DNA of 64,000 bases from Apiotrichum sp. Y4204. Its lineage: Eukaryota; Basidiomycota; Tremellomycetes; Trichosporonales; Trichosporonaceae. Each line of letters starts with the position of its first letter. Position 1 is the first letter of the stretch. The DNA is taken from NCBI GenBank assembly GCA_025531455.1, contig JAMYHL010000012.1, positions 1 through 64,000 on the forward strand, in the 5' to 3' direction. The notes beneath the pieces are model-generated. The model saw only the letters and a list, made by a program, of their open reading frames with translations. It searched no databases and was not told the origin of the DNA. Below are positions 1 through 64,000 of this stretch, one piece after another. The position numbers and the translations under genes were made by a program.

Positions 1-171
1 GGCGGCATGCACTACGAGGCGGACGAGGTCGCGCGCTGCATCCGCGACGGCAAGCGCGAGAGTGCGCGCATGCCCCACGAGGAGAGCCGTATCGTGCAGG
101 GCTGGTTTGACGACGTGCGTCGCGCGGGTAACTCCGTGCTCAAGGATCGCGTGGGGACTGCTGGGAAGTAG
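1..171 (+). CDS. Gfo/Idh/MocA-family oxidoreductase, 3' end only
   Basis: The first 56 codons are open and end at TAG. The peptide begins GGMHYEADEVARCIRDGK and continues through RMPHEES. This resembles the C-terminus of dimeric dihydrodiol dehydrogenase / NADP D-xylose dehydrogenase-like members of the Gfo/Idh/MocA family, where a 'G-H-EAdEVaRcirdGk.es..mp..es' segment forms the last helix and strand of the substrate domain. The nucleotide-binding N-terminus lies outside the window, so substrate and cofactor cannot be read here. The gene is convergent with the UBX gene; the 260 bp between them hold only presumptive 3' UTRs. The family call rests on a short tail and is moderate. Confidence 0.6.
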   Translation, partial: GGMHYEADEVARCIRDGKRESARMPHEESRIVQGWFDDVRRAGNSVLKDRVGTAGK

Positions 172-431
172 GGTTGAAGCAGTGATTATGTAGTGTTATT
201 TCTTTCTGATGTCTGTATGGACCGTTCTCGTTGGGCTATTGAACAATCCACCATGGAGCTAGGCAGCAGACGTGCAACGTGGGGCGTCCGTCAATACGCG
301 TCAATCGTGCTCTTGCGACTGCCAAACTTTGATGATCACCTATATTCTCCGTATAGCTCCGTATGAGTGCCAGTATCCGCCAGCCTGACCTCTGGATCCA
401 ATCTCACCCCCCCACATTGATACAACATCCA

Positions 432-1609
432 CTATGCAACATTCGCCATGAGGACCGCGGACGGAGTAAGCCCATTGTCCTTGAGGCTCTTGCCCATCTC
501 GGTGCGCGAGAACGTCTTGCGAGGAAAGGTGGACGCAAAGGTAACCGTGTCAACAGAGTACGCGAGGTTCTGGGACGCGACAAACTCGGCGACGTCGACG
601 AGCGTGTTGTCAGACGGGAACGTCTTGACGAGCGGCGCGCCGCCAACGTGCAGCCGGATCTGGAGGCGCGTCTCGGGGTTCTCGGACGATTTGCCGACAG
701 CTGCAGCCGGGCGCGGCGTCACAACTGGCGCAGTGGGTTCCGGCGCCGTCCCCTCCCGCAGCGCCTTCTCGCGGGCGGCCTTGGCCGCCCGCTCACGCTT
801 GTCCGCCTCGATCTGCGCCTTGACCGCTGCTCGGGCGCGCGCGTCCTCAAGCTTCTCTGCGACGTCAGCGACGACTCCAAAGGACATGAGACGCCATCAC
901 CCACCCTGCTTTTTGCGCTCGACGTCTTTGGCGAGCTCCTTGGCCTTGAGGTCGTCACGAATCTTGCCCTGGTCTTGGCCGGCCTTGCGGCGGAGGATCT
1001 GCCGTCAGCTTCAAACGAATCGCTCAGCTCACCTCGTTGGCACGGTTCGCCTTCTCGTCCTCCTTGCCCTGTGCGGCGCGCTTCTCCGCAAGCTTGGCGC
1101 GCAGTTCCTCGAGCTTGGCCGCCTTCTCCTCCTCCGTGAGCGGCTTGATCTGGGGTGTCAGCAGGCAATAGTGAAAGAAACGAAGACCTCAGCAGTTTCA
1201 AACAGGGTAAAGACAAACTGCACACGCTTCCTCCCACTCACCTCCTCGGTACTCTCCTCAAACTCCTGGTGTCCGCTGCGCTCGGCATGGAAGCTGGCGG
1301 TCGCCTGAGAGCGGAACGTCTTCCCGCACTCGGAGCACTTGATCGAGCGCGCCTCGTCCATGCCCGCCACCGCGGGATTCAGCTCCTCCTCGTTCTCAGC
1401 CGCAACCTCCTCGGCACTCGGGACAGGCTTCTCGGCGTTCGCGAGAATGTGGTCCATTGCCGGCTGCAAACCCGCGCCCTTTGTTGCGCGCATGGCCCCT
1501 GCTTGTCAGCTGACTGGAACCGCAGAGCTGAGCATGTGGGTAAAGCTTACTCACACTCGATACGTTCGGGCGCAAAGCCCATGGATAGCAGCGTCTCCTT
1601 GTCGGACAT
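432..1609 (-). CDS. UBA / C2H2 zinc finger / UBX domain protein (UBXN1-like p97 adaptor)
   Basis: The spliced protein opens with MSDKETLLSMGFAPERIEW, a UBA domain whose MGF loop is clear, and continues AMRATKGAGLQPAMDHIL. A C2H2 finger (CSECGKTFRSQATASFHAERSGH) and the stretch EESTEE...KPLTEEEKAAKLEEL follow. A long charged coiled coil (about 110 residues) leads to a C-terminal UBX domain with the STFPRKTF loop. This UBA-zinc finger-coil-UBX order is that of fungal UBXN1/SAKS1-type adaptors, which bind ubiquitin through UBA and Cdc48/p97 through UBX. At least four introns are visible, one splitting the Trp codon of the UBA domain (donor near 1552). The gene is divergent from the PTRHD1 gene, with 321 bp between start codons. 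Confidence in the family is high; exact exon ends are estimates. Confidence 0.88.
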
Positions 1610-1930
1610 TGTGGTGAGCAGTGAAGACAAGAAAGGTAGAGTGATGTGATGTGTAATGTTGTGGTTGTTCTTTTGGTTACGGTCGTGTCTTCCTCCTGGC
1701 GCTGTCGCGGCCACCATCGTCATCGAGGGTAGCACGGAGATCGATGCATGTCCGCAGCTTGATGCCCTCGATGCCCTCCACTCGGACCGACACCTCGAAC
1801 ATGGCACACAGCAGCGAGCAACTACTTTCCAAAGGCTCCCAACTGCAACTCCGATTCAAACCCATATCTCCTCTGTCTCTGGCCCATGCTCGCCCGCCGC
1901 ATCTGACTAGCTCCGCGCCTCCTTCGCGCC
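1610..1930. promoter_or_regulatory. Divergent promoter between UBX and PTRHD1 genes
   Basis: These 321 bp separate two start codons facing away from each other, so they must hold both promoters and both 5' UTRs. There is no convincing coding potential. I see no unambiguous TATA box. Confidence 0.6.
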
Positions 1931-2383
1931 ATGTCTACTTCCGCATCAGCGGACCCCTCCGCAGCCCCCTCGCCGGCCCCAAAGTCGCTCGTGATGCAGA
2001 TCATTCTCCGGCGCGACCTCATGACTGTACGTCTGCGATTTTAAGCGTACTAATGGCAGGAACACGGCTGGGGCCTTGGACCGATGATGGCGCAGGCCGC
2101 GCACGCGGCTACGGCACTACAACATCTACACTCGGCAGATCCCGCCATGACGCAGTACTTTGCCGGTGACGCGTGGCGCGCGATGCGCAAGACCGTCCTC
2201 GAGGTCGCTGATGAGGCTGCGATCACTGGTTTGGCTGGGGAACTTGAGACGGCTGGGATCAAGCACCATCTCTGGATCGAGGAGCCTGAGCATATTCCGA
2301 CTGCGCTCGCGCTCGTACCGAATAACCGGCCGAAGAAGCTCAAGAAGATCCTGGATGCGGCGGGGGCGAAGTTGTGGGAGTAG
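1931..2383 (+). CDS. PTRHD1-type peptidyl-tRNA hydrolase domain protein
   Basis: Two exons (1931-2026 and 2060-2383) encode about 139 residues. A short disordered leader is followed by KSLVMQIILRRDLMT, then EHGWGLGPMMAQAAHAATA, with RKTVLEVADE, GIKHHLWIEEPEHIPTALAL and a Lys-rich end. The order VxRRDL, QaaHAATA, kvvLea.de and kh.LWIEqPe.i matches the PTRHD1 branch of the PTH2 fold, the family that releases or senses peptidyl-tRNA. Family length is about 140, so the protein looks complete. The 33-nt intron has donor GTACGT and branch CTAAT and sits between Thr and Glu of the first strand-helix junction. Catalysis has been questioned for PTRHD1 proteins, so enzyme activity is not assured. Confidence 0.85.
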
Positions 2384-2584
2384 ATCGTAGATGGGATTTA
2401 TATGTGTTGTTACGCGTTCTGACATTTCGGATGGGTCACTGAAACTGACGTGATGACTTTGATGAGGCAGGACAGAAACACTAATTGAGTGTGACGTCTC
2501 ACTTGCAACATCCTCGGCAACATCCTCGGCACGTTGGCTCCTCTGGGTACATGAAGGTTCGTGATACAAGGTCGTGATACAATA

Positions 2585-5500
2585 CTAGAAGCCGCTGGAC
2601 ATGCGCTTAGCGCGTCGGATACGTGAGCGAAGCGACAGGGGTTTCTCGACAGATCGCAATGCGGCAGGGGGCGTAACAGGCGTCACAGGAGTCGGAGTGA
2701 GAATAGAAGTGATGGGCGCAGCGGGTACGGGTGTAGGCATGACAATGGTAGGTGATAGGGGACAAGGGGACATGGTTCTTGGCTTGAGAGGTGGATGTGG
2801 TTGTCCAGAACGCACCGGCGTCGCGTTTAGGAGAGTGGAAGTTGACAGGCAAGGGTCTACAAGGGTGGAGTTGACCTGGGTCGCTGACAGAGTCCGGGGA
2901 CGCGCGGTTGGTGCTGCTGGCGGCCGCACACGTACCATCGCCGGCTGTGGCGCTCCAGACGCTGGCGTCACGTCTGGTGGGACACGAACGCGAGGGAACA
3001 GAGGGGTATGCTTGGCCATTTTACAGGTTATTGGTGCCGCCGTGAACATGAGCTTGGCGGGTGAGACGTGGGGTGAGGAGGTGGGAGGGGTGGGGAGCTC
3101 TGTGGGACGAGGGCGCTTAGGATCAGCATGACGAGGACGCTTTGCGGGCGGCGAATCCATCTCTGTCGCGCGACGTAGCTTGGCGAGGCTGAGCAGCGCT
3201 GGCGGCGGTGCATGGCTGGTAAGGGGGGCCATTTGCCTAGACCTAGGAGTTGGACTCGAGGGAGGCGAGGGCAGTGAAGCTGGGTCGGTTATTAGATCCT
3301 TGCCCGCCTTTGACCGTTGGGCGAGGGGGCTCAACTGCTCCGGCTTTCTCAAGTTCGGGCTTGGCGGTGAGCACTTGACGATCACTGGCGCCGACGCACG
3401 GCGCCTGGGACTCAGAGCCTTGCGAGGACTCGGACTCAGATCAGGTATATCGACTGCAGCAAAGCTTTTGGAACGCCATAATGCACGGAGAGAGTCGTCC
3501 TCTGGCGAAGACGGTGGGTGGTGTATCTCGCCGTAACCCAGAGAGCGATGTGCTGCAGCTTTCAACTCGGCTGCACCAAAAGCTTATCGTCAACTACGTT
3601 CTCTGTGACGCTTACCTGACGTCCAAGGCCGCTCATTCTTCTCAAAAATCTTGACAAGACGCGGCCAACGGAGCTCATACAGCTGCAATGTGAGTGTTGG
3701 GGTTTCGAACGAGCCCAACTCACATCCGACATTGGTAGCTTCTGGAAGCCAGCACCCATGACCTCGGCACACAGCGGCCGTTCGAACATAATGGAAGGAG
3801 GCACCATCGCCTTGGGCAGAGAGTATTTCCATGATAGGCCGAGTAGCCGCTGACAGTTAGCAGGTGATAATCATGACACCACTCACCCTTTTCCATGGGT
3901 CATCGCGATCATACGGTTTGCCCCGCCAGCGCTCAAGACGGATATTCTCATTATAGATCTCAAGCTGGTCCCGATCCATCCCATACGACACCCGAAAGAG
4001 AATCTGGAAGTGCGGCGGACAACGTCTTGAGACTGCATCTCTATTGGTGATCGTACCAATATAGAAGGTGGTGTATACTGAGGTATCCACTGAAATGTAA
4101 GCAAAGCATCGAAGGAAGTTGACCAGCCTACCTCTGAGCTCCCGCGCGCGATCAATATCCCAGCCTGCCCCTAGGACGACAAGATCAATGCAGTCACCTA
4201 AATTCGGAATGTAGTCCTTCTTTAGGTCAGTAGTGTCCTTGTCACCCGACCCACTTTGAGTTTAACCCAAGGCAGCTTGGTTGAGTTATACGTTGACGTA
4301 TCGGCCTTGAGCACCAGTCCTTCTGCATTGTCAACAACAATCGCGGAGGTGACCCACCCTCTTTTGCCCTCACGCAGTTCTGAAAAGCCTTGCGAAGTTC
4401 CTGTACCCTGTCAGTGACGACATCCAGTTCTGGGTTACCTGCTCAGCTTTGTGTCGACCGAGAGTCATAGTGATCGACACTCGACTCGCGAGAAAGCACT
4501 GTCGTTAGATGCAGGCGGGCATCTAAGCTCACAAAACCGCTGATGGGTCGTGTCACCTTCTCCAAGATTCTTCTCCGCTGGGCGTACGTCTGTTTCAGCA
4601 GATTTTCGCCGTCGAGGTGAAGGATGTCAAAGTACACCAGACACAAATGGCGCGTTTGAGAGCCCCAAATACTGCTCAGGATTAGACAGATGAGGAGCAG
4701 TCTGAACTTACCTGTCACTTACAGTGACTCCAGCAGGACCTAACCACCAGAACTCCTCTATCCCAGGTCCGCGGCCGCCTTCCCGTGATGCTTCGTTCCA
4801 TGGAACGACTTCGGCTTCCAGAATGACGGTTGAGCAAATTTTCTCGCGGGGCATTGGGGATGAAGCAACTCGTTCGGCGAATACCGAGTGCTGAGGGAGA
4901 GCTCGAGGGGTTGAGAGACCAAGAGAGGCAAGAATAATTCTCAATGTCAGGTAGTGTCCCGGGTGCGACTTACGCATGGGTGTTTCCTCTGTCAAAGGTG
5001 GCATTCCGCTTCGATTTACTGAATACGGTGATTTTGGGCACCTCGCCGCAGAGCTCGACATGGATTTGCATTCTGTCTATGAGCTTGAACCATCACACCT
5101 TGACAAACCTATATCCGTCATACTTGACCTCGGCGAACACAGCATGGCAGACAGGTACCGAACCGGTGAAGAAGGGATTGACAGCATCGGCAATCGACCT
5201 TCCCTTGCGACACTTGGGAATCTGGCGTGAGCTGGAATATGCATCGCCGTAGCGCACCTGCACGTTTACGCCAACAACCGGCCCAGGTTTGATGGGAACG
5301 ACTCCAGGTGAACTGGCTACGGTCTCGGCCGTATCTGCGCACCAATCAATGCACCCTTTGCCGTCGCGATACAGGCGGGCCATAACAGGGTCCCAGCACC
5401 ACATTGCAGCATGTAAACCAAGCTGCTCCGGCGCTGAAGTGATTCTACACCGTAACATGGAGGTGGGATGTGACTCGCGAGGAAGCGGACAAAGGAGTGG

Positions 5501-6156
5501 TCTGAGGTCGCGGAGAATGATCTGCGTTAGAACCGATAACGCGTAGGCGGAGAGGTTGCAGTCGCGATATAGGCCTTGGATGATGGCCGACGGGGAGAGC
5601 GGGTTCTGTGGAATTTGAGAAAGCTGTGAGAAAGTGGAAGGCGCTGCTAGCTGATCGAGAGCATTGTCCAATTCCCTCAAAGTCAAGTCGGACTTCGTAC
5701 CCGGAGGGATCTGGTGTGTGAGTTGAACCCCAGCATGTCTCGCAACGCACACGATGTTTCATAGCATTCTCCACCACATTCCCAAGACATCCCAGCCCCT
5801 TGCCGTCCCCGACGGCATCCCACTTGTTCAGGCCGGAGAGCCCCAGCGCAACCTGCAGCTCGGCAGCGAGTTTGGTCTCTTTGAGACCATACCGCCGCCG
5901 CGCCCCCTCGTGGGGGAACAGCAGGCGGAACACTACTTTTCCAGTGTGTGGTGGGAGGGGACGGGGAAGGTGGTTGATCCAGGACTGGAAGATTTTCTCT
6001 GGGGCGACGGGCACGTATCGGCCGTCTGCACGGGAGCGGTTCGAGCGCGGGGGATGGCCTAGCTTGAAGATGAGGTCGGCGAAGCTGCAGTGAGCATTGA
6101 GTGAACGGTGAAGAAGAGACCAACGTTTCAAAGAGAATGTCCGACGCGTCCTCCAT
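2585..6156 (-). CDS. ATP-dependent DNA ligase (fungal LIG4-related type) with long proline/serine-rich tail
   Basis: The start MEDASDILFET (6156) is spliced to FADLIFKLGHPPRSN and an N-terminal ligase domain (LLFPHEGARRRYGLKETKL). The adenylation domain carries motif I, FAEVKYDGYR (about 5122), whose Lys is the AMP-accepting residue. Further on are LVYFDILHLDGENLL with RRRILEKV, then EGLVLKADTSTYN, LPWVKLK and DCIDLVVLGAGWD, which are nucleotidyltransferase motifs IV-V and the OB-fold entry. After the YELRWPR element the protein ends in about 300 residues that are rich in Pro, Ser and Arg (about 2585-3565). At least eight short introns interrupt the gene. The ligase joins nicked DNA by adenylation; its repair pathway cannot be told from sequence. 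No BRCT domain is evident, unlike canonical LIG4. The gene is convergent with PTRHD1. Confidence 0.82.
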
Positions 6157-7375
6157 CTCGCCACCCCCGCCCACTCTTCCTCTTAATATGGCTCTCAACA
6201 AAACAGGCGGACTGGGCACAGAACAGATGAGGACACAAGACAATCAGAGAGTGATGACAGAATGACAGAATGCCGTAATAGGGAGAGAGGGCCGCAACAG
6301 GAATAGTAGTTGATACAGTTGAAGGAAAAGAAAGAACACGCGAACAATGTAAACAGAGATGAAGAGCACAAGACAATGCAAAAGTCCACGATAGCTCGCA
6401 TCAACCACCGGCCACCATCAACCACCAACACGAAAAGATCAACTTTGAGGCAGCAGGTGAGTCAACCTTGCGTCACCCATCGCGGAGATTACTCGGATAT
6501 TCATCGGATAATAACAATCTTGTGGTGCCCCACGTTGGTGGTTTGTGACCTCATCGGACATCCTGACATGGTCGTTCATACTTTGAATTTTGTGAATTGT
6601 GAGTTTGTGATCTGTGACATGTGACAGCCTCGTCTTACGCTGCAGCGTCACACATGATCACACAGAGACAACCTGGCCACTGTGAGTTAAGTCTGGAGAG
6701 AGAGGTTCAAATACTTCCACCTCCAGGAGGAGGGCAGTTCAACAAACAAGCAGCTGTGGGGAGAATGATTCAGAGGCTCGATACAGCTATACAGCCGAGG
6801 TGTACCGAAAAGCGAATGATGAAGAGATCAAAGAACTTATTATTGATCACTGATCACCGATCTGACATTTTCATGATCGCAACTGGCCAACTGGCGAACA
6901 AATCGCCATTCTGGCCCTCCACTTTTGCGCTTCTACTCTATCTGCAAGCCCGCTAGTTGCTCTCTTGCACCGTATGGTACAGCGCGGAAATATCGCGGAT
7001 GTTCCATCAGGGTCAGGGTGTGTGAGGTGTGTGGGGAATGAACTTGTTTACGTAACCAGTCAGTGTCACCACGCGCTCTCCGCCCTCTGGCTGGGCCTTT
7101 TCTGCATGCCTGGGCCTGTGCCTTCATCGCTCCGTCGTTGCGCAACCCTCAGCTGACTGTATCATCCCTTTGGATCCTTGTCCCATACCCAAACATATTC
7201 CGTGCAGTGTCCACCCACCCAAAAGTTCCATCGACTTTCAACATCGTTCTCTGTCCTCTCCCTTCTTTTTCTCTTATCTCTTTCGAGTATTTCCTCTGTT
7301 ACCATCACAGCCCACTCCTCTTGCTGTTTATCACTTCTTCCCACCTTCCCCCGCGGTCTACCGCACTCTTACACT
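6157..7375. promoter_or_regulatory. Intergenic region between DNA ligase and E2 (divergent promoters)
   Basis: About 1.2 kb between divergent starts. Short open frames exist, but none shows family motifs or consistent splice structure. The last ~150 bp before the E2 start are pyrimidine-rich, as expected for a basidiomycete core promoter or 5' UTR. I see no RNA gene or repeat. Confidence 0.5.
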
Positions 7376-8708
7376 ATGCCCCCGACACGTCCAACAAATA
7401 CAGCTGTAAGTGGCAAACGGCTATATCCGGACACCGAGAAGTGGTACTGATCCCTCCCACAGATGGCGGCCAAACGGCTACGACGCGAGGTAAGTCGTTG
7501 CCACCGGGCGGTAAAGGGTATAAAGAGTGGTGGTGCTGGTACACTCGCTTATGGGACTTGTGTGTATCGTGTGGAGAGGTGTGCATGATCCGCACAGTCA
7601 CTTTGGAGTGACTTCCTCCAATTCTCGTCCACCTTGCGCTGCACTTCCTTCTCCGACCTTACTCATTGGCACCAACCCTTCACATCCCGCCCACTTTCAG
7701 GCGCTGACTCGCATTACAGATCGCAGATCTTGCAAACGAAAATCTCGGAGCCATAAGTCTTGTCCCCAACGAGGCCAACATCTTCCAGTGGCGTGCAACC
7801 CTTCCCGGACCAGCAGGCAGCCCATATGAGGGCGGTGTGTTTGACGTCGAGATTGTCGTGCCGCAAGACTACCCGTGAGTATTTGTCACGCCGGATTCGA
7901 CAGCTTCTGCAGCTCCCAAAGCTAACGGGTGACAGCTTCTCCCCACCTAATCTTTTGTTCCGCACAAAAGTGTATCACTGCAATATCGCTCATTCGGGCG
8001 CCATCTGTGAGTAGTGTTGAGTGTTGTTCCTTCGACAGGTGCTGACAGAATGAAGGTCTTGACGTGAGTGGTTTCTGATCGTGACTCCGGGGCTTTGTTT
8101 CACAAGTCTGTTCTAGCTCACACTGCAGCTCCTCAAAACGGCCTGGTCGCCTGCCCTCTCCCTCTACAAGGTTATCCTTTCTCTCTCGTCGCTGCTCACC
8201 GACCCGAACCCCAGTGATCCGCTCGTCCCCAGTATTGCCCAGGAGTATAAACGCGACCGCAAACAGCATGACGCGACTGCCCGTGAATGGGTCAAGCTGT
8301 ACGTGTTTCCCAATTATGTTCAAGCGCCTAACACGCAGGTATGCCACACCCAAAACCGAGGTCATTGACGCTCAACCGGCTGCGTCCACCTCTTCATCTC
8401 GCTCCTCGTCCGCACGGCCACGCGCGATCCGTCGGCAAGTTAATGGCAGTACTGCTCCGCCTCCGTCTGTTCTAGGTACTCGTCGGGCCGCCCAGTCAGA
8501 CTGGCAAGGCAATACGCCAGGCGAAGCGATAAGCATTCTCGATGATGACGACGACGATGTCGAGGTCCTGGGCGAGAGCTCGTCGGCTACTGCCAACGGC
8601 GGTGGTGCGGAGCCCGGCCGCCGCTCAAAACGCGCGCGTGTTGTGGGATCGACCCCAGGGGCAGGAGCTGGCGGTGGCGCAGACGACGTGATCGTCATTG
8701 ACGACTAG
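7376..8708 (+). CDS. Ubiquitin-conjugating enzyme E2, UBE2E-like, with acidic C-terminal extension
   Basis: Seven exons (7376-7405, 7463-7489, 7720-7874, 7936-8006, 8056-8063, 8129-8298, 8339-8708) sum to 276 codons plus stop with an open frame. The N-terminus is MAAKRLRRE, then [71 protein letters not shown] and [17 protein letters not shown]. The Cys in GAIC-LDLL is the thioester cysteine. The usual HPN tripeptide is HCN, as in the human UBE2E subfamily. Exon 5 is only 8 nt and completes the catalytic Cys codon. After the roughly 150-residue UBC fold comes a Ser-rich linker and two acidic hydrophobic patches, [11 protein letters not shown] and the terminal DDVIVIDD, which resemble SUMO-interacting motifs. 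Expected role: carrying ubiquitin from E1 to RING or HECT ligases. Confidence 0.9.
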
Positions 8709-8960
8709 GCGTCATTCATTGGAGAGTACGAGTAAGAGAGCATGAGGACAGCATTGGCGCGACAATCCGGCATGGAGGGACCGACGGAGATACCTCATAG
8801 GCGGGAGGCTTGTATTACATGAGAGACGCATTGGTGGAGACCACCCAGCATTCGACGATAGACACATGACATGCATTTGTGATTTATGACTTACACAACC
8901 ATTATTGTACGACGCCATGTGGTATACATACTACAGTATACAGAAGCAAGATGCAACCCG

Positions 8961-10738
8961 TTAATCAAGGCTGATGCCGAGCTCGCGCTGCGCACGCAGA
9001 ACCTCCTCCTTTGTGCCAGTGTGCTTGCCCTTATCGTCCGAGAGCTTGACACAGTCCCTGCCCTCAATCTGCGACAGCTTGATGACCATGTTGAGCGGCT
9101 TGGAGACCTGCGACGGGTCGCTCTGCTTCCGAAAGTCGTTGGTGAAGAAAGTACCGATGCCAAACGCGCACCCCAGGCCAATCTCGTCGCAGCCCTTCTG
9201 GAGGCCAATACTACGCTGCACGTCGAGCGAGTCGGAGAACACGACCCGCTTGCCAGCGAGCGCATTCCCGTTCTGGCCCATTTGCCGGGCCACGTCTTCC
9301 CACGCCGCCTTGGCCTGGCGCACAAACGTGAACGGGTCGCCGCTGTCCTGCCGCAACGCACCCCATCGCAGCGCACGCTCCGGGTTTGCGCACCACTCGC
9401 GGAAGAACACCTCGGCAGTGTACGTGTCCGTCAGCATGATGAGCGGGAGCCCGTCCGGCTGATTGGCGGGGTAGATCTCCTCCCACAAGTCCATCGCTCG
9501 CGAGTTGGCGTCCTTGTAGCCGTACGTCGCGCCGATAGCCATGATCCACTCGTGCGCAATGGTACCCGAGGGCTTCAAGCCATACTTGAGTGCGAGGAAG
9601 ACCTGTAGAGATTAGACAGAGCAAGACCTTCTCGACCACTCTCGGACTCACATTCGATGTGCCAGCAAGAACGGCTCCAGTGCCGCCGTTGGCCTTCCAT
9701 TCCTCGTATCCAGACACAAGACCGCGCATCACCATATCGTGGGCAGCGAACGAGCGACGACGACGGGTGCCAAACTCGGAGAATGAAACGGGCGTGATTC
9801 CTGCGGGAGGTTTGAGAAGGTCAAGGGCCTTTTGTTTTGCCTGCTCTGAGGGGTTAGTAAGACTTCCGGATGATGACACTGGTCTTCGCCCAGTTGGATG
9901 TCACTCACCAAACTGTCCGTCCATGCTCCAGTCCGTGTCAACAAGAAGGAAATACCCCTCAGAGACTAGCATTAGCCAAAGTATTCAATGTGAGACGCAA
10001 GTGTGACTCACTGATGGACATGATGGGAATCTCGTACAAGATACACTCCTTCCACAGGCCCTCAATCCGACACGCGATCTCGCCCATGCCATCCTCAATC
10101 TCGTTAAACGTTAGCTCAACTTGCTCGCGCGGCTTGAGCTGGATGCTGGCGAGGAAGTCAAGGTAGCTCTCGGGAAAGTACGGGCACGCGGCAGCGAGTC
10201 GGCGGCGCTCCTCCTCCGTGAGGCGGAGGTTCTCTAGACCTGCGAGTTAGTTGTGACTGCGGAATGACCCTCTGCGCTTGTCCTGTGAAGTACGGTCCTC
10301 CTGCAAGAGGCTGATACGGCCAAGCGACCGGGATAATAGTAAAACTCGCACGGCGTCTTTCCTCCTCGTTACCCGCGCCTACAACTCACGATTGACGCGC
10401 TCCTGGATCCAGTCAAAGCACTCGCGCGAGAAACGCATCTGCGGCGACCTGTTCGTAAAGCGGATCACGACACGGGAGTCGGGGAAGTGGCGCAGCACGG
10501 CATTTTGCATCGTAAGCTGCGAGGTGAGCACAAGTCCAGAAGGATCAACCCATGTATTCCGTTGTACAGATCGGGGCCGACAAGCGAGATACCTATTCCA
10601 TCATGTATCTAATGAGACTTCCCCTGCCCACCTGAAGCGCCACGGTTTGCCACTGACCTTGTAGAGATCCGTGTCGAGGATGCTGAAGGGCATGTCAAGC
10701 GCCTCTGGGGCGAAGTCGAACGCGTTGGCCACGGACAT
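8961..10738 (-). CDS. NPT1: Nicotinate phosphoribosyltransferase
   Basis: The start MSVANAFDFAPEALDMPF reads into SILDTDLYK, then LTMQNAVLRHFPDSRVVIRFTNRS, the hallmark N-terminus of nicotinate phosphoribosyltransferase. Downstream are FSEFGTRRRRSFAAHDMV, GTSNV, KPSGTIAHEWIMA, LTDTYTAEVFF, ALRWGALRQDSGDP, VFSDSLDV, and GIGTFFTNDF near the C-terminus. This enzyme converts nicotinate, PRPP and ATP to nicotinate mononucleotide in NAD salvage (Preiss-Handler pathway). His in AHEW/AHDM and the RQDSGDP phosphate loop are visible. About five short introns are present. The gene ends at TAA at 8961, convergent with the E2 gene and divergent from the PPR gene. Length is about 430 residues, normal for the fungal family. 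Confidence 0.95.
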
Positions 10739-11805
10739 GACTGCGGTTGAAGTTGCTGAGAGGGGTGGAGCCGGACGGAAGAAGAGGAAAAGAAGGAAGG
10801 AGCAGAGAGAGGTCGTGACTGTTCTTTATTTATGATTGCCCTGGGGGATGGATATGCACTTGGAAGAAAGCACAGCTTGTTGTCTTGCCTTTTTTCCCTT
10901 ATCTCTCTCCTCACTTTCCCGCTCTCCGCGCGTCATTGACTCTGTTCGCTGTAGCTCCGATCGCTCATCATCGGTCGACTCGGATAGACTCATCTCCAAA
11001 CGCACGGGGGGTGGGAACATACAGTAGAACAACTGCACCGGATTCAGTACACCATATCCAGGAATAGAAGGCAGTCACGTGAAGGCTGTTTCTACCATGT
11101 CGGCATGGCGTGGTATAGCCGTGCTACTCGCGCACTAATCGCGAGATTTCCATGTGTAATCTGTGGCTTGCTTTTCCAACAAAATGGTTCCGTTCTTATT
11201 GGCTGTAATTGGAGTGTGGCTCCTTGCTCTCCCTGGGTGGACTTTTTTTTCGGGTGCATCCTCTGTGCGGCTGATTCCACCTGCCAGCAGCAAGCATCGG
11301 AAGTCTCGGCTGCCAGGCCAGGGGAGGGGGAGCAGGAGGAGCAGACGAGCATGCAGGCAACCACAAAAGACAAAAGAATCGCAAGCCAGTCAAAAGGTCG
11401 AGCAAGACAAGCCCTGTTCCACCTCCCAACATTCACTCGCACTCAGCTCCAAAACTCACTCCGGGAACATAGATCTCTCTCTTTCCGACAAGACGACAGC
11501 GCAGAGGACGGCTCGCCATCCCATCCCTCCGCCTCTCCCCCCGCTTCCTCGCCTGTTTCCTTCCATGGTCGTCCTCGTCTAAACGCGGTTTCGGTGCTCG
11601 TTTCTTGTCTTCCCTCCCCTTTCTTGTTTTCCGTCTTTCCCCCTCGTCGTTGCTCGCATCGCATCTTTTGGTAGGTATTCCACATCGGACAGCTTCGGAA
11701 CACGCCGCCGACCATTACCACCACCAACACACACACGCACATGCACATTTACTAACTCGGTCACAGTCCGAGTGTTCTCTCCCGACACTCTGACAGTTGC
11801 GAGCG
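10739..11805. promoter_or_regulatory. Divergent intergenic region between NPT1 and the PPR gene
   Basis: About 1.07 kb. It contains a pyrimidine-rich stretch at about 11470-11680, typical of a promoter or 5' UTR for the downstream + strand gene, and the predicted 5' UTR intron listed separately. Open frames here lack family motifs and are judged non-coding. Confidence 0.5.
11671..11766 (+). other. Predicted 5' UTR intron of the PPR gene
   Basis: A GTAGGT donor at 11671, a consensus TACTAAC branch sequence at about 11750 and the acceptor CACAG at 11766 define a 96-nt intron ending 39 nt before the ATG at 11806. No upstream ATG gives an open frame into the main ORF, so it would lie in the leader. 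Confidence 0.6.
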
Positions 11806-14637
11806 ATGCTATCCTCGGCAAGGCAGGGCGCGCTCCGGGCGCCCCGCCTCGCGGCCACCATTGTACCGCTCCCTGCAGAGTCGAGCCGGCAGGCCCAGGT
11901 CCGGGCAATGCTGCCTCCAGGGGGAGCCAACGCTGGCCACGGGCGGCGCGTGTACTCTGCCGCCGTGCTACTCGCTGCCGCCGAGGGCCCGACAGCTGAG
12001 CTAGCAACAGACGCATTATCCTCCGCCGCCGACTCGGGATCACGACCAAAATCAGCCCCTATGGCTGGCAGCTCGCGATTTTCGCGGAAGACTCATGCCG
12101 AGTTTGAGGTCGCTTCCCTGCCACCAGAACACCGGCCATTGCCTCACGATGTCGTTGTTCCGGTCGACGCTCCTCTCACCGTCGGGGAACGATTCGCACG
12201 GCTGGTCAAAGTGGATGCGATTGGAGCTCTACGCGCCCTCGCAGTCATGAGCGTGCAGGACCGTGAGACCATCGACTATAAGGCTATTCGGCAATTGATG
12301 TACTCGGCGCAGTCCGAGGTCAAGCCCAACGTCCGCCCGGCATTGTCTCACGAGGAGGCGACAGCAGCATTACGAGCCGCGCGCGCGATAATCTTTGCCC
12401 AGCCGAATTATGCCCGAGACCCACATGACGCTTTCCTTGGGAGGAGGTTGAAAGGCAACATGCTAAGATGGCTGTTGCGTCTCGCCATCAACATGGGGTG
12501 TTCGCGCTTCGTTGCCGAGACGTTTTACGAGCGCCTCGACGCGCAGATTCGGGACGGCAAGCAGATTCTTGATCTTGAGGGGCTGGCCATGGACCTTGCT
12601 GTCGCACGACAGTGGTCGCTCTTGACTACGCTTCTTCCTGGCCCATCTGAGAGCTTACCGCACGAGGTCTGGACACCGGCAATGGTTGCCAACGTGATGC
12701 AGGCTAACCTCGCCCTTGAACGCCCCGACGCCGCCATCTCACTCTTTCATCAGATTCCGCATGCTCCAACAGCAGATTCTCTCTGCTCCCTTGTGCAGGC
12801 TAATCTAGAAATTGGCGACATTCCCGCGGCACAACACGCAGCTCGAATTGCCCACGAGGCCAATATCCCCTATCCCGACATTCAGCTCTCCGTTCTCAAC
12901 GGCTACCGGATGCTGGGATACGACTCGGCCGTCGAGGAGCGTGTGCGTCACAGTATGAGGCAGCTTGGTTTTCCGCTCGAGGCCCCGATCCTGAACGCGT
13001 TAATCCGGTTGCGGCTGGACGCCAACGATCTCGCTGGGGCTGAAGCGATCGTGGGCGAGTTTCGTGTCTTTGGTCGTCCGTCCGGTCCCGAACCCAATAT
13101 CCAGACAGCTCTGCTGGCACTCACGATATCTATGCGGAATAACCACAACAGTTCGCTCAACGTACAGGCGTGTATCAACCTGTGGAATGGCATCGTCGAG
13201 GCTGGCGCACAGATCAACGACGCGAACGTGTCGCAGCTCCTGCGTACGCTCGATCGCGTGGGCCTCTCGGAGGAGGTGTACGAAGTTTTTGAAGCGGCAG
13301 TGCGTGGCGGCGAGACTCGCTGGGCGCTTCCGGACAGTTTCAAGCCTGGAATTGTTCTCGCCAACACTGCTCTGGAGATCTGTCTTCGCTTGCAGAAGTA
13401 CGATGGGCTCGTCGACGTCGGGTCCTTGATGCGTGAGGCAGATATTGAGGCTGATCAGCGAACGGTGCGGATCGTGCTCGAGTTTGCTAGCCGCGACATG
13501 CTCTCTTCGGCCGACACCCTTCGGCGACTGTTACGCCAGATGACGAAGCGTACGAACACCACACCCACCACGGACCAGTTCAACATCATTCTGAACGAGG
13601 CCGTTCGTCTCGCCGTCCGGTATCCTAGGGCCGCCGCCAAATACTTTGTCAAGCAGTCGTCGGACACGGTTTCCAAGGAGGTCCCGAGTGAGCTGCGACA
13701 GCTGCTTGAGAGCCGCATTACCCGTCTCAAAACCGCACCCCACACGACTGGGCGCTCTCTCCGCACCCGTCTCATGTTCGACACCCTGGCACTGGGCGAC
13801 GAGCCCGCGAACCGCGCGATCCGCTCAACCTGGCAGACGTTTGTCCTCCGTGGCTATCGCCCCGGCGCGAAACACTACCTGTCGCTCATGCGCGCGTACG
13901 TCAAAGTCGGCGCGATCAAGGATGCCGAGGACGTGATCCGTCTCGTTCACGAGGACGGCATCGCCCCGACGCCCGAGATGTACACCACCCTGATCGACGG
14001 GAACGGCTACCGCAACAACCCGGCAGGCGCTCGGTGGTGGTACGATGTCATGTCGCGTACGCCGTCCGGCCCTGATGCGGCCGCGTTCCGCGCGATCCTC
14101 CAGGCTTACACGTTCAACGGCCAGCCGGCGAACGCGATCCGCATTGCGCGTGAAGACTACAGCCGCATCTGCGTGGACGAGCAGGTTGTCGAGAGCGTTG
14201 CCCACGCGCTGCGTAAGAACAACAACATTACCGGTGCCATCTTCTTCATCGAGCACCACGCGCGGCGAAATGTCGAGCCGGCCAGCGAGTTTGACGTTGA
14301 GTGCGGGCCTGAAGCCGCAGTGGCCGACGAAGGTGAAGTGGAGTACGTCCTCACTGCACGCCTGCGCAAGGCGCTGCGCAAGATGGCCAACTACCTCGGC
14401 AAGCAGGACGTTTCGCGCATGGACGCGCCGGTGCGTGTCGCGTTTGAGGTGGCGCAGCGCATGCTTGCCTCGGACGACATGGCGCGGCCCCAGCGCCTCC
14501 GCAGGCCGCCACGCCTCGGTCCCGTTCGCCGGACCATGATCGTCGACCAGATTGCGACTGCTGCGCGCAAGGACAATGTGTCGCTTGCGAGTGATTTGGA
14601 GAGCGGGCAGTCGTCGTCGTATACAGAGGAGCGGTGA
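11806..14637 (+). CDS. Pentatricopeptide-repeat-like mitochondrial protein
   Basis: A single open exon of 943 codons starts at the ATG 11806, which follows a predicted leader intron. The N-terminus (MLSSARQGALRAPRLAATI) is rich in Arg, Ala and Ser without acidic residues, as in mitochondrial targeting peptides. The body is helical repeats of about 35 residues, for example LMRAYVKVGAIKDAEDVIRL, MYTTLIDGNGYRNNPAGARW and FRAILQAYTFNGQPANAIRI. These match the PPR pattern of paired antiparallel helices. Proteins of this sort bind organellar RNA and support mitochondrial transcript maturation or translation in fungi. The particular RNA target cannot be deduced. The absence of introns in so long a gene is unusual for this window. 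Confidence 0.75.
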   Translation: MLSSARQGALRAPRLAATIVPLPAESSRQAQVRAMLPPGGANAGHGRRVYSAAVLLAAAEGPTAELATDALSSAADSGSRPKSAPMAGSSRFSRKTHAEFEVASLPPEHRPLPHDVVVPVDAPLTVGERFARLVKVDAIGALRALAVMSVQDRETIDYKAIRQLMYSAQSEVKPNVRPALSHEEATAALRAARAIIFAQPNYARDPHDAFLGRRLKGNMLRWLLRLAINMGCSRFVAETFYERLDAQIRDGKQILDLEGLAMDLAVARQWSLLTTLLPGPSESLPHEVWTPAMVANVMQANLALERPDAAISLFHQIPHAPTADSLCSLVQANLEIGDIPAAQHAARIAHEANIPYPDIQLSVLNGYRMLGYDSAVEERVRHSMRQLGFPLEAPILNALIRLRLDANDLAGAEAIVGEFRVFGRPSGPEPNIQTALLALTISMRNNHNSSLNVQACINLWNGIVEAGAQINDANVSQLLRTLDRVGLSEEVYEVFEAAVRGGETRWALPDSFKPGIVLANTALEICLRLQKYDGLVDVGSLMREADIEADQRTVRIVLEFASRDMLSSADTLRRLLRQMTKRTNTTPTTDQFNIILNEAVRLAVRYPRAAAKYFVKQSSDTVSKEVPSELRQLLESRITRLKTAPHTTGRSLRTRLMFDTLALGDEPANRAIRSTWQTFVLRGYRPGAKHYLSLMRAYVKVGAIKDAEDVIRLVHEDGIAPTPEMYTTLIDGNGYRNNPAGARWWYDVMSRTPSGPDAAAFRAILQAYTFNGQPANAIRIAREDYSRICVDEQVVESVAHALRKNNNITGAIFFIEHHARRNVEPASEFDVECGPEAAVADEGEVEYVLTARLRKALRKMANYLGKQDVSRMDAPVRVAFEVAQRMLASDDMARPQRLRRPPRLGPVRRTMIVDQIATAARKDNVSLASDLESGQSSSYTEER

Positions 14638-15117
14638 GCGGTGAGCGCGCCCATTCGCGTCACCAGTGCGAGGTTGTGCGCGGGCATAGAAGGCAAGAAA
14701 CCATACATTTCAGTAGATCCCATCCATCCATGGCATATCCCACAACCACCAACCAACCAACAACCCAACAACCCAACCAAACAATTCCCCCATCATCAAC
14801 CACCCCCCATACCATAGCACGCAGCATCTGCTCAGACACAACCTCTCCATCGATGTAATGCATGCAATAGGCATACTGCGGTACATGGGTCAATGCTATG
14901 CGGGGTATGGCTGCCAAGTGAAATGAAGGTGAAGTGTAATGAAGTAAAATGAAGGTAATGAAGTGGTGGTCGGTGCGTGTCTTGTCGTGTCTGCCTGTCT
15001 GTCTGCCTGTTGCGTATTATCAACCCGGAACCCAAACTCGAGCCCATTTATGCCCGTATTATCCATCAAAGGTCGCCCCGCGTCGCCTCGCAGTCGAAAT
15101 CAAAAGCCAAAAGTCGA
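14638..15117. other. Convergent intergenic region, no gene seen
   Basis: 480 bp between the PPR stop and the end of the kinase gene. It holds CAA/CCAA-rich simple sequence near 14745-14785 and presumptive 3' UTRs. No coding or RNA feature is supported. Confidence 0.5.
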
Positions 15118-18100
15118 TCATCGTCCAAGGTCTCGTGCGCTTAGGCCCAACTGTGCCGTTTGGCGCGCATGTCCGGCATGCGACCTTGGGCTCGGACTCG
15201 GGCTCGGCGGGAGCTGCATTTGGTGCTGGCTCTGGCTGCGGCCATGACTTTGGCTTTGGGACAAGCTCAAGCCTCCGCTCTGGCTCTGGCTCTGGAACAG
15301 GCTCTGGCTGCGCCGGTTACCCGGGCGCACACTCTTGAGCGACTGCCTGTCCCTCTCGCTCCCGCTCGTCCGGTCTGACCGCTCCGTCCGGTCGCCAGTC
15401 CACTGCACGTCTCTGCTATCAGCGTCCGTCTTGCCGTGCCTGTGCCCCAGCTCGGGCGGGGCACTAGCTCAGTCTGGAGAGGGAGTGTCCCCCTCTGCTA
15501 CTCACGTGAGGTTCTGCCGCGAGAGCGGGCGCTTCTTGCTCTGTGTCGGGGTCACGCTGCGGCTTGAACTCGTACTCGTCGCATTGGGCTGGCTTTCCGT
15601 CGGGGAGAGAAACATGTCGTGGCTATTGGTGCCATTGTAACTTGCCCCCGAAGTGTGCGTGTCGTTGCCTCGGTCCTTGCTTCGCTCCCGATCCCGGTCT
15701 TTTTGGTCCTTTGGCCGGATGCGCGATCCGGGGGCACGCGAGTCGCCTGACGTGCGGCGCACGCTGAACACGCGTTTGGCGGGCACGGTGCTCTGCGCGA
15801 GGACGCTGACCGCCGCTTGGGAAGAGGTGGGCGCGACGGGTTCCTGCCCGCCAAAGACCAACGAGGTGTACGTCTTCTTTGCCAGCTCGCGCACAAGCAC
15901 CGCGCTGTCCTGCTTCGAAAGCTTATCGACAATGTCGTCGATACGGTAGCGTGTGATCATCGCCTCGCGGTCGGGGTGGTGTTCGAAGACCACGCGGGTG
16001 ATGTGGAGCAGACTGAGTCTGACACCCGCGGCCGACTCTTGGCGCTCTAGAGCCTCGGACAGACGACGGAGGAACTGTGTGGACGACGAGACCGCGGTGG
16101 TGAGAGCGGAGGAGAGACGGAAGAGCTTCAGGTAGCTCTCCAGAATACGCTCGAACGACATTGGTGCCGCATAGACGAAGCACTTCCTGAGGCTGTCTGT
16201 CGGCTCCTTCATAAGCAGCACATCCTCGACACGCGCTGGCTCATCCGTCATCCACGTCACAACTGCCTCAAGCGCAGATGTGCGCCAGTACGGGTCGTCC
16301 AAGAGGTTCAAATAGACTGATGTCAAAACGGAACTGGTATCAAAATCTGGCTACTCACGGTTCATGCCGTCGTTCTGCCACAACAGGCGCCTTGCAGCCT
16401 TGCCAGCATTCGCGAGGTCACACAGGATTGGGAAGACAAATTGCTTGAACGGGCGGTCGCGGTCGATCGTCTTCTTGAGCATGGGGATAATGCCCGCTGA
16501 TGCCGCCTCCTCCTGACGCGCCTTGGAGAGACGGCACATGGAGTAGATTGCCTGGAAGATGTGCGAGCAGATCTCGTTTGGCGGCTCTGACCGGTTCAGC
16601 AGCTTGCCCAGGAGCTCCACAAGATCCTCCATTGCATTCGAGTTCTGCAGCACCTCAATCAGCTTGGGGTGGGTCGCGAGATGCTTGATGGCCTTGATGG
16701 CAGTGACCAGAGACGTGTCAGGGAGGTGCTTGAGAATCCTGAGCAAGCCTGGTGGTTAGCAGGGGTATGCACCTAAACACGTACGCATCATGATTGTCCT
16801 CGTTGCAAAGCCCTGGCGGACATGATCGTCGCTCTGCGCAACCTGGCAGAAGAGAAGTAGCACCTCGAGCGCCCGCTTCGGGGTGTCGTCGACGACCTCA
16901 GGGTCCTGGATAACGGCGAGCAAAGACGTAGCGAGGGGATCGAGAATGCCCTCGCGGGTAAACATGCGGCAAAAGTCCGGCTTCGGTGTCGGACTCTGCA
17001 GGTCGAACACGCTACCAATGCCCTCGAGGGCCGAAAGAATGAGCGCCTTCTGATTCGAGTAGTCCTCGTCCAGAAGCTCCACGAGGACCTTGAGTCCACG
17101 ACAACTGGGGGTGAGTTCAAGGCAGGTCACTCAACCCACGAAATAAACATTTGCAGTGTAAGAGCACTGCGGGTGAGATGCTGAATGAATGTGGATGCCT
17201 CGAGACGCGTCTCGACGGAATGCTTCTTGCTAGTGTAGGGCTGGCGGGTCAGATGACAACAAGGTGATATACCCACAATGATAACAGGGATGCCGCCCAC
17301 AAGACAGAACGACTCTAGGTTGTCGACGTCAAATGCAACGATCTGGGCAAGTTAGAGGGCGGATCCGCAACTGGCTCACAAAATTAACAATCTTCAAAAG
17401 CCGCACCGCTACATCGCGGTTCATACGTGACTCGAGAAGCTCAAGGACACTGATAGGTTAGCGGGAATCGCTTTGCCACACCTACGTCAGCATGCCGTGG
17501 ACCTGGACAAAGTGCCGCTCGAGACCCATGTCCGGGGGCGCCGTCTCGAGCATATTCAACTGGGCGTCAGCGCAGAGATCAACATAGCACACTCACAAGC
17601 TCGTCACACACCACCCGCAGAGTAGTGTGAGCCGTGCCGACCTGCATCTGGTCCACAATCTTCTCTACTTGGCCCCACAGCGCGGCCTTCTTGTTGTGAT
17701 GCAAATTTGCCTCGAGATCGTCGACATCAAAGTCGTCAAACTCGGCAAAAGGATCCTCCTCGTCCTCTTCTTGTTCCTGCTCTTTCCAGCTGCGGTTGGA
17801 GCGGCGTGTAAGCTGCAGCGAGCCCATGGCGTACGCGCCGTCCGCTTCGAAGCCGTGACCGATGTCCGAGTAGTCTTCTTCATCGTCCTCGGTGTACTTC
17901 TGCAACTCGAGGTTCTCGGGCGCAGCCTTGCGCCCACGCAGAGAGGAGTTGCGTGATCCTGGTGGCGTGCGGATTGAAGCGGTCGGGCTCGATGTGGACA
18001 CCGCCTGAGGGGCAGGTGATGGGGCTGGAGTAGACTTCGGGGGAACAGGCGGCGGGCCCATAGATGGAGGTGAGGGTTTTGGCGGTGGTTTCGGTGCTTC

Positions 18101-19994
18101 GCGCTCGCGGTGCTCTCTCGGCTGGGGTTGCAGGGTGCCAATCTTCTGTAAGTCGCTGGGGCGCATGAGGCGGATCCGGCCCTTGTCCCGGAGCTGGAGT
18201 TAGTCGCGACCGTCGAACAGTCGACTCACCTTCATGTCGGACAGCTTCGCGGCAAGGTCATCCTCGCCGGCCGCGAGGTCCGAGTAGTCTTCAACAATAC
18301 CTGTCATGCGTGCGGACGACGCGGAGGGCTTCGTGCGGGTAACCGCCTTGGCGCGCAGCGTCTCGGTGTCCGAGTCGTGGCCCTCAAGATCGGCGTCAGA
18401 CGACGCGGTCGCCGAGGTCTCTGCTTTCCGCGCTGAATGTCAGTTCGCTCCGGGCACTTTAACTCACGAGTAACCTTAGCAAACCGCTCGTCAAACGCAA
18501 TGTCCGCAAAGTCGTTATCCCACTCGGTCTCGCTGTTCTCGCGCGCGCGGTTGAGCACTTCGCTCACGTGCTGGTTCTTCTGCAACAGGCCGCCAGCACC
18601 AGGAGGTGCCAGAGCTGGTGCCACGGCTGGACCAGGCGCAAGCACTGAGTCGGACCGGTTCCGCGGAGCCTCATTAGCTTTGCTGCGCGGTGTCCTCCGC
18701 ATCGTGCTAAAGTTCTTTGGTGATGCTAAACGCGTCAGAAAGATGTCTGATAAACCGAAACAGCGATGGACAACTGATGCGCATCACTGCCACCGCCAAG
18801 GCACGCACCGTTCAGCGCCTCGTTCCACTGCTGCACCTGCTGGATCGCCTCGCCGTGCGTAATCTTCTGCTTTGAAAGAACGACCGTCGCGTCGCGGCGC
18901 GGGGACGCCTCCTCGCTCGGCGCCATCACCGCCGGAATGCTGCCCCGCATAGCATGGTGGTTGCCCGTTCTGCTGTGGTTGTTCTTGGCCTTGGGCGTCG
19001 TGTGACCTGGATGCTCGCCGGGAGACCGCCGCGCCGTCTGCATCCACGCGTGCCGCAGCAGCTTCTTCGCGGTGACGCGCAGGTTGGGGTCCTTCTGGAA
19101 ACACTGGTAAAGAAAGTCCTTGACCACCTGGGGAAGATGTCAGCAGACTGTCCGGTGATTGATCTTGGGTGGCTGAGGGGCCCGCTCCGCGTGGGACGAC
19201 GGGCCGACGCCACTCCGTGTAACACGGCATGCATGCATGCCAGCATGCCGCATGCCACCATTGAGGCTGTGACTGACCGGACTTGCACCCTCGGGTATCC
19301 GCATCGACTCGTCCTGCACGATTCGCCACAGCGCCTGCATCGGTGCGAGGTCGCCGTATGGTGGCTTGCCCTCGAGGAGCTCGACGACGACGCAGCCGAC
19401 GCTCCAAATGTCGCTCGTGGTGGTGGCGCCGCTCTGCTCGATGACCTCCGGCGCCATCCAGTACGGCGAGCCGACAACCTCATTATCCGCTGCGTCCGTG
19501 TTGGCGACATCAGCAATGTCTGGTGTCGGCGCACGACTGCTGACGCCAAAATCCGCGAGCTTGACACTGCCGTCCTTGTTAGTGAGGATATTTGCGCCCT
19601 TGATATCGCGATGGATGACACCCTGTTCGTGGAGATACGCGAGGCCCTCGAGGACCTGGCTGATGTAGACGGCGACGAGGGACTCTGGAAACTTGCCAAA
19701 CTTTTTGAGAATGGTCTGCAGCGAGCCGTTCTCGCAGTACTCGAGAATGATGAATAAGTTGTCCTTGTCCTGTGCCGAGCCCTTGTACTTTACGACGTTT
19801 GGGTGGTTGAGCTTTTTGAGGAGATCAATCTCGGACTGGATGTCGGGCAGCGACGACGCGGGCAGCGACTGCACCGAGATGGACTTGATGGCCACCGTCT
19901 CGCCGGTGCGAAAGTTGATCGCGCGATAGACGTTGCCGCTCGCGCCGCGGCCTAGCAGGTCGCCGAACTGGTAATCCAATAAGCTCGCCGCCAT
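15118..19994 (-). CDS. SIN-pathway protein kinase (S. pombe Cdc7 / Aspergillus SepH type)
   Basis: The start [15 protein letters not shown] leads into an N-terminal kinase domain: P-loop [19 protein letters not shown], catalytic loop [17 protein letters not shown] and [12 protein letters not shown], ending with [29 protein letters not shown] disordered linker of several hundred residues follows. The C-terminal half is armadillo-like helical repeats (about 15500-17100), including [20 protein letters not shown] and [24 protein letters not shown] segments. N-terminal kinase plus C-terminal helical scaffold is the Cdc7/SepH plan, which signals septation at the spindle pole body. I extend the gene past an in-frame TGA at 15502-15504: that TGA overlaps a GTGAGT donor, and splicing to an acceptor at about 15414 continues the frame into a Ser/Gln/Arg-rich tail ending at 15118. 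About nine introns are inferred. Confidence 0.85.
19226..19241. repeat. 16-bp perfect palindrome inside a kinase intron
   Basis: GGCATGCATGCATGCC equals its own reverse complement and lies in the intron that separates IPEGASP from VVKDF of the SIN kinase. More GCATGCC copies follow within 25 bp. Confidence 0.8.
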
Positions 19995-21099
19995 GGTTCA
20001 TTTCCCGGTCGTGTGAGATAGGTGGACGGGGAGGGGAGTAGGAAAGAGCACGAGCTAGGATGTGGGTAGTGGGGGATGGGGTGGGGGTGGTGGACGTGCT
20101 GATGGAGAGAGGGAGAGTTGGAAGAAAATGGGGTGCAAGAGAGAGAAACAATGCCCAGGCGGCGAAGATGAAGCAAGGGGGGGCCAAAATGTCGGAGCGC
20201 GAGAGAGGACACTCGAACAACTAGATGTCACAATGCAGACCGAATCTCCCAACAAGTCCAAATGAAGAGGTCAGGCCCGCCGGGGGGTAGGCCGAGTGTT
20301 GCCGCTGCTGCCGACGAGCCGACCGGAGAATAAGAGCGGCGGCGTGCCCTGCGGGGTGCGGGGAGCGCGGGGGATGGCGAAGGATGAGTGGAGGTGAGAG
20401 GTGGAGTAGACGCGTGACGGGCCGGAGAGGGAGTGGAGAATGGAGAATGAGGAGGATGGATGTGGTAGTGAAAATGCAATGCCGATGCTGATGCTGATGC
20501 AGGTAATGGTGGTGGTGGTGGTGGTGCGTGGTGGTTTGTTGTTGTTGTTGTTATGGTTTGTCAACAGCGTGTGGGCGGCGACGACGACGGTCGCGATGAT
20601 GCGAACTCTTGTTGTGAGCTAAGCAGTAGCGCGCGCAGTCGCTAGTAGGAGTATCACATGCACAAACCCAACAACATCTATGCCTGACCTTTGTCACTCT
20701 CTCTCTCTCTCTCTCTTCTCCCCGTACGCCTCCGCGATCGCGTCCACGTTACGGCATCTCGGAGGTTTACAAGTCACCCCCCCAGGTGGTTCCTATCACT
20801 CTAAAACTCTAGTCCTCACTGGCCATCGCAATGTGCGGCATGTAGCTCGCGAGCTCAAGGGAACACGCGACGCGATGTGTGCTATACTCACTCCCTTATT
20901 GAATCACGGATGGATGCCAGTGACATATTGTCCAGAGCCAGCCCTTTTCTACTGTATATATGCCCGAGAATGATGCCTCTTATCCATTTCTTCTTCCAAT
21001 CAACCCATCACCCCCATGATCTCTTCCCTCCTCCCCTTGCACGATCGCATCCCAGCTATCCCAGCCACGCACTCCCCACAGCACTCGCCGAGTCTATGT
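19995..21099. promoter_or_regulatory. Upstream region of the SIN kinase, with microsatellites
   Basis: 1.1 kb without a supported gene. It serves as promoter/leader of the kinase and 3' flank of SSU72. It contains (TGG)n at about 20506-20526, (TTG)n at about 20536-20552 and (CT)11 at 20697-20718. Confidence 0.5.
20697..20718. repeat. (CT)11 microsatellite
   Basis: An uninterrupted CT dinucleotide run of 22 bp in the kinase upstream region. Confidence 0.9.
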
Positions 21100-22380
21100 C
21101 TAGAAGAACGACACAGTGTGCAGCAGCGCGTGTGGGTGCTTCTCCGCATGCCGCACGAGGATCCCGTCAATCTCCGCATCGAGATCGCGCGCCTTTTCTA
21201 TCGTCTGGCAAAGCTCGAGGATAGACTTGCCCGCAATGTGCGCTTCTTCCGGGTTGTCCTTGATCTCAACGTTGATGACGTGAATGCTGCGGTTGAACTC
21301 TCCGCCTCGTGCGAGAAGATCTGGTGGGTCAGCGACATCTAAGGCCCGGCACCCACCTTCGCAGACCGCATCATAACATCGCTCCTCGCAAGTGATGACC
21401 ACATCGGCAAGCACAGAACGCAAGTCCTGCCACTTCTGCGGTGCAAGCTTAACTTTGCGGTTGCGGTCGAGCATCGGCAGAAGCCCGTTGGCCGTGTAAA
21501 GCTTGGGGTCCTTGGACTCGAGATCCTTGTAGATGACGTCGTAGGGCGTTCCGAAACGGTACACATTGGGCTTGTCAATGGCGGGCCCGGGAAGACGGAC
21601 AGCAGATCCCGTACCTGCCGAGATGACGCGCAGTCCCGCATTGCTGTCTGTCAGTGGGAAAAACGATGCGAAGACTTCACAACGCACTTCAACACCTTGT
21701 GTGCCTCCATAGAACGATTCTGAGAGTTAGTACACACCAACAACGCAACTCACGTTATTACTGGCACACACGACACAGAACAGCGGACGCTGACGAATAG
21801 CATTCGAAGTGTCGACCTCGTCTGCTGCGCCATTGGTGCGGGCGACTTCAACACGCTGGGGCGGCGGTGCTTCCTGGGTGGGCGCCGGCGCCGCAACGGG
21901 AGGGGGCGGTCCTCGTCCCCGTGTGCGGGGATCCTGGGGTGCAGAACGCGGGTCACGCGGGTCGCGGGGGAAGGCATCACGGGGGTCGCCGCCGTCGCGG
22001 TCGCGCGGGTCGCGTTGGTCTCGCGGGTCTCCTCGCGGGTCGCGGTCTCGAAGTCGCGGGTCGCCGCCGCCGCCGCCTCTCCGGGGGTCACGCGGGTCGG
22101 AAGGGAATGGCGGAGTGTTCGTCCCCTGCCCACGTAACCGCGGATCGTTCTGAAAGGGCGAGTTCGAGTTCGCGGCGCGGCCAAACCGATCGCCGCGCGG
22201 GTCGCGGCCTTCGCTGGCGCCATAAGGCGGGTACTGCGATGACCCGGGGTTGCCGCCGTATCCGCCCCCAGCACCACCACCTCCTCCTCCTCCTCCACCG
22301 CCATATGCGTTCTGCCCGCCATAGTTTTGCCCACCGCCGCCGCCCTGGCCGTACACGTTCCCTCGGCGTCGTGGGTCCAT
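21100..22380 (-). CDS. SSU72: SSU72 CTD phosphatase with long Gly-rich / DPR-repeat N-terminal extension
   Basis: The start [17 protein letters not shown] is followed by a Gly-rich stretch and then many DPR/DPRD repeats to about residue 150. The SSU72 domain begins near residue 198: [12 protein letters not shown], then [67 protein letters not shown] and the terminal LLHTVSFF. The active-site loop is C-A-S-N-N-N-R (Cys-x5-Arg), split by an intron (donor at 21753). SSU72 removes phosphate from Ser5 and Ser7 of the RNA polymerase II CTD and acts in the cleavage-polyadenylation complex. Yeast and human SSU72 are about 200 residues; this protein is about twice that because of the extension. The gene is divergent from Nup120, with 545 bp between starts. 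Confidence 0.93.
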
Positions 22381-22925
22381 CGTGCTGCTGTCAGCGCCAA
22401 AAGTCGCGTGGAGGAAGCCTCAAAGCTTACATCCGTGAGAGTGCGTGTCGCCGAGGAGCTGGATGAGAATCTGCTCTCGGTAACCCGAGAGGGGTGGGAG
22501 ATGGGGATGGAGTGGATGGGGGAGAGGAAGGGAGACAAACAGAAAAGTTGGGCCTGCTCGATGTCATTTCATCCAGAAATGTGGCGGGCCGTGGGCGGGG
22601 AGGGCATGTCATTGTGAAGATGGAATGGAGCGACGGAATCAAAATTGGCTGCACGCAAAACAATGACCAGCTCTCTTTTTGGCGTTGGGTGCTGCTCGTC
22701 GTCGCAAGTGAGCTCGAGCTGCTCTTATTCTCCAAGGCAATAACAATCAACCACATCCATCACATCTCCCTCCTACCCTTGCTCTTCACCCGACGCCGTT
22801 GATTCTGGAGGGCGCCGCAGACGACACCTCCTTTTGTGCTTTGCCGTCTCGCGCACTCTCCCTTCTGGCGACGCATCGAAAACCGTCGGCGGCTCCGCCC
22901 AAACACCACCGCCGACATCATCGCC
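22381..22925. promoter_or_regulatory. Divergent promoter between SSU72 and Nup120
   Basis: 545 bp between two outward-facing start codons, with no supported ORF or RNA gene. Confidence 0.5.
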
Positions 22926-25900
22926 ATGTCCGTCTACACGCCGTTTCAGCTCGTGCACGCGCACCTCCCGCTGCTCCCTACTGCACCTGGTCCAGTGGCT
23001 GAGGTGTCTGTTCCTTCGGACCGGCCGTTCTCCTACACGGACGAAGCGTATACCTCGCCATTGCATCCGGACCACGCCGTGAGCGCGGCTTTCGACTCCC
23101 GGACAGCGACTCTCGCCCGCACGGTGTATAACGGATACGCTCTCGAGCTGCGGTCGCTCTCGCCGATTCTCAACAAGGGAAAGAGCGTCCACGACCCGAC
23201 CATCATCCGCATCCTCTTTCCCGATCAGCTGCGGCCGCTCGAGGAAGGCTGCGTGATTCCCTCATTTGGTTCGCGCGAACTCGTCGTTATTGTCCTCTCC
23301 ACGGAGAACATCATTTACCGCTTCACATTCCCGCTCGGTCTGTTTGTTGACCGCGGAGACCGTATCCAGTTTACGCCCCGGGAGGACGAGTGGGTCGAGC
23401 AGTGGCAGATTGATGCCGACCTCATTGCCTCTGCTGGCGGTATCGGCTCGTGGGCTGTGGCCGACGAGGACACGGTCGCGTTGGGATGTGCCGATGGCGG
23501 CATCATCCGTGTTGTCCGCGACGCAGACTCGAAGCCTGGTGAGTGAGGCTAAAGTAGTAGGAGCTGACGGGACAGAGCTGCCGTTCTGGGTTGAGTCGCA
23601 CCACCGCGGGACCTCAAGATTGCGCTTCTTCTCGCGCGCAGCGGACGAGCTCATCACGTCGATTGCGCAGTTCAACTATGAGGACCAGCTCTCGGTGCTG
23701 TACACTTACTCGCGGGACTCGAAGCTGCGGACATGGTCGTCGATGACGGGCAACTGTCTGAAATCGGTGGACGTCCGCATCGGCGACGGGCAGCAGCAGC
23801 TCACAAACTCGCAGCGCAGTGTGTCGTCACCGCGGACGCCCATGCTGCCGACCGACACGTCAGCTTCGGCGATTCGCGTTGTCGCCCATCCTAACCCCTC
23901 TTCTCGGTGCTCGCATGTCGTCGTCGTCTTCGTGCCGTCTCCGTACGACCCTACGGTGCCAGGCACTTTTGTGTTCTACCGCGCGTCCAACACCCCGCAT
24001 GGCGTCAACGACCTCGAGTTTGCGGGCATCCGTTCGGGATCCCTGGACATGGCCGGCAGCCAGCTGCGTGGGTTCGACATTGTCCCTCCGACGCGGACAG
24101 ACGCGGTGGACGGCTGGCGTCTCTGGGCAGTATGGGACCTCAAGGGCTCGCTTGCCGCCGAGAGCATCCAGGTGAACGACATACTACAGTTCACGACCTA
24201 TCTTGAGCCGCAGGTCCGCCCGGCAATGGTGTTTGACTGGCAGCAGGCCGTGCTGGACAACCCCACCAAGCGCTTCGACAATACCTACTTTGACAACCTC
24301 ATCGACCTTGAGGCTGCCGACCCGATGAACCCGCACGACAATGAGGACATTACAATCCAGTTCATCAGCCATCTCTTTGCTCCCGGACGCTTCTCCACTC
24401 TCACATTGACGACTGCTCTTGATGACTACATCGACCAGCTTCCACCCGCCAACCAGGTCAAATTGGAGACGAGCGTCTACCCCTCTCTCTCGAGCCGTTT
24501 CCGCGCTGCCGTTGGTTCGGCGCTCAAGATGGAGGTCTCGACACAGACTGGTGCTCCGGAAGTGGTCAAGTTCCGCAAGGACCTTAAGCAGCAGTGGCAG
24601 GGTGTGTGGGCCCGCGTTCGTGAGCTCGACAAGCAGGCACGGTGGCCTGTGGCTACCGCAACCGTCAACGGCCAGCTCCTCATTCTCGATCGCGACGGTG
24701 CCTCCGCTCCTGTTGAAGAAGACACCCCAGGCGTGCTGGTTCAGCTCGGCAAGTCTACGGACCAAGCGACCGAGTTCCAGAGCCTGCCCGAGGGCTCCCT
24801 CCGCGTAACCTATCCCGGTCTCGCCCCGCCCCAGTCTCGTCGCGCACTGACTGCGCTGGCTGTTGCTGGCGAGGGTCTGTCGGCAATACTTGACAGCAAC
24901 GAGGTGGAGACGAGCACGGGTTCGGCTCTTGACGCGCTGATAGACACGCTTGATGGAGAGCTCGCGTCGGGATTCCAGGAGCCTGTGGAGATTATCGGCG
25001 GCAGACTGTGGGAGGGCGTTGAGCCGTTTGTGGGAGATAACGAGCGTTCCTCTCTTGACCGCGCGCTGGCAGAGTCGTTTTCAGTGGCCAGCACATTGTC
25101 CGACGCACTGGACATTCTCGCTTCCACTCCCGAGGCTGCCTCCAGCGATAAGATGACTGAGAATGCTGTCTTCTCCGGCTTTGGCAACGCGCTTCTTACT
25201 TCGACTATAACGGCAATCATCGCATCACGCTTCGCCTTTGCGCGCGACATTCTCCTTGTCGGCCTGTACCACCTTTCGCTCTCCGATGAGGTGGATGACG
25301 ACTTTATCGAGGTACTCGCACGCACGTTTGTCTCGTACCATCGGTACCGCGTGCTGCAGTGGTTGGCCGAGCAGACGGGCGAGGACGCTGTCGAGCGCAC
25401 GCGTGCCCGCCGCATCGCCAAGCGTTTGCGCGGCAAGGACGACCTGTTTGCCGACTTTGACGCCTTAAAGATGCGTGAGGGCGACGATGAGATCGCTGAC
25501 GGGGATGGGTACAGCACAGCGTACTCGCTCCTTCACTCGCTGCTCGCCCGCGTGCTGCAGGGCGATGTGTCTGTGGGCGTCGACACTGTCACGTGCCTCT
25601 TCGACACTGCGTGCGCGTTCCTCGCCGAGCTCGATGTTCTCCAGGCTGACCAGACCGATATCGAACCGACCGCCAACGACATCCGCCTCGCGTATGCCGT
25701 TCTCGCAGATGGACACTCCACCGCCGCTCGGGACATGACCGAGCTGTACCCCCTTTCCTCCGGCCTCGCGTTCGTGCGCGGCCGCGCTCTCCTTGAAGTC
25801 GGCGAGATCGAGGAAGGTGTGCGCCATCTGGAGCTCGCAGCTGTTGGTGTTCGAGGTGAGTTGACGATTTGACATTCAACAACTGACTTCCAGACGGATC

Positions 25901-27433
25901 TCTGGCGTGCATTTTGCCCACCTGCACGGGGAAGAAGGGGCTGGGCGAGTATTATCGCCGCATCATGGCCGTCGTCGACGAGCACGGCCTCGAGGCCCCT
26001 GTCGCGCGCTTCGGCAACCTCGCACTGCAGACCATTGAGAACGGAGACCCTTCCACGCGGGATATCTGGACGCGGGTGTTCCTCGCATACATCACCCTGG
26101 GGCAGTATGAGGACGCGTACGCGACACTGACCATGGCGCCATTCCATGACATGTGAGTTGTATGTCCTGCCCATTAACTGACATCAGAAAACGCGATCTT
26201 CTCGGGCAGCTCATCTCGGCGATGTGCGAGGCGCACGAGGTGGGACGTCTTGTGTCGCTTGGGTTCATAGGCTTCCAGCGGGATGTGGAGGAGCGCCTCA
26301 ACTTCAAGGCGCGCAACTCGGACCCACTCCGCACGCCAAACTACTACAAGGTGCTGTACAGCTGGCACATTTCGCGCGGCGACTACCGCTCAGCCGGCGA
26401 GATCATGTACGCGCAGGGCCAGCGCTTCGCCGAAGCGTCTTCCGCCAAAGCGTCGCACTACGAGCTGTCGGCCATGCGCGCGCAGAGCTACCTCGCGGCG
26501 ATCAATGCGCTGTCGCTTGTGGAGAAGCGCAATGCGTGGATCTCGGTAAATGTCAACCCCGAGTCCATCAGGGTGAGTCCTTGTCGCGTGATGCCAACAT
26601 TATACTCACACGACCAGAGCCAGAAGCGTCGCAAGGTGACGACCTACATCCCCGAGGACGAGTTCTCCCCGGACGTCCAGGCGGTAAACATCATCACGCT
26701 CCAGGACATGCGGGCAGAGTACACTGCGGTCCTCTCCCAGCTCCGCCTCTCGCAGCACATCCAGAACCTGCATGCGCACGGCGTTTCGCTGTCGCCCGAC
26801 GAGGTCGTCGGCTTCTTCACCCAGCGTAGCATGTTTGACGAGGCGCAGTCCTCGGCAGCGACAATGGGCGTAGACATGACCGACCTGTTCACGGTGCTCG
26901 CGACGCGGTGCGTCGAGCTCGCACGCGCACCAGGCGTCAAGCTCGACAACCCCTCCGCCGCCTTCCTCTCCCTCTCCCCAGTTACATCTCGCCTGCGCGG
27001 CCCGCCAGCCGCCCTCGCCCTGCGGTACCTACAGGTCGCGCTGGCGCGGCACGACTCGGCGGCCACACATTGGCGGTACCGCGTCGCTGTGGGCGACGCA
27101 TTCCTGCGCCTCAACGACGACATGCGCTCGGGCTGGCAGGTGCCCCCGTGGCTTGTCGAGGTAGAGATGGCGCGCGACCCCGAGGGCTGGATCTCGCGCG
27201 CGCTCGCCGCCGGCTGGGTCGCCGAGGCCCTCGGGTGGGCGGCCGACATGCTCCGCCACCAGCCGGCACCCGACCTCGTGCCCCGCAAACCCGAGGCCGT
27301 GGACGGCGCGTACAACCTCGTCGACCGCGTGCTCGCTGCTGCCGACAGCGAGGCCGAGTTGAAAGAGGCGGCCGAGACGCTCCGCGCAGAGGTGAAACGG
27401 CGTGTTGCCGGGCTCAAGAAGCGGGATCCCTAG
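22926..27433 (+). CDS. NUP120: Nucleoporin Nup120/Nup160 (Y-complex)
   Basis: Five exons (22926-23538, 23576-25855, 25894-26152, 26188-26572, 26618-27433) sum to 1450 codons plus stop. The N-terminal beta-propeller includes ELVVIVLSTENIIYRFTFPLG, DTVALGCADGGIIRVV and DQLSVLYTYSRDSKLRTWS with GNCLKSVDV, the Nup160-type repeat in which a WD-like strand precedes 'tG.Clk'. A C-terminal helical stack contains the FLAYITLGQYEDAYATL and NYYKVLYSWHISRGDYRSAGEIMY segments. The protein belongs to the outer-ring Y-complex scaffold at the nuclear pore. The 45-nt intron at 26573-26617 is a multiple of three with no stop, so unspliced reading adds 15 residues. Length is near the upper end of the family (about 1040-1450). 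Confidence 0.92.
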
Positions 27434-27833
27434 AGAAGGAACCCATATCCAAAACCATTGCGTTGCGTACACAACGCCGAACCATACGCCATACAGCATC
27501 GTATACCCGTAGTTCTTGTCTGCATGATCATTATTGACCGACTGTCGTTGCGAATTGCTTGCATCTCATCTCGGCACTACTTTTTTTCTCTAGGACTAGC
27601 GGCTGGGAGGGAAATGGGTGGCTATCGCATTACCGGGAATTTGAGACGTGTATATGACAGTCATGTCCATGAGGTGCGAGGTGCACGGGGGATATTGTAT
27701 GTGAAGGGGACGAGTCCATGAAGATGATCGTTAAGAAAGGTATACAGCGCGGGGAGCGCGAAACGGCAGTGGGTTAGCCCGGCCACATCCCGCGGCGAAA
27801 TCTAGTGCAGCGGGGTGCAACCTATCAAGCCGC
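27434..27833. other. Convergent intergenic region, no gene seen
   Basis: 400 bp between the Nup120 and tetraspanin stops. AT-richer than the surrounding coding sequence, consistent with 3' UTRs and polyadenylation sites. Confidence 0.5.
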
Positions 27834-29529
27834 CTAGTGGCCCCAGCCTTGGTTGGTCTGCTGGTTGGTGTTGTAGGTTGCCTGCGTGTCGTAGCCAGCA
27901 TAGTTGTTGTGGTTGCTCGCCGAGCCATAGTTGGAATGGCTGTTGGCCGAGCCGTTGTCATCGTCGTACCGCTGTGCCATGTTGTCGCCGAACGGCGAGG
28001 CGTAGTTTGGCGTCGACGAGGACGCAAGGCGGGAAGTCGGGGACGCAGCGTTGCCGTGCCCGGCCGACGAGCCGCCGACAATGGATCCGCGGCGGGAGCC
28101 GGCACGGGAGCCGGCGCGGGAGCCCGCACGCGATCCGGGGCGCGAGTCGAGGTGGAGCGACGAGCGCGAGACGGCCTCGGCGGCCACCTCCGGGCCGTAC
28201 TGGGCGGCAATCTGGCTGGCATAGTCGTTCATAATGACAGCCATCGAGTCGAGGTCCAGACGGTAGCGCTTGGGAGTGAGACCCTTGCCGAAACGGTACG
28301 TGACGTGGTTGGAGCAGAGAAGACCGGCAAGTATGATGAGAATGTGCGGGCCGACGAGCGAGAAGGCGACAGTGTACCATTTCTGGAGGACCTTACGCTC
28401 GAGCTTGAGGTACTTGTTCTTGCAGCCATCGGCGACGGAACGCGGGTAGCAGAGGGGCGAGACGACGGCCTCAATGGTGGGGCTAAAGTAACCGCAGCAG
28501 CGGAGAGCGTCCTGGATACGCAGACGTCCAATGGTGCCGAGCTGGCGCGACCACTGGAGGTTGATCTTGCCCTCCAGGTTGAACGTCTTCTTCTTGTACG
28601 CAATGTAGCCGGGGGCGACAATGAACGCGAGGCATGCCCAAAGAAGCACAGTGTAGACCGCCAAGAACGGGCGGTAGTTGAGAAGAAGACCTGAGAATCC
28701 GAGCAACGCGGTGAAGACCATGAGGGCACCGCCAATTGTGGAGACTGGAATTAGTTATACAGGACACGCCGGATGCTGCGGTACTCACGAATCAGCTCCG
28801 TCCGGTTACCGACACGGATGACGTCCGACTGGTAAAAGACGTTGATCCAGACGAGGATGCACGAGACGAGGCCGGCCATGGCATAGCAGAAGAGCTGGGG
28901 TCAGTACATTTTGCGACTTCTACACTCACGACGGAGTTGGCCACAAAGAGGATCCACTTGAAGCGGTTCCATCGCAGCTTGGGCTTGTGCTTGGCCTTGA
29001 GACCGCCCTTTCCGAGCTCGAAAACGAGGCCATCGTCATCGTCGACGGTACCGGAGGCACCCATGCGCTGAGCGTTGGCCGCAAACGCATCACGGCCACC
29101 ACCCTGCTTGGCGCGGCGGTGTGCCCAGTCGCCCTGGGAGTGGAGCTTTGTGAACTTTGTGGGGACATAGTTGATGGATAGCGATGCGGGGCGGTTCTCC
29201 TTGTTCCTTGCGCGGAGGTCTGCGAGGTCCGAGTACGAGCCAGTGCGGGAGCCCGAGTCGTTGGACGACTGCCCGCTGCCGGCGACGCCGTCCGAGAAGG
29301 GGAGGCTCGGGGGGAGGAGCAGGTCGTCAGTGTAGCGGACCTCTTGCATCTGGCCAGGGTTTCCGTGGTGCGACGACGACATGGCGTGGTTGTCGCTCGA
29401 GGGCGTCGAGGAGCGGTATTCCTCGTTGGAATACGACGAGTGTTGCGAGGTGCGTTCGTTGCGGTACGCAGGCTGTCCTCGCCCAGTGGCACGCTGCGCG
29501 AGATTGTAGAGCTTTCCGCCAGGGGCCAT
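27834..29529 (-). CDS. Basidiomycete tetraspanin (Tsp2/Tsp3-like)
   Basis: The ATG at 29529 gives MAPGGKLYNLAQRATGRG, a Ser/Asn-rich cytosolic leader of about 190 residues, then FKWILFVANSV as TM1. LFCYAMAGLVSCILVWINVFY is TM2 and LMVFTALLGFSGLLLN with FLAVYTVLLWACLAFIVAPGYIAY forms TM3. A large extracellular loop follows with RIQDALRCCGYFSP, where CCG is the tetraspanin signature, plus further Cys in SPLCYP and DGCKNKY. TM4 is VAFSLVGPHILIILAGLLC. The C-terminal tail is long and disordered, with four tandem GSR/AGSR units and Asn/Gln/Tyr-rich sequence. Tetraspanins organise membrane microdomains. I chose the second ATG of the open frame because the upstream residues are not tetraspanin-like. 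Two short introns are present. Confidence 0.85.
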
Positions 29530-31060
29530 TGGGGGGAGGTGGATGCTGGGGAGGCGATGCGAAGCGAGGCGGAAGGTCAAGCCGGAGAGTAGTGCGGAGC
29601 TAGGCTGGGGCTACCTGAGACGGGAGCGGGCAAAGACTGCGCAGATGGACGGACGGACGATGTGTGGTGTAGTAGACTGGGAACGAAGGCGTGGGCTGGG
29701 CGTGTGTGCGTAAGGCGTGCGTTAAAAGGTGAGGAAGCGATGAGGGATGAAGGAGACGAGGGTTGGTGGGGAACCTGGAAGAGAAAAGAGGTGGCGAGTA
29801 AAACCGGAAAGGCTCAACGAGGAAAGAAGGCACAGTTGGGGAATAAAAGGAATGAGGGAAGAGGCGGGTCGACGGCGATGTGTATAGCGTAGCGGACACC
29901 AAACGGATGAGGATAAGGATGAGAATGAAGATGGAGGGGTGATGAGGATGAGGATGAGAGTTGTGATGGAGTAGAAAGAGTGCAAAGTGGTCGTGGGACG
30001 TGTTTGACACACAAAGTGTGAGTGTGAGTGTGAGTGTGCAAGCGAGCAAAAGGAGAGAGGAGACAGGAGAAAGGGAACGAACAGGGTGTATGTGTAATGT
30101 GCCTGAATCTGTCAGACCCGTCTGGCGGCGAGGTGGACAAGCAATGGGACTGATAACTACGGTTTGCATGCATCAATCACCCCCACTCTCTTTGCATTCA
30201 TCATCGCAGCACGTTTGCTCGCTACCTATCATGCTCTGAGCAACGTGCTGCATGATCCATGATGAGCAAAGGCGGTGCTTCGTGGCATGGGTTGAACACA
30301 TCCCGGTGATTTCCTCCCATCGTTTTTCACGCTCCTCCTTGTTAGTCGTGCTATCTCTTACTCTCTCTCTTCTGCCCCTGAGGAGACAAGGTTTGCATTT
30401 TTTCTTCCTCTCTCTCCAGCCACTTGCAGCATCACACTCACCACAGACATTACCCGCCATCCTCAGCTCTAACTGCTCTACTGACTTTGGCTCTGCATAC
30501 CCGCGTCGAGCACCTAGAAGTGTGTGCTGACCATCACTTACAGACTTCTAGATACATGAACGCTGGTCAGTGATGACGCCAAAACCAGCGCCGCCATCCC
30601 CATATCACAGCTCCGCCTGCTCGCGTCCCGTGATCGACAGAACAAGGTGCCGGCAGTCGGACCCTTTGCTCGCGGCGCAGCGTGCAGCGCATGGCCTCGG
30701 CCTTTGTGCCCTCTTTGACATCTCCGTGGCTCGTGTCTCACCGGCGTCCCTATCCAGATGTCCTGACTGTCCTGCAACATGTCCTGTCCCACAGCCTCCA
30801 TCCCGCAGCCTGCCAAGGTCCTACCTTCACCCAAATAGCAGCACTCGGTCTCGGCACTGCTCATGCCAGCCAGCCCTTTGGCGGACGCCACGCCCTTTGT
30901 GCGTGCTATTTGTGGGATATCGGCCTCCGCACATCGATCTCCCAGTCATCCATACACGCCGGCGACCGGTTTCGGTCAATGATACAGAAGACATTGGAGA
31001 CACTACACGCTTCCATGCTTGCGAGCTACAACTTTGTACCAATACACGACCAACCGATCT
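29530..31060. promoter_or_regulatory. Long intergenic region upstream of the tetraspanin gene
   Basis: 1.5 kb. It contains purine-rich GATGAG-type simple sequence at about 29920-29965 and (GTGTGA)n at about 30016-30039, probably within the tetraspanin promoter or leader. Open frames at 30570-31133 lack motifs and splice support. Confidence 0.45.
30016..30039. repeat. GTGTGA hexamer microsatellite
   Basis: Nearly four tandem GTGTGA units in the tetraspanin upstream region. Confidence 0.8.
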
Positions 31061-32197
31061 CTATGCTCTCACGGCCCTTGTCCCGCGCCCCCCGTCAGAA
31101 TTGACACATGCAAGCGGGTTGAGTCCGACATAGTACACCCAGATCCAGTACACGGCGCCCCAGAAGGCCGCGAGAGGCCCGCCGAGTTGTCCCGGGAGGG
31201 TGAGCGGGGAGAGGGGGACGATGGGCGACGCTCGCAGTGGGGAGAGCACGCCGCGCATGAATGGTCGCCGCACGATGCGCGGGGATGACCGCGGCGATAG
31301 CCCGAGCGTCGCGACGCCCGGTGATGACCGCCCGTGCGGGGAATGGTGTGCCAGATGTCGCGGGAGCGCACTCGCTGGCGGACTTACCACTGGCGCTGGC
31401 GAGGAACAGGTATTCCGGTTGCGTTGCCGCAGTGAACGCGGGGTACACGGCCGCCCGCGCCCCAGCCCCTGCCGCGGTGCCGAGTCAGGTCGCAGCCCAC
31501 CAGGTGAGCCGACGTGCCGCGGGTGCGGGCGGTCGACAAACGTAATGCTCCGCCTGCGGCGCCGCGGGCTTCGCGGGGACCCCCATGCGGGCGTGATGGG
31601 CGCATCGGCGGCGGACACCGAGACGGCGTAGCGGAAATCGGCGTCCGAGAGGGCCGTCTCTGGCGTGTCGGGGTACGCGCTGAGCGGGGAGTACGTGCTG
31701 ATAGGCGAGTCGAGGGTGGGGAGGTTGATAGGCGAGGTGAGGAGTATGCTGTTCGGCGTCTCGCGGCGGGGGAAGGGCTGGGCGACGACGGGCGGGGTAT
31801 AGCGCTTTGGCACGTTGACGCGGAGGACGGGGCGGCTGGGTGATGCGGGGGGAGAGGCGGTGGGTGTCGTGGAAGTGGAAGTTTCCTTCCCCTTCTCCTC
31901 GTCGTCCTTGGCCATGGCCGCGGCGGTAGCGTGCGTTAGCGGCGGAAAGGTGAGCTCGGTGGGCGAGTCGAGGCAGATGTAGCTGGGGTGAGGGGTGAGG
32001 GGCGTGAGGAGGTCGGGCGAGTCGAGAGAGTTGAGCGAGTCGGAAGAGTCGAGCGAGTCGGGCGAGTCGGGGGGCGTGAGGGCCGCCCCGGGTGCAAGGG
32101 GGGTATTGACGCCCGGGGAGACTGGTGGGGGCACGGCACCGCCCTCGAGGAGGACCGCAGCGATACTCGGGCGCGGGGTCATGCGCGTGAATGACAT
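31061..32197 (-). CDS. Hypothetical Ser/Pro-rich protein with possible C-terminal membrane anchor
   Basis: A single open frame; I place the start at 32197 (MSFTRMTPRPSIAAVLLEGG) because the in-frame residues upstream look like leader sequence. The protein is about 378 residues, with SPDSLDSSDSLNSLDSPD-type acidic serine repeats and many SP/TP dipeptides, suggesting proline-directed phosphorylation. Arg-rich stretches follow. Near the C-terminus is a hydrophobic segment, LAAFWGAVYWIWVYYVGLN, then about 20 hydrophilic residues, which could be a tail anchor. I recognise no family. The open frame and Ser/Pro bias favour a real gene, but a hidden intron in the C-terminal half is possible. It is divergent from the SDR gene. 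Confidence 0.5.
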   Translation of the reverse strand: MSFTRMTPRPSIAAVLLEGGAVPPPVSPGVNTPLAPGAALTPPDSPDSLDSSDSLNSLDSPDLLTPLTPHPSYICLDSPTELTFPPLTHATAAAMAKDDEEKGKETSTSTTPTASPPASPSRPVLRVNVPKRYTPPVVAQPFPRRETPNSILLTSPINLPTLDSPISTYSPLSAYPDTPETALSDADFRYAVSVSAADAPITPAWGSPRSPRRRRRSITFVDRPHPRHVGSPGGLRPDSAPRQGLGRGRPCTPRSLRQRNRNTCSSPAPVVSPPASALPRHLAHHSPHGRSSPGVATLGLSPRSSPRIVRRPFMRGVLSPLRASPIVPLSPLTLPGQLGGPLAAFWGAVYWIWVYYVGLNPLACVNSDGGRGTRAVRA

Positions 32198-33261
32198 GCT
32201 AGCTGGGGTGAGTGTGAGTGCTGGAGAGGGCTGTGAAGGAGGTGAGCGTGAGCGGGGGCGTGAGGGATCGTGAGGAGTGAGCGTGTGGGGTGAGCGTAGG
32301 TGAGCGTGAGGGGACCAGCCAGTGGTCAAGGAGCGTGGGTTGAGTCGTCGCAGACGAGACTGGCACAGCCAGATGAGAAGTGGATGTGGGTGGGGGGAAC
32401 GTCGGGGATCGTAGAGTGTGGAGTATATATCTTGTTTCATTCATCAAGTCCTAGCCTGGCAGCATTGAGGTCAGCGGGTCATGATCGGAGAGTGCACTGT
32501 GTCCCGCCATCGTTTGTTGGCACGGCAGTGTCGGGCGATGCGGAGACGTGTGATTTCGGGAAAGAGTAATGAAGAACAGGAGGAGATAGGTCGGTATCAA
32601 CACTCGAGGAGTCGATACCGATGGCGATGCTGCACCGCGCACCGCTGTGCGCGCCCCTTGAGTGTCATGTCGCACGTCTCATGCGTCTTACTTTCCGAGT
32701 CCCCACCCAACCAAACGGGATACATACATGCATACAGCCCTCTGTGCGTCTAGACTGCGCCGGTGAATGTGACGGAGAAGAGATGCAGAGCATGCAGGGC
32801 AGTTCGGTACATGGACATGAAGTCGGATGGAAGACCTGGTGTAACCTGGTATCGGCAATGTAGATACCTGCTGCCCCCCAACTCTGTTCCATCTGTTCCG
32901 GGTCGGGTCGGCACAATCCACGATTCCATTCAAGCTGGCCGCTGGCCCGTCGCGCCCGTGGAGTATGGTTGCAAAGCAGAGCAGCATGCATCGTCTCCAC
33001 ATTCTCTACGCTCAACGCCTTGAGCAACGAATGTGCCCACCTCACACAGTAGAGAATGTTCCCACAGCCCCAGCATCAGCCGCGGTTATGACACACCGGC
33101 GGGCCAAGTGTCGTCATGGACATGGTAAACGAGGTCGGAAACGTCTCCCATGCCGCAACCGAGCCAGATGGGCACACGCAACGAGCACAAGTTGGGGCAC
33201 AACTTTGCATCGCGATACTTAACGGCCCGAAATCACTTGTACGACTGCCAACCCCACTCCA
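32198..33261. promoter_or_regulatory. Divergent intergenic region between hypothetical and SDR genes
   Basis: About 1.06 kb between outward-facing starts. No additional gene, tRNA or repeat is supported. Confidence 0.45.
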
Positions 33262-34132
33262 ATGTCACCCCCTATCGCAGTAATATTCGGCGCAGGCCCC
33301 GGGACCGGCGCCGCCCTCGCGTGAGCCCTCTCAAACACCTCACAGATCACTGACCGCAGGCGCGCGCTGGCCCCGACCCACCGCCTCCTGCTTCTATCGC
33401 GCTCGCTCCCCGGCTCCCTCCCGCGCCTCGGCCTAGATCTCCCCGACGACGCGGTCCTCGGCGCGGGGTACGATGCCAAGGCCAGCGCACAGAGCTTTGC
33501 CGCCGCGCTCAGCGCCGCGAAGGACAAATGGCCCGATTCGGCCGTTGATGTCGGTATCGTGCACGCGTCCGTCGCGTTTGCCCCCGGGCCGTTCTTGGAG
33601 AGAAAGGTCGACGAGCTGCGGAATAATCTCGAGACAACGTGAGTGGAGGCGTACTGTGCAATTAGGGCGTCTCTAATGCCCAGCACGCAGGCGTTCGACT
33701 TTGCACAGACGTTCATACCCGCGATGCTCCCTTCCGGGGGTACGCTGCTGTTTACGGGCGCGACAATGGCCGTGCGCGCGGGTGGCAACTTCTCGGCGAT
33801 GGCGCCTGGGGCATTTGCGCGGCGCGCGCTGGCGCAGTCCCTTGCGCGCGAGTTTGGCCCGCGGGGCATCCACGTGTGCCATGTCATTGTGGATGGGCTG
33901 ATTGCGACTGAGAACACGGCCAAGATGATGGGGCAGACTGCCGAGGGGGAGAGGCTTGATCCGAAGGATATCGCCCAGGTGAGAGGGACACGAGGAGCGG
34001 CGCTGATGACAGGTCTACCTCGACGTTATCCGCCAGCCGCGCTCGGCGTGGACGCAGGAACTTGATATCCGGTAGGTTGTGGTTTCTGCGCTGGGTTGTG
34101 CTGACTGCAGTCCTGCAATGGAGCAGTGGTAG
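33262..34132 (+). CDS. Short-chain dehydrogenase/reductase-fold protein lacking the catalytic Tyr/Lys
   Basis: Five exons (33262-33320, 33360-33638, 33684-33978, 34013-34071, 34111-34132) give 237 codons plus stop. The start MSPPIAVIFGAGPGTGAAL carries the GxGxGxG cofactor loop. GGTLLFTGATMAVRAGG corresponds to the strand holding the catalytic Ser region, followed by NFSAMAPGAFARRALAQSL, where related SDRs have a 'F..FasaKfalRaLaQS' segment. GIHVCHVIVDGLI and the terminal RQPRSAWTQELDIRPAMEQW fit the same SDR group. At the active site the usual Tyr is absent and the Lys position is Ala, so classical SDR catalysis looks unlikely. The terminal six residues come from a 22-nt last exon supported by homologous tails of the form 'saWTqElDlRPa.e.W'. 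Confidence 0.82.
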
Positions 34133-34460
34133 GCGCTGTGCTAGGTCGCGCTGAGCGCAGGAACTGGTATCGCTAGCCTCAGACCCGAGCGGGCGGGGAG
34201 ATTAGGACCGAATGCGCGTGATATATGTAGTCGACAATTCAGTAAGAGCAGAGCGTGGGCATAATCAGAAAAGAGAAGAATGCATACAGTTCAGTTGTGA
34301 GCATGAGGCAGAGGGTGACCGTGACAATCAGTACAATCAGTGCAGTCAGTCGCAACACAGTCGTCTGCAACACAACTAGCATTACACCTGCATCGCCACA
34401 AAGTGCACCACCTCTACCTTTATGATCTCCTCTCACTCGACCTCTCCCCTCATCTTCCCG
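34133..34460. other. Convergent intergenic region, no gene seen
   Basis: 328 bp between the SDR and HECT gene stops; 3' UTR only. Confidence 0.5.
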
Positions 34461-37400
34461 CTAAGACATATCAAACCCGGCCCCGGAGTTGATTGCCTGC
34501 AGGAGCTTTCTCCTGAGCAGCTCCTCGTCCTTATAGTCCGGGAGCTTGAGGAGATTCGCACACGAACTCGCGGTCGGGAGGCGCGCCATGTCGGACCCGG
34601 CATTGCGGATCGCGAACCCGGGGTTGAGGTACGCGAATCCGAGGAGCGGCGGGCGCGAGCAGGATGTGACGAAGCGGATGAGCGCGCGGCGCTGCTCGTC
34701 GTTGAACCCCTCGACGACGCGCCAAAAGAGCTGCGGCGTCTGCGCGTCCGGATACCCCGACACCTGGGTGTGCTTGCGCAGATCGGCAATGTCAATCGGC
34801 ACCTCCTCACCGCCCAGCAGCTGCGCCAACTCTTGCTGGTCAAACATCCGCAGCCACTTTGGGTCGATAATGTCACTCAGACCGGAGAAGAAGGCGCGAG
34901 ACTGCTCCGCAAACTGGCGGTCTAGCTTGTACCGGCACACAAGCTGGATGTATTCGTGCCGGTTCTCGGCAGTAACCGCAATGTCGCTGCCGCCCGGGAC
35001 GAGGTCGACACTGCGTGCTACCCCAAAGTCGTCCTCCGTCATGGTAAAGTTGAGTGACAGGTCCTCCGGGTTGCCGGGGTAGTTCTTCAGGCTGATAAGA
35101 CCGCGATACAAATCGCGATCGAGCGACGCCAGGTCGTCGAGGTATGACTGGCGCCCGAGCCATTTTGCCACTGAAGTTAGTTTTCGGCAATGGGAGATGA
35201 TGGGTAGTGGAATACGGCATCCCCACTCAGATGCCAAGCGTTCACACTCACAGAAAAAGCCCGCAAACGAGACATCCACGAGAATGTCCTCATACAGCGC
35301 CTTACCCAACATGCGCCCAAGGAACGAGTACCACTGCAGCTGGTGCTCCTCCTTTGCGTAGTTGTGGGGGTTGGGGTACAGCTCGTTGTTGTAATTGGCC
35401 AGCCAGAGGCCGTGTTCGGTGTCAAAGGCCTCCTTGGAGAGCTGCGTGAGGAACTCTTTGAACAGGCCGCCGCCGTCGATTCCGGCCTCCTCGCCGCCCC
35501 ACTTGTCGATAAATTGGATCTGAATCATGCCCTTCAGACTCGGGCCCAGCCGGTTTAGTCCCCGGAACCCGTCCTCCGACAGGTGCGATCGCCGAATGTC
35601 TAGCGTGTGCCGCGTTTGCCAATTGTAAACACTGTATCCAAGGCGGTCGCGGTCCGCCTTGATAAACTCGCGGAACACCTGTACGCGCGCCTGGAAGGGA
35701 ACAGTCATTGAAAGGTTGTTGAGCAACCCCAGTCGCGGCGAGTAGTATGCAATCTGCCGACGGGTGAAGTGCCGGGGTGCACCTCGCGCAGCAAGCACGC
35801 CGTTCCCCTGCTCGAGCTCCTCCTCCTCATACTTGACCGCCTGGATGAAGCCCTGCATGTCTGTCGGCATCACCATCACCCAGTACTCGTCAGGCGCAAA
35901 GCGTCGTCGTGCACTGATGTCAGTTGAATCTTCACAACGCTCAACTACACTCACTTGCGCTGGGCAACTCGTGTGACGCCGCGAGTGAACAATGCACGCT
36001 CGTCTTCTGTCCCTGCAGTGCGCGACACTTTCTCCAGCCCGTTCTCGGACGGCGTATCCGACACACCGCGCATGTATCCCCAGAAAGCGAGGTCGCGCCA
36101 GATGAGCGACAGCTCGAGCACCTCGTCCACGAGCAAAGGGTTCGTCGCGGGCGCGAAGAATTCGTCGTCGGGCGTGAGTAGCAGGTAGTGGCAGTAAAGG
36201 TGAGAGAGCAACAGCAGCGCATGCCGGTTGGCGTCTGGTGTCAGCCCAACGAAACGACACTGAACTCACTCGTCCCGAAGGTGTCCCACACGACGCTGCC
36301 GCTCCCCCACTTGCTGCGCACTGCGTCGCGCCACAAGAGCTTGACAAGCGCGCGCCCGCGCTTGCCCTCCATGATGGCGTCGAGCGTCGCCTCCCACCGC
36401 GGCGAGCCCCGGAACGCGTACAGGATCCCGATGGCGAATGCGGAAAAGCTCGACAACAGGGCCTTGTCTGCAGAGTTGACGGCGAAGCCTGTGAGAGTGG
36501 AGAGATGGGATGTGGAGGTGAGGAGCAGGAGCTTTGATCCGACGTTGGGCGGTATCGGGGCGTGCTTCGGCTTGGCCGGTGCAAGAGTGTCGTCGTCGCT
36601 ATCGCTCTCCGCGGCGGCAACCGCCACCTCTGGGGGGGTCGGCTCTGTGCGCTCCGCCCGCCGCCCCCATCCCTCGCTCAGGGTGGAGAGCAAATATCCC
36701 ACAACGCGGATCCACGCTTCCATCCCCTGTGCGCCATTCCGCGCAAGCATCCCGCCGGTGATGCCAAACGTCGCGAGATTTGCGAGGAAGTATAATCGCC
36801 CTGTCTCCTCGGCGAGGCGCCCCTGTGTGAGTATTTCGGGGCGGGCAGCAGCGGCGGGAAGAATCGTCTTGAAGAGCGGAAGCGTGGAGGAGAGGTATGT
36901 CAGGGAAGGGATGGGGATTGCAGAGGGGAGCGACGGGACCGCGAGGAGGGTGTGCACGAGCGGGGGGAGAAGCGACGACGCCGACGTGAGGGGCGTGAGC
37001 ACAAGTGGTGCGAGCAGCACTCGCACGACGGGCTGCATGAGCGGGTGTTTCTTCTTCGGCGGCTGCGAGTGAGTTTATGACAACCATATGCAAACTCACA
37101 CTGGCGGCGATGAGGCTCTCGAGAATGCGGACACTGATCTCAACCCATCCCAGCCTTCCTAACGCCTCGGCGAGCTCGGCGCGAGCCTGTGGGCCCACCG
37201 CCGCATACGCTTCCGGCTTAAGCAGCGCCTCGAGCGTGCGAAGTACCGACACGGACACCTCCGTTCTAGTATCAGTCAGCTGCCTGTGTACGCTACTCAC
37301 CTCGGGCTGGCGCTGACAAACCGCAGCATCTTGACAAACAGCACCGCGAGCGTGGTAGCATATCCCGGCTCGGCGGTTATCGGCGCAACGAACGCCGGCA

Positions 37401-37777
37401 CCCCATCTGGTGATCAGCACTTGAGCTCTGTCCACAGCGCAGCACATACCCTTCACTTCAAGAGCCGCCGCGCCCCACTGCTGCACGACCTCGGCGACAC
37501 GCGCACGCTCTCCGCCAGGAAGGACGAACACGAGCCCCGCAAGGCCGGCGCGCAGGCTCCCACCACCAAGATGCGCAAGTACCTGTTCCTTGGCTGCTGC
37601 TGCCGCCCGTCGCCCGCGGTAGACGCGCTGGACCGCCGTCGCGGCGTTTTCGACTACGCGCTGGCGCTCGCGCGCGAGACGCTCGGCGCGCACGCTGTTC
37701 AGCAGAACGGACGAGCTGCTCGAGCTTGCGGTCGAGAGGTTTACGACGGCGTTCTGCGCGCCGTCTGGGTTCCACAT
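34461..37777 (-). CDS. HUL5: HECT E3 ubiquitin ligase, Hul5/UBE3C type
   Basis: The start MWNPDGAQNAVVNLSTASS leads to a basic helix and an IQ-like motif (NAATAVQRVYRGRRAAAAAK), the N-terminal plan of UBE3C/Hul5. The middle is poorly conserved helical sequence. The C-terminal HECT domain includes FKADRDRLGY-type sequence, RSHLSEDGFRGL, IQIQFIDKWGGEEAGIDGGG, LFKEFLTQLSKEAFD, SYLDDLASLDRDLY and MTEDDFG. At the C-lobe is RFVTSCSRPPLLGF, with Cys as the thioester residue, and TASSCANLLKLPDY near the end. Hul5/UBE3C works with the proteasome as a chain-elongating ligase. The 81-nt intron at 35171-35251 is a multiple of three without stops; splicing joins FAGFF to LAKWLG, as the family requires. 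About six introns are inferred. Confidence 0.92.
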
Positions 37778-39031
37778 TGTGAGATGGCGGATGTCGAGTC
37801 TGGGAATGCAATGATGTGTGAAGATGGGAGATGCTGGGCAGTTTTGTGGAGATGGAAGGCCGGATGGAGGGGGACCACGGATAGATGATGATCGATGCTG
37901 ATGACGGAAGCGTGGGCGGGTGGCGGCTGTGTGACTTCTGAACTCGCGGGCGAGTGGCAACTTTGGTGGGTCAGGGGGTTCTTGAACCCCCCACCACCAA
38001 TAGAACGAACTCCCGTAGAGTTGCTATACACGATGTACACAGCGTTGAGGAGTTGCAGATGGTTGCGTGCTGTAAAAGACTAGATGCAGAGCAGACATCG
38101 AGGAGCAGACACTGACAAGAGGTCAAAGATCTTATCCCAAAAGGTCGGGTTGGGTGTGTGCTGACGAATGCAAGATTCCAATAAACCACGGTGCTGCACG
38201 ACAAAATAGCTGAGCCTCCCAAAGGGCGTTTTGTTTTTTTCTTCACTTATTTGTTCAGTGACCGCCTTCGCGTTCGCTTGCTTTGCCAGTCATAGATTAC
38301 ACAAGCTACTTCGCGACAGGGCGGACTGCTAATGCGACAGACAGTAGTCAAGTAACACAATGTCGAGCTCGCAGCTCCCGTGAAAACGAAAGCTGGAGAA
38401 AAGTGTTTTTCGCCCGTATTTTTTTGTATTTACTTGATCGCGTTACTGTCCGGTTTTGTTTTCCCGGGATTGTTCTTGCCAGACGAGAGGGGTCGTTGAT
38501 GAACAAAGCAGCATGCTTGACGTAAAGTGTGCGCTATCGTTCGGTTTGCCTCTCTTCTTTACCAGCTCTGGCCTGCCGCTCTCGAGATCCAACTGGACCT
38601 CTGCCACACACATTGGCCACCCGCCACATTGGTCCCACGTTCGCAGCAAGCCGGGCTACGATCGTTACGACGAGCCATGTATCAGTGGTCTCAATAGTTC
38701 ATGGAATAGTAGTAGTCTTAGATCAGAGACTCAGCAGAAGATTCTACATGCGGAAGTCATAGGTTAAAGATACGAGCCCACATCCCATGGTGTACCGGCC
38801 AACGTCGAGACGCCGGATAAGACAGACGACGAACAGGCTAGCCGCACGCAACTCTCGGCCCTAAAGACCCGACTGCCAGTATCAGTTCCTCTGCACATTC
38901 AGTACACGCGGTATAGACGGGCATGACTCGTAATCTGCTCGTCACTGGCCTCCCAATACCCTCTGGAAAGCCCAAGTGTCAAACGCGATTCCAAACCCTC
39001 CAGACCGACGTCCCCAACTCAAAAATCACCA
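37778..39031. other. Intergenic region upstream of HUL5
   Basis: 1.25 kb with no supported gene. It contains the HUL5 promoter and an AT-richer stretch around 38050-38460. Small open frames lack motifs. Confidence 0.45.
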
Positions 39032-39114
39032 GACTTCGTGGCCAAGCTGGTTAAGGCGTCCGACTGTTATGCAGTCTTATCGGGAGATCGAGAGTTCAAA
39101 CCTCTCCGAGGTCG
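39032..39114 (+). tRNA. tRNA-Asn (GTT) with a 9-nt intron
   Basis: The acceptor arm GACTTCG pairs with CGAGGTC (7 bp, one G-T wobble). The D arm is GCC/GGC with loop AAGCTGGTTAA. The anticodon stem is TCCGA/TCGGG, and the T arm is GAGAG-TTCAAAC-CTCTC, followed by discriminator G. The anticodon loop reads CT-GTT-A, then a 9-nt insert TGCAGTCTT at 39070-39078, then A. Removing the insert gives a normal 7-nt loop and a molecule closely resembling fungal tRNA-Asn. A T5 run just after the gene (about 39116-39121) fits a Pol III terminator. Confidence 0.93.
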
Positions 39115-39949
39115 AGTTTTTGGCCCCTGATGAGAGCGCAGCGCGACGCAGTGCGGCGGAGTGAATGACGGAGAGTCCGAACAGGCCGAAGAGGGGTCAG
39201 GGGAGGTCCGGAGATCGGGGGTGGAGGGTAATTTGCTGGGGTCCTTGGGGGCATCGGACTGGGCGGCCTGAAATCAGGGATATATTCTGCTTTTTCCTGA
39301 TATCCTGCCCCAATGCCCCCAACCGCGTCACTGCATGTCACTGTACAATACTTCCAGGCTCTTGAGTCTGAGACGCGTCCTGTGCGCCGCAGTCTTGCGC
39401 GACGCGTCACGCCCGCCGTCGGCGAAATGGTGGGGAGGGCGACGCGGCGGTGGGTTTTGGGGAGTGGGGCGAGGGTGGGTTGTGACTGGAGGAGTGGGAG
39501 GTATGTTCGCTTACCTACGACCTGCGTGGGTTAGGGATGTCGGATTAGATCGGGGGTCTGCGTCGAGATTAGTCAGAGTCGACGAGGGTCAGCGGTTGGG
39601 GGAACGATGGAAGACTTTCCTCAACGATTGACAAGTCGCGTCAACGAGCTGACATCACGAGTGCAGCCAGTACCAAGCACAATGCAGATCTTAACACATT
39701 TCAATTCTTTCATAGTCTTAACACATTTCAATTCTTTCATAGCTCGTAGCGAGCAACAGTGATACAAAGAATGACTATCTAAAGATTGTTGCCTTCGAGA
39801 TAGGAACTTATAATGCAGGGAGGGATGGGATGGAGAGGATTGGATGGATGGGGGGGAGGGTGGAGATGCGGACATGAACCCCTATGGAAACTCTATGCTA
39901 CTCGTTACGTGTTCTTCTTCTCGCTCGTATACGGTCACTGCACTAAAAC
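39115..39949. other. Region between tRNA-Asn and OLE1, with OLE1 3' flank
   Basis: About 0.8 kb. The proximal part flanks the tRNA; the distal part, from about 39650, is AT-richer and likely the OLE1 3' UTR, holding the tandem duplication listed below. Confidence 0.45.
39689..39742. repeat. Perfect 27-bp tandem duplication in the OLE1 3' flank
   Basis: Two identical adjacent 27-bp units (39689-39715 and 39716-39742), each starting TCTTAACACATTTC on the + strand. They lie about 210-260 nt past the desaturase stop. Confidence 0.95.
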
Positions 39950-41890
39950 TTAGAGGACAGGAGTAGCCTGCTCAAAGCTGGTGGTGCGGGTGAGGGACGG
40001 CGAGGGAACGTTGGACATGGACGAGAGGCGCGAGACGAGGCCCGGACGCAGCTCGGGCTTGCTCTTGGTGATGCGGAGCTTCTCCGAGGGCGGAAGGCCG
40101 AGGGTGAAGGGGTTGGAGACCTGGGCAACGGGCTGGAATGCCGGGCGCTTGGCCTCGATGGCGTCGACGTCCGAGTAGATCGAGGAGACGGAGATGGACG
40201 AAGCCGAGGAGACACCCGAGACCATCGACTCCTGCGAGAGGGTGCGGTGGAGCTTGAGGGCCTCAACCTCCATACCGCCGTCGAGGATACCGACGCGCAT
40301 CATCGCAAGCAGGTTGTGGGCAGCGTTCGAGTGGTCGTAGACACCACCGAAGAAGGCGGTGGTGGCGTCGGTGCCGATAGCGCGCTTGATGAGGTGGGCA
40401 CCTCCGGGGTGGTCCTCAATGAACGAAGAGCAGTCGTGGATGAAGCCGTGGACGGCAATGAGGGCGCGGTCCTTGGACTCGGCCTTGAAATCCTCCCACG
40501 AGATGACAGGCAGGTCGTTGGCGTGCTTGGGCCACTCGAGCTTGTCACCCTGCTCGGCGAGCTGCTGGAGCTTCATGGTGTACTGGCCCTTGCGGATCTC
40601 GTTCTCGGGGAACTTCTTGAGGTGCGAGGCGAGACCGAGCTTGTGCATGGTGAAGATGAACCACTTGGTGGGGTCGTACTGGTACCACTTGATGGCGTTG
40701 CGGAAGTCCATGGGGAACTGGTGGTGGAAGTTGTGGTAGCCCTCGCCGACAGTGACAAGCGCAGTGAAGAAGTGGTCCTTGGGGGTGTGCTTGTTGTCGA
40801 AGGGGGTCTCACCGAGCCAGTGGGCAAGCGAGTTGACGCAGAAGGTCGAGTGGTGGACAAAGACGAGGCGGGCGGCACCAGCGAAGAAGAGACCACCCAT
40901 CCAGTCTCCCCAGCCGAGGCCGGCGACAAGAGTGGGGACGAGAAGGGCGTTGAGCAGGAGGAGCATAACATAGTTGTTGTGCTGCCAGCGGACAACGGGG
41001 TTCTTGGTCAGGTCCGAGATGTCGGCAACGCCAATCTTGCCACGGGGCTTAACGAGCATCCATCCGACGTGAGCCCACCAGAAGCCCTCGTGGGCCGAGT
41101 AGGGGTCGAGCTTGGTGTCGGTGTAGCGGTGGTGCGCGCGGTGGCCGCGAGACCACCACTTGATCGAGCCCTGGACGGCACCAGCACCCCAGTTGGCGAG
41201 GAGGTACTGGAGGGGAAGCGAAGCGTTGTAGGAACGGTGGGCCCAGAGACGGTGGTAGCCTGCAGTGATGCCGAGACCGGTGAAGAAGTAGTAGATGACA
41301 CTGAGGGGAGTTAGTACGTGATCTTCCGGATGTAGAGAGCCGGCGGCCGAAGAACAGCGTGGTGCAATGCAAAAGTCCTTATCGCAATATCTCGGCGTAA
41401 TCTCCTGGCGATCACTTCCGATGATCAAATGGGATTGATCATCGGGGCTGATCGCAAGAAAAGAATATTGGATTGCGAGATGCGAGATGCGAGTGCCACA
41501 CACACAAATGTCCACCATGCTGACGAGAGGGATTTTACATTCTCCCTCATGCTAGCATGCATTCACGCACGCACGTGTTCGTTCCGGCCGAAAGCATAGA
41601 TCAATAGAAACTCACCTCCAAACAACAGTCTTGGTCTGGATCGGCACGTTGAAGAAGGCCCAGATAGCCATGGCCGGGGGGATGGTGAGGGCGAAGAACG
41701 AGATCCACTGGATGTTCTGGAGGAGCGTCGCCGGGGTGATGGGCGGGAGCCACTTCATGTTCTCGACGGTGCGGGTGACATAGTTGTCGGGGGCGACAAA
41801 GTTGTCCGACTCGGGGTCAATGTTGAGGGTGACGGCGGGCTTGGCCTCGGGAGAGACCTGCTCGACGACAGGAGCGGCGGTGGCAGCCAT
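39950..41890 (-). CDS. OLE1: Acyl-CoA delta-9 desaturase with cytochrome b5 domain
   Basis: Two exons (41616-41890 and 39950-41300, read on the minus strand) give 541 codons plus stop. The N-terminus MAATAAPVVEQVSPEA leads to a first membrane pair (ISFFALTIPPAMAIWAFF). The three histidine boxes are present: HRLWAH, HRAHH and EGYHNFHH. A second hydrophobic pair (MLLLLNALLVPTLVAGLGW) lies between boxes two and three. The C-terminal cytochrome b5 domain holds FIEDHPGGAH for one haem ligand and DHSNAAHN for the other. The enzyme introduces the first double bond into palmitoyl- and stearoyl-CoA in the ER membrane. Its single intron is 315 nt, several times the local norm, with a strong GTACTAAC branch region and an internal hairpin. 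The C-terminal tail of about 90 residues is Ser-rich. Confidence 0.97.
41408..41455 (-). other. Strong stem-loop within the OLE1 intron
   Basis: Arms GCGATCA/TGATCGC (7 bp) flank a 3x3 internal loop. Inside that are perfect 11-bp arms CCGATGATCAA/TTGATCATCGG around a 6-nt loop. It sits near the centre of the 315-nt intron. Confidence 0.85.
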
Positions 41891-44800
41891 TGTGGAGCTG
41901 GGAACGCTCAGTGGCGGCGGGTTGGGGATATCCGTGTGGAGGAGTGGGGGCCGCTGGTGGAGGTGCGGTGGAGAAAAAGGAGAGGCGCTGGTGGCGATCA
42001 AAGTCGACTTGTTACCAGCGAGAGAGTAGTTTTTCGGAGATGGACAGGCGGCGGCGGCGTCGAGTCGCTGCTGGAGCTGTGTGTTTAGGAGAGGAGGGAT
42101 GAGGAGGTGTTTTGATGAGGAGAGAAACTGAATGATGGCGACTGGGAGTGGTGCTTTTAACTGGATGTGCATCAGTTGCCCACGCAACGTCCACTGGTGG
42201 TGGTGTGGGGGAGACAGAGGCAGAGTGCCACACTCAAGTGGAATGACATCGCATGGAGTGGATGGAATCCAACTTTTTGGGGATTAAGGAGTCTATCTCC
42301 ACAGCTGCTACTTGCTACCTCTGCTACTGGCTCTTGATCGGCGAAATGCGGCTGCTATAGGAGGCACCTGTCTCTCTCTCTCTCTCTCCAAGCAAAAAAG
42401 GTCTGTTGCATATCTTGGCTTTGCTATTACGCCTGTGGGCCCAGGCTGTGCCTCTCTGACGCTCTGTATTTCAGAGAGTGATGATGATCCTTATTTTCCA
42501 CTGCAGCCCCGCAGCGCGCCCAGCCAGGCTCCACGGCCTGCCCAGGTGGCAAGGCTCTCTTTGGTGGGCGGTCCAATGTTTCCATGACTATGACTGCATG
42601 ATTCCACGGACACGAGCTCGGCTGTTCTCTATGGCTCGGCTCCCAGCTTCCACACCAAAAAAGGTCACAAAGTCACGAGTCACAGTCACGAGCACAAAGG
42701 CACAGAGGTACGCTCGCCGCCGGCCCTCCCGCAGGCGTCATGCAAACTCTATTGTCTGTCGCTGCTGCTGCTCCGAAGCATCGATACAGTTTTCTGTTTT
42801 GTTCGAGATGCCACCACCGCCGCTCCACCCGTACCTGCGGCCGACGCCGGAGGCACGCTCGCCAGCCTCACGTTGCGCGACAACGCTCGACACTCCGTCA
42901 TTCGGTCATTGCTGCCGGCTTGGCGGCGTCAGCGTCAGCGTCGGAGTCGAATCCGGAGATCTGGCTCTTCTCTCCGTTCCTCGCCGTCGGAGTTGGAGTA
43001 GCGGTTTCCAGGCGCGGCCCACGGCGTCGGCGCTCGCTAAGCCCTTTGACCACTCGGAGCACAGGGTTTGAAACTTGCACTGCCAGTGACGCACCAGTTC
43101 CACCGCCAGCCCACAGCAATCTCATGTGTCCTGGGATATCCTGGAGCCCACAGCCTATCGGGTCGAGGCCAATCCATGAGACACCCCAGACCTGATACCA
43201 AATCGGGACCACGGAAACACGGGCCAAGGGCCAAGGGCCAAGGCGCGTAGCGACTCACAGACCACGCGAACAATACACTTGCAATGTTTGTAACTCTGTC
43301 ACTCTGCAATTGTCTGCAATGCACATGGGGAAGTGGCGGACCGTGCGCTCGCCATGCGCTGCCACTACCATGGAGCCCAAACACTCTGAGCTCGCTGTGC
43401 TCGGACCGGGGCCGCCAGTGGGCCATTCCCCATTCGGCTGGAACCAGAATGGGACCCAGAACTCGCTACTGCATGCTGCATGCTGGACACGGCTTGGACA
43501 TGAGATGGGCACGTGGAGTGTTCGCGTCGCGTCGAGTAACGAGTCGACAACGGCGGCGCGTGGAACATGGCATGGCCTAGTCATCGGTGTCGCCATCGGT
43601 GGGTTGACGGCCGCCGACCGCCGTGCTTGTTTGTCATAGACCTCGATCGCGACCGGGTGTCCATGACTGCGGAGACGACTTTCCTTCCCCAACGCCGTGC
43701 TCTCGACCGCGAGGGCAGCAGCGTGGATAGCATAGTGGAACATGAACGACACGTAATGCCACCATTCTACGACTTTCTCCACAGGTCTGCCACGACCCAG
43801 GTCTACAACAGCGAATATGCCACGACGGCCGGTCGACTGCCACGGGCTCTCCAGAGCTCCAGGAATTTTCGTACTGCCCAAGGAGTGCACGACACGCCTG
43901 CGAAGACTCTGGCGCAGGTACTGGTGGCATAGGGTACTCTGATAGCTATACGGTGGCAGTCCGGCTCAGCCACACACAGGTCGCGGATCATTGATCGCCT
44001 ATGGTACTGATCGCCTGACCCACAGGCTCACATCATCCCCTCATCCACACTCATGCATTCGCCACTTGTTCCTCTCAGATCCCGAGATGGACCGTCGACG
44101 TCACACCCACCACCTGCACAACCTCTCTCTGATCTTGTTTCCACGGGACGCATCCGAGACATTCCTGGCCCCACAGTGCCACACACGTATCGTGTCGGAT
44201 CGTATCTGATATTCTCCGAGCTTGATAGGAACCTTGTGTTATCGTGTTCATGATCGCCGAGGCCGACGACCCAAGCCCAGTAGTCCATGCATCAAAATAT
44301 CAATCGTCATAATCCTCGCCACTTCCACTGGACATTCCCCCACACTGAGCTCCATGATGGATGCGATAATGGAACCGATAATGGGAACACAAAGTTGTGG
44401 GGGAAAGAAGAGAAGGAGTGTTTCTCCGATCATCCCCTGAATTAGGGTTTAACAGGGACTCACTGGAATTCGCCACACTACAGTCTACCATCTACCACCC
44501 CACGGTGTTCCCATTATCAGTCCAGTCACCTTTCCAGAGATACCCCGCATCCGACCCTTAACCCCGCACTCCCCAAAGAAATTATCAGCGGAACCAAACT
44601 TTGGGAGGAGGGCTAGATCCGCTAGATCCGTACGGAGATGCCGAGCAGAAGATGGAGTAAGAGGCCGAAGCCCGGGAGAGCGATGTCACGTGATGCAAAG
44701 AATGTTCCAGAATTTTACAGCTCATTTTGCCTTGCCGACTGCGTGTTTCTCGCATGGCCTTATCACCTGGCAGCTGCGCAGCTGGAAGTCCCGATTGTCC

Positions 44801-46342
44801 CAGGACTTCTTCTTGGTAAAGCTTGGGGGCGTCGCCGGCTCGAAGCTCCCACCGGCTCCGGCCGGATGTTCAGGTGCACCCCACCCACCCCCTGCAACAG
44901 AATCACAATGCCCTTCGGCGACGGCGTAGCGAGACGTGCGGAGCGTGCCACCCATCGCGCAAAGCGGGGAACGTCATCCCCGAGGCCGTGGCTCCCCGGT
45001 GGCCTTACATCGAACCACACAGCGCCTGTTCCTCTACAGCGTGCACAGCAGACGTGCTGATGGCGCTCTGAACTCTAGGCACCTTTGACCACTTCGGCAC
45101 TCGGCCGCCGGTGACCGCCTCTCCATCCAGCCCGCACGCAGCATATTCTTGGACCGAGCACATCTGTGCACGCCGCACATGCCCATTGTCCGTCAGCCGT
45201 CGGTCTCAAAGTGCATATATGCATAGCCGGACGGCGATCAAGCCTATGCAAGTGCTTATTGTTCAGCGTTCCTCTGATCCTCTGATATCTCCCATCCCCG
45301 CGTTTCATGGCATGGCATGTGGCGATATGTGGCATGTGGGTGGTCGTGCCGCCAGTCATGACAGATGTCGAGAGATTGACCTACTAGCTGCAGGAGCTGT
45401 GGTGTAGTTGGGTGATTGTGGATGCTGAATCACGGCCCCGCGGGCTCCTCCGCCGGGCCGGTGCGCCGGATCAGTGGAGATGAGAGACACACTGTGTGGC
45501 TTCCACATATCCGGGGCCCTCCTGGCTAGAAACAAAGCAGCAGCTGTAGCTCCGTATGCTGGATATACAAGTCGGCAACTTGATCTGACTCTGAATTGAT
45601 CAGCCCCACCTCCACAGCGCGTACAGTACAGCCACAGCGTGTACCTGCCAAGGTGTGCAAGTAGCGCTGCAATTGCAGGTGATACATCCGTGCTTTGGCG
45701 CTGTTGTGATGAAAATGAAAAAGCCCCCCCCGGGGGCGCTGTTGTTAGACGACAAGACAAGACAACTGCAACTTCTGGTCGTGTGGAGATTGCGGGTGGG
45801 CCCTGGACATCTGCCATTCGGCTGAAGCCGTCATTGGGGGGGATTCAGAATGTTAATAAGCTGCATTACAATATCTTGGCTCCGGCCGTCGAGAATGCTA
45901 ATAGCTTTAATAGAGTTTGTTATTGTGTGGGCAGTGTGCCAGGGGACCTCCAGGGTGGGGTGGAGTATCGTTTATGAGAGATTCTTTTGTCGGTCGCAAA
46001 ATAGCCGCTAACCGGCAAACAGGACAGAGCGCAGAGCGCAACGCGCGGCAAACCCGCAAAACGGCGCGCAGAGAGCACAAAAGCGTAATTCCACCGCTAC
46101 AACCAAAAGCATGCGGGGCGGAGAAGCAGAGTATACGAGAGGAAGTAGACGAAGGAGATGAAGAAGAGAGTAGTGCTGGTCACCGTGGTCGCGGTCCAAG
46201 GGCAAAGGTGGGCTGCGGCATGTGTATCCGTCCATCGCCGGTCGGTTGCAGCTGCATATAACACCCCCATATCAGCATTGCTCCCTCTCTCTCCTCACAC
46301 TCAACCCATTCCACCCTCCCTTCCCACACAATCCACGCTACA
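41891..46342. other. Gene-poor region between OLE1 and the acyl-CoA dehydrogenase
   Basis: 4.45 kb without a gene I can support. The first ~300 bp are the OLE1 promoter/leader, and the last ~300 bp are the acyl-CoA dehydrogenase promoter, with a C/T-rich leader at 46270-46330. Other content: a CT microsatellite (about 42371-42388), tandem CCAAGGG copies (about 43222-43240), and a C-tract/G-tract palindrome-like stretch near 45724-45740. Open frames of up to 211 codons exist but have no motifs. Confidence 0.45.
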
Positions 46343-47868
46343 ATGTCCGACCCCCGCGTTGCCAAGTACATCGGCGAGGCCGCTTGGGCCATGGTACGTA
46401 TTGTCTTTCTGGTTCCCCCGGAGCGCAGACTGACCCGCAGCTCGAGCCGCACTTCTCCCCGGCGGGCCAGAAGATGCTCACGACCGCCATCTCGTTCCTC
46501 GAGGACGACTGCCTGCCCGCCATGGCGCTCTACCAGCAGCAGATCCCCGCCTCGGGCCCCGAGCGCTGGCAGGTCATCCCCCCGGTCCTCGAGACTCTCA
46601 AGGAGCGCGCCCGCAAGGTCGGTCTCTGGAACCTCTGGCTCTCGGGGGGCGAGTTCCAGCACCTCGCCGGCGGATCCGGCGCCGGCCTTAGCAACCTCGA
46701 GTACGCTGTCATCGCCGAGATCTCGGGCCACTGCCCCATCATGCCCGAGGCCATGAACTGCTCCGCCCCCGACACCGGAAACATGGAGGTCTTTGCCCGC
46801 TTCGGCACCCAGTCCCAGAAGGACAAGTACCTCTTCCCCCTCGTAAACGGCAAGATCCGCTCGGCCTTCTCCATGACCGAGTACGGCAGTGAGTATCCTG
46901 GAGAATCGTCTCTTGGCCTTCACACTGACAACTAGTCGCCTCGTCCGACGCCTCCAACCTCCGCAACACTGTTGCCCGCCGCGAGGGCAACAAGCTCATC
47001 CTCAACGGCCACAAGTGGTGGATCTCGGGTGCCGGTGACCCCCGCTGCTCGGTTCACATTGTCGTCGCTGTCACCGACCCTGGAAACCCCAGCAAGCACA
47101 AGCGCCACTCTATCCTGTTCGTCGACCCCAAGGCCCCCGGTGTTGAGATTGTCCGCCCCATGACTGTCTTCGGCTACGACGACGCCCCCGAGGGCCACTG
47201 CGAGGTCATCTACAAGGACGTCGTCCTCGACCTTGAGGAGTCGGTTGCCGGCGGCTCGGGCAATCTTGGCCGCGGCTTCGAGATGCTCCAGGCCCGTCTC
47301 GGCCCCGGACGTATCCACCACTGCATGCGCGCTATCGGTGTCGCTTCCCGCGCCCTCGATCTCCTCCTCCTCCGCGTCACCAACCCGGCCCGTGTCACCT
47401 TTGGCAAGCCCCTCAAGGACCACGGTACCATCCTCGTCGACATTGCCAAGTCGCGTGCCGAGATTGACCAGGCCCGTCTCCTCGTCCTCTCCGCTGCCAA
47501 ACGCATTGACCAGGTCAAGGCCAAGGGTGCCCTCAAGGAGATTGGTCTTGCCAAGGTGAGCAGCAACAGAATACATATTACGAGATACATCACTGACACG
47601 ACAGTTCACCGTCCCCGACATGGCTCTCCGCGTCATCGACCGCGCGATGCAGGTCCACGGTGCCGAGGGTATCTCGCAGGACACCCCGCTCGCCAAGATG
47701 TGGGCCGGCACCCGTACGCTCCGCTTCGCCGACGGCCCCGACGAGGTCCACCAGCAGCAGCAGGGCAAGTTCGAGCTCCGCGACCGCCTCCCGTACGTCC
47801 AGGAGCGCGCCGAGCGTGTTCTCAAGAGCCAGCGCGCTCTCGGCGTCCGCCCCAACCACAAGCTCTAA
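46343..47868 (+). CDS. Acyl-CoA dehydrogenase, ACAD10/11 (IBR3)-like
   Basis: Four exons (46343-46393, 46441-46888, 46936-47555, 47605-47868) sum to 460 codons plus stop. Key segments are [50 protein letters not shown] (FAD-contacting loop; the Ile codon is split by intron 2), [13 protein letters not shown], and [19 protein letters not shown]. At the C-terminus is the dimer/FAD tail with QVHGAEGIS and [12 protein letters not shown], where the Asp after GP sits near the catalytic-base region of ACAD11-type enzymes. The family oxidises acyl-CoA esters, in mitochondria or peroxisomes. The C-terminus NHKL ends in -HKL, close to but not a canonical PTS1. Confidence 0.92.
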
Positions 47869-48710
47869 GCTACACACCCGTGTGAACAGGGCACACATAG
47901 ACGGCGGTTCCCCGCGGAAAGGTCGAGTTACGCGTCGGTTCTCAAGGCAAGAGGCAGATCTTAGCCTCTGGATGTTGTTGGATTCTTTGGTTAGCGGCAG
48001 TCTAAAATATGGAAAGAAGTCATGTGCAGAGCGTGGTATGCAGCTCTCCTGTCTGAGAACGATGCGGCAACGATGCAGATACACATTGTGATCGGTACAG
48101 AACCCAAGACGGGTAACCAGTTGAGGTGGCCCAAAACCCCACATTTACCACAGGAACTACGGTACGACGATCACCGAGCAACATGAACAGATCTATCGGC
48201 CAACGCCGAAATCCGCCCACGGCATGCCGTCCCGATGCTAGTAAGCGCGCTAGTGGCGAGTGTGCCGAGACGAGGGCCGAGAGGCCGAGATATGAGAGAT
48301 GAGCAGCACAGACATACGGCAGAGGACAAGTAATAAGAATCATACAACGAGTCGAGCTCGTTGCATCTTGGTTTGGACTAGATGGCCCAGTAGATGGTAT
48401 AGATGGGCGATTGCTCAGTTGACAAACTGCAACAAATCTCGCTGCGGAATCGTCAGTTCTCTTCTCAAGCATTCTGCGCCGATATCGAAGTGTTCGCGAT
48501 TGAGCTGCGATCTCCTCTGAGACCCAGAGACATGCAGCTGCACTAAGGCAAAAGCAAATGTTCTTCACGAATGTTAACAACGAGGGCCCCTGTCCCCACG
48601 TCCTCTTCAAACTGGTACTATGCACTGCTTATATCCTGGGGGTGTAAGCTGGGATTGTAAATCACGTGATCTGTTCCCCAACATCAATGAAATCACCACC
48701 ACGAATCCAT
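47869..48710. other. Intergenic region before the MITE-like element
   Basis: About 0.84 kb with no supported gene; 3' flank of the acyl-CoA dehydrogenase and ancestral upstream sequence of the STEEP1 gene. Confidence 0.45.
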
Positions 48711-49051
48711 ATACTGTCGAGTTTTGATATTACAAGACACCCTGTCACGGGTCACAGCCAAACTGTCTTGTGCTGTCACAGGTCACACCCAGGATGTCTT
48801 GTGGACCAGGGTTATTTAGGGCTATTAGGATTTTTGTAATAGCACTAAAGGCTAATACAAAAAGCTAATAGCCATGGGCTGTCTTATCGGCAATCCTAAT
48901 CACCCCCACAAGACAATTAGGAATTGTCCTAATCAAATTCCTAATGTCTTGTAGTGTCACAGGTCACAGCCGATTTGTCTCGTCCCTGATAAGTGGGGGT
49001 AGCAAATATAGCCCCGCCAGGGTGTCTTGTAATATCGATACTCGACAGTAT
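48711..49051. mobile_element. MITE-like element with 34-bp terminal inverted repeats
   Basis: A 341-bp, AT-rich element bounded by 34-bp inverted repeats (48711-48744 and 49018-49051) that match at 32 of 34 positions. Outer ends read ATACTGTCGAG / CTCGACAGTAT, and both inner ends contain ACAAGACACCCTG or its complement. It has no coding capacity. Inside are three diverged 29-bp direct repeats and several CCTAAT/ATTAGG motifs. Flanks share CCAT (or ATCCAT overlapping the end); a TA duplication is equally possible because TA lies inside the symmetric ends. This is the structure of a non-autonomous DNA transposon. The right end is 47 bp from the STEEP1 start codon. Confidence 0.85.
48743..48983 (+). 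repeat. Three 29-bp direct repeats inside the MITE-like element
   Basis: Copies at 48743-48771, 48774-48802 and 48955-48983 share the frame TGTCAC(G/A)GGTCACA.CC followed about 7 nt later by TGTCTTGT or a close variant. The first two are nearly adjacent. Confidence 0.8.
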
Positions 49052-49098
49052 CCATCCTCAACAATCACTCCCTCTCTTCTTCTCTGAACCCGACCACG

Positions 49099-49713
49099 AT
49101 GCCAAAAGTCTACACGCGCGCAACGGTCTCGACATCAGAGGACGCGACGCGCACGCAGTCCTCGCGCGCGGTCCTCCGCTCGTACTACTGTCTCTGCGGC
49201 GACTTCCTGCTCGTCATACAGGGCAGACTCGACCGGCTCCCGCAGCGGAGGTGAGTGCCGGAGTGAATCTGATGCTTTCGCTCAGCTAGCTTATTGAAGC
49301 AGTTAGCTGACATCAGAACGGACGGATCGCACATTATCCGGTCCCAAGGCTCGCGCGCGGCGCCCGCGCGGAAATTCAAGCTCAACGCCGTCCCCGGGCC
49401 GCGCGTCCTCGTCCGCCGTACGGGCAGCGAGGACCTCGAGATGCGCCAGACATTCTGCTGCGGCCGGTGCAAGACGCCAGGTGAGTGTTCGTTTTGGGTA
49501 TTGCGACCGTTCCCACGGTCCTTTATGCTGACAGCAGTCGCGTACCAGCAACCACCGCCGCCAGCGGGAACAGGCCCGTTTCTGTACGTCCTCCGCGGGG
49601 CGATGACCGAGCTGCAGGGCCGCGTACCCCCCGATGCGTTTGCGGGCGAGCGCGAGCTCCACACGGAAATTAGGAGGCGCGAGGCCGCGGAGAGCAGCAA
49701 GCTGAAGCAGTAG
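49099..49713 (+). CDS. STEEP1 (UPF0428/CXorf56) family protein
   Basis: Three exons (49099-49250, 49317-49480, 49538-49713) give 163 codons plus stop. The start MPKVYTRATVSTSED matches the family's 'MPKVvsRsvv'. YYCLCGDFLLVIQGRLDRLPQR and RTDGSHIIR reproduce the 'YYCLCGq..lvld..LekLP.RprDrsrvId' block. FCCGRCKTPVAYQ supplies the second Cys pair, so a zinc site from CLC and CGRC is likely. TGPFLYVLRGAMTE aligns with 'vtFIvdGAvv'. In mammals STEEP1 promotes STING exit from the ER; fungi lack that pathway as known, so an older role, possibly spliceosome-linked, is more likely (inference). The promoter is occupied by a MITE-like element. Confidence 0.88.
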
Positions 49714-50009
49714 GGGCGGGGAGGTGTCGTGCTACCAGTGTTGTATTATGTATGTTATGTGCTACGAACGAATTTGCGACGACGACTGTTATTGCAGCGG
49801 ACAACGGTGAGGGGTCAGACCACCATTCCGTGAGCGTCTGCCAAGTTGCTGTACAGTACGTTGTGTTCTGGCGTTTGTCTTGATTGTATCTCCTCGTATC
49901 GCCTCGCGAAAGCGCCGCAACTACTGCAATCGCGGGATGGGTGCACTTCACGCTACCGCGCCAGGATGTATCATGATGGTATGGCATATGGCTACGGCGA
50001 CACGATCAA

Positions 50010-52676
50010 CTACAGGGCCTCCTCCTCCTCGTCTACGCGCACGCTCAGATTCTCCATTTTGCGGAGTATGCGCGCGAGCTCATCGCTGCGCTCGTCGAGC
50101 GCCTGGCGCAGCGGTCGCAGCTGTTTCTGCCCATACTGCCCAGACTCCTTCAGGCCGCTCTCCTTGTCCTTCTCGATGAGCGGCCGCACAACGCCCAGCT
50201 GCTCCTTGAGTACCTGCGCCTTGTGCAGCATGCCCTGCGTGGGTCGCCGCCCTCCGCTGCCGTGCACGCGCGTGCGCAGCCGCTCCAGCTCGTCGAACCA
50301 TTTCCTCTCCACCGTCCCGATCTGCGGCCGGTATTCTGCAAGAAGCGCGTTCAGCACCGTGTCGAGCCGCTCGCCAAGTCGTGCTTGCTCCTCCGCCATC
50401 GCCTTTGCGCGGCCCCCGTTCGCGACGGCACCTTTGCGCACGTCACCCACACGCGTGCTCGCGTCCCGTAGCATTTTGAGCTGGCGGCTGTACTCGGCCA
50501 CTGCGAGGTCCGTGCGCAGCTCGACTGCTGTGGATGCGACGCGGATCGCTTCGGCCTTGCGGCGGACCTGCGATGCCGCGTCGGCCAGTGCTCGCAAATG
50601 CTCCGGCCCGATCTCGCTCAGCGGCTTGTTGTAACCCGGCGCCTTGCGCACAGCTGCCATGGGGTTGAACGGTGTTTTCGGGCTGTTGATGTCGGCGAGC
50701 AGCGCATCAAGCTCAAACGGCTTGGTGAGAAGCGACTGCGAGTCCTCGTCCGGGAGAGCAGGCTCCTCAGGAATCGGGATCCCGCGGTCCTGTACCCTAA
50801 AGTCCATCTCCACCGCCGCGAGCTGGCCGGTCGTTGCAAGCGCAAGCAGGCCGTACCCGAGGGTAATGTTGCAGAAAGTGACTGATCCGACAATAGGTTT
50901 TGATGGTCTGCATGTCAGAGGTCAAGTGCTTTGCAACTCAGCGTTTAGCACTCACGATGCTTCAACAAGACATGCCACATCGGACGGCTTTAGTGCGTCG
51001 TCACCGCCGGCCAGCAGCTGGGTGACCCAGCCAGCGACGGAGATGGCGTCAATGCCAAACGCGTGCTGCACGTAGGTGACCTCGGCATGGATGGGATCCC
51101 GCACGAATAAGGGGGCGTTGGCTGCCATTGCGTCCTCGTCAATATTCGACGGGAAGGTGATAAGGACCGACTCGATGATGGGAAGGAAGAGGTCCATCGG
51201 AGCGGGATCCCGCGACGACATCCATCGCGGCTCGGGCGCAGCAATCTCGACGCCGAGGTCGACGCGCCCGCCTGACCACGCGACAGCCAAGACATTGAGA
51301 CGGCGCTCATCAGTCTCCTTCTTGTCCTTCTCCCCAGCCTTTGTGTCTGTCTTCTCGGCGCCAGCACGCAGAATGATCAAGTCAGTAGCCATCTGCTCAT
51401 CGTCATCGCCGTTCCCAACCTCCTGCGGTGCCGGATCCAGGAGGAATGGCCCCTGGCGCATCAGTGGGCGGTGAACTCCCGGTGCCGGTCCGCCATTGCT
51501 CGTCAGATGCGGGGGATGCACGCGCACCATGCCTGGCGGCGGTGGCGTGCGGTCCGCCGGGGGTGGGGACGGGCTGGGCTCGCGCAGGCCATATCCACGG
51601 CGCGGGGAGGTAGTCGCCTTCTCCTCGTCCTCCTCATTTGTTGCTTGACGGACTATGGCGCTGACCCATGCCGACTGAAGCGCGGCACGCCCAACCAGCG
51701 CTGCGTGCTCGGCGCTCCCGTCATCCTTCTCCAGCTGTTTCTCCTTCTCTTCCATCCACGCCTGCAGCGACTGGAGATACGTAGCTGGCACCTCGGCATG
51801 CAGCGGCAGCACAGGACCCATAGTGTATATGTCGCCGTTGGCCATGAGCGCATAAGCCATCATTGGCCCAAAGTCCATGGTGCCCTCGGAGAACGCGAAA
51901 GATGTGGCGTATTGCGAGAGCGGGTCGATGGCGGAGAACTTGGAGGTCGAAGCAGTGGTTATCTCGGGAAGGAAGTGGAAGGTCTGCACGGGGTCCTGCG
52001 GGTGGAGCACATCGTACTCACTGTGTAGGTTAGCGGCCATACAAGACATGCACCTACAAAAGCTTGCCGTTGGCAGAGAGCGCCCAGAGCGAGTTCCCGC
52101 CCTCGCCCCACTGGTGCCAGAGGACCTTGGTGATCGCATTAGTAGACGACGGCGAGTGCTGATACTCGTCCACTGGGAAAGAGCTGGGGCGTCAGTTAGA
52201 TTCACGGCGATGTGCCTCACCGACACGCGACGTCGCCGCCGACCGAGCTCGAGAAGCCGGCGCGCGGGAGCACGAGCACGACGAGCTGGTGGTGTCCGAC
52301 AACGGCGAGCAGCCGGCCAGTGGGGTTCAGCACAAGCTGGTGAATCGTAAATGTCAGATGCGGCGACTTGAGGGTCTGCACGTCAGCTAGTGCCCCCATA
52401 TGTGCAACTGACCTTGTATCCCCCGACCGAGCCGTCGTTCACCTCCCACGCTTCGCCCGCGAGACTCGTCATGCGGACTTCGCGACCAAACGCGACAATG
52501 AGGTCCTTGTCGCGCACTACCATGCGTGCGTTCTTCGGCGCCGGGAGACCGCTCTCGACTACGGAATCGACGAGCTCCCACCCATGGTCGGTCGAGCTCG
52601 CTGCTGGAGGGACGAAGATGGCATGGGAGCGCAGTGTCTCCAGCGAGAAGGGCAGAGTTGCGCGTGTTGCGGGCAT
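50010..52676 (-). CDS. NUP82: Nucleoporin Nup82/Nup88
   Basis: The start MPATRATLPFSLETLRSH is followed by a beta-propeller: KNARMVVRDKDLIVAFGREVRMTSL, LTFTIHQLVLNPTGRLLAVVGHHQLVVLVLP, ITKVLWHQWGEGGNSLWALSANGKLFEYDV, and FGPMMAYALMANGDIYTMGPVLP. The last two are typical Nup88/Nup82 blades ('vlWHp.g..g..LvvLt.Dg.lr.yd'). The C-terminal ~260 residues are coiled coil (LRALADAASQVRRKAEAIRV to ILRKMENLSVRVDEEEEAL). Nup82/88 sits on the cytoplasmic face of the nuclear pore and with Nup159 supports mRNA export. Five or so introns are present. It is the second nucleoporin gene in the window, unrelated to Nup120. Confidence 0.85.
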
Positions 52677-52937
52677 CGCGGGAGCCTTTCTGTTCGTATC
52701 CCCCAATGTGCCGTGGCCTGCGCCGTGTGTCGCGGTGGTGATGGAGCTGAGTAGATGGGAGTGATGTCGAGTGTTCCGCTCGATGCTGTGCGCACAAAGT
52801 CTTTGTTGGTGTGGATGGCAAGCAGCCACCGACTGGGTCTGTGGTGCAACAATTTGCTCCCGGATATTGCACCCTCCAGGTTCTCGACATCCACTGGACA
52901 GCCTTCGCTACAGATGCATCAAGTACAGATAATCTCA

Positions 52938-54134
52938 CTACGCCTTTGCTTTCTCGGTGCCCAGCTCCCCCTCCGAGAGGACCTTTCCGTCAAGCTTCTC
53001 CATGACCTCGCGGCCGAGCTCCTTGATGCGCTCGACGTCGTGGCCGATAAGGCTGACGTGCACGCCCTGGTAGAGATACGGGTCTAAGCGGTCAGTATTT
53101 GGTCTTGTGCTGCCGCTTACATGAGCCGACGCGGATGCCCTCGTTTTTCACGCGAGCTTGAAGCTCGGTGAGATATGGCGCAATCTTTGATTCGGGCATT
53201 CTGACGGTTAGATTGCGAGTAATTCTTGTAACCCACGAAGTGAAGATAAGGTGGCGGAACGGCTTTGCCGATGCAGGAGGCAGCGGGAGGTAGGGAGTCA
53301 GGCCGAGGAGGAGCTGCTGGAAGAGGCTCGGGATTCCGGGGAAGACACAGAGCTGTATGTGTCAGCCCAGAATGTCTCAGATACCCACCTTCCCGGCGAG
53401 GCGAACAACCGGCACCCAGCGGTCGTCGGTGACGAAGAGGACCTCGCTCTTGGTCGCGTCTCCCTCCTTTGAAACGGGGAAGAGCGCCATGCGGTTCCGC
53501 GCCTCGCGCTCCTCTGGAGTGGCGGCCTCGAGCTCAGCAAGGCGCTTGGCCGGGGTCATGACCTTCATTCGGCGGAGGGTCTCCTCGTCGTGCTCCATGG
53601 GGAGGCCAAAGGCCTTGCCAAGGGACTCATACGTGAGATCTAACGCGTCAGACACGAGTACAGCGCCAGCACGCACCGTCATGAGTGGGACCTATGCCGC
53701 CGGAAGTCACAACAAAGTCGTAGTTTTTGCACATCCGGCGTGCAGTCTCAATGCTGACCGGTCAACGAAGGAATGCGTCTCAACCCACATCTCTTCCTCC
53801 ACATCCGGAATCACCTCAATACGCTTCCTGGCCGTCAGTTCGGGCCAGATCGGAAACTTACAAGTCGATTCCAAGATCAAAACAGAACTGCGCGAAGAAG
53901 CTTCACATTAGGATACGCGAAGCACCGAACAACCCACTTGCTGTTCGTGTCCTTGGTCTTGCCGTTGAGCACCTCATCACCGATAACGATGCATCCCGCT
54001 GTCCTGGGGGTCAGACTGATGTCCAGCGTGCTTTGGAAAAAGAGGTCAAGCACGCACCGAATGTAGTTTCCCTCGCCAAGGGGGTTGGGCACGCTGGCCG
54101 GGTCCGTCGGTGGGCACTTTGCAGACGACGCCAT
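52938..54134 (-). CDS. MoaB/CinA-type (MoCF domain) molybdopterin-binding-like protein
   Basis: The ATG at 54134 gives MASSAKCPPTDPASVPNP, then, after a phase-2 intron, TAGCIVIGDEVLNGKTKDTNS. Next is KWVVRFCFDLGIDLKRIEVIPD, and [22 protein letters not shown] carries the [10 protein letters not shown] loop of the MoCF fold. Then come LGKAFGLPMEHDEETLRRM and FPGIPSLFQQLLLGL near the C-terminus. This is the eukaryotic branch related to CinA and the N-terminal domain of FAD synthase. MoaB/Mog relatives bind molybdopterin or act as nucleotide/FAD pyrophosphatases, so the substrate cannot be fixed. At least seven short introns occur, several with conserved phases. It is tandem with Nup82, with 261 bp between them. 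Confidence 0.82.
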
Positions 54135-54744
54135 TGTTCGTGCGCGGAGGAGAAGGCTCGAAGTTGGGAATACCGGAGGGAATAACTGTCTCTTTGGGAC
54201 GTTTATACACAGTCTTGAGGTGGATAGGATCGTTCTGCAGAGCATCAAGACGAGATGACCACGAGCGGTGAATGAATGGGTGTTGGTTGCTGAACTGTTG
54301 TCGAGATGAGAGCTGGACGTCATCACACCTGCTCCACCGTCTATCTTCCCGATCTTCGCGATGTCATCACGCGACTAACCACCATGCCCATGTGCCCACT
54401 CGCTGGTCATGCCTCCACATTCCCCACCGACGCGAAAGACAAGCCAATCCTTAAATCATCCACCCTTTTATCAGTGTCAATCGAAAAAAATCACACGTCA
54501 CATTTGACAAGGAAATCCAACGGATCACAACACACCGAGTGGCCACCTGATTCAGCTCCTTCATCCCACCATTTGGCCGCTCGGCGCCATCACAGTCCCT
54601 GTTGACAACATCTTATCCGCATCGTACCCGACGACCGGCACGAGCAGGCCCCCCAGGGCGACTCCGCATCGTGCCGACCACGCCGAACCCTACACGCCCA
54701 TACCACTCTCATCTCCCGACTAGCACTCCGGACTTTACGACACT
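54135..54744. promoter_or_regulatory. Divergent promoter between the MoCF gene and the fusion transcription factor
   Basis: 610 bp with AT-rich sequence around 54450-54540 and a C-rich leader just before the ATG at 54745. No additional gene is supported. Confidence 0.5.
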
Positions 54745-57700
54745 ATGAGCGAAAACGCCGCATCTCACGGTCAGGACGCGGCGCAGGTCCACCCTCCACT
54801 GGTCCTCGACCCACCAGAACCCGAGCCAGAGACCCAGCCCGAGCCGAATCCTCCGCCATCCAACCCACCAACCAACACTCAGACCGGTGACGCTGATCCT
54901 GGGGACTCTACTGCACACGCAGGGGGTGCAGTGACTGTTCCCGATGCATCCGATGCTGCTGGGGCGACCGCCGAGGAGGACGCGGCGCCACCGACAGAGG
55001 TTGAGGCTTCGACGGAGCCGCCACCAGCCGCCGTCACTACTGAGGCTAGCGATACCGACCAATCGGCTCCACCAGCGGCTCCTGGATCGTCTGAAGCTAT
55101 CGAGAACCCAGGGACAGCTCCAGATGAGACGCTCGACACTGATCTCGTGGCCGCGGCGGCGGCAGCAGCAGAAGCGGCGGCCGAATTCGACAACACGGAT
55201 CTCGACAACGACAATCTTGATGATGAGTCACTCCGTCTCGCAGCCGCATTGAGTGCTATCCCACCTGAAGACGATGTCGACGTCGATGTGGATGCCGAGA
55301 ACCATCTCGACCCCGATACGCTCGCGAACCTTGCGGCACTTACCGCCATTCCGGATGACGAGGAAGGCGCTACCGAGGGCCAGGTTGACATCGATGTCGA
55401 CATGACAATTGAGCCAGAAGCACCGGCACAAGCGGGAGACACCTCGGCTCCAGCGGAAGCGGCTCCCCCTGAGCGTCCGGAGGAGGACGATTTCGCCAGC
55501 CTGCTGCGGGATGATGCGTTCACCAACCAGGAGGTGGATGATATAGTGGCCAGGCTCCTTCCCCCCGAACAGGACACCGCCGCACAGAGGGACGCCGCCT
55601 CTAAGACAGCAACGCCGCGAGTGGAAGCGGAGGGGGAATCTGAGCAAGAGGCTTCAGGAAACGATACTGGAGACACCGAGTACCGCGCACCCCGCACGTA
55701 TTACGAGGACGGCAAACTGAAACGGAGACGGAATAGGACCGTCTTGAGTTGTACAGAGTGCCATCGGAGGGTGAGTGCCTTGTGATAATCATAGCTCCTG
55801 CTGACTTTCCAGAAACGTATGTTCATCGATTTGCCGCGGAGTGTATACTGACCTTCTTTCTCTTCGTCAATACAGAGCTGGTGAGCTGCCCACATGTTTC
55901 TTCAGTTGACGCCAGTGTGATCGCAATATCCCCTGCAGCCGATGTGTGAAGCGCGGCGTTCCAAGCATGTGTCGAATGGAGTCGGTGACACCGCAGCGGA
56001 AGAAGAAGAAGTGCGTGTTGCGTACCATAAGCTGCTGACGTTGAAGGGGTAACGATGACATCCGCATCAACTACGAACTCGGTTTACGGGTGCAGGCGCT
56101 CGAATCGCTCATTCGCTCCGGGTCGAATGTCGATCCAGAGGCAGCACAGACAGCGGCATTGGAAACCGTCATGCAGGCGACACGAGCGGCGAACAACGGA
56201 CAGCCTGAGGCTGCGAACGCTCTGATGCAGCTCACCAGCGCTGGAGCCAGTCTGGACATGGGCCTGTCACCAGATGTGCAGAACACCATGTTGTTAGATG
56301 TCCTCCAGCAGCTTTCAGCGGCTAGCATTGGACGGCCCTCGGAAATTCTGAACATCGACACGAACGGTACTGCAGCTGCTGAACCGAAGGACATGTGGTC
56401 TGCTGTTCCTGCTGTAGTGGCTGATAATGCGCCGCCAGTCGACGACGTATCCAACGACAATGATGAGATGTCGGAGACCAAGCTTAATCTGGCGGTCCCA
56501 GGATTTCGTGAGGCTAGCGGGCGGGTGTTCCTTCCTCCAACGATGCGCCACGCCGAGAAGCGGTTACGGGACACGAATCTGTTCAACCCCGGCGTCCTGC
56601 CTGTCCAAGGGTTTGAACCGTTTCTGGAGTGCGGAACGCGCTTCGCGTATGGGGAGGAGAATATTCCGTTCAAGCACAAGCGTATCGCGGCGATCCAGAC
56701 AATCAGCATCACCGGAGGACTCCGCCTCGCGTCCACCTTCTTGTCGCGATTCCCTGCTCTTACGACGCCGACGGACACACGTTTTGTCTATGTCCCCCTA
56801 CCGTCTGTCGAGGAAGATGTTGCTGCCTTACGGGCTGGGGGCCTGAAGGTCAAGTACTATCGTTTTCTCGACCGGAAGACCGGTATGGTCGACTGGGAAG
56901 GAATGCGGGATGACCTGCAGCGCGCCCCTCCTCGCTCTGTCGTGCTTTTGCACGTCAGCGGGTCAACGCCGACCGGCCTCGAGCTCACCGCCCCGCAGTG
57001 GCGCCTGCTGACGACTCTCCTCCAAGGCCGGCAACTCATTCCGCTTGTGATCATGGCGTTCCAGGGCTTGGCGAGCGGGGACCCCAGCCGCGACGCGCAG
57101 CCTTTGCGATTCATGGTGCATGAGGGGTTGCCCGTGGTTTTAGTGCAGAGCTTTGACGCGGTGGGTTGGGTCGTTGTGCACATTCATCTAACCCACCAGA
57201 TGATGGGCTTGTATGCCGATAGTCCATCGATCGTTTCCATCGCGACACAGAACACGGACGACCGCGACCGCGTCAACTCCCAGCTCCGCACTATTGCGCG
57301 TTCAATGTATCTACACCCGCCGCTGTGGGGCGCCAAACTGGCGCACATGGTGCTCGACGATCCGAAGCTGTTCCCGGCCTGGCTTGCGGAGATTAAGGCC
57401 TTGTCCGAACGCCTCCGCAGCGTGCGCGACAAGCTGTGCGACATTTTTGCTGTCAAGCTCAAGACACCCGGCAGCTGGACACACCTGCGGCGCGGAGTGG
57501 GAATGTACTGCGTCCTTCTCCTTCCCGCCCCGCAGCTCGAGGCACTCACACAGAAACGCCAGGTCCACCTGCTCCGCGAGGGGTGTATTTCCCTGGGATG
57601 TCTGGACGTGAGCAAGATCGAGTCGCTAGCGCGCTCCGTCGACTGGGTGGTGCGCGAGTCGATCCGCGAGGCCGAGGAGCAGCAGGCGCAGAGCCTGGCG

Positions 57701-57976
57701 ATGGAGCTCGCGCTCCAGGCCGCGACGGAGCAGCAAGCGCGCGAGGAGGCAGAGGCTGCCGAGGCCGCCGCTGCCGCCGAAGCGGCCGCCGCCCAGGCCG
57801 AGGACGCGATGCTCATCGAAGCGTCGATCCAGACTGCGATGGAGGCGCAGCGCGTCGAGGAAGAAGAGGAGCGCAGGCGCGAGGAGGAGTCGCGTCTTCT
57901 CGAGGAGCAGGTGCGCAAGGCTGCCGAAAGAGCAGAGCTCGAGCGACAGGCTGAGCTTATTCTCGCGTCGATATAG
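54745..57976 (+). CDS. Zn2Cys6 transcription factor fused to a degenerate aspartate-aminotransferase-like domain
   Basis: Six exons (54745-55770, 55813-55816, 55876-55880, 55916-56010, 56047-57160, 57200-57976) sum to 1006 codons plus stop. Residues 1-330 are acidic, Pro/Glu/Asp-rich and disordered. Residues 336-364 form a full Zn2Cys6 cluster with spacing C-x2-C-x6-C-x5-C-x2-C-x8-C, beginning CTECHRRKQLCDRNIPC, then a KKKK patch and a short helix that could dimerise. Residues about 521-903 match type-I aspartate aminotransferase end to end: VLPVQGFEPF, QTISITGGLRLAS, YRFLDRKTGMVDWEGM, AFQGLASGD, SQLRTIARSMYLHPPLWGA, GMYCVLLL, ISLGCL. The PLP lysine position is Ala748. Residues about 903-1004 are an Ala/Glu-rich coiled coil. 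Likely a DNA-binding regulator with a non-catalytic ligand or dimer domain (inference). Confidence 0.88.
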
Positions 57977-58474
57977 TTATACGAGAGGTTAATGGTGTCC
58001 CGGATGGGAATTTGTTAGAGACGCCTCGCCGCGGCGGGGGCTTGTATCTTTGTTGTTGTGATGTGATTGTAGTACTGGTCTGATCAGAGTTGATGAGGAG
58101 CACATGATATATTCACCACGACGCAATGTACTAGATAGAGACCAGAGGACCATCACGAGCTGGTACCATACGTACATTGCAGTGAGTCAGTCTACATCTT
58201 CACTCTCTGTCGGGCAGGCACATGGTCGGGCAGGCACACATTCCGTTCTCGACCACATCCAAGTACTCGGTCACGCCCACCACATCACACTCGCCAGTCC
58301 GCATGGATACATGCGAAAATCTCTATCGTACAACGCGCGGCGGGACCCGTGTCCGCACGCTGCGCGCGAGCCGGCCGGACAAGCGCCCAGCCGCTCCGGT
58401 TTTATGATTGGCAGCCTCAAGATGAAGGAGGACAAGGTGTTTTAAGCTAGAGGTGGAGAGCAGAGCGACAACGC
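57977..58474. other. Convergent intergenic region, no gene seen
   Basis: 498 bp between the fusion factor and NHP2 stops; presumptive 3' UTRs only. Confidence 0.5.
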
Positions 58475-59338
58475 CTAGATCTTCGGCGCGGTCTCGAGCT
58501 TCTTGACCTCCTCGAGACACTCGTCGAGGCCCTCCTTCCACTCGGCGGTCTCCTCGGCGGTGGGCGCCTTGGCGTCCTTGCCGCGCTTGATTGGTGTAGA
58601 GCTGGCGTGAGATTATGAACCAATAATTCCCAGTGATGATCACCGGACTCACCAGACGAGGACACACGAGGTGGCGCGCTTCGTTCCCGATGCGGCGCCG
58701 AGCTCCTCCCTGTCGTGTGAGCATTCGACCAACCAGGCAATATCATCAAAGACTCACTTGCTCACAACCCAGCAGTACTCGACACCAGCCGCGTCCTCGG
58801 CGAGGACGGGCAGGTGAGAGAGAACGTCAATCGGGGTGATGTTGGCGGCGAGGACGAGCAGGCCCTTCTCGCCCTTACGCAGCGCCTTGACGACCTCCTT
58901 GACGCCGCGCTTCAGTTGGCGTGCCTTGCTCGCACGCTTCACTGTCTTGAACACCTTCTTTGACAGCTTCTTGCCGGCCAGCGGCACCGCAATCGGGGTG
59001 ATCGCCTCGAGGGGAACCTCAAACTCCTGCCATGTCAGTTTACAGTCTACGGTGGGCTTGGGTGGACGGTCGGATGAGAATGTTTACTGGCATCCGAGCA
59101 CACTTGCTGCCGTATTCAATCCAAAAGTCGAGACTCCAGACATCCAGCAGCCGGCGACATGGGAAGCATTCAGTTCCCCCGTCGCTATCCCACCAGCACT
59201 CGCGCCCACACGCACCTTCTTGTCCTCGCCCTCGTCGGCAGCCAGGGACTTGCGCTTCTCCTTCTTGGCCTTCTTGTCCGCGGCGTCGAGCTCGGCAACG
59301 TCGCTCTTGCGCTTCTTCTTGGTCTCGTCCTTGGCCAT
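58475..59338 (-). CDS. NHP2: H/ACA snoRNP protein NHP2
   Basis: The start MAKDETKKKRKSDVAEL opens a Lys-rich 41-residue exon. After an intron of about 190 nt, the L7Ae domain reads EFEVPLEAITPIAVPLAGKK, KRGVKEVVKALRKGEKGLLV, LAANITPIDVLSHLPVLAED, VEYCWVVSKEELGAASGTKR and ATSCVLV. The ITPIDVLSHLPVL and SKEELGAASGTKR blocks are diagnostic of NHP2 rather than Snu13 or Rpl8. NHP2 binds the kink-turn region of H/ACA RNAs in complexes that pseudouridylate rRNA and snRNA. A C-terminal tail of about 40 acidic residues (GKDAKAPTAEETAEWKEG) is longer than in yeast. Three introns are visible. The gene is divergent from the aldehyde dehydrogenase gene with 354 bp between starts. Confidence 0.92.
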
Positions 59339-59692
59339 CGTGGAGATTAAAAGTCGGTGAGGGGGTTGTGGAGGAATGGATTGACGGTAGTGAGCTTGAA
59401 GGTAACGAAGTGCGTTCAGAGAGGTTGACCTGAATCCCAAAAGTCGCAAAGTGTGCCCGCTCGAAAACGAAAAGTTAAAGAAATGACGTGGAGAAAAATG
59501 GCCACAAATCCTCCACTGATAATTTCCGATGCGGCGCCCCGGATTTTCACGACCTACTCCATGTGGGACGCGTCGACAGCCGCCACCAGCCGTCGCCGCC
59601 CGCAGCAATGCGAGTTTCTTGATAAGAAACCCGACATCGGTCCCCATCCACAACCTTCCATTCTCTCCATCCTCAACCACAAGCCCCCCACA
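59339..59692. promoter_or_regulatory. Divergent promoter between NHP2 and the aldehyde dehydrogenase gene
   Basis: 354 bp between outward-facing start codons, with no separate gene. Confidence 0.55.
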
Positions 59693-61296
59693 ATGCCGGT
59701 CACCGTCAACATCCAGACCACCATCAGCCCGTACACGCAGGAGCCGGTGTGCACGCGTCCGCTGCTGTCGCCGCCCGAGCTCGACGGCGTCATCGCCCAG
59801 GCCGTCAAGGCCCAGAAGGGATGGCGCAAGGTGCCCCTGGAGCAGCGCATTGCCATTGCCGAGAAGTGGATGGTGAGGGAGAAACATCAGAGTTGATGCT
59901 GATTCCAGACCGAGTTTGAGAGCGTCACCGACCTCCTGTGCGAGGACCTCTCGATCCAGATGGGCCGGTGAGTCATCCTGCTCGAAGACTTCTGACCACC
60001 CAGCCCGATCAGCTCGGCCAAGGGAGAGATCAATGGCACCCTCTACCGTGCCCGCCACCTCATCAAGATTGCCAAGGAGTCGCTGGCGCCCATTCCCCAG
60101 ACGGCTACCGACGACGATGCGAACAAGCGCACGATTATCAAGCAGCCCCTGGGTGTCGTTGTGTGAGTAGATCCTCAGCTCGCGATTGCACACCGTTTCT
60201 GAGGGTGTCAGGCTAGCGAGTCATCCTCTATTTCCGTGCTATCTGTGCTTACATCAGTGCCATCACGCCGTGGAACTACCCCCACCTCTGCACTGTCAAC
60301 TCGGTCATCCCCGCACTGCTCGCCGGTAACGCCGTGATTATCAAGCCCGCACCCCAGACGCCTCTTCCCGCTGAGCGCGTCCTCTCGGCGTTCATCGAGG
60401 CCGGCCTCCCCAACAACGTCCTTCAGGTCATCCACCTATCGCAGGAGGTCACCCTCGACAACCTGTGCACGGACCCCCGCATTGACTATGTCGCGTTTAC
60501 CGGCTCGGTGCCTGGCGGCCGTGCCGTTCAGGAGGCGTCGTCGCGCGGCCAGGGCTTCAAGGGTGTTGGTCTCGAGCTGGGCGGCAAGGACCCTGCCTAC
60601 GTCCGCGAGGATGCCGACATCAAGTACACGGTGGCCAACCTTGTCGACGGCGCGTTCTTCAACTCTGGTCAGTCGTGCTGTGCCATTGAGCGCATCTACG
60701 TCCACTCGGCCGTGTACGACGAGTTTATCAAGCTCTTCGCGGAGCAGACCCGCAACGACTACAAGCTTGGCGACCCGACCAAGCCCGAGACGACCCTTGG
60801 CCCCGTCGTTTCTCTCGCGTCGGCCAACCGCATCCGCAAGCAGGTCAACGACGCCGTTGCCGCCGGCGCAAAGCTCCTTGTCTCCGAGTCCGAGTTCCCC
60901 GGGGCCAAGGAGGGCACCACCATGGTCGGCCCTCAGGTGCTCGTCAACGTCGACCACAACATGGAGATCATGACCGAGGAGACGTTCGGCCCCGCCATCG
61001 GCATCATGAAGGTCGAGAACGATGACGAGGCCCTCGGATACATGAACGACTCGGTGTACGGCCTCACTGCGTCCATCTGGACCAACGCCGATAACGAGGC
61101 GTCCATGGCCGCGTTCAACATGTTTGTCGAGGAGCTCGAGACAGGCACAGTGTACATGAACCGCGCGGACGCACTCGACCCCGCACTCCCCTGGACTGGC
61201 GTCAAGAACTCTGGCCGCGGCATCTCGCTTTCGGCTCTCGGCTACGACCAGCTCACGCACGCCAAGGCCGTCATGATGCGCGTCAAGACCGCCTAG
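59693..61296 (+). CDS. NAD(P)-dependent aldehyde dehydrogenase
   Basis: Four exons (59693-59872, 59909-59967, 60004-60162, 60258-61296) give 478 codons plus stop. Motifs in order: AITPWNYPHLCTVNSVIPAL (oxyanion Asn in PWNYP), NAVIIKPAPQTPL, YVAFTGSVPGGRAVQ (cofactor loop), GLELGGKDPAYV (general-base Glu), FFNSGQSCCAIERIYV (catalytic Cys), EETFGPAIGI and VKNSGRG near the C-terminus. All catalytic residues of the ALDH superfamily are present. It oxidises an aldehyde to the acid; the subfamily resembles fungal cytosolic enzymes without an assigned substrate. There is no clear targeting signal. The long third intron (95 nt) sits between VVV and AITPW. Confidence 0.93.
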
Positions 61297-61417
61297 GCTT
61301 GGAGTGTGTTGTGTACTAGTTGTTAATAAAATACATATATAAGGAGTCGGATGCAGGTGTAGAGTCTAGACAACAGAACCGGGTGTTATGTGTATGTCTC
61401 GTTAGATAGTCTGATCG

Positions 61418-64000
61418 TTATTCGGCGTGCAGCCAGTTCTCGTAATATGTTAGGCTCTGCTTCGGCGGCTCGTACGCCTCGACCTTGATGGATTCCATGG
61501 GGACCGAGGTGGAACGCACGCTGGGCTGTATGCCGGGGCTGAGCTCATCTGGCTCCTGTCCGCCTGCCAGCTGGGCTGCGCGGACATAGAGCTGCAGGTC
61601 TTGCGGCTCGGCGGTGGATCCCGTCGCAAGCACCTCATCGTCCTGGTAGTGGATGTACCAGTCGTAGTCGCGCATGCGCTGGTCCAGGTCGGGCGGGTCG
61701 AGGAGGTTGGCCACAAGGGTCTCGACCACATGCGGAGGAAGGTCGGGCTCGAGCGTCAAGTCAGGGGGTTCGTCATCCTCCCGCTTAGGCGAGGACGACG
61801 AAGCCCACCGCCGCGAGGTGCGGCGCGATGAGTCCGCCGAGCGCGGCGTCGGGGATCCGTTCTCGATCGCCGAAACTGTCTCGAACGGGCTGTACACGCC
61901 AGACTTGTTCCGGTGGCTCGTGAACTTGAGTGTCGATGTCATCTCATACGCGTAGATTTTCTCCACTTGCGACAGCACAGCAGGCTTGTAGTAGTCGCCA
62001 AAGAGGGGCGTTGGCTCGGCACACTCGTCGCCCAGCGGGCCGAGGCTCGGTGGATCGAGATGGGTGGACGTGAACCAGTGGCGGTAATTCGGTCGCGGCG
62101 CTCTGGGTACGCTTGCAGAGGGGGAATTTACGCCGAGCTAATGGGTCAGTCCGGAAAATACCGCCTACCCACGAAGAAATTGATAGCAGCCTGTTTGTCC
62201 GCATCCAGAATAGAGTTGTTGAAGTATCGTCGAATATTTTCTGATATCAGTCATGGATGCCGGAGGGACGCTCACGGGCAAGGTCGCGCGAGTGGCTTGT
62301 CCATTGAGTAGCTTTGGTAGGACGATATGTGTCGCGGTTGACGACTGCACTTCCTGTGTACTGGTAGGCCAGGACTGGGGTTAGATGGATTCTGCGCAGG
62401 GCTTACAGTCTCCGTGATCGTGGTACATCTGGTGGGTAAGCTCCATCGAACGCGGCACGACCCACCTCAGTCAACACCTCGACAGCATCACACGCGAAAG
62501 GGAGGTTCGGGCTCGCTAGAAGGCCAAGAGCATATAGCTGGTGCCCAAAGGCACGCTTGGCGATAGCAAATTGCGCAGCGTTGGTACGGTCCAGGCAGTC
62601 GACGCAGTTGACCCGCAGAATCCCGCACTGCAGCATCGGCATGTCACGGCGGGTCTCAGAGCAGACCTCGTTGCGCGCTGCGCCTCCGTGGAAGAAGTGT
62701 GTGTATTGTATGCTCTCCTCACACACGTCCTCGAGAATGCCCATGACGTCCTGGTGGCGACTGAGGGTTAGACAACAAGCGCTGTTAAACCCACCTTTTG
62801 GCAGCCTGGGCCATGTCCCACGCGATGTAGCGCATCTTCTTGCCTTCGGGAAGGAACTGATTGAGATACTCGACACATTCACCATACTCCGAGAGGAGCT
62901 TGGACTCGCGGGGAACGGTTTCCTTGCTCTTGACGAGGTTGAGAATAAAGATTGGTGCGCCATACCGACCGAGAAGGTCGTCAAAGTGCTTGGCGGCGGG
63001 GGTATAGAATGGGTCCTTGATGGTGACTGCTGGTGAGCTAAGAGCAATCGAGGCGACATACTCTCAATTGGAGGTTTCGGCGTCTTAATGTCCGTCGTCT
63101 GATGCCACATCACAGGAATACTGCCGCGCAACTGCACAAAACTTGTGTAGCCGCCGTAGTCGGCGCCAGCTTCGGCGTTCAGGGGATATCCGAAGGGTGT
63201 TGCCAGCGGTTCAGACACGATCTGTTCCGTTTCGACTTCATTTGCCACGTCGCCCTGGGGGATCAGCATTGCAACATATTACCCACTCACATTCTCATCA
63301 GCTCCGCGAGTCAGGAAGCGTACGCCAGCGTGATAGCGGGACCGCCGAGCGATGAGGGTCAGATAGACTGTTCTGGAGAAGACGTTGATTTCTGTAGTTA
63401 GTGATGGCGAGGAAGGCACACTCACTCGTCTGGTCAAACGAGCCATGGACCAAGGGCAAAGCCCATTGACTGCGCTTGCTGGGATCCTCGAGGTCGAATG
63501 CGGGTTCAAGTAGATGGTGATTCCACATGAATCGCAAGTCGAATGGGCGCTCATCCGGTCGTCTTGTGAGATTGACCTGAAGGGTGTTCGTGATGTCGTA
63601 TGAGTAGCTACAGGAGTTAGCTGATTCAGTGCACACAACTCACGAGAAGTAGAAGTTCTTGGACAGATCGACCTGGTCAAAGAGGCTGCTCAATCTGGTG
63701 TAAGGTGGCGGTCGATGCGGTAAACCTACTTTGCATCCTGTGAGTGGACAGTTGCTTTTGGCGAGATGCTAATAAGCTGTTGTCAGAGACGTTCCATGAG
63801 AACCGCACCTTTGTCTTGTCGCAGTGGTAAACTGGTCTGTCAGCGCAATGCTCAGACTCTGTCGCGCCTAGCACTCACTGTAGTGGCCACCAAGCAGACC
63901 GACAACCGACCTGGCCGTGATAATGACCATGTGCCAAACGCTGGTGAACCGCACAAAGCCCACAATGCCGTAGAAGTCGAGCACGGGGGTCAGCCCGCCC
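61418..64000 (-). CDS. FIG4: FIG4-like phosphoinositide 5-phosphatase (SAC domain), 5' truncated
   Basis: The gene enters from the right edge, so its N-terminus is missing. Visible SAC-domain segments are [69 protein letters not shown], and the active site [18 protein letters not shown] (Cys-x5-Arg, CVDCLDR). Next are [30 protein letters not shown], and the C-terminal region with [10 protein letters not shown] and [22 protein letters not shown] and the C-terminal WYIH/NW motifs point to FIG4 rather than Sac1. FIG4 removes the 5-phosphate of PI(3,5)P2 on the vacuole/endosome with Vac14 and Fab1. There are many short introns, several ending in CTGAC-type branch sequences. The end is at TAA near 61418, convergent with the ALDH gene. 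Confidence 0.9.

Follow-up and report, generated by a model that had tools for sequence, protein, structure and literature searches.

A gene in the genome of Apiotrichum sp. Y4204 joins a Zn2Cys6 zinc cluster to a complete aspartate-aminotransferase (AspAT) fold that has lost PLP-binding residues. It lies at 54745-57976 (+) of the window, a 64,000-nt stretch of DNA (contig JAMYHL010000012.1, positions 1 to 64,000), and is conserved in two copies under purifying selection. The explanation that we consider probable is that this one spliced gene encodes a Zn2Cys6 transcription factor whose regulatory domain is a recruited AspAT duplicate without catalytic function, that the AAT fold dimerises the zinc clusters, and that the cleft binds a protein partner or a non-PLP effector. 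It seems that an enzyme of metabolism has become the non-catalytic component of a gene regulator.

Gene structure and splicing

Six exons splice to one frame of 1006 amino acids with a single terminal stop (Table 1), which reproduces the coordinates and the spliced frame given by an initial annotation of this DNA. The five introns, of 42, 59, 35, 36 and 39 nt, all run from GT to AG. Between 55771 and 55915, three introns and two micro-exons (4 and 5 nt) interrupt the zinc-cluster codons. Clusters of this kind may escape intron-blind searches, and the 117 zinc-cluster matches listed for the genome include neither copy of the gene.

Table 1. Exons and the two 3'-most introns of the zinc-cluster/aminotransferase gene; coordinates are positions in the window
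Feature	Coordinates	Strand	Content
Exon 1	54745..55770	+	Start, acidic/Ala/Pro-rich N-terminal region (residues 1-325), beginning of the zinc cluster (336-342)
Exon 2	55813..55816	+	4-nt micro-exon AAAC; identical in the C170 copy; required for the HRRKQLCDR reading
Exon 3	55876..55880	+	5-nt micro-exon AGCTG; present in 10/10 motif-giving splicings
Exon 4	55916..56010	+	Remainder of Zn2Cys6 (ends at residue 364, base 55972), then the basic tail QRKKKK
Intron 4	56011..56046	+	Joint between DNA-binding and aminotransferase parts; read-through leads to a stop in both copies
Exon 5	56047..57160	+	Linker (378-515) and start of the predicted pseudo-aminotransferase; last residue A748, aligned to PLP lysine 258
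Intron 5	57161..57199	+	39 nt, stop-free; 38 nt in the C170 copy
Exon 6	57200..57976	+	Remainder of the predicted pseudo-aminotransferase (to residue 903, base 57664), Ala/Glu-rich 904-1006, stop

Possible splicings were enumerated with at most four introns of 30-200 nt and were counted only if they ran on in frame into exon 5; the joining of exon 5 is thereby a condition of the count and not a result. The enumeration gave 18421 open splicings, 10 of which contain the Zn2Cys6 motif. Common to all 10 are the AGCTG exon, intron 3 and an intron whose last base is 56046. The AAAC exon is found in three of them; the remaining seven take a donor at 55775 and read HRRVKLCDR, so the use of this micro-exon is a prediction. 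The donor of the AAAC reading, GTGAGT, was judged by eye to be the better one, and HRRKQ is, as we take it, the usual run in Zn2Cys6 clusters. An accident of splice choice was considered as the source of the motif and rejected, given its rarity among the splicings (10/18421), the 5-nt exon and intron 3 common to all of them, and the retention of the scheme in the second copy on contig C170.

A zinc cluster joined to an aminotransferase fold

The initial annotation had placed a perfect Zn2Cys6 cluster at residues 336-364 and an aminotransferase domain at about 521-903, and had suggested a Pfam search and a structure prediction as checks. Both assignments hold, with Zn_clus and Aminotran_1_2 each matching above the Pfam cut-off. 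The cluster, CTECHRRKQLCDRNIPCSRCVKRGVPSMC at residues 336-364, shows the CX2CX6CX5-12CX2CX6-9C spacing of Zn2Cys6 factors, contingent on the micro-exon splicing; the Zn_clus match covers residues 335-365 (27.0 bits, cut-off 21, E 4.8e-6). N-terminal residues 1-325 include 80 D/E versus 10 K/R. By its sequence the protein qualifies as a Zn2Cys6 member and is a candidate transcription factor. It resembles Gal4-class factors in its Cys6 motif above the Pfam cut-off, its basic tail and its acidic region, and differs from them in the pseudoenzyme that forms its C-terminal part. A Pfam search of the 1006-aa protein, taken to E 1, matched no fungal-specific transcription factor middle domain, which is a further difference, and no GntR domain. 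The middle domain is common but not universal in Zn2Cys6 factors, and an excerpt of PMC4391232 gives it for 40 of the 78 such factors of C. neoformans.

The aspartate-aminotransferase domain is complete (residues ∼516-903), as in the type-I AspAT-like domain of bacterial MocR/GabR regulators. Aminotran_1_2 matches residues 521-875 with 96.4 bits (cut-off 19.7, E 2.6e-27), and the closest PDB chain is a mitochondrial AspAT (E 3.6e-68, 377/386 residues covered). The only NCBIfam match of this half is an aromatic transaminase family below its cut-off (214.7 bits, cut-off 377). An AlphaFold model has pLDDT 80.9 and pTM 0.83, and the fold has AspAT hits; the match is partly built in, because the input alignment consisted of AspATs, and the input reading retained the 13 residues of intron 5. 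The Ala/Glu-rich stretch of 103 residues that follows (904-1006) is helical in the model up to residue 914, where the model ends.

The same genome encodes two AspATs with a mutual identity of 70%, each of which is 37% identical to the fusion domain over ∼300 residues. Compared with 80 bacterial relatives, identity averages 29% (26-31%) for the fusion domain and 44% for the own-genome AspAT C109. By these figures the fusion domain appears to be nearer to the fungal AspATs of its own genome than to bacterial ones, and far diverged. The fusion thus shares its fold with AspATs of the GOT1/GOT2 type, and differs from them in its fused DNA-binding domain and in its active site.

Loss of the PLP site

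The alignment to mitochondrial AspAT runs through the active site without gaps, with QSYAKNMGLY opposite QSFDAMMGLY. In what we take to be standard AspAT numbering, for which mutant titles in the PDB (K258H, D222T, H143L, Y225R/R386A) support several labels, 11 residues are replaced: Y70V, G108I, W140V, H143D, N194T, D222I, Y225F, K258A, R266S, S296L and R386C. The catalytic Lys258 is A748 of the fusion protein, D222 is I712 and N194 is T684. The old site retains T109, H189, P195, G197, S255 and R292.

At each of the 11 lost sites, all 80 bacterial relatives carry the ancestral residue; these are the best 80 of 518, an uneven sample that is largely from Betaproteobacteria. They were picked by two peptide patterns, one of which permits D/I at the PLP aspartate and Y/F at the tyrosine, and the count includes eight whose frame ends before the match end and five shorter than 400 aa. 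The own-genome AspAT C109 has the ancestral residue at all 10 lost sites within its exon.

Intron 5 directly follows the codon for A748, opposite the PLP lysine; the own-genome AspAT genes, inspected by eye, have no intron at this position. A wrong intron call was considered as the cause of the lysine loss. Neither AAA nor AAG occurs in any forward frame of 57141-57220 or of the C170 equivalent; no alternative splicing around intron 5 can therefore restore a lysine in either copy, and this cause was ruled out.

On the alignment, then, the aminotransferase domain is a predicted pseudoenzyme, its PLP machinery gone, and it probably serves dimerisation and the binding of a ligand or partner rather than PLP chemistry. 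Because T109, H189, S255 and R292 are retained, the old site may still bind some ligand.

Comparison with MocR/GabR regulators

In PMC6677901, MocR/GabR proteins, a bacterial GntR subfamily, are described as carrying a DNA-binding domain, a linker and a full AspAT-like fold in one chain, and GabR Asp279 and Lys312 as conserved across all MocR clusters of one survey. The initial annotation had proposed the Apiotrichum gene as a fungal counterpart of these regulators. What stands of that proposal is the plan, namely one gene in which a DNA-binding domain, a linker and a full aminotransferase fold follow each other, with Zn2Cys6 in the place of the winged helix. What falls is the PLP chemistry: mapped via D222 and K258 of AspAT, the equivalents of the aspartate and lysine that MocR clusters keep according to that source are I712 and A748. 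Unlike that of MocR/GabR, the aminotransferase part of the fusion has an animal mitochondrial AspAT as its nearest solved chain.

A true fungal analogue of MocR/GabR would bind PLP non-covalently and sense the level of an amino acid or of PLP. The identical domain plan, the persistence of S255, T109 and R292, and the crystallisation of a lysine-less AspAT (K258H, per the title of 1aka) would suit such a protein, but K258, D222, N194, Y225, W140, Y70 and R266 have all been replaced, and the MocR clusters described in PMC6677901 retain the lysine and the aspartate. We regard such an analogue as decidedly improbable. PLP sensing is unlikely because the active-site residues are lost, and a PLP-sensing MocR analogue was discarded on this ground. 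With the lysine, the aspartate and most PLP and substrate-carboxylate contacts gone, there is also no support for sensing by PLP or by an aldimine-bound amino acid. A ligand other than PLP is possible, and the gene may be MocR-like in layout and not in chemistry.

The second copy and selection

The C170 copy keeps all six exons, with no stop and no indel across 3021 coding bases, and the GT and AG borders of all five introns. Its introns 1, 2 and 5 have indels of 2, 1 and 1 nt, and intron 5 must be spliced there because its 38 nt would break the frame. Introns 1-3 are 66-71% identical between the copies, intron 4 92% and intron 5 82%.

These two copies also bear on whether two adjacent genes have been wrongly joined, the first a zinc-cluster gene that would end with the intron 4 stop and the second an aminotransferase gene in decay. 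The joined frame is a product of predicted splicing, and the intron 4 stop, present in both copies, could terminate a short zinc-cluster protein; intron 4 is moreover scarcely diverged (33/36 identical), so that its conservation says little alone. However, the joined frame has neither stop nor indel in either copy, dN/dS is 0.021 in the linker (381-515), and the 41 codons from intron 4 to the next methionine, M419, differ by 12 synonymous and 0 amino-acid changes. Since exon 5 holds no ATG before M419, this pattern indicates that the 41 codons are translated from upstream. On the intact frame, the linker and the 41 codons we reject two separate genes, and we give a wrong join only the slightest chance.

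dN/dS was estimated between the two copies by the Nei-Gojobori method with our own script. The whole-gene value is 0.072 and spans only the time since the copies separated; together with the lack of stops and indels, it rules out a recent pseudogene. The N-terminal region has 0.176, residues 326-380 with the zinc cluster 0 (6 synonymous, 0 nonsynonymous), the aminotransferase domain 0.039 (32 versus 4) and the C-terminal stretch 0 (14 versus 0). As a yardstick, the intact own-genome AspAT pair C109/C46 has 0.046 (12 versus 2), and the pair C127/C115 has 0.116 (10 versus 4), its exons being roughly cut and including some intron codons. The dead domain is constrained no less than the live AspATs of the genome, on small counts. 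The gene is held by purifying selection, which is strong in the aminotransferase domain.

The domain could also be a ligand-free dimerisation scaffold that replaces the middle homology region of many Zn2Cys6 factors. This fits a fold that was kept though most ligand contacts were lost, and the lack of the fungal-specific transcription factor domain among the Pfam matches. Only 3 of 388 domain residues differ between the copies, though, a strong constraint for a mere scaffold, and four residues of the old site (T109, H189, S255 and R292) are still in place. A pure scaffold is a serious alternative that we nonetheless think unlikely, and we continue to prefer a regulatory domain whose cleft or surface binds an effector or partner.

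Genome context

The genome (48.9 Mb, 182 contigs) carries genes in pairs. The fusion gene and its C170 copy lie on different contigs, as do the members of the AspAT pairs C109/C46 and C127/C115, and most of the 117 listed zinc-cluster matches, inspected by eye, are paired as well. From these sequences the genome looks like a two-subgenome hybrid or a diploid. Hybrids with two subgenomes are described in Trichosporon in an excerpt of PMC6642101. Synonymous divergence is unequal, 0.18 for the fusion gene pair and 0.06 for the AspAT genes C109/C46, a difference that gene conversion in some regions might explain.

Upstream of the fusion gene lies a divergent gene (53377-54374, -). Two pieces of it were scanned and one, 53877-54374, is weakly like the molybdopterin-binding family MoCF_biosynth (E 0.0015, below cut-off). 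Downstream, a converging gene (58754-59083, -) belongs to the ribosomal L7Ae family (Pfam E 3.2e-15) and is presumably NHP2-like. This neighbourhood gave no clue to a regulon. A pattern search of viral contigs returned four hits, with no relative among them.

Discussion

In the explanation that we favour, a duplicate of an AspAT gene would have been recruited into a zinc-cluster protein, where its product would regulate and not catalyse. Relatives with the AAT fold are homodimers, and in the fusion this fold would pair two zinc clusters for DNA binding, and the Ala/Glu-rich C-terminal stretch may provide an extra oligomerisation or partner surface. The former active-site cleft, or the surface around it, would take a protein partner or a non-PLP effector, and this binding would switch the acidic N-terminal region, a putative activation domain, on or off.

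Fungi offer a partial parallel in the QutR and GaaX repressors, which, according to PMC6167437, resemble domains of the AROM enzyme and act on Zn2Cys6 activators. In the QutA/QutR and GaaR/GaaX systems of Aspergillus, as that source presents them, Zn2Cys6 activators are likewise ruled by repurposed enzyme-derived proteins; unlike in the fusion, the activator has its sensor in a second protein, and the enzyme concerned is AROM instead of AspAT.

We suggest more tentatively, as a conjecture open to considerable doubt, that a eukaryotic lineage independently combined a Gal4-type zinc cluster with an AspAT into a MocR-like regulator and then dropped the PLP chemistry, that the emptied cleft senses another ligand or a partner, and that this is the first pseudo-aminotransferase transcription factor. 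In a search of open full text, a corpus that leaves most subscription papers outside, the architecture was not described among the matches listed. Such proteins may already be catalogued in family databases, and the genome compared here is that of one fungus.

If the favoured explanation is true, a DNA-binding domain and the type-I aminotransferase fold were joined separately in fungi and in bacteria, and this fold, even when stripped of its cofactor, can serve as a regulatory module. The gene would then be a test case for the passage from metabolic enzyme to pseudoenzyme module within one polypeptide, and it could be compared with the two intact AspAT pairs of its own genome.
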